A stretch of 64,000 bases of DNA from Prochlorococcus sp. AG-311-J23 (GTDB taxonomy: Bacteria; Cyanobacteriota; Cyanobacteriia; PCC-6307; Cyanobiaceae): positions 102,482 to 166,481 of the forward strand of contig QBVL01000001.1 of the NCBI GenBank assembly GCA_003284375.1. Direction: 5' to 3'. Of the stretch, positions 1-64,000 are shown piece by piece (positions within the stretch are counted from its first letter, which is position 1; every line of letters starts with the position of its first letter). Made by a program: the position numbers and the translations under genes. A model generated the notes under the pieces. It ran no database searches and was not told the origin of the DNA. It saw only the letters and a program-made list of their open reading frames with translations.

Positions 1-1016
<1,016 letters not shown>

Positions 1017-1065
1017 CTAAAAAGCTATTGAATAAAAAAGGAGCGATATGCATAAAGATCACAAG

Positions 1066-1157
1066 ATTTCACTTTCCTTACACTGGTACAAACCAGATCA
1101 AGTTCAGAGGGTGTGATCTCAGCCATATAGCAAAGCGATATGGCACCCCTAGTGATA
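1066..1157 (-). promoter_or_regulatory. TPP (thi-box) riboswitch upstream of thiC
   Basis: Reverse complement reads actaggggtgcc...atggctgagatcacaccctctgaacttgatctggtttgtaccagtgtaaggaaagtga, matching the thi-box core (GGGGUGC, CUGAGA, CCCU-GAACCUGAUCUGG). Confidence 0.93.
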
Positions 1158-1219
1158 AATACAAATTAGCTCGAAATCCGGAACTAAACCCTAAAGTTTT
1201 TATAGATAAAATTTTCGAA

Positions 1220-1441
1220 TCAAAATTTTTGATCATTCATATCTTTTTTTATCTCTAAAAACAACATTCTGCGTCGACTAAATCTTCTAACCGCGCCAGT
1301 CAAAACCAATCCACTTCCAAAAGCTAAAGCAGGTATGGCTTGGACTTTATTTTTGCCCTCTCTATGCAAAAAACCTGTAATTGCTAATAAAATTAGCAAG
1401 GGTGCTGAAATTGAGATTAATGGGTTCCCAAATTTGTTCAT
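1220..1441 (-). CDS. Small hydrophobic protein (DUF3188-like)
   Basis: 73-aa ORF with hydrophobic segments; family from memory. Confidence 0.6.
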   Translation of the reverse strand: MNKFGNPLISISAPLLILLAITGFLHREGKNKVQAIPALAFGSGLVLTGAVRRFSRRRMLFLEIKKDMNDQKF

Positions 1442-1462
1442 ACAATCAAGCGTCTAGATGTC

Positions 1463-2638
1463 TTAGAGAGTTTTAGATGCCATGACTAATGTTTGAGACA
1501 AAATTTTTATTCCTAATTCCAGGCTTTTTTCATCCAAAGAAAAATATCCACTGTGCAATGGAGCACAACCTTGATCGCCAGCTACTCCTAATCTAAACAT
1601 GGTGCCTGGAACATCTTGCAAGAAGAAAGCAAAATCTTCAGCTCCTAGTGATGGATTTTCTAAATAAACAATGTTTTCTTGATCCATAAAATTTTTTGCA
1701 CAGGTAGATAACAAATTAGTCAGCTCTGGATCGTTATAAACTGGAGGCGCGATCGACTTGAATTTTATATTCGCCTTACCTCCATAATTAGAGGCTATAT
1801 TTTGTACTATTTCCTCAATCCATTGAGGCAAATTTTCATAAAGGCTTTTATCAAGACACCTTACTGTACCAAGAAGCTTAACCCTCTCAGCAATTACATT
1901 AAAAGCATTGCCTCCTGAAATCTTCCCAAAGCTAATAACTACTGGCTTAAGAGCATCCAAACGTCTACTAATAGCCTCTTGAAGTCCACTAATAACTTTT
2001 GCAGAAATCCAAATTGAATCTATGCCTTCATGTGGTCTAGCTCCATGCCCTCCATTGCCAATAATATCTATTTCCAATTCAGCCGCGGCGGCTGTAAAAG
2101 TACCAGGTCTTATTCCAATCTTGCCAACTGACAAATCGGGATAAACATGCACACCGAAGAGAGCTTGAACTCCTTCAAGAACTTTTTCAGCTCTCATCCA
2201 ATTTGCACCTTGAGCAATCTCTTCAGCAGGTTGAAAAATGATTCGGATTCGAGAATTTGTAAATTTGTTTTTTGCTAATACTTTAGCCACACCTAAACCA
2301 ATACAAGTATGTAAATCATGGCCACATGCATGCATCAGACCTTGAATTGAAGAAGAATAATCTAAATCTGTTCTCTCCTCTATTGGCAAAGCATCCATAT
2401 CAACTCGCAAGCCAACAACAGGTCCGTTTTTATTACCCATTTCAGCTACCACGCCCGTTTTGCCAACAGCTTCTTTTACTTCCCAACCTGATTTTCTTAG
2501 CTCACCTGCAACAAGAGCAGCAGTTTGATATTCCTGACCGCTTAGCTCTGGGTGAGCATGGAGATGACGACGTAATTGAATCAAATCAGGCAGCATATTC
2601 TTGGTTGAAGCGTCAATTTTTTTTTCTAAATCTTTCAT
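1463..2638 (-). CDS. M20-family amidohydrolase (N-acyl-amino acid / IAA-amino acid hydrolase-like)
   Basis: HPELSGQEYQTAALV, VGLRVDMDALPI, MHACGHDLHTCIGLG, IFQPAEE motifs. Confidence 0.9.
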   Translation of the reverse strand: MKDLEKKIDASTKNMLPDLIQLRRHLHAHPELSGQEYQTAALVAGELRKSGWEVKEAVGKTGVVAEMGNKNGPVVGLRVDMDALPIEERTDLDYSSSIQGLMHACGHDLHTCIGLGVAKVLAKNKFTNSRIRIIFQPAEEIAQGANWMRAEKVLEGVQALFGVHVYPDLSVGKIGIRPGTFTAAAAELEIDIIGNGGHGARPHEGIDSIWISAKVISGLQEAISRRLDALKPVVISFGKISGGNAFNVIAERVKLLGTVRCLDKSLYENLPQWIEEIVQNIASNYGGKANIKFKSIAPPVYNDPELTNLLSTCAKNFMDQENIVYLENPSLGAEDFAFFLQDVPGTMFRLGVAGDQGCAPLHSGYFSLDEKSLELGIKILSQTLVMASKTL

Positions 2639-3423
2639 TTATCGTCCAACGCAAGAAATGCAATCAAATCATTTGTAGGTCTTGGAGGCCAACGGCGAAT
2701 ATTCAACAACCAATCTTTCTCACGATATCGAATATCTAATCCAGCCGCCGCAGCCCAATTACTTTCAGCTTCACCTGAGAAGCCTTTACTCCATAGAAGA
2801 GCACTTAATGCTGCTCTCGCATCTGCAAACAAAGGATATTTACGGATTAATATTCTGATTTTCTTTTCAGCGAGTTCAATATCGCCCAATTGATAAATTG
2901 CAAGCGCCTCACTAGACCTAGCCATAGCTATAACATTATCTGAAGAGGCAGCTTGAGCAAACAAATTCTTCGCTTCTTTCCAATTATTCATGGAACCCAT
3001 CACATTACCTAAGTTATATAAAGCTGAAACATCTTTAGGATTAATGTCTAAAACATAGTTGTAATCTTTACTGGCGTCCTCCCAACGATGCAAGGCTTCT
3101 TCGGCAATTCCTCTGTTCAGATAAGGATCTAAATCTTCAGGCGAAATTTCAATAGCCCTAGTTTGATCTTTAATTGCTCCTTTAGGATCACCAAGAGCTA
3201 GACGAATATTACCTCTATTACTTAAGGCCGCCGCATCATCGGGGTATTCATTTAAGTAAGAGCTCCAATCTTTTTCAGCTCGAATGAAATCTCCTTCTTT
3301 ACTTTCTTGAAGAGCCTTCTCGAATAAAACTTTAGGAAGAACTTTGGCTTGGGTAGAAAATGGTACGAAAACAAAAAATATTGAAAGTAAAAGTAGTAAT
3401 TTAAAAACTCTTCCAGAAATCAT
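2635..3423 (-). CDS. TPR repeat protein with N-terminal signal/TM segment
   Basis: Tandem TPR units ([33 protein letters not shown]) after a hydrophobic N-terminus. Confidence 0.85.
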
Positions 3424-4514
3424 GTATCTATATTATTTGAGGAGGTTAGCAAATAATGTTTTTCAGCTGCTGGAGTAACAACCCTTCCCCTAGAAGTTCT
3501 CTGCAAAAAACCAATTTGCATTAAATAAGGCTCAACCACAGTTTCAAGCGTGGTTGAATCCTCTCCAAGTGCAGCAGCCAAAGTCTCAAGTCCGACTGGG
3601 CCGCCTTGATATTGATTAACTAACAAACCTAAATAACTTCTATCTGTTGCATCTAAACCTCTTTGATCCACACGATGTAGATCAAGTGCATCGTTGACAA
3701 TTTCAATATCAATCTTTTTAAAAGAAGAATGCACTTCTGCATAATCTCTTACTCTTCGAATCAGCCTATTTGCAATTCGGGGAGTACCTCGACTTCTTTT
3801 GGCTAATTGATGAGAGGCTTCCTCTGAAATTAATAAATTAATGAGTTTTGCAGATCTTTTAATGATATTTTCAAGATCTAAATAATTGTAAAAATCTAGT
3901 CGCTGCGTTATGCCAAAACGATCTCGCATAGGGGAGCTTAATGCTGCAGGTTTAGTCGTAGCACCTACTAAGGTAAAAGGTGGTATTTCGATTGATCGCA
4001 TTCTCGAAGAAGTACCCTTCCCTATAGTTAAATCTAATCTTCTATCTTCCATCGCTGGATACAAAAGTTCCTGTGATACTCGATTTAATCTGTGAATCTC
4101 ATCAACAAAAATCAATTCACGTGGCTGCATATTAATCAATAATCCAACAATATCCCTTGGCCGTTCAAGAGCAGGAGCGCTTGTAACTCTGGCTTTAACC
4201 CCCAATTCCTCGGCAATAACAAGAGCCATGGTAGTTTTACCCAATCCTGGTGGCCCGTAAAGCATTAAATGATCAAGTGCTTCACCTCTTTTTAATGATG
4301 CTTTGACTGAAATCTCAAGAACTTTTTTTAATTCGGATTGACCTACAAAATCATTAAAAGATTTAGGCCTGAGTGAATCTTGTTGAGATGATTTAAGCTC
4401 CTCCTTTAAAAGACTGGGACCAACCAATCTCTCCTTTCCTTTATCATTAGGAAGAGAGGAATGATTAGTAATTGAAGACACAATTGCCATGAACGAAGGG
4501 TAGTGGCATCTCAA
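3420..4514 (-). CDS. ruvB: Holliday junction DNA helicase RuvB
   Basis: [54 protein letters not shown]; the true start may be the internal M near 4490. Confidence 0.97.
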
Positions 4515-4537
4515 CTAAAATGGAGGAAAATTGAAGA

Positions 4538-5035
4538 ATGAGCAAAAAAGAAAAGAAAAAGTCCAAAAAAGATTCCTCAGTTGATAGAAATCGTCGATTA
4601 GCAGAAAATCGACAAGCAAGATATGAATATGAAATCCTAGAAACACTTGAAACTGGATTAGAGCTTCTTGGAACAGAAGTTAAATCAATTAGAGCTGGAA
4701 AAGTAAATTTAAAAGATGGATTTTGTCTAATTAAAAAAGATCAAATTCAACTTCATAATGTTCATATATCACCTCATAATCATGCAGGTAAATTTTTCAA
4801 TCACGAACCACTGAGAATCAAAAAACTTCTTGCACATCGAAAAGAAATCGAGAAATTAAAAATCAACTTAGATAGAAAGGGTTTAACAATAGTACCTTTA
4901 AGTCTTTATCTCAAAGGCTCATGGATCAAGTTAAAAATAGGTATAGGCAAAGGAAGGAAGCTTCATGACAAAAGAGAGCGAGAAAAGATTAATGACTCAA
5001 AAAGAGATTTAGCTAATGCTCTAAAACGTTTTTAA
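4538..5035 (+). CDS. smpB: SsrA-binding protein SmpB
   Basis: [45 protein letters not shown]. Confidence 0.97.
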
Positions 5036-5097
5036 AAGAAAAAATTATTAGTTTTTATTCGAATTTTCGTAAAAAATCAAACTTTAATAATCCTTTC

Positions 5098-5349
5098 TCA
5101 TGTGACATCCAAACTAACATTTTCTGGTGGGGGTGTTGGATCAGGATCAGCAATGAGCATGTGTTGTAAAACGATTTCAGGACGCTCGCTATCTCTCCAT
5201 CTAATTCGATAAGCAGGCATTTTTGTGCCCCTGCTTGTCGTTTGCTCAACCGGTTCCATAACCCAACCGCGTCTTGAACGCCCTTGGGGGTTCCTTTTCA
5301 CAACAGCATCTGCATGCTTGAAACGGAAACCAACTCTCTCGCCACTCAT
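5098..5349 (-). CDS. Conserved hypothetical small protein
   Basis: 83-aa ORF, GERVGFRFKHADAVVKRNPQGRSRRGWVMEPVEQ, fits between smpB and lysS. Confidence 0.65.
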   Translation of the reverse strand: MSGERVGFRFKHADAVVKRNPQGRSRRGWVMEPVEQTTSRGTKMPAYRIRWRDSERPEIVLQHMLIADPDPTPPPENVSLDVT

Positions 5350-5390
5350 CTGAACAAAATACTTACTCGCCTATTATCCACTCTGATGGG

Positions 5391-6911
5391 TCACTTTCCA
5401 GTTTGTTTTAAATTTGATTCTGGTCGTAAAAGTGGAAATGCTATGACATCTCTTATGGAAGGACTATCCGTCAACAGCATTACAAATCTATCTATTCCTA
5501 TTCCTAGACCTCCTGTTGGAGGCATTCCTACTTCAAGAGCATTGATAAAATCCTCATCCAAGCTTTGAGCCTCAAGATCGCCTGCTTCCTTTTTCTCTTG
5601 CTGTAAAAGTAAACGTTCTCTTTGATCAATAGGGTCTATTAATTCGCTAAAAGCATTAGCAATTTCTCTTCCAACAATAAAAAGTTCAAATCTTTCAACT
5701 AAACCTTTTTTGGTCCTGTGTTTTCTAGCCAATGGAGAAATCTCAATTGGATAATCCATCACAAACGTGGGTTGAACCAGTTCAGACTCTACCGCTTGCT
5801 CAAAAGCTTCATTTAATAGGAATCCGACATTATCGGCATTATCGGGCACTTGAAGCCCCTTTCGACGCATTTCAGCCCTGGCAAAATCAACATTGTCTCC
5901 AAACGATTCAAAATCAATTCCAGTAAATTCCTTAACCAAATCATGCATCGTGGCCCTTCTCCAAGGAGGTTGCAAATCTATTTTTTGCTCTTGATAATTA
6001 ATTTTGGTCGATCCACAAATCTTTTCGCAAACTGACGAAAGCAAGTCTTCCGTTAAATCCATCATGTCGAAATAATCTGAAAAGGCCTCATAAATTTCAA
6101 CAGATGTAAATTCAGGATTATGCCTAGTGCTAATTCCTTCATTTCTAAAAATTCTTCCAAGTTCATAGACCTTTTGAAATCCACCAACCACAAGTCTTTT
6201 AAGATGCAATTCTGTTGCAATCCTCAAATACAAAGGCAAATCGAGTGTGTTGTGATGAGTTATGAAAGGCCTTGCATCCGCTCCTCCAGCTTCTGATTGT
6301 AAAACTGGGGTCTCGATTTCAAGAAAGTCTTTTTCATCTAACCATCGTCTAATTGAACTAACTAATAAAGCCCTAGTTCGAAAAGTTTTTCTTGACTGCG
6401 GATTCACAATTAAATCTAAATATCTTTGTCTATACCGCTTTTCTACATCTGCAAGTCCATGCCATTTATCTGGTAGGGGTTGCAAAGATTTTGATAGCAT
6501 TGACCATCCAAAAACCTTTATTGAAAGTTCACCTCTATCAGTTCTTCTTAATATTCCACTGACTCCTATCCAATCACCAGAATCAACGAGAGAGGTAATG
6601 TTCTCAAAATTATTCTTTGGATTCTCACTTTCTTCATTACGATTTAAGGTTGCCTTTTCCAAAAAAAGCTGAACTGTGCCTGTTTCATCGGCAAGAGTAA
6701 AAAAAGCAAGTTTTCCCATCACTCTTCTCGAAGTTACTCGCCCTGCGATAGATACTTCGTCTTTTTTTTCTTCGCCATTTGGCAAGTCTTTATATTTTTC
6801 CTGCAAAATAACGGCAGAGTCAGTTGGTCTAAAATTCAAACCATAGGGACCTTGACCAAGGTTTTTTAGTGCTTTTGCCTTCTCAAGGCGGGTATCTCTT
6901 AATTCAGACAA
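5391..6911 (-). CDS. lysS: Lysyl-tRNA synthetase (class II)
   Basis: [62 protein letters not shown]. Confidence 0.97.
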
Positions 6912-6980
6912 GGCAATGGGTACATACAGCAGGATTAAACAATTTCAAATGCAAACCTATCAATTTTGAGCTATTAATCT

Positions 6981-7721
6981 TTAACTGGCAATAGCAGTAG
7001 GAAATTCCCCAGTTCTTTGAGAAGCATAGCCAATACCTCTTACAGTTAAAATCAATTCTGGATTCCTTGGATCAGGTTCAAGCTTGCCTCTTAAGCGAGC
7101 TACATAGACATCCACAACTCTTAAATCTGCCGCTCTTCTGGGAGGGTAACCCCAAAGCTGTTCCAAAATTTCTGCTCGTGGTACAACACGACCAGGGTCA
7201 CGAAATAATAATTCCAGCAAGCTAAATTCTGTATATGTAAGCCCTATCCTTTCTCCTCCTCTACTGACTTGCCTTCTATTAGTGTCTACAACCAGATCAC
7301 CAAGCTTCATCACTCCTTGACCTGATGGAACCTCTCTGGGCTCATCAACAGTCGGAGCAGGTCCGACTCTTCTCAAAATTGTCGCAATTCTTGCTTCTAA
7401 CTCCTTTGGGCTGAATGGTTTAGCTAGGTAATCATCAGCGCCTAAATCCAAACCTGCGACTCTTTCTGAAATCGCTTCAAGAGCAGTCAAGAAAATTATT
7501 GGAACACAAGACTCTGCTCTTATTCTTCGACAAACTGCAAAGCCATCCATCTTAGGGAGCATGACATCCAGAACCACTAAGTCTGGTGCTTCTCTGTGAA
7601 AAACCTCTAGCGCTTGTTCCCCATCCTGTGCAGATAAAACTTTATAACCAGCAAGATTTAGTCTTGTAACCAAGACTTTCAACACTGCTGGTTCATCATC
7701 AACAACCAAAATGCAGGTCAT
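6981..7721 (-). CDS. rpaB: OmpR-family response regulator, RpaB-like
   Basis: Receiver domain ILVVDDEPAVLKVLVTRL...VVLDVMLPKMDGF plus winged-helix C-terminus; closer to RpaB than RpaA by eye. Confidence 0.7.
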   Translation of the reverse strand: MTCILVVDDEPAVLKVLVTRLNLAGYKVLSAQDGEQALEVFHREAPDLVVLDVMLPKMDGFAVCRRIRAESCVPIIFLTALEAISERVAGLDLGADDYLAKPFSPKELEARIATILRRVGPAPTVDEPREVPSGQGVMKLGDLVVDTNRRQVSRGGERIGLTYTEFSLLELLFRDPGRVVPRAEILEQLWGYPPRRAADLRVVDVYVARLRGKLEPDPRNPELILTVRGIGYASQRTGEFPTAIAS

Positions 7722-7900
7722 GAGATTAGCTGTTTCTTTAGTGACAGGACCATCGAAATTTTATGTCGACATGGCTTATTGTTATATGACGATATCATCT
7801 TCAAGTAAGGTATTCAAAGCCATTTGACTAATCTAAAAGACAGAGTCCCCACTAATAAATAAGTATTTATTCTATTTTTAAAGCTTTAAAAAATTTTTCA

Positions 7901-8401
7901 TTAGTTTTTTTTATAAGTAAGAAGAAGCCATGAGGAGAAAAATGGGGCAACTAATCCAGTAATTATGACCTCGGAAATTAATACAAAAATAGACCATGAA
8001 TGAAACCAATTATTTCTCAAGACGCTATAAAAAAAAATTTTTTGAATCCAAATAGAAAAGCCAACAAAAGCAGTTCCCAAAATAGCCATCAAACCAATAT
8101 TTAGAAATAATTCAATTTTTTTATTATGCAATCTATATGTACTCCAGACAACAGATAAAAGTAGTAAAGATGGAACATAAGAAACATCATCAATTGTAAA
8201 AGAATCTATAAAGACACCCAACCAAACTGCAGCTATGGAAGACTTCAAACGACTATTTCGAAGAGAAAAAGGCAACAATAAGATAACAGGCCAACATGGA
8301 GTTATTCCATTTATCTTAAGCCAATCAGGAGCTGTGATTATACAAAATTGTAAACAAATTAAAATCAAAAATATTAATATGTTTTTATTATTTTTGAGCA
8401 T
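7901..8401 (-). CDS. mreD: Rod shape-determining protein MreD-like membrane protein
   Basis: Multi-TM protein immediately downstream of mreB-mreC. Confidence 0.7.
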   Translation of the reverse strand: MLKNNKNILIFLILICLQFCIITAPDWLKINGITPCWPVILLLPFSLRNSRLKSSIAAVWLGVFIDSFTIDDVSYVPSLLLLSVVWSTYRLHNKKIELFLNIGLMAILGTAFVGFSIWIQKIFFYSVLRNNWFHSWSIFVLISEVIITGLVAPFFSSWLLLTYKKN

Positions 8402-9143
8402 TATTTTTCAAGATTTGAACCCAATCGATCGCCTCAGGTGATGCAGTTAATTGAACTATTGCATATGGAGATGGCAAGGCTTTTTCATTCACAGACTTAA
8501 CAACTCCAATTGTTAAGTTCGGGGGTAATAAAGTACTTGCTGGAGATGTAGTAACAGCATCTCCAATTCTAGCTAAACTGTTTTTATTTAAGAAAATTAA
8601 TTTTGGTCTATTTGTACCCATCCCAGTCAAAATCCCATGGTGCTGAGTGCGATCAATCCAAGCTCCTACCTGATGACCAGGATCAGTCAACAATCTAACT
8701 CTTGCGGTCAGTGGAGTTACGCTGTCAATTAGACCAATTAAGCCGCCTGGACCAATTACTGTTAGTCCTTTTAAAACACCATCTTTTGAGCCCTTGTTAA
8801 TTTCTAACTGTTGCCACCAATTTCTTGAAGATCGTGATATCACAGCAGCTGAAATTCTTTGACCAGTATTAAAGTCTTTTAAAGAAAGAGCTCTTCTTAA
8901 ACGAGTATTATCTTCTTCAAGTAATTTTAATCGAATGCTTCTTTCAACATTATCTCCTTCCTTAATCCACTCGCGTTGAGCTGTACCTGGGAGTATGGGT
9001 TTTAGTAAAACAGAGTATAAATCTAAGTATCCTGCTCCTTTTGACCAACGAATCCCAAATAATAAAGCTCCAGATAAAAATATTACCCAAAACCTTCCTC
9101 TTAAAAGCAAATTAAAAGCTATTTGCTTTCGGGATTTAATCAT
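8388..9143 (-). CDS. mreC: Rod shape-determining protein MreC
   Basis: AAVISRSSRNWWQQLEINKGSKDGVLKGLTVIGPGGLIGLI. Confidence 0.92.
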   Translation of the reverse strand: MIKSRKQIAFNLLLRGRFWVIFLSGALLFGIRWSKGAGYLDLYSVLLKPILPGTAQREWIKEGDNVERSIRLKLLEEDNTRLRRALSLKDFNTGQRISAAVISRSSRNWWQQLEINKGSKDGVLKGLTVIGPGGLIGLIDSVTPLTARVRLLTDPGHQVGAWIDRTQHHGILTGMGTNRPKLIFLNKNSLARIGDAVTTSPASTLLPPNLTIGVVKSVNEKALPSPYAIVQLTASPEAIDWVQILKNNAQK

Positions 9144-9146
9144 TAT

Positions 9147-10208
9147 TCAATCTCTAATTACATTCCTAGCAAAATCAGGCGTATCTAAAACTCTTCGCAT
9201 TGATTTAAAATCATCTAGAACCAAACCACAGCCGTTTACGACACAAAGTAATGGCTCCTCCGCTACGTGAGTAAAAATTCCTGTTTCATGACTTAATAGA
9301 TCACTAATTCCTCTAACTAGAGCCCCGCCTCCGGCAAGCATAATTCCCCTATCAACAATGTCTGCCGCTAGTTCGGGTGGAGTTCTTTCTAGAGTTCTTT
9401 TTACCGCATCAACAATCTTATTCAAAGGCTCTGACATGGCTTCGCGTAAATCGCCTGCTTTCAAGTTAATTGATCGAGGCAAACCTGAAAGTAAATGTAG
9501 TCCTCTTACATCTATTGATTGCAAATCAAATTCATTAGATGGAAAAGCTGATCCAATTTTAATTTTTATCTCTTCAGCTGTTCTCTCGCCAACAACTAAA
9601 TTATGTACTTTTTTTAAATAGGTTGCGATGGAATCATTGAGTTCATCGCCTGCAATTCTCACAGATTCACTTAAGACTGTCCCGCCAAGACTTAAAACAG
9701 CTACTTCAGTAGTTCCTCCACCAATATCAACAATCATTGTGCCTATAGGCTCTGTCACTGGCAAAGAAGCTCCAATCGCAGCTGCAACAGGTTCGTCAAT
9801 CAAATGCACCTCTCTTGCTCCCGCGAGACCAGCCTCGCGCACTGCTCGTCTTTCTACGCCAGTCACGCCACTGGGAATACCAACTACTAGTCGAGGTGCA
9901 ATTATTCCGCGGCCCTCATTGCATTTTTGAATAAATGTCTTAAGCATTTGCTCAGCCGCATCAAAGTCGGCTATTACACCATCCCGAAGCGGCCGAACGG
10001 CACGAATATTTCCTGGTGTTCGCCCTAACATTAATTTCGCTTCATCGCCCACTGCAAGAGGGATCCCCTCTTCCAAGTCCATTGCTACAACCGAAGGTTC
10101 TTGCAGGACGATTCCCTTGCCAGAAACATAAATCAAGGTATTTGCTGTACCTAAATCAATCCCAATATCCCGGGAGAATTTGAAACGGTTAAAAAACACG
10201 GATTTCAA
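9147..10208 (-). CDS. mreB: Actin-like protein MreB
   Basis: RDIGIDLGTANTLIYVSGKGIVLQEPSVVAMD, IGTMIVDIGGGTTEVAVLSLGG. Confidence 0.98.
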   Translation of the reverse strand: MKSVFFNRFKFSRDIGIDLGTANTLIYVSGKGIVLQEPSVVAMDLEEGIPLAVGDEAKLMLGRTPGNIRAVRPLRDGVIADFDAAEQMLKTFIQKCNEGRGIIAPRLVVGIPSGVTGVERRAVREAGLAGAREVHLIDEPVAAAIGASLPVTEPIGTMIVDIGGGTTEVAVLSLGGTVLSESVRIAGDELNDSIATYLKKVHNLVVGERTAEEIKIKIGSAFPSNEFDLQSIDVRGLHLLSGLPRSINLKAGDLREAMSEPLNKIVDAVKRTLERTPPELAADIVDRGIMLAGGGALVRGISDLLSHETGIFTHVAEEPLLCVVNGCGLVLDDFKSMRRVLDTPDFARNVIRD

Positions 10209-10281
10209 TCATTTGAGCCATCATAAAGAGAGTTGAACTAAGATAGATATATCATTTAGCAACCAGTAAATAGAGGAAGTA

Positions 10282-10674
10282 ATGATGGCAATAAATTCAG
10301 TCACTCTTGTTGGCAGAGCAGGAAGAGATCCTGAAGTTAGATATTTTGAATCTGGAACTGTAGTAGCAAATCTAACAATGGCTGTAAATAGAAGGAATCG
10401 CAACGATGAACCAGATTGGTTCAATCTAGAAATTTGGGGAAAGCAAGCCCAAGTAGCTGCTGATTATGTAAAAAAAGGCTCTTTGATAGGCATCACTGGT
10501 AGCTTCAAATTGGATAGTTGGAAGGATCGTAATACTGGAGAGGATAGAAATAAGCCAGTTGTTAGAGTTGATCGTCTTGAATTATTAGGATCCAAAAGAG
10601 ATTCAGAAAATAGTAATTTTCAAAACAACAATTTTAATCAGCAACCAAGTAATAACGACGAAATTCCATTTTAA
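10282..10674 (+). CDS. ssb: Single-stranded DNA-binding protein
   Basis: INSVTLVGRAGRDPEVRYFESGTVVANLTMAVNRR and acidic DEIPF tail. Confidence 0.95.
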   Translation: MMAINSVTLVGRAGRDPEVRYFESGTVVANLTMAVNRRNRNDEPDWFNLEIWGKQAQVAADYVKKGSLIGITGSFKLDSWKDRNTGEDRNKPVVRVDRLELLGSKRDSENSNFQNNNFNQQPSNNDEIPF

Positions 10675-10683
10675 AATATCTTT

Positions 10684-11340
10684 TTAATTGTTAATTAATT
10701 TACGGAGAGTTTTATAAATTAAAGTTATCAAAGCTGCAGAAATAGTTAAGATGATGATTATCTTAAATATACTTGAGAAAGGACTAATCAAAGTTTCAAT
10801 ATTTGCATAATTATCCCCTAAATAGAATCCTGTAATTGTTAAAAACAACGTCCAAATCAAGCTTCCTGCGGTTGTCCAAATTAGAAAAGGAGTGATAGGC
10901 ATTAACTCAACCCCTGCTGGAACTGAAATCAAAGTACGAATTCCAGGTACTAATCTTCCCCAGAAGACTAAAGAAACTCCATACCTGTTGAACCATTTAC
11001 GACTGCGAGCAAGTTCCTGAGGCTTAATTCCAAGCCAACGTCCATTCTTCTCAAGCCATTTCTCAAGTCTTTCTTCATTCACTAATCTGCCAATTCCATA
11101 CCAAGGCAACGCCCCAATAACAGTTCCGATTAAACCTGCTAAAACAACTGGTAAAAAATCTAATTGACCTTGAGACACATAAAAGCCTCCAAGAGGCATA
11201 ATCAACTCCGAAGGAATTGGCGGAATTAGGTTTTCCAAAAACATTGCCAATAAGATCGCCCCATAACCAATCCACTGATTGGTCTCAACTGCATTTCCTA
11301 TAAATACTGGTAAAGAAGAAATAAATTCAGATATTTCCAT
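10684..11340 (-). CDS. DedA-family membrane protein
   Basis: AMFLENLIPPIPSELIMPLGGF, FWGRLVPGIRTLISVPAG. Confidence 0.9.
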   Translation of the reverse strand: MEISEFISSLPVFIGNAVETNQWIGYGAILLAMFLENLIPPIPSELIMPLGGFYVSQGQLDFLPVVLAGLIGTVIGALPWYGIGRLVNEERLEKWLEKNGRWLGIKPQELARSRKWFNRYGVSLVFWGRLVPGIRTLISVPAGVELMPITPFLIWTTAGSLIWTLFLTITGFYLGDNYANIETLISPFSSIFKIIIILTISAALITLIYKTLRKLINN

Positions 11341-11364
11341 TTAGTTTCAACTGTTTAAATAAAA

Positions 11365-12798
11365 TCAATAACGATATTGCTCTGTCTTGTAGGGACCTTC
11401 GATTGGAACATTAATATATTCAGCTTGCTCTTGAGTTAACTTAGTTAACTTTGCTCCAATCTTATCTAGATGAAGAACAGCCACCATTTCATCTAAATGT
11501 TTGGGCAAGACATAAACTTTGTTCAAATATTTAACGCCATATTTAAATAGTTCAATTTGAGCTAATACTTGATTAGTAAAAGAATTACTCATAACAAAAC
11601 TAGGATGACCAGTTGCACATCCAAGATTAACTAATCTCCCTTCTGCTAGAAGAATAATTTTGTTACCGCTTGGTAAAGTTATGTGATCTACTTGGGGTTT
11701 AATATTTTCCCATTCATAAGACTTTAAAGAGGAAACCTCTATTTCATTATCAAAATGGCCAATATTACAAACAATCGATTCATTCTTCATCCTAATCAAA
11801 TGCTCATGACGAATCACTTGGAAATTTCCAGTGGCAGTAACAAAAATATCTACATCTTCCACCACTTCATTTAATCTCACAACTCTATAACCCTCCATTG
11901 CGGCTTGAAGAGCACATATTGGATCTATCTCAGCAATCATTACTGTCGCGCCTAAACCCCTTAAAGACTGCGCAGAACCTTTTCCAACATCTCCATATCC
12001 CATAACAAGGGCTACCTTGCCAGCCACCATGACATCTGTAGCTCTTTTGATTCCATCCACCAAGGACTCTCGGCAACCATAAAGATTATCAAACTTACTT
12101 TTAGTCACAGAATCATTTACGTTGATTGCTGGGAAAACAAGTTCTCCATTTTTTTCCATTTGGTAAAGCCGAGCTACACCTGTTGTGGTTTCCTCAGTAA
12201 TTCCTTTGATAAAAGATTTAGCTTTTGAATAAAAAGTTGGATCTTGTGAAAGTTTTTTCTTAATGGAAGCAAATAATGCAATTTCCTCTTCATTTGAAGG
12301 GTTATTAAGAACTGAAATATCTTCTTCCGCTTTGCTCCCAAGAATAATCAATCCAGTCGCATCACCACCATCGTCAAGAATCATATTTGCAGATTCACCA
12401 TCTCTCCACTCAAAAATTTTATGGGTATATTCCCAGTATTCATCTAAAGTCTCACCCTTCTTGGCAAATACTGGGACTCCTGAATTTGCAATAGCTGCAG
12501 CAGCATGATCCTGAGTGGAAAAAATATTACATGAAGCCCATCTCACTTTCGCACCAAGTTCAACGAGAGTCTCAATAAGAACTCCTGTTTGAATAGTCAT
12601 GTGGAGACTACCTGCTATGAAAGCCCCTTTTAAAGGTTTTTGGGATCCATATTTTTTTCTCAGTGCCATTAAACCAGGCATTTCTGTTTCAGCGATCAAA
12701 AGTTCTTTTCGCCCGAATTCTGCTTCGGTTATATCGTTAACTACGTAATCAGTATTATTCTCAATACTGTTGAGATTTGACTTGGTTGCTGCGAACAT
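11365..12798 (-). CDS. ahcY: Adenosylhomocysteinase
   Basis: [50 protein letters not shown]-terminus. Confidence 0.98.
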
Positions 12799-12801
12799 AA
12801 G

Positions 12802-13347
12802 TTGAACTCTCTATGGGAGATGGTGGAAAAAGATACTGAAAAACAATTCAAGGTTTTTAATTCATTTGCTCAGCAAACCAATAATTTCTGCTGGACTCTA
12901 GATAAACCTGAATCAACGATGTCATTAGGATCAACGTTAACAAAAATATTTCCAGATCTATGCATTCTCCTTTTAAATGGGCCTCTTGGAGCAGGAAAAA
13001 CCACATTAGTTAAAGGAATTGCAAAAAGTCTAAAAATTCAAGAGCCCATTACTTCTCCAACTTTTCCTTTATCCCAACATTATCCTTTGGGATCGCCTCC
13101 ATTGGTACATCTTGATTTGTACAGAATTGAAGAAAAAAATGCGGCAAACGAATTTTTTTTACAAGAGGAAGAGGAAGCTAAAGCCATTGGTGCATTGATG
13201 GTTGTTGAATGGCCAGAAAGGTTATCACTGCCAATGCCTGATGCTTGGAGAGGAAAATTAGAATATTCCTCAGAAAATCAATCCCGTTTTTTTCAGCTAA
13301 TTCCTCCTTTAGATAAAGACAATAAATTATCAATATCATCTAAGTAA
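12802..13347 (+). CDS. tsaE: tRNA threonylcarbamoyladenosine biosynthesis ATPase TsaE
   Basis: [45 protein letters not shown]. Confidence 0.92.
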
Positions 13348-14309
13348 GGTTGTGGTTCTATCGCTCCAACTCCCTTGCAAACATGCGAGCCACATGCAAT
13401 TCCAAATTGAATAATATCTTTAGCACTTTGTTCACTGATTTGATCTAATTCAACAGAGATGAGTTTATAAATTAATCCTGCAGTGAATGCATCACCAGCT
13501 CCAGTTGTATCAATCACAGAAGAGGGGATAATCGCAAATGATTTGCCAAGGTGATTATTGAGTCGCCATAAAATGGGATTTGATCCATCGGTAACTACAA
13601 CAGATGGTCTTTGTGGAAGAGATGAAGAGATTTCAGTTGGATCAGAGGTATGAAAAAACCATTGAGCCTCCTCTTTAGCGAGTTTTATTAACGAAACGTT
13701 TTTTAAAATTGACAATATTTGATTTTTTTCTTTCACAGAGGGTTCTGAGACGGTTGAAACTTGGTTTCGCCAAAAAGTTGGACGCCAATTCAAATCAAGG
13801 GCAATCTTTATTCCTGAATGCATAGCATTTTCGATACACCACAAAAAAGCTTTGGATGATATTTCTGAAGCCAAAGGAATTGTTCCTGCCACTAACCATT
13901 GCGCATTTTCCGCAACCAATGGCCAGTCTCGAATAATTTGTTCCAAAGATATGGCTTGATCGGCAAATCCCAAGCCTTTATCACCCTCAAAGCCTTCAAA
14001 ACATCTTTCTCCATCAGAGTCTCTACGAACCAATACAACTCTTGTTGGACGAAGAGTATCTTGCTGTAATCCAGAGGTATTAATTCCCTTTTGGATTAAT
14101 AGATTATTAAAATCCTCTCCAAAAGCATCATTTCCTAAAGAGCCAATAAAAGAAACCTTCGCTCCTAGTCTGCTCAAGGCACAAGCAACATTAGCTGGAG
14201 CGCCACCAAAACAATCTGTTATTGGCAAATCACTAGATGGGTCTCCACCAAGAGGACCAAGTCGATCTATTAAAGCTTCTCCAATCGCAATGACACTTCC
14301 AGCACGCAT
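13293..14309 (-). CDS. PfkB-family carbohydrate kinase (fructokinase-like)
   Basis: VIAIGEALIDRLGPLGG, FGGAPANVACALSRLGAKVSFIGSLGNDAFG, DTTGAGDAFTAGLIYKL. Confidence 0.92.
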   Translation of the reverse strand: MRAGSVIAIGEALIDRLGPLGGDPSSDLPITDCFGGAPANVACALSRLGAKVSFIGSLGNDAFGEDFNNLLIQKGINTSGLQQDTLRPTRVVLVRRDSDGERCFEGFEGDKGLGFADQAISLEQIIRDWPLVAENAQWLVAGTIPLASEISSKAFLWCIENAMHSGIKIALDLNWRPTFWRNQVSTVSEPSVKEKNQILSILKNVSLIKLAKEEAQWFFHTSDPTEISSSLPQRPSVVVTDGSNPILWRLNNHLGKSFAIIPSSVIDTTGAGDAFTAGLIYKLISVELDQISEQSAKDIIQFGIACGSHVCKGVGAIEPQPYLDDIDNLLSLSKGGIS

Positions 14310-14345
14310 GTCTAATTAAATATCAATAGCGTTATTATTGGTGAT

Positions 14346-15503
14346 TTACAGTTTTTTATTTCCAATACAAAGATGTTTATGTAATTCAGAAATAATTTTA
14401 GTGTTAGCAGCAGGGAAAGGAAAATCAAAAAGTCTGTCCGGAGATACCCAAAGTAATTTTTGACTCGCTAATGGTTTTGGCTGACCTGATATCCATGCAC
14501 AAATATGAACAGTAAAATAAAGCTTCTTATGGGTATAAGCGTGTTCAAAAGATAAAAGCTTTTCTCCAACGTTGACAACAATCCCAAGCTCTTCTTTTAA
14601 TTCTCGCTCGATAGTTTTCTCAATCGATTCGTTGGGAATTTTTTTTCCTCCTGGAAATTCCCACATTCCGCCCATACTTGAGCTTTCTAATCGCTGATCT
14701 ATAAGCAATTCACCTTTTTGATTAAAAACAAGCCCAATTCCAATTTCTTGCAGAGGCTTTATTTTGGTCATTTCTTTTTTAGGAAAATCTTCAGGATCGT
14801 ACTTTGTATAAGCAACACAAAAATTTTGTAGTGGGCAAGAAGAACAACTTGGTTTTTTGGGAGTACAAATAATTGCCCCTAAATCCATCAAAGCCTGATT
14901 GAAATCCCTTGGACTTAGCGTTTCAATCAATAACGAGCTGAATTCCCATAATTTTCTTTCATATTTAATAGATTTTCTTTCAATGGCTAGCAATCTAGAC
15001 AAAATTCTTTTTACATTCCCATCCAATATTGGGGTTGGCAGGTCAAAGGCAGATGAGATGATACTACCTGCAGTACTTCTACCGATACCAGGAAGAGACA
15101 TCCACTTATCTATTTGATTAGGCCAAGAATCTGGATCTTGATCTCTATTTTTGCCAACAAATTCAACTAATATTTTAGAGGATTGATGTATTCGTTTCGC
15201 ACGTGAATAATAACCAAGACCTTGCCATATCATAAGAAGATTCTCCAAATCAGCCTCTGCTAAACACGACAAGGTAGGAAAAACCTTCATCCATTTTTTC
15301 CAGTAAGGAATTACGACCTTCAACTGAGTCTGCTGAAGCATGACCTCGGCGATCCAAATTCCATAGGGAGATATACTTTCGCCCAATTGAGGAATAGAAC
15401 CATCTTTCTTCAATTTCCAGGGTATCCAGTATCTACCATTTGCCCTGAACCATTCCAGAAGTAAATTTTGGATATCTTGAGGAGAGTCAATAATGTCCGT
15501 CAA
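14346..15503 (-). CDS. mutY: A/G-specific adenine glycosylase with C-terminal NUDIX domain
   Basis: WIAEVMLQQTQLKVVIPYW, LPGIGRSTAGSI, Cys cluster CTPKKPSCSSCPLQNFC, NUDIX EFPGGKKIPNESIEKTIERELKEELGI. Confidence 0.95.
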   Translation of the reverse strand: MTDIIDSPQDIQNLLLEWFRANGRYWIPWKLKKDGSIPQLGESISPYGIWIAEVMLQQTQLKVVIPYWKKWMKVFPTLSCLAEADLENLLMIWQGLGYYSRAKRIHQSSKILVEFVGKNRDQDPDSWPNQIDKWMSLPGIGRSTAGSIISSAFDLPTPILDGNVKRILSRLLAIERKSIKYERKLWEFSSLLIETLSPRDFNQALMDLGAIICTPKKPSCSSCPLQNFCVAYTKYDPEDFPKKEMTKIKPLQEIGIGLVFNQKGELLIDQRLESSSMGGMWEFPGGKKIPNESIEKTIERELKEELGIVVNVGEKLLSFEHAYTHKKLYFTVHICAWISGQPKPLASQKLLWVSPDRLFDFPFPAANTKIISELHKHLCIGNKKL

Positions 15504-15668
15504 AATTGAAAAAATGTTTTTAACACTATTATTATTTTAATAATTTTTATCAACTCAAATTAATACTTATTGAACAGCTAATGCATAAAATAATATGAAT
15601 AAAAAATCTATTCACTTTACTAAAGATATATCTTTAAGTAAAAATAATTTATATCCTTCTCTAAAAAT

Positions 15669-16568
15669 ATGAAGCAATTCTGGAATTGGAAAAATTATCA
15701 AATTGCATGGCAAGTAGAAGATAAAGATAAGGATTCTAAAATCGCAATAGTGTTAATTCATGGTTTTGGAGCATGTAAAGATCATTGGAGATTCAATCAA
15801 AAAAATATTAGCTCAATTGCACCATGCTATGCATTAGATTTGATAGGTTTTGGAGACAGTAGTCAGCCAAATTCACAGATTTCATATGAAAAGAAAACCT
15901 CTAAAAATTTTAATTATTGTTTCGATAATTGGAGTCAACTAGTTTATGATTTCTGTAACGAAATAGTTAAAAAACCTGTCCTATTAATAGGAAATTCGAT
16001 TGGGGGGGTAATTGCCTTAAATACATCGAAAAAATTATCTCAAAAATGCTTAGGGGTAATATTAATTGATTGCGCCCAAAGGACAATGGATGATAAGCGA
16101 TTGGCGGAGCAATCATTATTAATGAGATTTTTTAGACCAGTGATTAAAACTCTTATAAGACAACGATTTCTTAGTTCCAACATTTTTAAAAATGCAGCAA
16201 ACCCTACTTTTATTGCAAAAATTTTAAAAATGGCTTATCCAAGTGGAAATAATATTGATGAGGAGTTAATAGACTTGCTCTTCAAACCAACCCAAGGGAA
16301 AGGAGCTCCTGAGGCTTTTAGAGGGTTTATCAACTTATTTGATGATTATTTAGCTCCAGATTTACTAATGCAATTGGATAATCCAGTATATTTAGTCTGG
16401 GGTGAAAAAGATCCTTGGGAACCTGTTAAAGAAGCTCAGAAATGGCTTGAAACTTTTGAGTGTGTAGAAAGTTTGGATATTATTCCTGGAGCTGGACATT
16501 GCCCTCATGATGAAATGCCAGAGAAAGTTAACCCTATTCTTACAAGAATAATTCAAGAAGCCATATAA
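15669..16568 (+). CDS. Alpha/beta hydrolase
   Basis: VLIHGFGACKDHWRFNQ, LIGNSIGGVIAL nucleophile elbow, GAGHCPHDEMPE. Confidence 0.9.
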   Translation: MKQFWNWKNYQIAWQVEDKDKDSKIAIVLIHGFGACKDHWRFNQKNISSIAPCYALDLIGFGDSSQPNSQISYEKKTSKNFNYCFDNWSQLVYDFCNEIVKKPVLLIGNSIGGVIALNTSKKLSQKCLGVILIDCAQRTMDDKRLAEQSLLMRFFRPVIKTLIRQRFLSSNIFKNAANPTFIAKILKMAYPSGNNIDEELIDLLFKPTQGKGAPEAFRGFINLFDDYLAPDLLMQLDNPVYLVWGEKDPWEPVKEAQKWLETFECVESLDIIPGAGHCPHDEMPEKVNPILTRIIQEAI

Positions 16569-17560
16569 GCTTCAACCGATTCTCCAGTTTTTCGTAAGCC
16601 TCTTAAACCGTCTCTTTCTAAATTTCTAACCCTATCTCTACTAATACCCAACACTCGACCAATACCTGTGAGACTCATTGGATCATCACCATCCATGCCA
16701 TATCTCATTCTTAAAACACGGTTTTGTAATTCCGGTAATTGTTCAAGTAGTGTCTCCAAATCACCTTTCATGCAGTCGCTTTCTATTTGTTCAGAAGGCA
16801 TATCAATTTCGTTAGATAATAAGTCCAACAAAATAGTGTCTTCACCATCACCAATTTTGGTTTCTAAACTAACTGGCTGTCCAGCTCTACTCATTAAATC
16901 TTTCACATCATTCTCAGGAAGTTCTACGTATTCAGATAGCTCTTTCAATGTTGGAGTCCTAGAAAGTTCTTGACTTAACTCTCTTTGCCCTTTTTTAAGC
17001 TTATTTAGCATTTCAGTTATATGAATAGGGAGTCTTATAGACCTGCTTTTCTCCGCAATTGCTCGTGTAATGCCTTGGCGAATCCACCAATAAGCATAAG
17101 TTGAAAACTTATACCCTCTTGTAGGATCGAATTTTTCAACGCCCCTAACTAAACCAATAGTTCCTTCTTGAATCAAATCTAAGAGTTCCATATTTCTTTT
17201 TGTATATTTCTTAGCAACACTGACCACGAGGCGAAGATTAGCTGCAACCATCCTTTCTTTTGCCCTTTTACCACTTTTCAACTTCTTTTTTAACTGTATG
17301 GGAGATAATCCAGCCTTATCGGCGAAAAAGTTAATGTCTGGCTTTTCACCTAAATCACTCTCAAGTTCAGCCTCAAGATTTTCTAGAACCACTAAATCTT
17401 GGACTTGTCTTCCTAATGTAATTTCCTGCTCGTGAGACAACAATGGAACTCTTCCGATATCTCTTAAATATGAACGAACTAGGTCAATATCCGTTACGGA
17501 CCTTACAGAAGCAGCGGAAGATGTATTTTTCGTCTTAGTAGCCTCTACTGCCGTTGTCAT
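16553..17560 (-). CDS. RpoD-like (group 2) sigma-70 factor
   Basis: DLVRSYLRDIGRVPLLSHEQEI, NLRLVVSVAKKYTKRNMELLDLIQEGTIGLVRGVEKFDPTRGYKFSTYAYWWIRQGITRAIAEKSRSIRLP. Confidence 0.95.
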   Translation of the reverse strand: MTTAVEATKTKNTSSAASVRSVTDIDLVRSYLRDIGRVPLLSHEQEITLGRQVQDLVVLENLEAELESDLGEKPDINFFADKAGLSPIQLKKKLKSGKRAKERMVAANLRLVVSVAKKYTKRNMELLDLIQEGTIGLVRGVEKFDPTRGYKFSTYAYWWIRQGITRAIAEKSRSIRLPIHITEMLNKLKKGQRELSQELSRTPTLKELSEYVELPENDVKDLMSRAGQPVSLETKIGDGEDTILLDLLSNEIDMPSEQIESDCMKGDLETLLEQLPELQNRVLRMRYGMDGDDPMSLTGIGRVLGISRDRVRNLERDGLRGLRKTGESVEAYMAS

Positions 17561-17660
17561 AGGATTGTTGAGTTTTGTAAAGCTTACTACTAAGAATTGT
17601 AAAGATCAAATGAGAATAGCTCGGCTTTCCACACTTTGAGTAAAAATACTCATTCGACTT

Positions 17661-19070
17661 CTACGTCAGTCTGCCCAAAAGCCAAGAAGCGGTTTTCAAA
17701 TAAATCAAAACTCCTGCAACATCTGTGGCGGTAGTAATAAATGGAGCCGACATTAAAGCAGGGTCTAATCCCATGCGATCAAAAAGCAAAGGTAAAGCTG
17801 CTCCTGCAGTAGCAGCAAGAGTGGTAATAGCAATCAAGCTTATTCCCACAGCTGTTGCGACCAAAGGTCCCTGTCCTTGCCACCAAGCAAAAGGCACAAC
17901 GAATACAGCCATCAAGACTCCTAGCAAAACTCCTGCCAAAGCTTCTTTTGCAATAGCTTTAAAAAGACCAAGTCGTTGTATTCGTTGAGTACTCAAACCT
18001 CGAATAACAACCGTTGAACTTTGAGCTCCAACATTGCCTCCCGCGCCAATTAGTAAAGGAATAAAAGCAGTCAACAAAACTACTTGCTTTAAAACCTCAT
18101 CATTCATAGCAATAACTTGAGTTGTTAATCCATTTGCCAAAACCAAAACTGCAAGCCATACAATTCGACGTCTGGTCACCACGAATAAGTTGCTCTGAAA
18201 GTAATCATCTTCATCCCCAGCCTGAACCGCTCCAGCTGCATAAATATCTCTAGTCGCCTCTTGCTCAATAACATCAATCACATCATCAACAGTGACAATG
18301 CCAACTAGTCTTTTTTCAAGATCTACAACTGGTAAAGCTAAAAAATCATATCTTTGTATTGCCCTTGCAACTTCCTCTTGATCAGTATCGGTTCTTACAT
18401 TGACAACTTCTCTTGTCATGACTTCCCCTATCAGTGATTCAGGATCAGCTACTACTAGATCCCTTAACGATAAAATTCCAGTTAAATGCCTCTCTTTGTC
18501 GGTCACATAAAGACTATAAATTGTTTCTGAAAAAGTAGCTCTTTGCCTAACTAGTTTTAAAGCTTGTGAGACACTAAGAAACTCTTTCAAATCAATAAAT
18601 TCCGTAGTCATTAATCTGCCAGCGGTTTCAGACTCATACCCCAAAAGCTGAGCAGTGACTCGTCTTTCTTCAGGACTAAGTTCTGCAAGTAAACGCCTGA
18701 CAACTTTTGCAGGCAACTCATCAAATAGTCGGACACGATCATCGGGTGACATTTTTTCAACCAAATCGAGTACTTCGTTTGACCTCAAACGATCTAAAAG
18801 ATTTTGTTGTACTGAAGGATCTAAGTATTCGTAAACTTCAATTGCTTCGTTTTTGTTCAAAAGCCTGAAAGCCAAGGCCTGCAAAATCATGGGCAAAGTT
18901 CCAATAGCCTGAGCTATATCGACAGGTTGCACAGGGCTCAGAAGTAATTTGACGCCGTCATAATTCCCAGCAGAAAGCATTGCCTCTAATTGCTGGGCAA
19001 CCGCATCAGCAACCAAACTGCCATTAGCCAAGGACTGATTCTCACCAGATGCCCCTGTTTGTTCGTTCAT
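17661..19070 (-). CDS. mgtE: Mg2+ transporter MgtE
   Basis: MgtE N-domain, tandem CBS domains, GAGGNVGAQSSTVVIRGLS and C-terminal TM region. Confidence 0.95.
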   Translation of the reverse strand: MNEQTGASGENQSLANGSLVADAVAQQLEAMLSAGNYDGVKLLLSPVQPVDIAQAIGTLPMILQALAFRLLNKNEAIEVYEYLDPSVQQNLLDRLRSNEVLDLVEKMSPDDRVRLFDELPAKVVRRLLAELSPEERRVTAQLLGYESETAGRLMTTEFIDLKEFLSVSQALKLVRQRATFSETIYSLYVTDKERHLTGILSLRDLVVADPESLIGEVMTREVVNVRTDTDQEEVARAIQRYDFLALPVVDLEKRLVGIVTVDDVIDVIEQEATRDIYAAGAVQAGDEDDYFQSNLFVVTRRRIVWLAVLVLANGLTTQVIAMNDEVLKQVVLLTAFIPLLIGAGGNVGAQSSTVVIRGLSTQRIQRLGLFKAIAKEALAGVLLGVLMAVFVVPFAWWQGQGPLVATAVGISLIAITTLAATAGAALPLLFDRMGLDPALMSAPFITTATDVAGVLIYLKTASWLLGRLT

Positions 19071-19133
19071 ATTTGGAGCAGCAAGCCATTATTATTTTAT
19101 GGCTAACTCTAGTTTTTTATTACTTCCATATCC

Positions 19134-19610
19134 ATGTCCGTAAATATCAGCAAAGTGGAGGTCTTCACTTTTAAAAATCAGAAAATAACTTTTGATCATT
19201 ACAAAGGAAATGTTCTATTGATTGTCAATGTCGCAAGCAAGTGTGGATTTACAAAGCAATACAAAGCTCTTCAAAATCTTCAGGATAAGTATGAATCCAA
19301 AGGCTTCAAAGTTTTAGGATTTCCTTGTAATGACTTTGGGAACCAAGAGCCGGGGCCATTGGAAGAAATAAAAGAATTCTGTTCAACAACTTATGGAGTA
19401 AATTTCCAACTTTTCCAAAAAGTTCATGCCAGAGGCCAAACAACAGAACCTTTTACAACCTTGAATCAAGTAAGTCCAAGCGGAGAAGTTGAGTGGAACT
19501 TTGAAAAATTCCTCATTAATACTAAGGGAGATGCAGTCGCAAGATTTAAAAGTTCAATAGAACCAGACAGTATTGAAATCAAACAAGAAATTGAAAAATT
19601 ACTCAATTAA
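19134..19610 (+). CDS. Glutathione peroxidase family protein
   Basis: NVASKCGFTKQYKALQNLQDKYESKGFKVLGFPCNDFGNQEPG; EWNFEKFLI. Confidence 0.93.
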   Translation: MSVNISKVEVFTFKNQKITFDHYKGNVLLIVNVASKCGFTKQYKALQNLQDKYESKGFKVLGFPCNDFGNQEPGPLEEIKEFCSTTYGVNFQLFQKVHARGQTTEPFTTLNQVSPSGEVEWNFEKFLINTKGDAVARFKSSIEPDSIEIKQEIEKLLN

Positions 19611-19951
19611 GCATTTAATTTCTTAGCAAGGATGTGACCTAAACCGATAGCCAAAACTCCAATGAGAACAATTGTTATCGAGTTAAATAAAAACAATTTA
19701 TAAAGGCCTTTATTTAGCAACTCATATAAGCTAGAAGACCAGCCACTAAAAGTAGTCATAGAGCCACAAAGTCCAACACCAAGTGTTAATTTATACCTCT
19801 TTAAAATGTCTAATGAATTAAAAAATCCTAATAAAAAGCAACCAATTAAATTGATTATAAAAATTTCATCAATTTGCCATCGAAATAAAGCTCCTGGAAT
19901 TGCTCCTAGAGAGATTAAAAAAAATGTATTGTTTTTAATCTCTCTACCCAT
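19607..19951 (-). CDS. crcB: CrcB/Fluc fluoride channel subunit (copy 1)
   Basis: GLCGSMTTFSGWSSSLYELL motif, 4 TM, about 114 aa. Confidence 0.85.
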   Translation of the reverse strand: MGREIKNNTFFLISLGAIPGALFRWQIDEIFIINLIGCFLLGFFNSLDILKRYKLTLGVGLCGSMTTFSGWSSSLYELLNKGLYKLFLFNSITIVLIGVLAIGLGHILAKKLNA

Positions 19952-20326
19952 CTATTGATTACCTAAGAAAAGTCCAAAAGCAAAAGCAATGATTCCTATA
20001 GACGTAGAAATTATAAATAACTTTAAAGCTCTAATAAATTTCAATCGCAAGCATAAATCAAAAAGATCGTTAACAAATGAAGAAAAAGAACTGAGACTAC
20101 CCAAAAAACCAATTGAAAAGAATAATACTAGTTGATAATAATAAGTAAGAGCTCTAAGTTGCTCTACAAGGGAAAGGAATAAGCCAAGGCAAAAAGAAGC
20201 AAAAGTATTAATTATTAGGATTAAAAAATCTTTACTTACAGTTATTTTTTCTAATTTACTAGAAATTTTAAATCTAATATTAGCACCTAAAATTGCTCCA
20301 ATAGAAACAAATAAAATCTCATCCAT
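19952..20326 (-). CDS. crcB: CrcB/Fluc fluoride channel subunit (copy 2)
   Basis: ILFVSIGAILGANIRF, GFLGSLSSFSSFVNDLF; adjacent to copy 1. Confidence 0.83.
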   Translation of the reverse strand: MDEILFVSIGAILGANIRFKISSKLEKITVSKDFLILIINTFASFCLGLFLSLVEQLRALTYYYQLVLFFSIGFLGSLSSFSSFVNDLFDLCLRLKFIRALKLFIISTSIGIIAFAFGLFLGNQ

Positions 20327-20338
20327 TTATAATATTAG

Positions 20339-22677
<2,339 letters not shown>

Positions 22678-22806
22678 TTAGCCGAAACCTTTCCCGAATT
22701 TCAATTTAACATCGGTATCAAGGAAAGTCTCAGGAAAAATTTAAAACCAAATTAAAAAAATTTAAGTTCATGCAATTACTGCTAATAAAACCCCTAAAAG
22801 ACAATC

Positions 22807-23706
22807 ATGCAAGCCAATAAACCTATTCTCATAGCTCTTATGGGCCCGACGGCAAGCGGTAAAACTGAACTTGCTATTGAGATTGCAAAAAAAATCAATT
22901 CAAATATTCACAATATCGATTCTCGCCAAATCTATATTGATATGGACATTGGCACTGCCAAGCCAACAGAAGTTCAACAAAGCCAAGTAAAACATTTTCT
23001 AATTGATGTTTGCTTACCATCTAAACCAATCAATCTTCATGATTTTCAATCCATAGCCAAAACATCAATCGAGAGAGATCTAGAACAAAAAGGTATAACT
23101 TTACTTGTAGGAGGAAGTGGCTTATATTTTCAAGCCTTGATTCGAGGACTTAATCCTCCAGCGGTATCTCCTCAAAAATTCTTAAGAGATCAACTGGAAA
23201 ATATAGATAAAACCGAACGACACAAATTGTTAAAGCTTTGTGACCCTTTATCAGCGCAGAGAATACATCCAGAAGACTCAATAAGAATAATCCGTGCTCT
23301 TGAAGTTTTTTATGCAACAGGAAAAATGTTTTCGAAACAAAAAAGCTTGATACCTACTCCTTGGAGAGTTTTGGAACTTGGATTAAATCCTGATAATTTA
23401 GTCAGTAGAATCCAACGTAGAACTGAAGAAATGTATAAAAAAGGTTTAATAGAAGAAACAGAAGATTTGATCAATAAATACGGAAATGATTTACAGTTGA
23501 TAAAAACTATTGGATATGGTGAATCAAGGTCTATGATTCATGGAAAGATAAATTATGAGGAGGCTTTAGAAATAACAATAAAACGAACGTGCCAATTAGC
23601 CAAAAGACAAAAAACTTGGTTTAGAAATAAGCATAATTCTAAATGGCTAAATAACGATAATGCTTTGCCTGAAGCTTTAGCTTCTATCTATGAGTTTCTA
23701 GGTTGA
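22807..23706 (+). CDS. miaA: tRNA dimethylallyltransferase MiaA
   Basis: [43 protein letters not shown]. Confidence 0.97.
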
Positions 23707-23766
23707 TTAGATCATATATGATTAGAATTGCTCCAAAAGGTTCTTTCCACGTTAATTAATTACTGA

Positions 23767-24375
23767 ATGCCACCACGTCCTCGTTTTGATCGTCGCGCTC
23801 CAGAAAGGGAGTTGCCCAACATTAATGAAAGAATCAGCTATTCAAGCTTAAGGGTTGTTGATTCAGATGGCACTCAACTTGGTGTCATAAGTAGAGAGGA
23901 AGCTCTAGAGGTCGCTAAAGAGAGAGAATTAGATCTTGTTTTAGTAAGTGAGAAGGCTACTCCTCCTGTATGCCGAATAATGAATTATGGAAAATTCAAG
24001 TTTGAGCAAGAAAAAAAAGCAAAGGAAGCTAAGAAAAAATCGCATCAAACAGAAGTTAAAGAAGTAAAAATGAGGTATAAAATTGACCAGCATGATTATC
24101 AGGTCCGTATTAGTCAGGCCACTAGGTTCTTAAAAGCTGGAGATAAAGTCAAATGCACGGTTATATTCAGAGGCCGCGAAATTCAACATACTGCTCTAGC
24201 AGAAACTCTTCTAAAAAGAATGGCTAAAGATTTGGAAGAAAAGGCTGAAGTACAACAATCGGCTAAAAGAGAAGGAAGAAATATGATTATGTTCTTAACC
24301 CCTCGTAAAACTCCTCTTTTAAAGAAAGAGAGTGAAACAACTGAGCCCAAAAAAGCTTTGAGAACAATTAGTTAA
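23767..24375 (+). CDS. infC: Translation initiation factor IF-3
   Basis: [53 protein letters not shown]. Confidence 0.98.
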
Positions 24376-24466
24376 ATTAAACAAAATTGTCATATGACAA
24401 ACAAATAATTGTCACTAGCTATTCTATTTATTAATCTAGCCACATTCACACCTGGCATATAAACGC

Positions 24467-25456
24467 GTGAGATTCCACATTCAACAGGACAGTGAAATCC
24501 CTGCATCAAGCCAGTTGTATAACCAAGTTTGTTTTGCAATTGCAGCAAGGCATTACCCACCTGGACATAGGTTGCCCAGCACCAGACAACTTGCAATGCA
24601 AACTGGTTTACATCGAAATACAATAAGCAAAGTCTATAGACAGCTAGAAACAGATGGCGTTGTTGAAGCTATTGCAGGATCGGGTATTTATGTTCGGGAT
24701 CAGCACAAACAAAAAGATTTAAGAAGTGACTCTCATTCAATACGAAAAAAAGGTACTAAAGATGTGGACCATGAGGTCCGAAAAAGTATTGATGAGCTTT
24801 TAAGTGCTGGTTGCACCTTACAACAAACAAGAGAATTATTTACTCGTGAAATTGATTGGAGGCTTAGGTGTGGAGCCCGTCTACTTGTTAGTACTCCAAG
24901 AGAAGACATAGGAGCGTCATTGCTAATTGCAGAGGAATTGGCACCTCATTTAGATGTTCCCGTAGAGGTTGTCCCCATGGAAGAACTAGAGAGTGTCTTG
25001 GAGAGTTCGAGCAAAGGAACAGTCGTAACTAGTAGATATTTTTTACAACCATTAGAAGAATTAGCCAAGCGCCACAAAGTAAGAGCTGTAGCTGTAGATC
25101 TAAGCGATTTTCAACAGGAACTCAATATTTTAAAAAAACTGCAAACAGGAAGTTGTGTAGGGATAGTAAGTATCAGTCCAGGAATATTAAGGGCAGCAGA
25201 AGTTATTTCACATAGTATGCGCGGCAATGAACTCCTTTTGATGACTGCAAACCCAGATGTAGGAAGTCGTCTTATTGCCTTATTAAGAGCAGCTAGTCAC
25301 ATAATTTGTGACAGCCCTAGCTTACCTGTGATTGAACATGCGTTAAGGCAAAACAGATCTCAATTAATGAGAATGCCACAAATACACTGTGCCCATAAAT
25401 ATCTGAGCGACTCTACAATTGAAGAATTAAGCAAAGAGATTGGCCTTCTAGAGTAG
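24467..25456 (+). CDS. GntR-family transcriptional regulator
   Basis: SQLYNQVCFAIAARHYPPGHRLPSTRQLAMQTGLHRNTISKVYRQLETDGVVEAIAGSGIYV winged-helix domain. Confidence 0.88.
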   Translation: MRFHIQQDSEIPASSQLYNQVCFAIAARHYPPGHRLPSTRQLAMQTGLHRNTISKVYRQLETDGVVEAIAGSGIYVRDQHKQKDLRSDSHSIRKKGTKDVDHEVRKSIDELLSAGCTLQQTRELFTREIDWRLRCGARLLVSTPREDIGASLLIAEELAPHLDVPVEVVPMEELESVLESSSKGTVVTSRYFLQPLEELAKRHKVRAVAVDLSDFQQELNILKKLQTGSCVGIVSISPGILRAAEVISHSMRGNELLLMTANPDVGSRLIALLRAASHIICDSPSLPVIEHALRQNRSQLMRMPQIHCAHKYLSDSTIEELSKEIGLLE

Positions 25457-25474
25457 CCAACTAATTATTGATAA

Positions 25475-26218
25475 ATGTTTAAAACAATAAAATCTGACTT
25501 CCGCATTATAAAAGAACGGGATCCTGCAGCTAAAGGTTTTTTAGAAATAATCTTTTGCTATCCGGGTTTTCAAGCTTTAATTATTCACCGCATTAGTCAC
25601 AAATTATGGACATACAATCTTCCATTAATTCCTAGAATTTTAAGTCACTTCACAAGAATTCTAACTGGTATAGAAATTCACCCAGGCGCGAAAATTGGCC
25701 GTGAAGTTTTTATTGATCATGGAATGGGTGTCGTTATTGGAGAAACAAGTGAGATAGGCAATCGTTGTCTTCTATATCAAGGAGTAACTTTAGGTGGTAC
25801 GGGTAAAGAAAGCGGGAAAAGACACCCAACTCTTGAAGACAATGTAGTTGTAGGAGCTGGTGCAAAAGTACTAGGAGCTATTTACGTTGGGAATAACACA
25901 AGAATTGGAGCAGGTTCAGTTGTCGTAAAAGATGTTGAGGCAAATAGCACAGTGGTTGGGATTCCTGGAAGAGTCGTTCACCAGAGTGGAGTAAAAATAA
26001 ATCCACTCGCGCACTCTGCTTTACCAGATACTGAAGCGAACGTTCTCCGTAATCTGATGGAAAGAATTGATCAATTAGAAAGTGATATTTTAGGATTACA
26101 AAATGTAATTAATACTATGAAAAAATATGGCAATCAACAAGATGAATTTGTTGGAGAATCTCAAAGCTTAAGAGATAAAGAAATAATAGAATTTCTTGGG
26201 GATGATTTAAATACCTAG
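25475..26218 (+). CDS. cysE: Serine O-acetyltransferase
   Basis: ERDPAAKGFLEIIFCYPGFQALIIHRISH, left-handed hexapeptide repeats, VVIGETSEIGNRCLLYQGVTLGGTG. Confidence 0.96.
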   Translation: MFKTIKSDFRIIKERDPAAKGFLEIIFCYPGFQALIIHRISHKLWTYNLPLIPRILSHFTRILTGIEIHPGAKIGREVFIDHGMGVVIGETSEIGNRCLLYQGVTLGGTGKESGKRHPTLEDNVVVGAGAKVLGAIYVGNNTRIGAGSVVVKDVEANSTVVGIPGRVVHQSGVKINPLAHSALPDTEANVLRNLMERIDQLESDILGLQNVINTMKKYGNQQDEFVGESQSLRDKEIIEFLGDDLNT

Positions 26219-26243
26219 GTTAAAACTATTACTCATTTAAGAG

Positions 26244-27041
26244 TTAAAGCAAGAAAGGCAATCTTTTGCTTTCATTTTCTAAACATTTCATAGTCACCAC
26301 CAAACCTATTAAATTGAAAATTAAAATTAAAATTGAATCCTTATAATCTATATAACCTTCGATGATTGTAGTTCGCAAAGAATCTAATATTTTATATACA
26401 AAATTTATGTTTGTAATCCAAGCTATATTTCCTAAACTTTCTTTTCTATATAATATAGGAGATGTTAAGAAAACAAGCTGGAGAATTATAGGAACTAATT
26501 GAGCAATATCTGTAAAACGAACACTAATCAAACAAATAATCAACGGGAACCAATATATGAAAATAAATAAATTAATTAGTGGAATCCAAGAATAAAGAAG
26601 AAGATTATTTAGTAATGAAAATTTTAAGAAGAGAAATACGAAAAATACTAGTATAAATGATTGGATAAAAGTTTGTAATTGAAAAGACCACTCCTCGAAA
26701 GTATAGAATAGAGGCTTTAAATTCATATTCTTAATGTTTGAAGAATTATGAGAAAAAAGTTGGGGAGAATTTGATATTGAGGAACTAATTGAATTCCAAA
26801 TAACCAAACCGATTCCCAAGTAAATAAAATAAGAACGAAAATCTTGCACCGAAAAAACAGTTCCATATACAAGCCCCAAAGTCGCAATTGACAACAAATT
26901 CGAGAAACCCAACCAAAAGCTACCTAATGTAGTTCTGGCGAACCTAGCTCTTGACCTTGAGGTGGCTGTATACCACCAAGCTCTTCGAGTTTTAAACGCA
27001 AATTTAAAATTATCTAGTAACATTTTCTTTATAATAATCAT
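26244..27041 (-). CDS. ABC-2 type polysaccharide export permease (Wzm/KpsM-like)
   Basis: RSRARFARTTLGSFWLGFSNLLSIATLGLVYGTVF and six TM segments; 32-nt overlap with upstream ATPase gene. Confidence 0.88.
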   Translation of the reverse strand: MIIIKKMLLDNFKFAFKTRRAWWYTATSRSRARFARTTLGSFWLGFSNLLSIATLGLVYGTVFSVQDFRSYFIYLGIGLVIWNSISSSISNSPQLFSHNSSNIKNMNLKPLFYTFEEWSFQLQTFIQSFILVFFVFLFLKFSLLNNLLLYSWIPLINLFIFIYWFPLIICLISVRFTDIAQLVPIILQLVFLTSPILYRKESLGNIAWITNINFVYKILDSLRTTIIEGYIDYKDSILILIFNLIGLVVTMKCLENESKRLPFLL

Positions 27042-28386
27042 ATGTATGGTAATAATTTAAAGCAGATTCTAAGGGACCATCATAAACAATTGAACCATGG
27101 TTAAATACAATACCTCTTTGACAGAATTTTTTTAAAAGTTCTTCTGAATGGCTTGCTAAAAAAATTGTTGCTGCGGAGTCCATAAATTTTTTCATTCTGT
27201 CTTCAGCTCGCTCAAAAAAATCAGAATCACCTGTACCAAACCCCTCATCTATCGCGAGGCAATCATGGGGGAAAGACGTGAGAATTGAAAATATTAATCT
27301 AGCTGCCATTCCTTCACTGTAAGTCTTAATTGGGAGTGAAATATATTCACCTAATCCAGAAAAATCTATTATTTCATCTAAAAATTCTGGGAACCCATTT
27401 AAACTATGCTTTCGAAGTAAATAATGAGCTTTACATGCATCTATCCCATTCAACTCAGAACTTGTTAAAAACGTCTTATGAAGCATAGGATAAACATCTA
27501 CATGAATTTTAAGATCACCATTTGTAGGTTGGTAAATACCAGAAATAAGTCTCAAAAAACTACTTTTGCCGGAACCATTATGACCAATTAATGCAACTCT
27601 TTCACCATTTGTGATTGTTAGATCAATATTATTTAGTGCAATGATATTTGTACCTTGTTTTGATTCAGTTAATTTACCCCCCGTTATATTAATAACTTTA
27701 TCAGCGAATCTCTTTGTAATTAATCTATGTTCAGGACAATATACAGGAATAGAGAGAGAAATATTTTGCATTTCTATCGCAGGCTTAGTTAACATTTCTA
27801 CTGATGTTTCTGAAAATGATTGAATAAGTGCATTAATGTCATCTATAGATAACTTTTGATGAAGTACATGATTAAAAAAAGTTGATACCTTAACCAAAGC
27901 TTTTCCTGAAATCCAAGGATTTATTGACTCTGGTTGATATAAATTCATTAAAGTAATATTTTTACTAATCTGCTTTGTGAACAGTTCTGCCATAAAAATT
28001 TTATTTTCTAGAATAAAACAATCTTTTTCTAATTGCTTACAATTTATCAAATCAGATTTAGAATCTTCAAATAATAATTGACATACAATATCTGAAATTA
28101 AATAATTTTTAGTCTTTAAAAGACCTGCCCAGTAATTTAAACTTTCAAAATCAGCTTTTCTACCGTAAAGATTAAAAAATAACTTATTTATCTTTAATTC
28201 AAAAGATATATCTTCAGAAAAATATTTTTGATACTCATCTTGTAATGATAATTGCTTAGAGATATCCCTCAAAGATGATTTCTTTTTAGATTCTGAAATC
28301 CAATAATTCAAACCAGATGGATCTCCAGGTCTACCAAAATATGCTATGTAAAATTTCTGTAAAGTATTTGTATCAATTTTTATCAT
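27010..28386 (-). CDS. Wzt/KpsT-like ABC export ATPase with N-terminal DUF4214-like domain
   Basis: N-terminus LQKFYIAYFGRPGDPSGLNYW...; Walker A ALIGHNGSGKSSFLRL, signature YSEGMAARLIFS, Walker B CLAIDEGFGTGD, H-loop ASHSEELL; no C-terminal carbohydrate-binding extension. Confidence 0.9.
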   Translation of the reverse strand: MIKIDTNTLQKFYIAYFGRPGDPSGLNYWISESKKKSSLRDISKQLSLQDEYQKYFSEDISFELKINKLFFNLYGRKADFESLNYWAGLLKTKNYLISDIVCQLLFEDSKSDLINCKQLEKDCFILENKIFMAELFTKQISKNITLMNLYQPESINPWISGKALVKVSTFFNHVLHQKLSIDDINALIQSFSETSVEMLTKPAIEMQNISLSIPVYCPEHRLITKRFADKVINITGGKLTESKQGTNIIALNNIDLTITNGERVALIGHNGSGKSSFLRLISGIYQPTNGDLKIHVDVYPMLHKTFLTSSELNGIDACKAHYLLRKHSLNGFPEFLDEIIDFSGLGEYISLPIKTYSEGMAARLIFSILTSFPHDCLAIDEGFGTGDSDFFERAEDRMKKFMDSAATIFLASHSEELLKKFCQRGIVFNHGSIVYDGPLESALNYYHTYDYYKENVTR

Positions 28387-28398
28387 CTAAAAATAATT

Positions 28399-31236
28399 TT
28401 AAGATTCAACCTTTTTAGCTGCTGGTTGAAACATAAACATTGAGTAAATTACATTTCTTCTCATATTAATCATCATCTCTAAAAACATATCATAACCCTC
28501 ATTTTTATACTCAATCAATGGATCTTTTTGACCGTATCCTCTCAATCCAACTGATTCCCTTAAAGCATCCATAGCTTGTAGATGCTCTCTCCAAAGGGTA
28601 TCAAGTTGCTGAAGAATAAAAAACTTTTCAGCTTCTCTCATTATTCCTGGATGACTACTTTCAACTTGAGATTCTTTGAGATCATATGCATTTCGCAACT
28701 GTTCTTGTAAAAAAGCTTTTAACCCATTTACGTCTAGTCCTAAAAGCTCTTCAGGTTTAAGATCTTTTAACAAATAAATAAACTCCTTAACTTTAGAAAG
28801 TAATTTATCTAAATCCCATTCCTCTGGAGGTAAATCTTCGTTGACATATGCTTCAACAATTTCTTCCATTGTCCTTTCACCATAGCCTAAAACTTGAACT
28901 TTTAATTCACTCCCTTTAAGAACTCTTTTTCTCTCTGAATAAACTGCTTTCCTTTGATTATTCATTACCTCATCATATTCAAAGATTTGTTTTCTAATGT
29001 CGTAGTAATAGGTTTCTACTTTCTTTTGAGCTCCTTCTAATGAACGCGTCAGCATTCCAGATTCAATAGGCATATCTTCTTCAACTCTGAAAGCATTCAT
29101 CAATCCAGCCACCCTATCTCCACCAAAAATGCGCAATAAATTATCCTCTAAGGATAAAAAGAAGCGAGTACTACCTAAATCACCTTGACGACCTGCTCTA
29201 CCTCTCAATTGATTATCTACCCTTCTGGACTCATGACGCTCAGTCCCAATAACATGGAGTCCACCAACCTCTCGAACTGTTTTTTCTTCAACTTTTAAAA
29301 CAGATTCGTATTCTTTTTTTATCAGATTTATTGCAATTCTTAATTCAGAAATATTTTTATTATTGGTAGGCGTTTTTTCTGCTGCAGTTGCAATATAGTC
29401 ATCCAGTTCAATAGAACTTAAAGTCCTATCTCCCCATTCTTTTACTAATGTTGATGCTAATAACTTTAGACTTTGATCAGTTTCTTCACTTAATAAAACT
29501 GGAAATAAACTTTTCAAAGATTTTGATTGTTTATTTTTTTGATTATTTAAATTAGAGCTATCTGTATTTGCCTGAAATCCTACTGAATTAGAACTTCTTT
29601 GAAGGGGTATAGGAGGTTTGTGTCCCTCCTCAGGTTTAATCAATCTCGATGAGAGAACTTCTTTAATTTTTAATCTAGCCATATAATCACTATTACCTCC
29701 AAGAATAATATCGGTACCTCGTCCAGCCATATTGGTTGCAATGGTGACAGCACCACTTCTTCCAGCTTGAGCAACTATTTCAGCTTCTCTTTCAACGTTT
29801 TCTGGTTTGGCATTTAATAAGTTATGAGGTATGTCTTGTTCATACAAAAGCGTACTAAGTAATTCACTTTTCTCTACGCTTGTAGTTCCAACAAGCACAG
29901 GTCTTCCCTGTTTGTGCACATCAGCTGTTTCCTTCGCAACTGCTCTCCATTTTGCCGATTCCGTTTTAAAGACCTGATCAACCCAATCTTCTCTTGAAAT
30001 CTTTCGATTAGTAGGAATTACAGTAGTCTCTAACTTATAAGTTTTTTCAAATTCAACCTCCTCAGTTTTTGCTGTTCCTGTCATTCCTGAGAGTCGAGGA
30101 TATAAAAGGAAGAAATTCTGATATGTAATAGAAGCTAATGTTTGCGTCTCAGGTTGAATAGGGAGATTTTCTTTGGCTTCAATTGCTTGATGCTGACCAT
30201 CACTCCACCTTCGACCTGGCATAACTCTTCCAGTAAACTCATCAACTATGACCGCTTCCTTGTCTCGAACTATGTAGTTAACGTCCTTAGTAAAAAGTTC
30301 TTTAGCCTTTAAAGCATTTGTTACATAGTGAGCCCAGGGATCTTTTGGATCAAATAAATCGTTGACATTCAACAGTGTTTCAGTTTTAGCAAATCCTTCA
30401 TCTGTGAGAATACAGCTTCTCTGTTTCTCATCAACTTCATAATCACCCTCTGGTTCAACACCATCTTTAGTAAGCTCTTTCGCCCTAGCAAGGGAAGCAA
30501 CTATTTCTGCAGCCTTTTGATACTTCTCTTGAGCTCTTTCAACCTGCCCAGATATTATTAAAGGTGTTCTTGCTTCATCAATCAATATTGAATCCACTTC
30601 ATCAATGACACAATATTGAAAATTTCTTTGAACAATCTCGGATTTATCTGCAGCCATATTGTCACGCAAGTAATCAAATCCCAACTCAGAATTCGTTGCA
30701 TAAGTGATATCGCATTCATAATTTTTTTGTCTTTCTAAAGGCAACATAGATTGTTGAATCAAACCGACACTCAACCCAAGAAAACGATGAACTTGACCCA
30801 TCCACTCGGCATCTCTTCTGGCTAGATAATCATTTACGGTAACAACATGAACGCCTTTGCCTGTCAATGCATTTAGATAACTAGGGAGTGTGGCTACCAG
30901 TGTCTTTCCTTCTCCCGTTTTCATCTCTGCAATTTGACCTTCATGTAAAACCATGCCACCTAACAATTGGACGTCAAAGTGACGCATCCCTAAGACCCTC
31001 TTAGATGCTTCTCTAACTAGAGCGAAAGCTTCAGGCAACAAACCATCTAAAATACCTCTCTGTTCATCAAAGGTTTGAGTTTGATCAAATCTTTCCCGAT
31101 AGCTAAAAGTCCGAGATCTCAACTGGTCGTCTGTACAGGAAGAAAAATCTTCTTCAAAAATATTTATATCAGAAATTAGAGGTGAAAATCTCCTTAATTT
31201 TCTGGCGTTAGGATCACCAAGAAGCTTTCCAAGCAT
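28399..31236 (-). CDS. secA: Preprotein translocase SecA
   Basis: [16 protein letters not shown]...[39 protein letters not shown] opens at 31278 but the conserved start is likely M15. Confidence 0.97.
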
Positions 31237-31495
31237 CAAAGAACTCTTAATATAATTCAAGTATATAATAGTCCACAACTAATACATGAGCCAAAGGCCA
31301 ATAAAACTTTTATCTTCTGATTAAATAAATAATTATAATAATCAAAAAATAAGATTTAATTTAAAAATAATTAATACAATTTTCTTACAATTAAAGTCTT
31401 TGAGATTAAAAGAGACATATTAATTCAAAGATGAGGTTAATACCATTAATCCATACCAGGTTATAGTAAAGTATTGATAATTTTTTTATATAGAT

Positions 31496-32560
31496 TTGGC
31501 CAAAACAGCTCTAATTACCGGAATAACAGGTCAAGATGGAAGTTATCTTGCAGAACTATTAATTTCCAAAGGCTATAATGTTCATGGAATTCAAAGAAGA
31601 GCAAGTCATGTAAATACTTCAAGACTAGACAATATTATTAAGAATAATGATCATAAAGCTTTGAAACTGCATTATGGTGATCTTACTGACAGTGCTAATA
31701 TATTCAAAATAATACAAGAAGTTCAACCTGATGAAATTTATAATCTAGCCGCACAAAGTCATGTGGCTGTAAGTTTCGACTCGCCTGAATATACTGCTCA
31801 AACTAATGCATTAGGTCCTCTGAGGATTCTCGAAGCAATAAGAATATTAGATCTTACAAGTAAAACAAAAATATATCAAGCTAGTACATCAGAATTATAT
31901 GGCATGGTTCAAGATATTCCCCAAACAGAAAATACACCTTTTTACCCTAAAAGTCCTTATGGAGTATCTAAACTTTATGCATATTGGATAATGATAAACT
32001 ACCGAGAATCATATGATATGTTTGCCTGTAACGGTATTCTTTTTAATCACGAATCACCCAAAAGAGAAGAAACATTTGTTACTCGAAAAATAACAAGAGC
32101 ACTTACCAAAATTGATAACCAGCTTCAGGATTGTTTATATTTAGGAAATATAGATGCAAAAAGAGACTGGGGGCACGCTAAGGATTACGTTGAAATGCAA
32201 TGGAGAATGCTTCAACAAGAAAAACCCGAAGATTTTGTTATTGCTACTGGAAAGCAAGCATCAGTAAGACAATTCGTTGAGATTTCAGCTAATCATTTAA
32301 ATTGGGAAGGTATAATTTGGGAAGGTCACGGAATAAATGAAATAGGCAGAAGGAAAGACAACGGAAAAGTAGTTGTCAGAATTGATCCAAAATATTTTCG
32401 ACCCTCTGAAGTTGATACCCTTTTAGGAGATCCTAGTAAAGCACACAAGAAATTAGGCTGGAAACCAAAATATTCTCTAGAAGAATTAGTAAAAGAAATG
32501 ATTGATTCTGATCTTCTCATAGCAGAGAAAGAGTCAAAAGATAGAATCCATATAAATTAA
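31496..32560 (+). CDS. gmd: GDP-mannose 4,6-dehydratase-like SDR (TTG start)
   Basis: [73 protein letters not shown]. Confidence 0.93.
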
Positions 32561-32561
32561 A

Positions 32562-33725
32562 ATGGGAATAGATTTCACAGGCCTTATTAGTAAAAGTCTT
32601 AGTCAACATACAAAAGAAATTATAACTAATAGTCAATCCGAGACACTTACATTCTATTTCGATAATTTTATAGGAAATCAAAATATCCAATCTGATGCTC
32701 TACAAAGTTCACACAACTTAAAAGTTAATACTATTGATCATTCTGAAGAAGACATATTTTTTATACGTTCTATTTTCAACAAATTAGATGAACTTATCGA
32801 TCTCGACTTTTCGGAAACTTCTGTTAGTTCAGATTCAGATATAAATTTTCATTCCGTATTAGAATCGTCAACATTTGATGAAAATACTTTAGGAGAAATA
32901 ATAAAACAAAAAAATCAAACGAAAACCTGGTGGGATATTCTTTGGAAGAATAAAAGTGAGTTAAAAGCATTACAAATTGAAGAGAAATATACCTTAATTC
33001 ATGAAATTGGACATTCCCTTGGTCTATCTCATCCATTTGAATCACCCACAAATGATATGTGGAATACTAAGGATACTGTAATGTCTTATAACTTTTCAAA
33101 ACTAGACTGGGATGATTGGTTTAGCGAGGACGATATTAAAGCATTAATTAATATATGGGGAAGAGAGGATGACAACGGTTTTTTAAAGTTTAACTTAACG
33201 AGTGGATCTTACAAATTTATTAGAGAAAAAGAGAATAAATGCTTTTTAGAACATGAAAGCCAAAAGAAAGATATAACTGGTCTAAGTTATATAGAGTTCT
33301 CTGATAAAACATATTATGTGAAAAAAGACATTATTAAAATTTTTGATCAATTAGATTCCATTGATGATATTAGTTCCAAAGTGTACAGATTGTATAGAGC
33401 AGCATTTGGAAGATTCCCCGATGGTGATGGACTCGATTATTGGATTACAAAAAATAGATCGGGTGCAAACAGCTATCTTCAAACTGCAAAATCATTCCTC
33501 TACTCGAATGAATTCAAAGAAATTTACAACGATATAAATACCAACCAAGATTATCTTACTAAACTATACGAAAATGTTTTAGATAGAGTTCCAGATGAAA
33601 TTGGCTATAACTATTGGTTAAATCAATTAGACAATAATCTCGAAAGTCGTAGTGAGGTATTAATAGGATTTGCCGAATCAAAAGAAAATAAACAAGTATT
33701 TATGTATGAAACTGGATTGCTTTGA
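32562..33725 (+). CDS. Metzincin-type zinc metalloprotease with C-terminal DUF4214-like repeats
   Basis: LIHEIGHSLGLSHPFESP (HExxHxxGxxH) and Met-turn TVMSYN; C-terminus YRLYRAAFGRFPDGDGLDYW... and LYENVLDRVPDEIGYNYW. Confidence 0.85.
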   Translation: MGIDFTGLISKSLSQHTKEIITNSQSETLTFYFDNFIGNQNIQSDALQSSHNLKVNTIDHSEEDIFFIRSIFNKLDELIDLDFSETSVSSDSDINFHSVLESSTFDENTLGEIIKQKNQTKTWWDILWKNKSELKALQIEEKYTLIHEIGHSLGLSHPFESPTNDMWNTKDTVMSYNFSKLDWDDWFSEDDIKALINIWGREDDNGFLKFNLTSGSYKFIREKENKCFLEHESQKKDITGLSYIEFSDKTYYVKKDIIKIFDQLDSIDDISSKVYRLYRAAFGRFPDGDGLDYWITKNRSGANSYLQTAKSFLYSNEFKEIYNDINTNQDYLTKLYENVLDRVPDEIGYNYWLNQLDNNLESRSEVLIGFAESKENKQVFMYETGLL

Positions 33726-33833
33726 TCATGTTAAAATTATAAAATTTATGATGTTATAAATTCTATAATTATATTTTCATCCTTACTCTTTGCTACAATA
33801 AGGGAATAATTCAAATCGTTATCTTAAAATCAA

Positions 33834-34022
33834 ATGACAACTATTAATTTCAACAATAAAGAATATGAATTAGAGTCATTAAGTGATAGCGCAAAGGCTA
33901 CGGTAATGAGTCTGCAGTTTGTTCAAAATGAAATAAAAAGACTTGAGGGTAAGATTGCCATTAGTAAAACTGCAGAAACTGCTTATTTAAGTGCTCTACA
34001 AGAAGAACTAGGTAATGAATGA
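33834..34022 (+). CDS. Small DUF6447-like protein
   Basis: INFNNKEYELESLSDSAKATVMSLQFVQNEIKRLEGKIAISKTAETAYLSALQEEL; family from memory. Confidence 0.7.
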   Translation: MTTINFNNKEYELESLSDSAKATVMSLQFVQNEIKRLEGKIAISKTAETAYLSALQEELGNE

Positions 34023-34049
34023 TCTTTTTGAAACCTTATTATAAAGTTC

Positions 34050-34778
34050 ATGGAAGCTCTAAATATACTTAATAATGAATCATTCTTACTTCTCAAAAAT
34101 AATGATTTACTTATACCCCTAATTAAAAAAATAATCCTCAATGAAGCCCTAAATAAAATAGTAATTACGAGTCAAGAGTTATCAGAATTAAAGGATATAT
34201 TCATGAAACAAAATCAACTAAAAGGTGATGATGAACTGAAAATTTGGATGAAAAAAAATAATATTGAGGAAGATAATTTAATTAATCTAATTAAGAAACC
34301 AATCCAGATAACTAAATTTTGTGAAAAAGAATTCAAACATAGAACTCATTCCCACTTCTTACAAAGAAAATCTGATCTTGATAAAGCTGTTTATAGTCTA
34401 ATTAGAGTTAAAGATCCCTTCTTAGCAATGGAAATTTATCATAGGATTTCAGAAAAAGAAGCTAGCTTCGAGGATCTTGTCAAAGAATTTTCAGAAGGAT
34501 TAGAAAAAGACACGCGGGGAGTTATTGGACCAGTTGCTATCAATCAATCTCATCCACTTGTATCTAAAATTCTCCGATCAGGTAAACCGGGAGAAATCTT
34601 CTCTCCAGTATTTATTGATCCTTGGTGGATACTCATAAGAGTAGAATCAAAAATAGAGCCAGCCCTAGACGAAAGAATGGAAGAAGCAATGTCAAATGAA
34701 CTCTTGGAACTATGGTTAACTGAGGAATCACAGCAAATTGCAAAAAACCTAGAAAAAGAATTTTCAGCTTCCAAATAA
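34050..34778 (+). CDS. Parvulin-type peptidyl-prolyl isomerase associated with type I secretion operon
   Basis: AMEIYHRISEKEASFEDLVKEFSEGLEKDTRGVIGPVAINQSHPLVSKILRSGKPGEIFSPVFIDPWWILIRVE resembles a PpiC domain; no evident signal peptide. Confidence 0.78.
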   Translation: MEALNILNNESFLLLKNNDLLIPLIKKIILNEALNKIVITSQELSELKDIFMKQNQLKGDDELKIWMKKNNIEEDNLINLIKKPIQITKFCEKEFKHRTHSHFLQRKSDLDKAVYSLIRVKDPFLAMEIYHRISEKEASFEDLVKEFSEGLEKDTRGVIGPVAINQSHPLVSKILRSGKPGEIFSPVFIDPWWILIRVESKIEPALDERMEEAMSNELLELWLTEESQQIAKNLEKEFSASK

Positions 34779-34812
34779 CCAGAAAACTATCAAATAATCC
34801 AGGAGATTTACA

Positions 34813-37737
34813 ATGGTTCTACAAAATTCAAATATCTTCAAAGGACTTAATAAAGAAGATATAAAATTATTAGAAGAAAAATCTAAATATTTGATTTATA
34901 AAATTGGTCAGCCGCTCAGTTCTAATAAAAATATTCAAAGTAATGTACTCATTATTTTAAGTGGCACAGCAAGACTACTGGGAAATGAAAATGACAAATC
35001 AATAACAATCGCAAAACTGGGAGCCGGTTCATCTGTGGGTCTTGCTTCTCTTCTTCGTGCTGAAGCATGCGAAGATGTACATGCTTCAACTGAAGTCAAA
35101 GTTATATCTATCCCAGATCAATTAATCATTGACCTTTATACAAAAAATCTTCAATTTCAAAAAAACTGCAATGATTACCTTTATCCATCTGAAGTAAAAG
35201 CAATTGTTGAGAAATTAATTTCTCGAAGTCCCAGAACAGATATTAATGTCAAAACTGCATTTAACGTTTTATTCAAAAATTCTAATATTCAAACTTTCAA
35301 ACAAGATGAAATAATACCTTTAAAGGAAGATTTTATAAATATTGTTGCTAGCGCAAACTATGAAAACAAAGAAATTGGGGATTTATTAAATTGTGAAATA
35401 AAACCTAAAGCAAGACCTCCCTTCTTTTTAAGAGTAATTCAGATACCAAAAAAGATATATGAAATGTTTATGGATAAAGCATTAACAAATAATCTCAATA
35501 TTGATAATGAGACAAATGAAAATGATGATGCGAAGTTTGCTCCACTTCTTTTAGAAAGAAGTACTGCGAATGTAGGAAGATATTCACCCCAAAAAAACAA
35601 ATCAATTATCAGAGGAAATGGAGAAATTAGAGAAGCACTTGCTTGTCTACAAATGTTAGCCAATGATTTAAATTTACCTTTTCGTAATGACTCTGTAGAA
35701 AAGATACTAAGAGATGAAATTAGAAGAGGAAAAAAAATCAATTTAGATCTGTGTGGAAACCTTTTATCCCTACTCGGATTACATGTATCAAAATCTAAAA
35801 TCAAAAAATCCTATGCTTTAAGAATGCCTGAATCTAGTCTTCTTTTATGGAAGAATAGTTTTGCGCTAGTACATAATAGTAAAAATAATCATTTAACACT
35901 TGCTTCTCCAAAAGAAGGGTGGATTGAAATTAATGAAGAGAACTTTGAAGAGAATTTTGAAGACGATATTGAATTCATAGCAGTTGAAAGAATTAATACA
36001 ACTCCTAATAAAAAGTTTGGTTTAGAGTGGTTTATTCCTTCTTTAAAAAAATTTCAAGGTGTATTAATCCAAGTTCTGATAGCTTCTTTTATTGTCCAAC
36101 TTTTTGGATTAGCAAATCCCTTATTAATTCAAGTCATTATAGACAAAGTCATTTCACAGAGAAGTTTAGATACTCTGCAAGTTCTAGGCATAGCGATGGT
36201 ATTTGTAACTATTTTAGGGGGGGTTATTGGAAGTCTAAGAACATTTTTATTTACAGAAACAACAAATCGCATTGATACCAGACTAGGGTCAGAAGTCATA
36301 GATCATTTATTACGACTTCCATTAAATTACTTTGATAAAAGGCCTGTTGGAGAATTAGGAAGCAGAGTTGCAGAATTAGAAAAAATCAGAGACTTCTTAA
36401 CTGGACAAGCTTTGACAACGATATTAGATGCAGCTTTTTCAATTATCTACATAGTAGTAATGGTTATCTATAGTTGGTTGTTAACACTAATAGCCCTTGC
36501 AGTAGTCCCCATACAAATACTTTTAACACTAATCGGAGCTCCTCTATTAAGACGTCAAATAAGGGAAACAGCTGTTGAAAACGCAAAGACTCAAAGTCAT
36601 CTGGTTGAAGTCTTGACAGGTATACAAACTGTGAAAGCTCAAAACATAGAAACTGTTAGCAGGTGGAGGTGGCAAGAACTATACGGACGCTATATTTCTC
36701 GCACTTTTGAGAAAACAATCACTGGAACAGCTTTAGGACAAACAAGTCAAGTTTTGCAGCAATTATCCCAATTACTGGTTTTATGGGTAGGAGCCTCACT
36801 GGTCCTAAGCGGGAATTTAACTTTAGGACAGTTAATTGCGTTTAGAATTATCTCCGGTTTTGTTACACAACCTCTTCTAAGATTAAGTAGTATATGGCAA
36901 AGTATTCAGGAATTGAGAGTTTCATTTGAGAGACTTGCCGATATTATTGATACTCCTGAAGAATCAAGTGAATCAGACAAATCAAACATAACATTGCCAG
37001 AAATCAAAGGTAAAGTTCTATTCAAAGAGGTTTATTTTGCATTTAAAAAGAATCAACCTGAAGTTCTCAAAAATATTGATTTAGAGATAAGTGCTGGGAT
37101 ATTTGTAGGAATTGCAGGCCAAAGCGGCAGTGGAAAAAGCACACTAATGAAATTATTGCCAAGACTTTATAATTTAAACAGAGGAAAAATACTAATTGAT
37201 AATTTTGATATAAGTAAAGTGGAGTTATATTCACTAAGAAGACAAATTGGTATAGTTCCTCAAGATCCACTTTTATTTGCAGGAACAGTTAGTGAAAATA
37301 TAGCTATTACAAATCCAGATGTCTCTGGAGATGAAATTATCGAGGCGGCTAAAATAGCTGATGCTCACAATTTCATCATGGATTTACCTCTTGGTTATAG
37401 TACTAATGTTGGAGAAAGGGGAACCTCTTTGTCAGGAGGACAAAAGCAAAGACTCGCTATTGCAAGAACTTTAATAAGCAGACCTAAAATGTTAATTATG
37501 GACGAAGCAACAAGTGCTCTTGATTATGAGACTGAGAGAAGAGTATGCGAAAATTTGAAAGAAAAATGCAAAGGGCTTACAGTTTTCTTCATAACACACA
37601 GATTAAGTACTATTAAAAACGCTGATAAAATAGTTATGATGCATGATGGCGCCGTTTGTGAAATTGGAACTCATACAGAACTAATAAATAAAAAAAGTCG
37701 TTACTACGCTCTATATCGACAACAGGAATCAAGCTAA
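34813..37737 (+). CDS. Type I secretion ABC exporter (HetC/HlyB-like): cNMP-binding-like + degenerate C39 + TM + NBD
   Basis: cNMP-like N-terminus IFKGLNKEDIKLLEEKSKYL; NBD GIAGQSGSGKSTLMKLLPRLYNLNRGKILID, GERGTSLSGGQKQRLAIARTLI, LIMDEATSALD. Confidence 0.93.
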   Translation: MVLQNSNIFKGLNKEDIKLLEEKSKYLIYKIGQPLSSNKNIQSNVLIILSGTARLLGNENDKSITIAKLGAGSSVGLASLLRAEACEDVHASTEVKVISIPDQLIIDLYTKNLQFQKNCNDYLYPSEVKAIVEKLISRSPRTDINVKTAFNVLFKNSNIQTFKQDEIIPLKEDFINIVASANYENKEIGDLLNCEIKPKARPPFFLRVIQIPKKIYEMFMDKALTNNLNIDNETNENDDAKFAPLLLERSTANVGRYSPQKNKSIIRGNGEIREALACLQMLANDLNLPFRNDSVEKILRDEIRRGKKINLDLCGNLLSLLGLHVSKSKIKKSYALRMPESSLLLWKNSFALVHNSKNNHLTLASPKEGWIEINEENFEENFEDDIEFIAVERINTTPNKKFGLEWFIPSLKKFQGVLIQVLIASFIVQLFGLANPLLIQVIIDKVISQRSLDTLQVLGIAMVFVTILGGVIGSLRTFLFTETTNRIDTRLGSEVIDHLLRLPLNYFDKRPVGELGSRVAELEKIRDFLTGQALTTILDAAFSIIYIVVMVIYSWLLTLIALAVVPIQILLTLIGAPLLRRQIRETAVENAKTQSHLVEVLTGIQTVKAQNIETVSRWRWQELYGRYISRTFEKTITGTALGQTSQVLQQLSQLLVLWVGASLVLSGNLTLGQLIAFRIISGFVTQPLLRLSSIWQSIQELRVSFERLADIIDTPEESSESDKSNITLPEIKGKVLFKEVYFAFKKNQPEVLKNIDLEISAGIFVGIAGQSGSGKSTLMKLLPRLYNLNRGKILIDNFDISKVELYSLRRQIGIVPQDPLLFAGTVSENIAITNPDVSGDEIIEAAKIADAHNFIMDLPLGYSTNVGERGTSLSGGQKQRLAIARTLISRPKMLIMDEATSALDYETERRVCENLKEKCKGLTVFFITHRLSTIKNADKIVMMHDGAVCEIGTHTELINKKSRYYALYRQQESS

Positions 37738-38888
37738 TGTCAAATCAAATTATCACCAAAACCTTGTTAAATTTTAAACAGCTAATAAAGACTTTAAAAA
37801 AACAGAAACTCATTAACAAGCAAAGTCTTGAGAAGATAAAAAAAGTTGAATTAACTAATCCTATAAAACTGGAAACAATAAAGAATCTCAGAGAACATAA
37901 AAAATATAAAAAAATTGTTGAACTGCTCAAGCCTCACAGTTTTCTAGAAAAAGGACAAGATTGGCTCGAATCAAAAGTAAATAATGAGAAGCAAGAAGTT
38001 GTTTTACGTCAATCAGCTATATGGGCACAAAGTATCACATGGACAATAATTGGTGGAACAGTTTTTGGAATTATTTGGTTATCATTGGCAAAAACCGAAG
38101 AAATAATAGTAGCTCCAGGTAGATTGGAACCAATCACGGGGGTTATTGATATTCAGATGCCGGTTGGTGGGATAGCAGAAGAAATTTTAGTAAAAGACGG
38201 AGAAAGAATAAATCAAGGGCAAGTATTAGTCGCACTTGATAATGAAATAACATTGGCAAAACTTAAAGCATTCGAAGACAATCTAAAAATCAATCAAGAA
38301 ATTTTGAGAAGACTAGAGCCTCTAACAAAAGAAGGTGCGATTTCAGAAGTTCAATATCTTCAACAAAAAAACAAAGTCAATGATCTCAAAAGAAGTGTTA
38401 TAGAGACTCAAGTGACTATGAAATATCAGAAAATCACTGCTCCAATAGATGGAATAATTTTTGACTTAAAACCAAAAGGAAAAGGTTTTGTAGCGAGATC
38501 TAGCGAACCAATAATGAAAATTGTGCCATTTGATGATTTATTAGCAAGAGTTGAAATAGACAGTCGAAATATAGGATTTATAAAAGTAGGGAAATTAGCA
38601 GATATAAGCATTGATTCATTTCCAGCTTCTGACTTTGGTGTCATTAAAGGCGAAGTCACAAAGATAGGTTCAGATGCACTTCTACCTGACCCCGCATTGA
38701 ATAAAGGATATCGATTTCCTGCAGAAATTAGATTAACTAATCAATATTTGAAAATAAAAAAAGGACAGAAATTGCCTTTACAAGTTGGTATGAGTTTGAG
38801 AGCAAATATAAAACTCAGGAAAGTGTCTTATTTGCAATTATTATTAAATACGTTTAGTCAGAAAACTGATTCACTAAGAACTCTTTAA
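37737..38888 (+). CDS. HlyD-family membrane fusion protein
   Basis: One TM helix, EEIIVAPGRLEPITGVIDIQMPVGGIAEEILVKDGERINQGQVLVALD; start overlaps ABC exporter stop. Confidence 0.92.
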   Translation: MSNQIITKTLLNFKQLIKTLKKQKLINKQSLEKIKKVELTNPIKLETIKNLREHKKYKKIVELLKPHSFLEKGQDWLESKVNNEKQEVVLRQSAIWAQSITWTIIGGTVFGIIWLSLAKTEEIIVAPGRLEPITGVIDIQMPVGGIAEEILVKDGERINQGQVLVALDNEITLAKLKAFEDNLKINQEILRRLEPLTKEGAISEVQYLQQKNKVNDLKRSVIETQVTMKYQKITAPIDGIIFDLKPKGKGFVARSSEPIMKIVPFDDLLARVEIDSRNIGFIKVGKLADISIDSFPASDFGVIKGEVTKIGSDALLPDPALNKGYRFPAEIRLTNQYLKIKKGQKLPLQVGMSLRANIKLRKVSYLQLLLNTFSQKTDSLRTL

Positions 38889-39071
38889 ATGAAGGTAAAG
38901 TAAATTAATTAAGCAAATTAGTTATTAAAAGAATAATCTTGTTAATCATAGAAAATTATGAATGGGAATAGAAACTTGTAACAAGAGAATAAAATTAAAT
39001 AGATCCTTGAACTATTAAACAGATTATTCCATTTTACTTATTCTTAAGAAAGTAAAACATGTTGAAAAATT

Positions 39072-39101
39072 AAAAAGCCAGCCTAGAGAGGCTGGCTTTT
39101 T
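39072..39101. terminator. Bidirectional intrinsic terminator-like hairpin
   Basis: AAAAAGCCAGCCT-AGAG-AGGCTGGCTTTTT, perfect 13-bp stem between convergent hlyD-like and S-layer-like genes. Confidence 0.9.
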
Positions 39102-39115
39102 AATTAATGAGTAAG

Positions 39116-39146
39116 AAATAAAAAACCAGCCTATGAAGGCTGGTTT
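39116..39146 (-). terminator. Intrinsic terminator for the S-layer-like gene
   Basis: Minus-strand AAACCAGCCT-TCAT-AGGCTGGTTTTTTATTTC; stem with U-tract just after the stop at 39180. Confidence 0.88.
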
Positions 39147-39179
39147 GGAATTAATAAAACAAAGTGTTAATTAAGCCTA

Positions 39180-42100
39180 TTAAGCAATAATGAGGTCGTT
39201 AGCACCCGCATCATTAGTTGTGTCTACGAGATCAACACTAGTAAGACCAACAAGTTCAACAACCGTATCATTAGTACCTTGCTGGAAGACAATGTAACCA
39301 TCATTAGTTGCATTGTTATCAGCATCGTAAGCCATGATAACTGTTGCACCACTGGTGGTGATATTGGCTGCTAAGTAATCAAGTGCATCACTTAAGTTAT
39401 TAGGATTAATAGTCACTGCTGATGCAAAAATGTCAGCATCATCAAGAGTTAGTATTCCAGATCCAATTGCGTGAGACTTGAATACACCTGCGTCAGTACC
39501 ATTTGTAGCTGTGGTATTAGCCTGAACAGTAGGAGTACCTTCCAGGTCAAGTAAGTCAGAGAAATTAGCTGCAGTAGCTGCCTTAAATCCAGTGATTTTG
39601 TCACGACCTGTAGCTAGAGAATCACCATCAGCTATAACAACGACTTTTTGTGAATCGTTTGTTGTGCTGTTTGTACTAGAGATAGTGATTGTGTCAGCAC
39701 CTGTACCAGGAGTAATACTCAAAGCTCCGGATGTTGTCGCTTTAAGTGTTCCAGTAGTCACGCTGATGGTATCATCTCCAGCTCCTGTCAAGACGGCAAT
39801 ACCTGAAGAAGCACCAGTTGCTCCTACCCAACTACTTGCAGTAACAGTAACGGTATCAGCACCGTCTCCAGTAGTAACTGAGATGTCCTCATCAGCAGCA
39901 TTTCCTAAACCAAGTGAAGTAACCGTAACAGTTGCATCACCAGAGAAAGTAGCTGCAGAAACCGTGACCTTGTCAGTATCAGATCCTAAAAGGTTAGCTG
40001 TTACGCCACCAGTCTTGAAGGCAGTATCGAAGAAACCACCGGTCGTAAGGGAAACATCTCCAGCTGAAGCATCAGAATCAAGTGTAATTGTCTCAACATT
40101 ACTTACATATCTGAAGTTGCTATCAACAGCTGCTAATGCAGCAGCAGTCAGGGTAATGGTGTCTGTACCAGCTCCACCATCAATTGTGTTCCAAACACTA
40201 CTGCTTTCAAGATGAGTAATAGCAGTACCTGAAATTGCTTCGTTACCGCCATTACCGTTGTAAGTAGAACCAACAGTACCGAGAGCGATTATGTCCGCAC
40301 CTGCAGAACCTTTAACGGTTGAACCAGCAATCAAGTTACCGGCAATATTCAATACTCCAGGGAGAGCAGAAGCATCATAAGTTGCAGCTTTAGTAACAGC
40401 AGCATCACTGAGTGTTACGTTTGCCAAATTGGTACCAGTCATATTGATCGTGGTGACCTTGTTAGCAGTAAACGAATCAAGGATCGAAGTTAAATCAGAA
40501 TTAAGCGCTTTGGGATTAGCGTGAATGTTGATTGTTTCAAAACCATTAGCTGTTAATGCACCTGTTTCATGAGCATTTCCCAAACCGTCTCCAAGATTGA
40601 GAGTTAATGAATCTGATGTTCCGCTACTAGTTTGTAGAGCAATAGTGGTAGCGCCAATATCAGCAGAAGCTGTAACTGAAGCCGCTTGACTGGCAGTCAA
40701 ATTAGTAACGGCGTTAGTCGCACCACTCAAAATGAGTGAAGTGATCTGACTACCGATATAAGTTAAATCAAGTGTTCCCCTTAAGCTTAAAGTCTCGAAA
40801 TTCGTATACTTACCAGCTTCAGTTGCATTGTTGATGTGCCCTACATTCGTTCCAATGATAAGGGTATCTGAACCAGCTCCAGCATTTACAGAACCTTTAG
40901 TTGAGGTTGTAAAAGTAGCACCAGAGGTAATTTTGTCATCACCTGAACCACCAGTAGTTACCGTTGCAGTGTTGCTACTTAAAGCAACTTGAATTCCACC
41001 AGAGTTTCCTGAGGCATCAATAACATCTACATCAGCATCAACAGCTTCTATATCAACTGCTCCAGCACCTTTGATTGTAATTGTTGAATCAGCAGCCATA
41101 CCAGTGATAGCGGCATCATCACCCGAATTACCAGCACCGAAAGATGCGTTAGTAGTCGCATCAATGGTCAATGATGTGATCGTATTGTTTCCACTCGCAA
41201 GGGCAAGAACGTCGATCTTGTTAGCTGCACCAGTTGACTTAACAGTTGCAGTAGTTGCAGTACCAGCATTAGTTATGTCAGAAGCAGCTCCTGCAACGAC
41301 ACCACCATCAAGAGTAATGTTGACAGCATCGGTTGTAGTCTTGTAATCAACGGTTGTGGTATCTCCCATTGTTACCGTGCCATTACCTTTATGGATGTAG
41401 GTAGCGCCAGTTGGAAGATTATTTACATCAATAGTTGCTGTTGAACGATTGTTGGTAAAAGAAGTTAGACCTGAGTAATTAGTTGCATCTACTTGGACAT
41501 AGTCAGTGGTGTCAGCAGCCTCTGTGTTTACAGCACGTACTTCAAGCGCTTCAATATTTTTAGTGTCTGCAGCAGGTATAGCGATTGCACCTGTATCAAC
41601 TACTCCACTGATTGTCAACGAAAGAGTATCGGTACCTACACCTCCATCGACTTCGTCATCAACAGTAAAAGTACTTCCTGACTGAGGAGTTGCTCCTCCT
41701 GCAGCAGAGTAAACAATAGATCCTTTATATGTATCTGCGCTGCTTGAACCAGTTAAAGTATCTGAGCTAGTTGTTAGGTTCGTTGTTGTTGTAGTAGTAG
41801 CATCTGAACCGGTTGTCATCGAAGTGACAGTTGAAGTTATTCCAGCAGCTGTGTGCGCAGTAGCGCTAGTAATTGTACCTAAATATGTTTGCGCAGATGT
41901 GAACGCAGTACTTGTTTTGAAAGGACTAGTAGTAGCTGGCTGATATGCAAGAATTGCAGTTGTGCTTGCTTCAACTTCAGCGGTGTAAGCAGCAGCAGCA
42001 GCGACCTTATTAGTTAGAGCCGACGCGTCTAGTGCTCCTTGAGCTGTGTTTCCAGAACTAGGATTTGAAGCAGACCAGATAAGGTCAGTAGCTACATTAG

Positions 42101-42392
42101 AGAGATTTAAATTTCCTTTTTCAATTTCCTGTGTCCAATAAAGAAGACCAGTAGCGTCCGCACTGCGACCAAATAAATTTAAGTAAAGCTGATTTACCTG
42201 CGCTTCAACTGTTTTAGAACCAACTGTTGAAGTTTTGTATTCGTCTTGAGCGTAAATCTTGTCAGCAAATTCTCTTGCAGTTGATACGCCGCTTGAGCTT
42301 GAAAGCCAGTACTTGATACCAGCTGGATCACCGGGACGCCCAAAATAGGCGATGTACTGCTGTTGGAGTTGGGTTGAGGTTAGTGTGGACAT
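39180..42392 (-). CDS. Large RTX-like surface/S-layer-type protein with N-terminal DUF4214-like domain; likely type I secreted
   Basis: 1070 aa with no Cys seen; N-terminus LQQQYIAYFGRPGDPAGIKYW; RTX-like GGSGDDKI, GAGSDTLII, GGAGTDTITL, GDGADTVTV, GAGDDTISV; Thr/Ala/Ser/Asp rich; no N-terminal signal peptide. Confidence 0.85.
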   Translation of the reverse strand: MSTLTSTQLQQQYIAYFGRPGDPAGIKYWLSSSSGVSTAREFADKIYAQDEYKTSTVGSKTVEAQVNQLYLNLFGRSADATGLLYWTQEIEKGNLNLSNVATDLIWSASNPSSGNTAQGALDASALTNKVAAAAAYTAEVEASTTAILAYQPATTSPFKTSTAFTSAQTYLGTITSATAHTAAGITSTVTSMTTGSDATTTTTTNLTTSSDTLTGSSSADTYKGSIVYSAAGGATPQSGSTFTVDDEVDGGVGTDTLSLTISGVVDTGAIAIPAADTKNIEALEVRAVNTEAADTTDYVQVDATNYSGLTSFTNNRSTATIDVNNLPTGATYIHKGNGTVTMGDTTTVDYKTTTDAVNITLDGGVVAGAASDITNAGTATTATVKSTGAANKIDVLALASGNNTITSLTIDATTNASFGAGNSGDDAAITGMAADSTITIKGAGAVDIEAVDADVDVIDASGNSGGIQVALSSNTATVTTGGSGDDKITSGATFTTSTKGSVNAGAGSDTLIIGTNVGHINNATEAGKYTNFETLSLRGTLDLTYIGSQITSLILSGATNAVTNLTASQAASVTASADIGATTIALQTSSGTSDSLTLNLGDGLGNAHETGALTANGFETINIHANPKALNSDLTSILDSFTANKVTTINMTGTNLANVTLSDAAVTKAATYDASALPGVLNIAGNLIAGSTVKGSAGADIIALGTVGSTYNGNGGNEAISGTAITHLESSSVWNTIDGGAGTDTITLTAAALAAVDSNFRYVSNVETITLDSDASAGDVSLTTGGFFDTAFKTGGVTANLLGSDTDKVTVSAATFSGDATVTVTSLGLGNAADEDISVTTGDGADTVTVTASSWVGATGASSGIAVLTGAGDDTISVTTGTLKATTSGALSITPGTGADTITISSTNSTTNDSQKVVVIADGDSLATGRDKITGFKAATAANFSDLLDLEGTPTVQANTTATNGTDAGVFKSHAIGSGILTLDDADIFASAVTINPNNLSDALDYLAANITTSGATVIMAYDADNNATNDGYIVFQQGTNDTVVELVGLTSVDLVDTTNDAGANDLIIA

Positions 42393-42570
42393 GTAAAAAC
42401 TACTTTAGAAAGGGTACTCCGCAGTATTTTTCTGCGGCTGCCGAGAACCCTTGTCTGGGCCTGGCAATTCTACATCAAGTAAAAACTGTTGTTAATACTC
42501 GATTGCAGTTGGCCGGCTAAATATACCTAAAGAGCGTCCTTAGGCAAAGCCCTTTTGTATTTTCAGTAGT
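42393..42570 (-). promoter_or_regulatory. Probable structured 5' leader of the S-layer-like gene
   Basis: Two hairpins: CCGCAG-aaaaata-CTGCGG (42419-42437) and CCTAAG-gacgct-CTTTAGG (42526-42544, one G-U); GC-rich relative to surroundings. Confidence 0.45.
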
Positions 42571-42854
42571 GATATCAAGATAAGCAAGAGCGGTTGATTA
42601 AATTGAGTTTCTTTCTAAATTTAATTTTTCAAACCCTGAGATTGACTGCAGTACAATTGATCAGAAAGAAAAATAGCTGCAAAAAAAGTAGTAAGTTCAT
42701 TTGTTGAGAAACTATTTTTAAAGCTGTATTTAAGTTCACTTATTTTACTGGCACATACAATTCTTCATCTTTTTTCGAGATTCTTAATGAACTTTTTAAG
42801 TTATTTCATGATTTCGTTTGTAGGTATTCAAAAAGATATTCTGAATACTATTTC

Positions 42855-43835
42855 GTGTGGAAATCATTCCAAATGAAACCTAAAGCGTTAGTAATTGGAT
42901 GTTCGGGGCAAGATGGTTCATACATGGTCAAATCACTCCTTCTGAAAGGTTACGAAGTAATTGGCACATCAAGATCAAAAAAAGTACTCCATTCAAATCA
43001 CAAAACCTTAGGAATCTCGAATCAATTTTTAGTTCATCAAGTTGACAATCTTAATTCCAGCCAAATAAGTGACTTAATAGTTACTGAAAAACCAAGCGAA
43101 ATATATAATTTAGCCGCACAATCTTCTGTTGGAAAATCGTTCAAAGAGCCATTAAAAACAGAGCAAAGTATCGTAATGGCTTCAGAGATTTTATTGAGTA
43201 ATTGTAGAAAACATAATTTTAGTGGAAGAATCTTTTTTGCTGGAAGTAGCGAGATTTATGGTTTAACTAAAAAACCAGCAAAAATAGACTCTGCTTTTAA
43301 TCCACAAAATCCATACGCTGATGCAAAGCTTGAGAGCATGAATTTAGTCAAAAAATATCGAAACGAATATGGAATTAAAGCTGTAACAGGGGTTTTATTT
43401 CCACATGAATCCCCTCTGAGAACCGGGCAATTTGTAACAAAAAAAATTGTCGATGCAGCCAAGATTTGTAATCTAGATAAATCTCATAAAATAGAATTAG
43501 GAAATTTAAATATTTCTCGCGACTGGGGATGGGCAGAAGAATATGTAGAAGCTATGTACTTAATAAATAACAGAAAAAACGGAGTGAAAGATCACATAAT
43601 ATGCACTGGAATACTAACTAGTCTGGAAACTTTTATTGATAAAGTGTTTAAATTATTTAACTTAAACTGGCAAGATCATATTATAATTAATAAGAAATAT
43701 TTTAGATCAACTGATATCGAAAAAAGTTTCGGAGATCCAAAACAAATTTTCAATGATTTACAATGGAAGAGTAAAAAAGATATTGATAGTATAATTAAAA
43801 ATCTAATCAACAGTAATATTTGTCAAAAGATATAA
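42855..43835 (+). CDS. GDP-mannose 4,6-dehydratase-like SDR (second paralogue)
   Basis: ALVIGCSGQDGSYMVKSLLLKGYEVIGTSRS, FAGSSEIYG, YADAKLESMNLVKK, GVLFPHESPLRTGQFVTKKI. Confidence 0.85.
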   Translation: MWKSFQMKPKALVIGCSGQDGSYMVKSLLLKGYEVIGTSRSKKVLHSNHKTLGISNQFLVHQVDNLNSSQISDLIVTEKPSEIYNLAAQSSVGKSFKEPLKTEQSIVMASEILLSNCRKHNFSGRIFFAGSSEIYGLTKKPAKIDSAFNPQNPYADAKLESMNLVKKYRNEYGIKAVTGVLFPHESPLRTGQFVTKKIVDAAKICNLDKSHKIELGNLNISRDWGWAEEYVEAMYLINNRKNGVKDHIICTGILTSLETFIDKVFKLFNLNWQDHIIINKKYFRSTDIEKSFGDPKQIFNDLQWKSKKDIDSIIKNLINSNICQKI

Positions 43836-43863
43836 AAAAACATTAATCAATAACTAAATAATA

Positions 43864-46800
43864 TTACTGATCGTATTTCTTCTGACTTTCTATACCTCTA
43901 ATCAATCCCTGCAATCTCTTACCTATTTTCGAAAATCTATGTTGCGAAATCCATTTTTCTTTAAAATCTTGATGATCTTTTGATAAAAAAGATCGATATC
44001 CAGAATCAAAAAATTGCTTTATACCATCTTTAATAAGTTCTGAACTGCAGCCAGGCAAATGGTAGGTAACATCCTTTACATCTTCGAAAATTTGTTGTGG
44101 TGTAATCGCGACTGGTGTTCCAGAAGCCAGAGAGTGTCTAACAGATGCACTGGAGGATTCATTGGTTGATTGATATGGTAGAACAATTAAATCCATTTTA
44201 GTAAGAATATTTAGCGAGTTTTTTTCAGTCATATAATCCGTTTGAATATCAATTATTTTATCTAAACCTAATACTTTTATCTTTTCTTTTAACTCTTCAA
44301 CAAAGTAATCGTAAGTGAAGTTATACTTAGCTGTTAACATAGTTAAAGTCATATTTGGATAAATATCTTTAAGCATGCCCACAGCTTCAATTAATTGAAT
44401 AAAGCCTTTATTAGGTAAGGCGAATCCGAATGTGGCTAGCTTAATTGATTTAAACCTCCAGTTAAATCTTCGACTAAAATTTTCAGATTTAGGGAAATAA
44501 TCAATAATTCCGTGAGGAAAGAGAGTGGCCTTTTTATCCAAACCGATACTTTTCAACCGATTTAAATCTGATACTGTATGAACTAGTAAGCGATCACATC
44601 TTTGAATCTCAGGGGAAAGATTCTTAAAATTTAATTCTGTTGAAGGTGCAATTGTAGAATGCAAAATAATGATGACCTTTATATTTCTTACATATAACTG
44701 GTTTAAGAAATCTTTAAATAAAGTATAATTAAAAAATCCGTAATTAAATTGTATTAATAATGTTGAAATAGAGTTCGAGGTAATTGATACTAATAATTCA
44801 TTATAATTTTGAACTTCTGATGGATTCATATCCCAGCATCTAAATACAGAATCATTATCTAAAGATTCATTTTCACCATTAAATGGTGCAAAAATTAATT
44901 TATAATCATGAATATATTTTAAAATATTTTTAGAATAAGATGCAATACCGCATCTAGAATTCCATGTAGTTACAATCCCGATTCTTGGAATATCAAAATC
45001 AGAAGTAGCTAGAATTTTATCAACAAAGTTAAGATTTGATTTAGCTACATTATCCCATTTGCATCTTTCAATCGTCTTCTTTGCCTGAAGTGTTTTTTGA
45101 TAGATTTCATCCTTATTGGAGGTGTATATTTCTCTCATAATAGAAGACAAATGATCTTTAGAAGGTTCCGCCCACGATGAGCAAGTAAGGCCAAAATGCG
45201 TTTTCGAATAACAATATTTAAAATCAATTAGCCATGAATTATAACTATTACAAAAGTCAAGTTGACCTCCAAAACCAGTTGTTATTACTGGCAAGCCAAA
45301 CTTCATTGCCTCGCCAATAGGCAATCCAAAACCCTCCCCATAACTGGGGGCGACCAATGCGTCACTCAGTTGATATAAAGCTAGAATTTGGTCATCGGTA
45401 TAATCCTCTTCTATAAAACAAATATGAGGTATATTTTTGGTGTTAGATCTAATTGATTTCAACTGATCTTTTACATCATTATGAATATTTGGAATAGTTT
45501 TAATTATCAAAGATACGTCGTCATCTTCTTTAAAGGAAGCACAATATGATTCAATTAAAACATTAACTCCTTTTCTCGGAAAACATGATGAAATATGTAA
45601 AAAGCAAAAATTATTTACACTAATGTCAAGATCAATATCTTCGTCTTTAGAATTTATATGATCAAGACCCAAAGACGAAATTTTAATCGGTATACTTAAA
45701 CCATTATCAATTAATGTTTTCTTCACATATTCTGACATAACTGTAATACCATCTAAGTTTTTATTAAATTCATCTATCCAAGATGATGGGAACTGAGATT
45801 CTTCCCAACCATAAGAATGCAATATTTTCACCATACCATTCATATCAAAAACACGAGGAGGATAAAGATTTCTTGATACTATGCTTGGTAAAGATTTCTC
45901 ATTTCGTGACTTTCTATATATCTGATCTATATCCTTATTTATACTAAGGAACTTCTTCGAAGGAGAATAATCAGAATCACCATCGGTTGAAGTAATAGTT
46001 ATATCTTGATTTATTTTATACATTGATCTTATAAAATTTTTATTCAACAAAGCCAAACTATAATTACTATCAAATGGTCCTTCAATTCTCCAACTTCTAC
46101 CTGGAATTAATTTCTTAAGTCTTCGTTTAAAATCTAGAATCTGCTCGTCAATCAGTTCTAGTGAAGATGATACTTGTTTAATAAGAATATTATCTTTTGA
46201 TCCTTTATTAGTTGTATTAATTACACTTTTTACTCTACTAAGAAGAATTTCACGAGCAATAGAGTTTTCATTCATCTTATCGGCAGTTGAATTAATTAGC
46301 TTAGTTGATGAAATCTTTATCAAAGCTGAGATTGCCCTTTTTGAGGTCTCAGTCCATGAAAATTTCTTAACCGCAGATAGGCCATTTTGAATTAGATGTT
46401 CTTTAAATGATTTATCGATTAAAGCTTTTTCAATTAATTGAGTTAATTCCTCAATATCAGTTGGATTAAATAAAGCTTTTCTATCTCCAATAATCTCTGG
46501 AACACTTGTTAAATTAGATCCAATTACTGGGGCACCACAACTCATTGCCTCCAAAACTGGCAATCCAAAACCTTCATGTAAAGATGGAAAAACAAATAAA
46601 GAGCAGTGAGAATAAAGAGAAACTAGCTCTGAGTCACTTACATATCCAAGAATAATTATCATCTCCTTTTGCAAATTATTCTTTGTTATGCATTCTTCGA
46701 GCAACAACTTCTCAGCGGATAATAATTTTCCAGCTAAAACAAGTTTGTATTCACTTTGTAAGTGAGATGGAAGTTTTGCATAAGCGAAAATTAGAGATTT

Positions 46801-47520
46801 AATATTTTTACGGGCATCGCCTGCTCCTGAATAAAAAATATACTTTTCTAAAGGCTCCTCTTTTAATTCATCTAAATAAAATTTTTCTTGTACTTTATTA
46901 AATAAGCTTTGATCACATGCTGATGAAACATTATAAATCTTTTTGTTAGATATACTAGTATGATCACTTACTTCTTTTAAAGTAGATTCAGAGATAGCTA
47001 AAAAGCCGTCCAAAGAATGTAATTGTTGAATTTTTTCACTGTAAAAGACTTTATATAAAGGATTATTATCTAAATATGTTGATGACTGAACTAGAGGTAT
47101 TAAATCATAAAGAATTGTAGTGATAGGTGGCAAATTATATTCATTACTTAATCCAACCAGAGCATTATCAAAAAATCCCTCAAAAAAACTTGTCAACAAA
47201 ACAACGTCAACAGATAAAGAAGCTATGGCATAAGAACGTAATTGTTTGGCGAACCAATCCTTAGAGGCTTCTAAACTTGATTCGTGCTTGAATGGACCAG
47301 GAGAATACCAATTAAAGTAGTAAATATTAAATTCTTGATTGGATATAAGAGATTGAAAATCAGATCGAGCATCTTTTAAAAACGGATTGGCAAATAGAAT
47401 ATATTCATGGTCAGGATGATTCTTAATTAAATTAAAAATTAGTTGATAAGAATATCGACCTATCCCTCTTAATCTACTTCCCTCTGTTTGAAGCCCCTGT
47501 ATATCAATTAATATTTTCAT
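43864..47520 (-). CDS. Multidomain glycosyltransferase with three GT4-like modules
   Basis: GT4 signatures [28 protein letters not shown] and [27 protein letters not shown]; third module [29 protein letters not shown]. Confidence 0.9.
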   Translation of the reverse strand: [1218 protein letters not shown]

Positions 47521-48781
47521 CTTTCAATTCACCCATAAGTTCTTTATAATTTTGTTTTGCAGCATCAGAAGATTGATAAAAAGGAATTAACATATCATTA
47601 ACTGGTGAAGAGTCATCAACAGACTCCTGCAGCTGGTCTAATTGATCAGTTATTTTTAGAAAATACGATTCTTGACCAAAAGCCTTAAGAAAATATGAAA
47701 GTGGTTTAAATATGATATACGATTTAGAGGAAAAAACAAAGCTTCTAACAAAAGGAATCGATGATAGTATTAAATACATTTTACGAAAAAGCTTAGTAAA
47801 TATTACTTTGTATATGTTGATAGAGTATTTAATTATTTTCTTAGCTTTGCCTAATACTCTAATAGAGTAAGCAGAATAGGGTAAATAAGATTTATTAATT
47901 TGCTTCTTTATTAAAATTTGCTCACTTTGCAAAGATAGATTTATTTTTTTTAAGTGATTTACTTCATTCTCTAGATTAATGAGTGAATTTTTTAAAAAAG
48001 AAATATTTTTCATCAGTTGAATATCAAAATCCTCTGATGCTTGAAAAGTAGATATTCCAATATTTAGATTTGATTCCCATTTAGATATGTGATTAGAAAT
48101 TGATTTCATATCTGTAGAACTATTTATTGCCAAAATCAGTAAATCTTGGGCTACACCATTTAAAACTCTAGTAAGTGTAAAATTAGATTCTCCACTAAGT
48201 GGTCCTCCATTCAAATAATAGTATTTAACCTTATCAAATCCTAGATGTGAAAGCAGATATTGCATATAATCAGGGTTTATAGGATTTATATGAGTAGGGT
48301 CTAAGTAAAAAGATTTCGTGGAAACAATCAAATTATCAATACTTGGTGTTTCGAAAAGACAAATACCATTATTACTTACTATTCTACGACATTCTTTAAA
48401 AAGGATCTCTATTTGATCATGCGAAAGATGCTCAATAACATGAAAGGCAGTCACCAAAGATATTGAGTGATTAGGAATCTTCTGAAGTATTTCTATCGCA
48501 TCTCCTTTAAGCACAGTTAAGTTATATTTATTACTTTCCTTAATCATCGCTGAGTTTATTTCTATACCTCTAGCTTCAAAACCTTTTTTCGAGCATTTCT
48601 GTAGCCACTCTCCTCTACCTGATCCTATATCTAATGCAGTAGGATTATTAGAAATACTAAAAATATAATCTAAAAGTTCGTCATAAATAGCTAGCTTTTC
48701 TTCAACTTGTTTTCGTGAACCTCGAAATTTATTTTCAAAGTCAAAATAAAGATCTGGCATATACTTTATTACTTTCACCAA
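47504..48781 (-). CDS. SAM-dependent methyltransferase with C-terminal coiled-coil
   Basis: ALDIGSGRGEWLQKCSKKGFEARGIEIN, AFHVIEHL, LDPTHINPINPDYMQYLL; heptad-rich FLKNSLINLENEVNHLKKINLSLQSEQILIKKQIN; overlaps glycosyltransferase gene by 17 nt. Confidence 0.85.
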   Translation of the reverse strand: MVKVIKYMPDLYFDFENKFRGSRKQVEEKLAIYDELLDYIFSISNNPTALDIGSGRGEWLQKCSKKGFEARGIEINSAMIKESNKYNLTVLKGDAIEILQKIPNHSISLVTAFHVIEHLSHDQIEILFKECRRIVSNNGICLFETPSIDNLIVSTKSFYLDPTHINPINPDYMQYLLSHLGFDKVKYYYLNGGPLSGESNFTLTRVLNGVAQDLLILAINSSTDMKSISNHISKWESNLNIGISTFQASEDFDIQLMKNISFLKNSLINLENEVNHLKKINLSLQSEQILIKKQINKSYLPYSAYSIRVLGKAKKIIKYSINIYKVIFTKLFRKMYLILSSIPFVRSFVFSSKSYIIFKPLSYFLKAFGQESYFLKITDQLDQLQESVDDSSPVNDMLIPFYQSSDAAKQNYKELMGELKDENIN

Positions 48782-48887
48782 TTAAAAATATACTATCAGA
48801 TTATAGCTATAGCTAAAACAGAGAATTCATGAAATATTACCAAAGAAAAAATTGCATTAACTTGTTGATAATATTATATAGATTAAC

Positions 48888-48936
48888 TTGCTCATCATAT
48901 TGAGCAAAGCTAGAGGATGATTTGCTCATCATTTTT
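48888..48936 (+). promoter_or_regulatory. Attenuator-like leader with overlapping inverted repeats upstream of GNAT gene
   Basis: TTGCTCA-tcatat-TGAGCAA, then a second TTGCTCA that can also pair with TGAGCAA; short ATGAT-ttgctc-ATCAT stem followed by TTTTT. Confidence 0.35.
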
Positions 48937-48955
48937 AAATCAAATTAATTAATTC

Positions 48956-49420
48956 ATGCAAGATCTATCCATAATTAATCATTTATCGGGTGCCCCTGGA
49001 TTAAGGCTTGCAGGCTTAGGACCTTATTTACTACCAACCAAAGGGATATTGAAATTAAAAGCTTTTTTAGATGAAAATACTTTTTGGGCTCAAAATAGAA
49101 GCATAAAAAACATCAAAAAATTACTCGCTGAAAGCTCCGTAATTGTAACGATATGGGAAGGAAGACGTTTAGTAGCTTTTGGCCGAGCGACTGGCGACAC
49201 TATTTATAGAGCTGCATTATGGGATATTGCAGTAGCAAAAGATAAGCAGAGATTGGGAGTAGGAAAACTTTTAATCAAAGAAATACTAAAATCAAAGAAA
49301 CTTAAAGACGTTGAAAGAATATATCTAATGACTACCGACCAAAGCGACTTCTATAGACAGGTTGGCTTCAATCCAGTAACAAGCCAAGAATTGCTTGTTT
49401 TTAATACAAGTAATAAATAG
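48956..49420 (+). CDS. GNAT-family N-acetyltransferase
   Basis: AALWDIAVAKDKQRLGVGKLLIKEILKSKKLKDVERIYLMTTDQSDFYRQVGF. Confidence 0.9.
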   Translation: MQDLSIINHLSGAPGLRLAGLGPYLLPTKGILKLKAFLDENTFWAQNRSIKNIKKLLAESSVIVTIWEGRRLVAFGRATGDTIYRAALWDIAVAKDKQRLGVGKLLIKEILKSKKLKDVERIYLMTTDQSDFYRQVGFNPVTSQELLVFNTSNK

Positions 49421-50391
49421 CTGACTAAAAAAAATTATCTATAAATGAGATATTTATATTTTTATAATCATGAAAATTTTTAAATTACGTATAAAAGGTT
49501 AAAAGTACACTAATCTATTTAATAAATTTAGTCTATAGTTTAAAAATTAAAATATTCTGACAGGTGATCAATTAGTGGATTTAGCAAAGCTTTATCAAAA
49601 GAACAAATTGATTGATCTTCCATTGAATCCTCATGGTTTATCTAATGATATACATGAAACAGAAAGATGGATTAAAGAGTGTCTGAATATAAATAAAATG
49701 ATAAAAATACTAAGACAAGCCTTTATGGCATGCAACTACATCTTGGAAACAAAAAAATCTTTAATCAGTTAGTAAAATAAAACTGTAAATTGATCCTAGA
49801 CTAATATCAATTCAATAGATTCCAAAGTTAAAAGAATCTCTAAAGTTATTTTTTAATAGATAGATATTAATTGATTAATTCATTCAAAAAGTAAAATAAA
49901 ATGCCCTTCGTTTATTTTTAAGCTTGGAATGTTAAATCATGTACTTACTTAATTTAATATTTTAAAAAAGCTTTTGATTTGATACTTTCAATTGCTTACC
50001 AAAAGAAAGGAGGAGGTAAAAAGAAGGAATCTATTCAGAGGAAGGAAACATAACTAATATTGATTGTGGTGTCTTTATTGGAGGAGGATTTGAAGAAGTA
50101 TTATGTAGCTTTTTAAGCCCAGAGAAAGCCTCTAAAATTAATTTGAATCAGATATATATTTATCTTCATCTGTACAATTCAAAATTCAAAATCAATTATT
50201 TACGAAAAAAATTTAAATTTTGATGAATTTATAATCAAAAAAAATTGGGGGAATGATAAATACTAAGCACTGCTTGATTTCTATCATAATAATAATAATA
50301 ATATAAACTTTGAAGAATTCGGGATTTCTTATTTTTAAAACAAATGGATCTTAATTAGTAGATATAGATATCTAAAACTCCGATAACAACT

Positions 50392-50769
50392 TTAATTAAA
50401 ACTATAAAATTTTTCTTCAATTAAATTAGAGGAGTATTGAGAATTTATTTCTTTTTTGATTGAGGCTCGTTTATCATTTTGACGATATATTGATCTAGCT
50501 AACTCGATAAATTCATTGTCGAATTCTTGCTTATTCTCTTTCAATCTTATTTCATCTTCAATCTCCCAAAGAGTGATATTTATGGTCTTTAATTCTGAAT
50601 AGAATCTTAATTCAATTTGTATATCAAGTTCATTACATATCTTGTTTAAATAATTTAATTCTTTTTCAACGTTCCTAAGTTTATCTCCACTCATTTTTTC
50701 TTTTTTAATCTTAAGTATAGTAATTTTATCAATTAATTCACCTAATGATATTGGGGCGTAAATAATCAT
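50392..50769 (-). CDS. DUF6165-like protein
   Basis: MIIYAPISLGELIDKITILKIKKEKM...LWEIEDEIR..KQEFDNEFIELARSIYRQNDKRASIKKEIN; family from memory. Confidence 0.75.
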   Translation of the reverse strand: MIIYAPISLGELIDKITILKIKKEKMSGDKLRNVEKELNYLNKICNELDIQIELRFYSELKTINITLWEIEDEIRLKENKQEFDNEFIELARSIYRQNDKRASIKKEINSQYSSNLIEEKFYSFN

Positions 50770-50783
50770 AATTTTTAAATATA

Positions 50784-52691
50784 TTAAATAATTTTTTTAG
50801 AAATAAATAGCTTAAGTTCTTCTGAAACTTCTTCAATCACATCATACCAATTATGCCTTTTCTTCTGTCGAAATATTTTCATATTAGGGTACCAATTACA
50901 ATTACTGCCATCTAGTCCCCAAGTCCAATAAGGAGTATCTCTAAGCAAAAGCCAAACATTTTTTCCCATACCTCCTGCTAAATGAGCTGTAACTGTATCA
51001 CAAGTAATGATTAAATCAATATTAGAAATAATACCAGCTATTTCGTTAAAGTCCCAGATGAAATCAATTTCATCTTGGTACTTACTAAAAACATCTTTAA
51101 ATGAACAATTTTCAAGCTGTTCCGAACCAGGACCTTTCTGCAAACTTATTAGATTAATATTATTTTCCTTAATGATTTTGGAAAAATAATTTAAGGGAAT
51201 AGACCTACCTCTATAAAAATCTTCAATTTTTGGATTTCCTTGCCAATGTAAACCAACTAAAGGTCTTTTTTCCATAAAAAATTTATCTTTCCATTTATTA
51301 ATAAAAACTTTTGCTGGAGATATATATGAAGATGTTACTAATAGATTAGTCTTTGTTAGCGAAAGATATCTCGGGATCGATAGTAAAGGAATCCAATAAT
51401 CGAAAGAAGATATTTCGCTTGAATCAGGAGATAAAGGATCTGTATCTACATTAGATGATTTGATCAGACTATGTAATTTAGATTGAGCACAAAAAGTAAT
51501 GCATATTCCTTGATCTCTTAAATAAGGAATGTATCTCATATATTGCAATGAATCTCCTAAGCCCTGCTCACTGACGACTAATAGTTTTTCATCTCTAGAA
51601 ATTAATTGTCCATCCCACAAAGGACACTTTGGCCAAACATGAGGAAGAGAAGCATTAATTTGTTTTTTTGATCTATGTTCATATTCCAACCAGCCATTTT
51701 CATAATCACCACTTAAGAGCAATAAATGAGAAAGGTTTGTATGAGCTTCTGAATAATTAGGATTAATTTTAATCGCTCTTTTGTAAGCATCTATTGCATC
51801 AGGAATAATACCTATTTCCTTCAAAGCAACTCCTAGATTATTATAAAAATGAGAATTATTTGATTTTAGTTTAATAGCTTTATTATAGTAATGTATAGCG
51901 TTATCGATATCACCTAGTAAATACTTTGTAAGACCAATATTATTGTAAACATCTGGAAAATTTGGTTGCAATTTTATCGTTTTTTCATAAAAATTTATTG
52001 CTGCATATAAGTCACCTTTTTGCTTGAAAATATTTCCTAGATTATAGTAAGACTTGAAAAAATTTGGATCATAGTGGAGACTTTCTTTGTAATACTCTAT
52101 TGCTTTTAGATCATTCCCTAATTGTTTGAAGATATTCCCTAAATTAAAATATGCAGATGGAGATTTAGAACTAACTTTGATAGCTCTTTCATAGGTTTGT
52201 ATCGCTTTTTCTATATCTCCCTTAGCAGCTAAAGAATTACCTAAATTATTTAATGCATCTAAATATTTTGAATTGATTTTGATTGCATTTTTAAAAGAAG
52301 ATATTGCTATATCAATAAGACCTTTTTTCTGAAATACCAATCCAATATTATTATGAGCCTCTGCAAAATCAGGTTTAAGTTTAAGTGCTATCTGATAAGA
52401 GTTTAATGCTCCATCTAAATCTCCAAGACGTTGTAGAGCTATACCAATATTATTATGAGAGTTTGAGAAATTAGGATTGATTTTTAAAGCTTTTCTTAGG
52501 ATAGATAACATTTCCTCATTGCGTCCTGTCATGCCACAAATAGCAGCTAAATTACTTAAAATGCTATTTGTTTCTACCCCTTCCTTAATTAACTCTCTAT
52601 AAATCAACTCTGCGCTATTTAAATTAGAATTATTTATAAATTCTATTGCTTTTTTCTCTTTTTCTAGTATTTCGTTATTAGCTTTATTCAT
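50784..52691 (-). CDS. TPR protein with C-terminal glycosyltransferase-like (GT9/GT41-type) domain
   Basis: About nine tandem TPRs (AIETYERAIK.. / YNNIGLTKYLLGDIDNAIHYYNKAIKL), then LLVVSEQGLGDSLQYMRYIPYL...VGLHWQGNP...IDLIITCDTVTAHLAGGMGKNVWLLL. Confidence 0.87.
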   Translation of the reverse strand: MNKANNEILEKEKKAIEFINNSNLNSAELIYRELIKEGVETNSILSNLAAICGMTGRNEEMLSILRKALKINPNFSNSHNNIGIALQRLGDLDGALNSYQIALKLKPDFAEAHNNIGLVFQKKGLIDIAISSFKNAIKINSKYLDALNNLGNSLAAKGDIEKAIQTYERAIKVSSKSPSAYFNLGNIFKQLGNDLKAIEYYKESLHYDPNFFKSYYNLGNIFKQKGDLYAAINFYEKTIKLQPNFPDVYNNIGLTKYLLGDIDNAIHYYNKAIKLKSNNSHFYNNLGVALKEIGIIPDAIDAYKRAIKINPNYSEAHTNLSHLLLLSGDYENGWLEYEHRSKKQINASLPHVWPKCPLWDGQLISRDEKLLVVSEQGLGDSLQYMRYIPYLRDQGICITFCAQSKLHSLIKSSNVDTDPLSPDSSEISSFDYWIPLLSIPRYLSLTKTNLLVTSSYISPAKVFINKWKDKFFMEKRPLVGLHWQGNPKIEDFYRGRSIPLNYFSKIIKENNINLISLQKGPGSEQLENCSFKDVFSKYQDEIDFIWDFNEIAGIISNIDLIITCDTVTAHLAGGMGKNVWLLLRDTPYWTWGLDGSNCNWYPNMKIFRQKKRHNWYDVIEEVSEELKLFISKKII

Positions 52692-53130
52692 TTAAAATTT
52701 TGAATCAACTAGCAAATACCAATCAACTACTTTTGAAATGGTTGTGAATTTTCTAGTGTAGCCTTTACTTTATAGTAAAGAGTGGATCTTATCTCTACTT
52801 TCACTGAAATTATGTTCACAGGTAATTACTTTAAATTTATATTTATATTTATATTTATATTTATATTTATCAAAATCGAAAGAGCTTAAAATATTAAACT
52901 CGCTTCCTTCATTATCAATTGAAACATAATCAACGAAAGGGGGGTGCATTATATTTATTTAATAACTCAACTAAAAAAAATAGTTTCCACTAAATATCTA
53001 TTTCCAAGATCACTAAAGTTGTGATTCGAATCAGAATCAGAAAAAGAATTAATTGTTGACGATTTTTTCAGTTTCAATGAAGAAACTTCTTCCTTAGAAA
53101 AATTACATATACATTTATCAATTTTATCTT
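52692..53130 (-). pseudogene. Degenerate FkbM-family methyltransferase (C-terminal remnant)
   Basis: Minus-strand fragments CICNFSKEEVSSLKLKKSSTIN..NHNFSDLGNRYLVETI / LLNKYNAPP / FVDYVSIDNEGSEFNILSSFDFDKYKYKYKYKYKYKFKVITCEHNFSESRDKIHSLL*SKGYTRKFTTISKVVDWYLLVDSKF*; two +1 shifts and one in-frame TAA. Confidence 0.75.
52836..52870. repeat. Hexanucleotide tandem repeat (TTTATA)x5.8
   Basis: tttatatttatatttatatttatatttatatttat; reads in frame as (KY)n in the FkbM remnant. Confidence 0.95.
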
Positions 53131-53139
53131 TAAAAAAAA

Positions 53140-53210
53140 GCGGATGAAGAGATTCGAACTCTCGACATTCTCCTTGGCAAGGAGATGCTCTACCACTGAG
53201 CTACATCCGC
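53140..53210 (-). tRNA. tRNA-Gly(GCC)
   Basis: Minus strand gcggatgtagctcagtggtagagcatctccttgccaaggagaatgtcgagagttcgaatctcttcatccgc; cloverleaf with GCC anticodon in TTGCCAA. Confidence 0.96.
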
Positions 53211-53291
53211 ATTAAGAGTTTTGTATCACATTTCAAGCATGCCTCACAATAGGCATTATGGTCAAATTATTGTCTCAATTAAAAAAATTCA

Positions 53292-53768
53292 TTAACTCAT
53301 TACTTGCATCAAATTACCCATTTCAATTGCTTGAAGTGCATAATTCCACCCTAAATTATTCTTAATTCCTGCCCTTTCTAATGCCTGTTGCATTGTGTCA
53401 GTTGTTAAAACTCCAAAGATGATTGGAATTCCTGTTTCTCTAGAAACACTTGCGATGCCCTTACTTGCCTCAGATACCACAACATCAAAGTGAGGGGTGT
53501 CTCCTCTAATAACTGCTCCAAGGGTAATAACTACATCATATTTTTCTTTTTTAGCAAGTGCTTGAGAAACAATTGGCAATTCAAAGGCACCAGGTACCCA
53601 AGCAATATCTAATTGTTCACTTGATTCTGATACATCAATGCCATGACGAGATAAACAGTCTATGCATCCACTTAGAAGTTTATTAGTAATAAGATCATTA
53701 AACCTAGCGATGACAATAGCTACTCTTAAAGAAGAGGAATTTACAAAGGTACCCTCGATTATCGCCAT
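53292..53768 (-). CDS. ribH: 6,7-dimethyl-8-ribityllumazine synthase
   Basis: [66 protein letters not shown]. Confidence 0.97.
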
Positions 53769-53868
53769 TTGATAAAGGCTTTTAATACCTATTAACAGTA
53801 ACCTCTAGTGAGTAAATTTAAAACATACGATTATGAATAGTCTATATCTCTTCAATTAACTCGGATTT

Positions 53869-54084
53869 TCACACACTCATTTGGTGAGTTATGTATTCAC
53901 CTACCAAGGCTTGAAGAAGTACTAAATGGAACCAGACTCCTGCAAGGATCTCTATCTTTTTAATGTTCGGATTTCTATTATCCTCTGGATTGGTTTGTGT
54001 CATGTAAAAAACAGGAACGCCAATTACTAAAAGCAATGAGGAGAACAAAAGTGCGTTTGCAACGATTGAATTAATAGCCAGCAT
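53869..54084 (-). CDS. psbZ: Photosystem II protein PsbZ-like
   Basis: NALLFSSLLLVIGVPVFYMTQ...LAGVWFHLVLLQALVGEYI, two TM segments. Confidence 0.75.
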   Translation of the reverse strand: MLAINSIVANALLFSSLLLVIGVPVFYMTQTNPEDNRNPNIKKIEILAGVWFHLVLLQALVGEYITHQMSV

Positions 54085-54232
54085 GTCGAAGCTACAGAAA
54101 ATTTCTCAATATTCGATAATTATCCCATGGAAGTGTTTTGTGAACGCATTACTTTAAAAATTTGTAGTGAGGCTTCACATGCAAAAAAAAAAAATTCTTC
54201 TAGTATGCGTTAATTGAGCCGAAATAAATTCA

Positions 54233-57013
54233 ATGGCTGCCAGCCAAAACCCTATACAAGGCAGTCTATTTGGGGGGAATGAGCACAGCGATATAAATGA
54301 AGATGAAAAGCTTAATCGTTCAAAAACATCTAACGTAAATCTGTCACATCAAAAACTAAAAGAAGACGCATCGCTCAGACCCCGCATAAAACATACTGCT
54401 AAGAATCCAAATCAAATAATTGATTTGGATAAATTTTCTCATGTGGAACTTGAGGAACCCAAATGGTCACATCACAATTTACCAAAAATCGATGATCTCA
54501 CTCCTGCCCTAAAACATTATGTCGAATTAAAAAAAGAGAATCCTGACCGAGTTTTGCTTTATAGGCTTGGAGATTTCTTCGAATGTTTCTTCGAAGATGC
54601 AATAACACTCTCACAGCTTTTAGAAATCACACTCACAAGTAAAGAAGCTGGGAAAAAAATTGGCAAAATCCCAATGGCTGGAATCCCTCATCATGCATCT
54701 GATCGTTATTGCACAGAACTAATTAAAAAGGGTTTATCTATTGCTATTTGTGATCAACTTGAAGCTGCTCCCGCAAAAGGCAATAAATTAATTAAAAGAG
54801 GCATAACAAGATTAATCACCCCTGGAACAATTCTTGAAGAAGGGATGTTAAGTGCTAAAAAAAATAATTGGCTAGCTTCTGTTCTACTAGAGTCCAAATC
54901 TAATCCGGAAATAATTCACTGGTCTTTAGCAAAAATAGATGTTAGCACCGGTGAATTTATTGTTCAGGAAGGTCAAGCAAGTAATAATTTACGTCAAGAA
55001 CTAATTAAATTAAACGCAGCTGAAGTTATTTCAGAAAAGGACTCAATTTCAAATAAAATCTGGTACGAAGGATTAATAGAAATAACAGAATTTAACAATA
55101 CATCATTCTCTAGTTTAGAGGCAATCACAACTATTAAAAATCATTATTGTTTAAATAATATTGATAGCTTAGGGATACAGGCCGATTCTCTATCAATCAG
55201 AACTATTGGAGGATTAATTTCATATTTAAATAAAACGCACCCAAGTATAGATGATAAATCTAACAATGAAATCAAAACAAATATCTGTATTGATTACCCT
55301 CGAATAAAAAATAATCGATATGGATTAATTATAGATAGTCAAACACGAAAAAATTTAGAAATTACTTCAACTCAGAAGGATGGAAAATTTCAAGGCTCAT
55401 TGCTTTGGGCGATTGATAAAACACTAACCGCAATGGGTGCAAGATGCATAAGGAGGTGGGTAGAAGAACCTTTAAAAGATGTTATCGCAATTAAAAATAG
55501 ACAGAATATAATTGGATTACTAGTCAAATCATCGACATTAAGAAAAAATATTAGAAAAATTCTTAGGGCCATGGGTGACTTAGAACGTCTCTCAGGCAGG
55601 GCAGGGGCTCAACAAGCGGGAGCACGTGATTTAGTTGCTATCGCAGAAGGAATTAACCGTTTGCCCCTGATTAAAAAGTATCTTAACGACCCAATATTTA
55701 ATAAAACTAAGTATTTCGAATCTATTATAAATATAGATAAAGACTTGATTGAACTTGCTTCAAAAATCAATAATCAAATCATAGACAATCCACCACTTAG
55801 CCTTACAGAAGGTGGTCTATTTTATGATGGTATAAACCCTGTACTTGATGGACTTAGAAACCAACTAGATGATCATAATATATGGCTCAAGTCTCAGGAA
55901 TTAGAAGAGAGAATGAAAAGCAATATAAATAATTTAAAGCTTCAATATCATCGATCCTTTGGATACTTTTTAGCTGTTAGCAAATCAAAGGCTAGCAATG
56001 TTCCAGATCACTGGATCAGAAGACAAACCTTAACTAATGAAGAACGTTTTGTGACACCAGGATTAAAAGAGAGAGAAGGAAAAATCTTTCAAGTTAAAGC
56101 AAGAATATCAGAACTAGAATATGAACTTTTTTGTGATTTAAGAACACTTACAGGAAATAAATCAAACATTATTAGACAAGCTGCAAAAGCAATATCTTAC
56201 TTAGACGTTTTAACTGGACTAGCCGAATTAGCCGCTACTCAAAGCTATATTCAACCTAAGATAATAGATACTAATGAACAAGATAAATCAAGAAAATTAT
56301 CTATTATTAATGGCCGTCATCCAGTAGTTGAGCAAATTCTTGTTGATAAACTTTTCGTACCTAATGATATAGAACTTGGCTCTAAGACAGATCTAATTAT
56401 TCTTTCAGGGCCAAATGCTAGTGGAAAAAGTTGTTACTTAAGACAAATAGGTCTCTTACAAATAATGGCTCAAATTGGAAGTTGGATCCCTGCCAAATCA
56501 GCACATATTGGAATCGCTGATCAAGTATTTACACGCGTTGGAGCTGTAGATGACTTGGCTTCAGGCCAATCAACTTTCGTAGTAGAAATGATTGAAACAG
56601 CCTTTATTCTTAATAATGCCACAGAAAACTCATTAGTTTTATTAGATGAAATTGGACGAGGAACTTCAACATTTGATGGGTTGTCTATTGCCTGGTCAGT
56701 AAGCGAGTTCCTAGCAAAAAAAATTAAAAGTCGATCAATCTTTGCAACTCATTACCATGAATTGAATCAAATTTCTGAATATATTGAAAATGTAGAAAAT
56801 TACAAAGTTATAGTTGAATATAAAAATAATTCCCTTTCATTCCTCCACAAGGTCGAAAGAGGAGGAGCAAACAAAAGTTATGGAATTGAAGCTGCTAGGC
56901 TTGCAGGAGTCCCCTCAGAAGTAGTCAATAATGCAAGGTTAATATTAAAAAATCTAGAAAAAAATAACTCCAACACGATTCAAGTCACTAAGCAAACTGC
57001 AAGTTGCAAATAA
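54233..57013 (+). CDS. mutS: DNA mismatch repair protein MutS
   Basis: LLYRLGDFFECFFEDAITLSQLLEITLTSKEAG, LSGPNASGKSCYLRQIGLLQIMAQIG, VLLDEIGRGTSTFDGLSIAW, FATHYHEL. Confidence 0.98.
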   Translation: MAASQNPIQGSLFGGNEHSDINEDEKLNRSKTSNVNLSHQKLKEDASLRPRIKHTAKNPNQIIDLDKFSHVELEEPKWSHHNLPKIDDLTPALKHYVELKKENPDRVLLYRLGDFFECFFEDAITLSQLLEITLTSKEAGKKIGKIPMAGIPHHASDRYCTELIKKGLSIAICDQLEAAPAKGNKLIKRGITRLITPGTILEEGMLSAKKNNWLASVLLESKSNPEIIHWSLAKIDVSTGEFIVQEGQASNNLRQELIKLNAAEVISEKDSISNKIWYEGLIEITEFNNTSFSSLEAITTIKNHYCLNNIDSLGIQADSLSIRTIGGLISYLNKTHPSIDDKSNNEIKTNICIDYPRIKNNRYGLIIDSQTRKNLEITSTQKDGKFQGSLLWAIDKTLTAMGARCIRRWVEEPLKDVIAIKNRQNIIGLLVKSSTLRKNIRKILRAMGDLERLSGRAGAQQAGARDLVAIAEGINRLPLIKKYLNDPIFNKTKYFESIINIDKDLIELASKINNQIIDNPPLSLTEGGLFYDGINPVLDGLRNQLDDHNIWLKSQELEERMKSNINNLKLQYHRSFGYFLAVSKSKASNVPDHWIRRQTLTNEERFVTPGLKEREGKIFQVKARISELEYELFCDLRTLTGNKSNIIRQAAKAISYLDVLTGLAELAATQSYIQPKIIDTNEQDKSRKLSIINGRHPVVEQILVDKLFVPNDIELGSKTDLIILSGPNASGKSCYLRQIGLLQIMAQIGSWIPAKSAHIGIADQVFTRVGAVDDLASGQSTFVVEMIETAFILNNATENSLVLLDEIGRGTSTFDGLSIAWSVSEFLAKKIKSRSIFATHYHELNQISEYIENVENYKVIVEYKNNSLSFLHKVERGGANKSYGIEAARLAGVPSEVVNNARLILKNLEKNNSNTIQVTKQTASCK

Positions 57014-57035
57014 AATAAAGAACAATCCTTATAAT

Positions 57036-57680
57036 TTAACTCTCAGCCGCTCTCAATAAAGCATTTGTAGCAGCTGCAGCTAAAGATGCACCTCCTTTAG
57101 AACCTTCCAAAACAATATATGCACAATCACTATTTAATAATCGAGTTTTACTCTCATTCACCCCAATAAACCCCACCGGCATTCCAATAATTAAACTTGG
57201 TGACTTATAGCCCTCTTCAACAAGATCTAATAAAGAAATTAAAGCTGTTGGAGAACTCCCAATTATGACCAATGGAGCATTTAATTTATTTATGGTGTCA
57301 TTATCCTCAAAATCCAACCACTTATTTTTAATACCAATTTCACTTCTAGTAGTCAAAGTTGTATCAATAGACATAGAAGCTGGAGCCATACCTAAAATGC
57401 ATTCGATAGTTGAATTCAAGGTTCGTTTAGCCATAGGCGATATTGCTGCCTCAGCCATATAAGTGTCAGTCAAAATCATTGCACCATTTTTTAATGCCTT
57501 AATAGCATCCTTACAAGCAGTGGGACTAAACTTTAGACATGACTGCAAGCCAAAGTCTCCACTTGAATGAATAATGCGTTCTAAAATTGATTGCTGCACC
57601 TCATCCAGTCCTGTAATGCCTATCTTAGATCTAATGTAGTTAACACTTTCGAGAAAAATTGGGTGTTCAGGTGTTTTCAC
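57036..57680 (-). CDS. cobH: Precorrin-8X methylmutase
   Basis: IIHSSGDFGLQSCLKFSPTACKDAIKALKNGAMILTDTYMA, SLIIGMPVGFIGVNESKTRL, GSKGGASLAAAATNALL. Confidence 0.95.
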   Translation of the reverse strand: MKTPEHPIFLESVNYIRSKIGITGLDEVQQSILERIIHSSGDFGLQSCLKFSPTACKDAIKALKNGAMILTDTYMAEAAISPMAKRTLNSTIECILGMAPASMSIDTTLTTRSEIGIKNKWLDFEDNDTINKLNAPLVIIGSSPTALISLLDLVEEGYKSPSLIIGMPVGFIGVNESKTRLLNSDCAYIVLEGSKGGASLAAAATNALLRAAES

Positions 57681-57738
57681 TGTTAAATTTCTTAAGCTAA
57701 TTTAAGGTCAAAACCTTTTAATAACATATATCTAATTT

Positions 57739-58776
57739 ATGCCAATACATTTAATATGGGGAGATGATTATGAGGCATGCAATAGGGAAATAGAAGAAAT
57801 AATTCAAACAATAATTAATCCATCTTGGAAAAGTTTTAACTATAGTCAAATTGATGGAAATGACCAAAAGCAAAATTTCAGAGCACTTGAAGAGGTCCAA
57901 AGTGCTCCTTTTGGAAGCGGAGGGAGAGTTGTACTGGTTAGAAGAAGCCCTTTTTGCAACGGATGTTCAATTGAACTTGCTAACAAACTCGAACAAGCAA
58001 TTAAATTAATTCCTAACAATACATATCTAATTTTAAATAATTCAAATAAACCAGATAAAAGACTTAAGACAACAAAATTAATAGAAAAAAGCATTCAATC
58101 AAATAGCTCCTCAAAGGAAAAGAGTTTTCTTCTTCCACTGCCATGGGATATAAATGGACAACGTAACCTAGTCAAAAATATTTTATATAAATTAAATCTT
58201 AAAATGAATCATGAAACAATTGATTTAATAGTGGAAAGCTTAGGCAATGATAGCTCCCTAATTAACACTGAACTTCAAAAGCTTTCATTATTATCGGATG
58301 CAGTTAATAAAAACTTAAATACAGATAGACCGAGAGAAATTTCAAAAGAACTAGTCAAAAAACTAATTCAAAATAATTCTACTAATGCCCTAGAAATTGC
58401 CAATTTACTATTAAAAGGAGAGACAATTGTAGCTCTAAATAAAATTCAATCCTTAATTAAAAATGGAGAGCCAGCTTTAAGGCTAATTACAACGTTGACT
58501 GGTCAATCAAGAGGATGGCTTTGGGTACATTTATTAGATTCACAGGGAAATCAGGATGTCAAAGAAATAGCAAAACTTGCTGGAATTGCTAACCCAAAGC
58601 GTATTTTTATAATTCGCAAACAAATTCAAGATAAATCTTTGGAAAAATTGCTTGAATTGATGAAAAAATTTTTAAAAATTGAAGCCTCAATTAAATCCGG
58701 AACCAATCCAATCGATTCTTTTAAAGATAATCTGCTAACAGACAGTAAAATTTTGACTAATAACTGGAATAATTAA
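57739..58776 (+). CDS. holA: DNA polymerase III subunit delta
   Basis: IHLIWGDDYEACNREIEEI, FGSGGRVVLVRRSPFC, clamp-loader fold pattern. Confidence 0.88.
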   Translation: MPIHLIWGDDYEACNREIEEIIQTIINPSWKSFNYSQIDGNDQKQNFRALEEVQSAPFGSGGRVVLVRRSPFCNGCSIELANKLEQAIKLIPNNTYLILNNSNKPDKRLKTTKLIEKSIQSNSSSKEKSFLLPLPWDINGQRNLVKNILYKLNLKMNHETIDLIVESLGNDSSLINTELQKLSLLSDAVNKNLNTDRPREISKELVKKLIQNNSTNALEIANLLLKGETIVALNKIQSLIKNGEPALRLITTLTGQSRGWLWVHLLDSQGNQDVKEIAKLAGIANPKRIFIIRKQIQDKSLEKLLELMKKFLKIEASIKSGTNPIDSFKDNLLTDSKILTNNWNN

Positions 58777-58794
58777 TAAGTTAACTAAAGTTCA

Positions 58795-60561
58795 ATGGCA
58801 TTGCTGGTTCAAAAATTTGGCGGCACCTCTCTAGGAAGCATTGAGCGCATAAAAGCTGTAGCGCAAAGAATCAAATCAAGTAAAGAAAAAAATGATGATC
58901 TAGTAGTTGTTGTTTCCGCAATGGGACATCAAACTGATGAGTTAACAAAGCTAGCGTCAGAAATAACTGCTGATCCGCCTGATCGAGAAATGGATATGCT
59001 CCTCTCAACTGGGGAACAAGTTTCAATATCTTTATTGACAATGGCTCTGAATGAATTGGGCACACCAGCTATCTCGTTAACTGGAACTCAAGCTGGAATT
59101 ATCACAGAATCAGCTCATGGAAGAGCAAGAATCCTCGAGATAAGGACAGAACGAATAAAAAATCTCTTAGATCAAGGTAAAACCATAGTCATTGCTGGAT
59201 TCCAAGGAACCAGTCTTGGCATAGGAGGAATTGCTGAAATCACAACTTTAGGAAGAGGTGGATCAGATACTTCTGCAGTCGCTCTAGCAGCATCTCTTGA
59301 AGCTGATAAATGTGAAATTTATACCGATGTTCCTGGCGTTCTTACAACTGATCCAAGAATTGTTAAAAATGCGAAATTAATGAAAAGTATTAGTTGTGAT
59401 GAAATGTTAGAGCTGGCCAGTCTTGGAGCAGCTGTTTTACATCCGCGAGCAGTTGAAATAGCAAGAAATTTCGGAGTAACTCTTGTCGTGAAATCCAGTT
59501 GGGACAACCTTGATGGAACAACTCTAACTAGTAATAAAAATCCTGATTTTTCTCAAGGTGGAATAGAACATCGCAGTCCTGTCGACGGATTAGAACTTCT
59601 TGAAAATCAAGCAGTCGTAGCTTTATCTAATATTCCAGATCGTCCAGGAATTGCTGCTGAACTTTTTGAATCTTTATCAGAGGGTGGTGTTAATGTCGAT
59701 CTCATTATTCAAGCGACACATCTGATCGACTCTAACGACATCACTTTTACTGTTGCTGAAAGTGAATTACAAAATGCACTTGATCAATGTAAAAAACTCA
59801 TTAATACTATTGGAGGTGATATAACTTTTCAAAAAGATCTGACTAAACTAAGTATCTATGGAGCCGGGATAATGGGAAGACCTGGTATAGCGTCATCTCT
59901 ATTTCAAGTTCTATCTGACTCTGGTATTAATATACGACTAATCGCAACTAGTGAAGTCAAAGTAAGTTGTGTTATTGATGCAGAGTTAGGGAAAAAAGCA
60001 TTACGTAATGTCGCCGAAGTTTTCAAGCTCACTGATAAACAGATTTCTATGAATCCTACGATTGAAAATAACAACGAGCCAGAAGTAAGAGGAATAGCTT
60101 TAGATAAGGATCAAATCCAAATTAGCGTGAAGAATGTTCCAGATAAGCCAGGGACTGCCTCCACAATATGTTCCACTTTGGCTGAGAAAAACATCAGCTT
60201 AGATACAATAGTTCAATCAGAGAGAAAGCATAAAGATAAAACCAAAGATATTAGCTTTACTTTAAAGAAAAATGATAGAAGCGATGCTAAATTCGCATTA
60301 AAAGAATTGATTGGAAATTGGCAAGGATCAAAACTCGAAGAAGGAGAATCGATAGTACGAATTAGCGCGGTAGGGTCTGGGATGCCTTTTACAAAAGGAA
60401 CAGCAGGAAGAATATTTAGAGCACTCGCAAATCAAAAAATCAATATCGAAATGATCGCCACGAGTGAAATAAGAACAACTTGTATTGTCTCAGAAAAATA
60501 TGGTGAAAAAGCATTAAATGAAATTCATTCTTGCTTTAAATTAGGAAAAAATGAAGAATAA
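58795..60561 (+). CDS. lysC: Aspartate kinase with duplicated ACT-domain pairs
   Basis: LLVQKFGGTSLGSIERIKAVAQRI, TTLGRGGSDTSAVALAASLEADKCEIYTDVPGVLTTDPRI; two ACT blocks (NIPDRPGIAAELFESL, NVPDKPGTASTICSTL). Confidence 0.97.
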   Translation: MALLVQKFGGTSLGSIERIKAVAQRIKSSKEKNDDLVVVVSAMGHQTDELTKLASEITADPPDREMDMLLSTGEQVSISLLTMALNELGTPAISLTGTQAGIITESAHGRARILEIRTERIKNLLDQGKTIVIAGFQGTSLGIGGIAEITTLGRGGSDTSAVALAASLEADKCEIYTDVPGVLTTDPRIVKNAKLMKSISCDEMLELASLGAAVLHPRAVEIARNFGVTLVVKSSWDNLDGTTLTSNKNPDFSQGGIEHRSPVDGLELLENQAVVALSNIPDRPGIAAELFESLSEGGVNVDLIIQATHLIDSNDITFTVAESELQNALDQCKKLINTIGGDITFQKDLTKLSIYGAGIMGRPGIASSLFQVLSDSGINIRLIATSEVKVSCVIDAELGKKALRNVAEVFKLTDKQISMNPTIENNNEPEVRGIALDKDQIQISVKNVPDKPGTASTICSTLAEKNISLDTIVQSERKHKDKTKDISFTLKKNDRSDAKFALKELIGNWQGSKLEEGESIVRISAVGSGMPFTKGTAGRIFRALANQKINIEMIATSEIRTTCIVSEKYGEKALNEIHSCFKLGKNEE

Positions 60562-60568
60562 AAATATA

Positions 60569-62605
60569 TTATCTACCGACTAACCTATGCCTTAATTTCT
60601 TTATACGATCTCTAAGAATTGCAGCTTTTTCAAAATCTAGATCTTTAGCTGTTATTTTCATTTTAGATTCCAATTTGTCAATTAATTCAGGCAGAGATTC
60701 TAAAGATACTCCGCTATCAGAATCCTTAGAGCTGTGATCAATCAACTTATCAGCAATATCAACAAAATCATCAGCACTTCCATCTTGATTTAATCTTCTG
60801 GAGATTTCTAAGAAAGAAAGAATTGAATTATTTGCTTTCTTACCTGCTGGTTTGGGAGTTATACCCTGCTCCATATTATAAATATTCTGAATTTCTCGTC
60901 GTCTTTCAGTCTCACTAATAGCCTTTGCCATTGAGTCAGTCATTTTATCTGCATAGAGCAAAGCTAAACCTTCAACATGTCTTGCTGCTCGACCTATTGT
61001 TTGTATTAAAGATCTTTGAGATCTTAAAAATCCTTCTTTATCTGCATCAAGAATTACTACAAGAGAGACCTCAGGCAAATCCAAACCCTCTCGTAGAAGA
61101 TTAACTCCAACTAATACATCATATTCTCCCAGACGTAAATCTTGAATTATTTCAATTCTCTCAATTGAATGAATCTCTGAATGCAAATAGCGAACTCTTA
61201 TTTTATTTTCAGATAAATAATCTGTAAGGTCTTCAGCCATTCTTTTCGTGAGAGTTGTAACAAGTATTCTTTGATTTTTCGAAGCTCTTTTTCTAATTTC
61301 GAAAAGCAAATCGTCAACTTGACCATGTGTTGGACGTACTTCAACTAGAGGATCTAGGACACCAGTGGGTCTGATAACTTGCTCAACTATATTTTCTGTA
61401 CTTTGGGACAATTCCCAATCACCAGGAGTCGCACTTATAAAAACAGTTTGTTTTGCCTTATTCCAAAATTCTATATCTTTTAAAGGGCGATTATCTGCTG
61501 CACTTGGTAATCTGAATCCATGATCTATTAACACCTTTTTTCTAGCTTGATCACCATTATACATAGCTCTTAATTGAGGACAAGTAACATGACTTTCATC
61601 TAAAAATAATAACCAGTCTTCAGGGAAGTAATCAATTAAGCATTCTGGAGCTGAGCCAGGTTCTCTTCCAGAGAGGTGACGAGCATAATTTTCAACTCCA
61701 TTACAATATCCAACTTCTTTTAACATTTCTAAGTCATAAATTGTTCGTTGTTCTAACCTTTGAGCCTCGAGTAGTTTACCCTCTTGATTAAGAAATTCTA
61801 ATCTATCTTTTAACTCTTTTTTTATTGCTTGAATTGCGGATTCTAGGCGATCTTTAGGAGTAACAAAATGTTTTGCTGGATATATGTTGATTGAGTCAAG
61901 TTTATTTAAGATTTCTCCAGTAGTAGGATCTACATAGCTAATACTTTCGACTTCATCTCCAAATAATTCAAGTCTTACAAGTCTGTCATCATATGCTGGC
62001 CCTATTTCTAAGACATCTCCTCTAACTCTAAATCTACCTCTACTGATTTCGATATCATTACGTGTATATTGATTGGAAACTAATGATCTAAGGCAAGACC
62101 TTAAATCAATATTTTGACCGACTTGAAACTTTACAGAAGCTTTTAAATATTCACTTGGAATTCCTAAACCATATATACAACTAATTGAGGCAACGACAAT
62201 GACATCATCTCTCTCAAATAAAGACCTAGTCGCAGAGTGGCGTAACATATCTATTTCTTCATTAATTGATGAAGTCTTAGCTATGTAAGTATCACTTACT
62301 GGAACATATGCTTCTGGCTGATAATAATCATAATATGAGATAAAATATTCAACAGCATTATCCGGAAAAAATTCCCTTAATTCATTGCATAGTTGAGCTG
62401 CAAGTGTTTTGTTATGAGCTAAAACTAAGGCAGGCCTCCCAGTTTGAGCGATCAAATTAGCTATTGTAAAAGTCTTGCCTGTTCCAGTTGCACCTAATAA
62501 AGTTTGAAACTTTTCCCCATCATTTACACCTCTAACAAGCCCTTTAATCGCTGCAGGTTGATCGCCTTTTGGAACATAAGGAGCTTGAAGTTTATATTCA
62601 GGCAT
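60569..62605 (-). CDS. uvrB: UvrABC system protein B
   Basis: [50 protein letters not shown]-terminal UVR motif. Confidence 0.98.
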
Positions 62606-62693
62606 ATACTTGTTAAAGGCTAAACAAAAATAGATTTATTAGTTCTATATTCTTCAAAATTCTATTGTAAAAACTAAGTTCACCTTATAAAAC

Positions 62694-63473
62694 TCATTGA
62701 TTGATCGTGGAAACCAATTTTAACGAATCTAAAGCCTGACGAAGACCTTTGACAGTAGCAATCATAGCTAATTCAGTATTCAATTTATTTACTGCTGATC
62801 CAATACCAACCCCATTAGCTCCTACTGAAATAGCCATTGGCACAGTGACTTCAGAGAGTCCAGAGGCACAAATCAAAGGTACATCATGATGACTCTCCTT
62901 TAAAGCAGATGCGATAGCGGAAGTCGCGGCCAAAGTAGGTGAAGCTTTTTCTATTAAACCTAAAGTTCCAGGACTCAAGGGGTGAGAGCTTGTGCCTCCT
63001 TCTGTCTGAATTAAGTCGACCCCTCTATCAACAAGATCTAACGCTAATTGAGCTTGACTATCTAAAGGCAAAACATGGGGAACGGTCACTGACAAAAAAA
63101 CTTCAGGTAAAAGGCGTCGAGATTCACTAGCTAATGAGAGCACCTCATCAGCCGAGAAGAAACGCCCATCTGGATAAAAAGAATCAAAATTCCCAATCTC
63201 AATCATTGATGCTCCTGCTTTAACAGCGTTAGGGAAAAGCCTTGGTTCAACCGAACTTACACAAACAGGAATATTCGAGGCCTCTACAGCTAGCTCTATT
63301 AATTTTGGTTCACAAGCAATGTCCAATAAGTCGGCGCCCCCATGACCAGCAGCTTTAGCAATTAGAAAAACTGATTCTGGATTAAAATTACTTAAACCAG
63401 AAATTACTTTCAATAAAGATCTATTTTGAATACTCTGTTGAAGTGAAACTGGCAATGTCTGCAAACGTGTCAT
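62694..63473 (-). CDS. DUF561-family TIM-barrel protein
   Basis: LKVISGLSNFNPESVFLIAKAAGHGGADLLDIACEP...IQTEGGTSSHPLSPGTLGLIEKASPTLAATSAI. Confidence 0.85.
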   Translation of the reverse strand: MTRLQTLPVSLQQSIQNRSLLKVISGLSNFNPESVFLIAKAAGHGGADLLDIACEPKLIELAVEASNIPVCVSSVEPRLFPNAVKAGASMIEIGNFDSFYPDGRFFSADEVLSLASESRRLLPEVFLSVTVPHVLPLDSQAQLALDLVDRGVDLIQTEGGTSSHPLSPGTLGLIEKASPTLAATSAIASALKESHHDVPLICASGLSEVTVPMAISVGANGVGIGSAVNKLNTELAMIATVKGLRQALDSLKLVSTINQ

Positions 63474-63558
63474 AAAAACATCAACTATTAACCTGATTGT
63501 GACATTGACTCAGCAAAAGAACTAACAAAATGCGTATAGAGCTCTGAAATCAAAGAAA

Positions 63559-64000
63559 ATGTCACAATCTTCTAAAAATGACAGGTCTTGGAGTAAATGG
63601 CATATGCGTTTACACAAAAGGTTGAAACAAAATAAATCTCTGCTTCCAAGTAACTCCACTATTCTTTTAGCCATATCTGGTGGCCAAGATTCGATGGCCC
63701 TTCTCAAATTAATTATTGATTTAAAAAGACTACATAAATGGCAAGTCGAAATCTGGCATGGAGATCACCAATGGCATGTTAAATCAGAGAAAACAAAGGA
63801 AGAGCTAAAACTTTGGTGTCTGAATAATCAAATACCATTTCACTCTAATAAAGCAGATAAAAAAGAAGTTACTAATGAAGAAAAAGCAAGAGATTGGAGA
63901 TATAAAAAACTAATATTGAAAGCTAATTTATTATCATCGAAAAATATACATTTTCCGTGCAAAAGAATATTAACTGGTCATACAGCTACTGATCGAGCGG
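63559..64000 (+). CDS. tilS: tRNA(Ile)-lysidine synthetase TilS (partial, runs off window)
   Basis: Translation [74 protein letters not shown]-loop SGGQDS. Confidence 0.93.

Follow-up and report, generated by a model that had tools for sequence, protein, structure and literature searches.

The locus described here raises the question of why an ATPase of polysaccharide export, a cytosolic protein, should begin with a domain of a kind carried by secreted surface proteins. We analyzed a 64,000-nucleotide stretch of DNA from Prochlorococcus sp. AG-311-J23 (the window, within which all positions below are counted), where a wzt gene of 458 aa (27010 to 28386, minus strand; ATG at 28386) joins an N-terminal surface-protein-type domain to the nucleotide-binding domain (NBD) of a Wzt. 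To our knowledge, known export-coupled recognition by Wzt relies on a C-terminal carbohydrate-binding domain (CBD or CBM), and our literature search returned nothing on a DUF4214-ABC fusion, nor on DUF4214 in Prochlorococcus. Our best explanation is that the domain was captured by the exporter and plays a putative glycan-recognition role on it, a tentative reading to which we assign a probability of roughly 0.48. If true, this would be a second way of recognition, based on a helical domain of secreted surface proteins and arisen on an exporter that had none. For DUF4214, an uncharacterized domain widespread in the surface proteins of cyanobacteria and proteobacteria, the fusion also provides a concrete setting that can be tested.

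The wzt fusion is a real gene, conserved in one Prochlorococcus clade

The NBD (27010 to 27777, minus strand; residues ~204 to 448) is complete, with a Walker A motif (GHNGSGKS, 268), a signature motif (TYSEGM, 355) and a Walker B motif (LAIDE, 377), and together with the neighboring ABC-2 permease it identifies the protein as a Wzt-type polysaccharide-export ATPase. A sequence-only reading of this DNA had described a complete Wzt/KpsT-type NBD followed shortly by the end of the protein, and both points held: the protein ends at residue 458, 10 residues beyond the NBD match (448), so it has no C-terminal domain, and the ~150-residue CBD that follows the NBD in the O9a and Aquifex type is absent. 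Profile and PDB matches place the NBD with the compact, galactan/TagH-type Wzts. More specifically, profile NF050108 matched residues 204 to 448 (E 2.5e-53, 180.8 bits), the best PDB match was likewise of the compact galactan type (E 6.5e-42), and the permease, wzm (26244 to 27041, minus strand; overlapping the wzt frame by 32 bp), matched the profile of the galactan-type exporter permease (E 2.3e-26). Both scores fall below the equivalog cut-offs of NF050108 and NF050109 (180.8 versus 400 bits for Wzt and 92.9 versus 380 bits for the permease); judged by profile scores, NF050108 is the nearest relative of the fusion Wzt rather than a family that includes it. Compared with the compact galactan-type exporter, solved as 9QFX and related entries, the fusion resembles it in NBD and permease type and in lacking a C-terminal domain, but adds an N-terminal domain of ~200 aa. 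A full-length AF2 model of the ATPase (pLDDT 49) left the NBD unfolded and gave no domain arrangement.

Because the source genome is a 55-contig assembly that is 77% complete, a sequencing or assembly error could have joined two genes. This explanation is refuted by the recurrence of the same ~460-aa frame in 30 genomes of the clade, single-contig near-complete ones included, and in one and the same locus in every case where flanking DNA was retrieved. The fusion occurs in at least 30 of the 41 genomes of the genus-level group, the source genome among them, and in 16 of the 17 with a completeness of 90% or more; in the seventeenth, no Wzt was found. Its length is 451 to 467 aa, except for one 495-aa frame and one truncated by a contig end. 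We also observed the fusion twice, inverted, on one 15-kb contig of a single-cell genome (G155:C31, L062/L063), apparently an assembly palindrome.

The N-terminal domain is homologous to the start of a surface protein encoded at the same locus

The N-terminal part of the fusion scored 28.4 bits against DUF4214 (PF13946) on its own and 25.5 bits within the whole protein, above the Pfam gathering cut-off of 23.2 bits, which confirms the domain type proposed from the sequence. The proposed size of ~100 residues needs correction: the Pfam match (residues 48 to 91; 28114 to 28245, minus strand) covers only part of a domain of ~200 residues (1 to 203; 27778 to 28386, minus strand). Residues 1 to 174 align without gaps, at 32% identity, with the N-terminus of a 1,070-aa surface protein (blastp E 5e-31 when only the two sequences were compared and 1.6e-30 on the scale of the genome), and an AF2 model of the domain is all-helical (pLDDT 78.6, pTM 0.79). 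All 30 Wzt copies have a YxPxSxxPWxxG loop (residues 150 to 161; 27904 to 27939, minus strand), as against 9 of the 33 surface-protein copies, and the aromatics of this loop seem suited to sugar stacking. Net charge is −0.9 in Wzt copies versus −8.3 in surface copies, whose acidic, Ala/Thr-rich composition the Wzt copies lack; we counted this difference for glycan reading.

The homologous surface protein (39180 to 42392, minus strand; N-terminal domain, residues 1 to 174, at 41871 to 42392) lies in a locus with secretion and glycan genes. Directly upstream of wzt, across a 12-bp gap and on the same strand, is secA (28399 to 31278). It is followed on the plus strand by a GDP-mannose 4,6-dehydratase (31496 to 32560; TIGR01472 over cut-off), a matrixin-type metalloprotease ending in DUF4214 (32562 to 33725; found in some of the genomes with this locus), a PpiC-type peptidyl-prolyl isomerase (34050 to 34778), an HlyB-like type I secretion ABC transporter (34813 to 37737) and an HlyD membrane-fusion protein (37737 to 38888). 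Since the last two stand alongside the 1,070-aa protein, we take the latter to be a putative substrate of this type I secretion system (T1SS); it found no match in a PDB sequence search. Beyond it lie a second GDP-mannose-dehydratase-like enzyme (42855 to 43835, plus strand), a protein of 1,218 aa in which three stretches are of GT4 glycosyltransferase type (43864 to 47520, minus strand) and a methyltransferase of 425 aa, long in its C-terminal region and, like the Wzt domain, genus-restricted (47504 to 48781, minus strand). The order cysE, wzm, wzt, secA, GDP-mannose dehydratase, PpiC isomerase, T1SS transporter, HlyD, surface protein, second dehydratase recurs in 12 further genomes of the genus; the multi-glycosyltransferase gene comes next where the fetched stretch extends that far, with the methyltransferase farther on in the same direction. 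The protease gene is absent or moved in some genomes, and one fetched region ended before wzm-wzt. In each of six near-complete genomes of the genus, this wzm was the sole Wzm found.

The domain was added to a compact Wzt

Elsewhere in the genus, DUF4214 closes the C-terminus, ending no more than about 10 residues from the end in ten proteins scanned (L135-L149), whereas in the fusion a domain above the same family cut-off opens a cytosolic ATPase. Carriers of C-terminal DUF4214 include RTX, cadherin, trypsin, cyclophilin, protease and esterase types, and DUF4214 may be a widely used module for surface anchoring or linked to secretion. Beyond the genus, every inspected carrier of the ~200-aa domain was a longer protein with no ABC domain (200 genomes of the family and 387 of the phylum). 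The 387 phylum genomes yielded no other ABC fusion of the domain; candidates of 364 to 550 aa turned out to be secreted-type proteins. Among the plasmid matches listed, only DUF4214 and other extracellular-type annotations appeared, and the domain had no match in phages. The observation that an otherwise extracellular domain type sits here on a cytosolic ATPase is thus borne out by the other carriers examined, and the arrangement is conserved.

The domain had also been proposed to stand in place of the Wzt CBM. In 29 genomes from 19 other genera, the Wzt NBD that matched best lacked the N-terminal domain. At ten Wzt loci of other genera the ATPase stopped 2 to 12 residues after the NBD in all ten cases and was compact in eight, and none carried a DUF4214-type N-terminal domain; extended Wzt frames in some other genera reflected upstream read-through rather than domains. 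Since the other-genus Wzts inspected are compact and have neither CBM nor DUF4214-type domain, the domain was added and nothing was replaced, contrary to that proposal. The fusion remains comparable to the Wzts with a C-terminal CBD (E. coli O9a, Aquifex aeolicus) in that a Wzt ATPase carries one extra, non-NBD domain, with a methyltransferase gene and a multi-glycosyltransferase gene nearby. It differs in that this domain is N-terminal, predicted to be all-helical, of DUF4214 type and only putatively glycan-binding, while a C-terminal CBD is missing.

The Wzt domain was captured once and has been retained under selection

In a phylogenetic tree, the Wzt copies of the domain formed one clan (support 99/96) that excluded every surface and outgroup copy, indicative of a single capture. 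The rooting of this tree is not fixed; transfer from surface protein to Wzt would be the simpler direction because the surface form is more widely spread. Sequence comparison indicates that a compact, CBM-less Wzt in the clade's ancestor gained, once, the ~200-aa domain that fronts type I-secreted surface proteins, including the one at the same locus, and that from then on the domain passed down vertically with its exporter, the only O-antigen-type ABC exporter found in these cells.

Pairwise identity averages 48% across the domain and 74% across the NBD, with the domain lower in 435/435 pairs, and in the 14 closest pairs dN/dS is 0.20 to 0.37 for the domain and 0.05 to 0.11 for the NBD. The Wzt domain is therefore under purifying selection but less constrained than the NBD. 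Its evolution at ~3 times the rate of the NBD (dN/dS about 0.25 versus 0.08), the close tracking of NBD divergence by its own (Mantel rho 0.87) and the functioning of compact relatives without it would all fit a structural or inherited add-on, captured by local recombination and kept only to stabilize or position the NBD, with no recognition involved. We consider this improbable, given that the domain was captured once, was then retained for long and persists undecayed in at least 30 genomes with an invariant loop motif. Within the clade, the Wzt domain that has diverged furthest (G056:C1:1175024-1175587) has lost the first motif, DPxGxxYW.

Divergence of the Wzt domain does not follow that of the domain on the same genome's surface protein (Mantel rho 0.10, p 0.20; partial 0.01), and identity between the two is 32.2% both within and between genomes. 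A strain-specific ligand common to both domains was thereby rejected, none of the three tests (Mantel, partial Mantel, within versus between genomes) showing a signal. Surface domains are of at least two types among related strains. These results also bear on export coupling, in which the Wzt and surface-protein domains would compete for, or sense, one partner and so link O-antigen export to the supply of surface protein. The same domain on both proteins and their conserved common locus speak for such coupling, but the two copies within a genome do not co-vary. In addition, substrates of a T1SS normally remain unfolded while in the cytosol, which would keep the surface domain from being displayed there, and we regard this explanation as very improbable.

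Fold comparisons make protein docking a serious rival

In a Foldseek search of the domain model against the PDB, the first 21 matches all came from phycobilisomes, most of them from linker domains (E no better than 0.2, probability 0.98 at best; none significant alone). A profile of the N-terminal domains weakly retrieved the ApcE and CpcG linkers, and hhalign against PF00427 members scored 19.4, above 100 column-shuffled controls (maximum 18.25), at a probability of just 2%. Phycobilisome linkers are protein binders. The Wzt domain may have a helical arrangement weakly resembling that of the linker family, the functions being unrelated as far as known.

The Caulobacter S-layer protein RsaA was compared in the same way. 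Its helical N-terminal domain (NTD; PF19198, 6T72) opens a T1SS-exported surface protein, the position that the surface-protein domain has in the window. RsaA was not among the best 50 of 94 PDB fold matches of the Wzt domain model (Foldseek; model pLDDT 78.6). The Pfam model of RsaA_NTD matched none of 12 domains and, across 41 genomes, gave one sub-threshold match, located elsewhere, with a positive Caulobacter control; hhalign of the Wzt domain against RsaA_NTD scored 14.6, within the shuffled null. At the level of sequence, homology to the RsaA NTD was therefore rejected, as the PDB profile search, hhalign (shuffled and reversed controls) and PF19198 were all negative. The best fold match of the Wzt domain was a viral structure of 427 aa, F8TV35 (Foldseek E 1e-5, TM 0.67 over 205 columns).

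The faint linker-like fold and profile signal, the lack of a sequence relation to RsaA and the failure to track the surface domain make docking a serious rival: the helical domain would bind another protein, such as the multi-glycosyltransferase polymerase, the methyltransferase or a protein with a like domain, and hold the synthesis machinery at the exporter with no sugar contact. We nevertheless judge docking to be somewhat unlikely, as no linker similarity is significant by itself and, in a related genus, a Wzt fused to a sulfotransferase domain suggests that glycan-acting modules do become joined to the N-terminal end of Wzt, a point that we counted for glycan reading.

Glycan reading as the proposed role of the domain

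Glycan reading is the most likely mechanism for the Wzt domain. The domain would face the cytosol beside the NBD dimer and, prior to export or in its course, touch the lipid-linked glycan or a cap that this glycan carries. It would recognize or retain the substrate in the manner of the C-terminal CBM on other Wzts, with the YxPxSxxPWxxG loop as the likely contact. The feature read would be clade-wide, perhaps a cap from the co-distributed methyltransferase, and not a strain-variable part of the chain. For this mechanism we counted the surface-protein origin, the distribution of the loop, the single capture, the purifying selection and the conserved locus. Against it we counted the absence of co-variation with the own-genome surface domain, the lack of an RsaA_NTD match, both in sequence and among the 50 fold matches listed of 94, and the faint phycobilisome-linker-like fold. 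Compact Wzts, moreover, export without any such domain, and Ca2+, which RsaA needs, is scarce in the cytosol. RsaA provides both a precedent that we counted in favor, in that its all-helical N-terminal domain binds O-antigen (PMC6978808), and a difference, in that this binding takes place with Ca2+ (PMC8828063), outside the cell and on a domain with no detectable sequence relation to that of Wzt.

A broader form of glycan reading would have one recognition domain act on both sides of the envelope, anchoring the surface protein to O-antigen outside, while inside the exporter ATPase checks the same polysaccharide or cap before export; we hold this to be rather unlikely.

The methyltransferase occurs in 11/13 sampled genomes of the genus and, weakly, in 1/138 others, and we counted this for glycan reading; the same co-distribution would also be expected from two single-origin features of one lineage. 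In G056, the genome with the most diverged Wzt domain, no methyltransferase gene was found. The anatomy of the methyltransferase and the triple-GT4 protein recalls the chain terminator/polymerase pair WbdD/WbdA; the PDB gave no WbdD match.

Two second Wzts with long N-terminal regions were also observed. One (G054; L185:1697-3796, minus strand) has a similar-looking N-terminus of ~330 aa with no Pfam match there. The other, the Wzt-type ATPase of a related genus cited above (G075; L186:1262-3046, minus strand), carries an N-terminal Sulfotransfer_3 domain of ~330 aa over cut-off, and in both cases wzm lies directly downstream.
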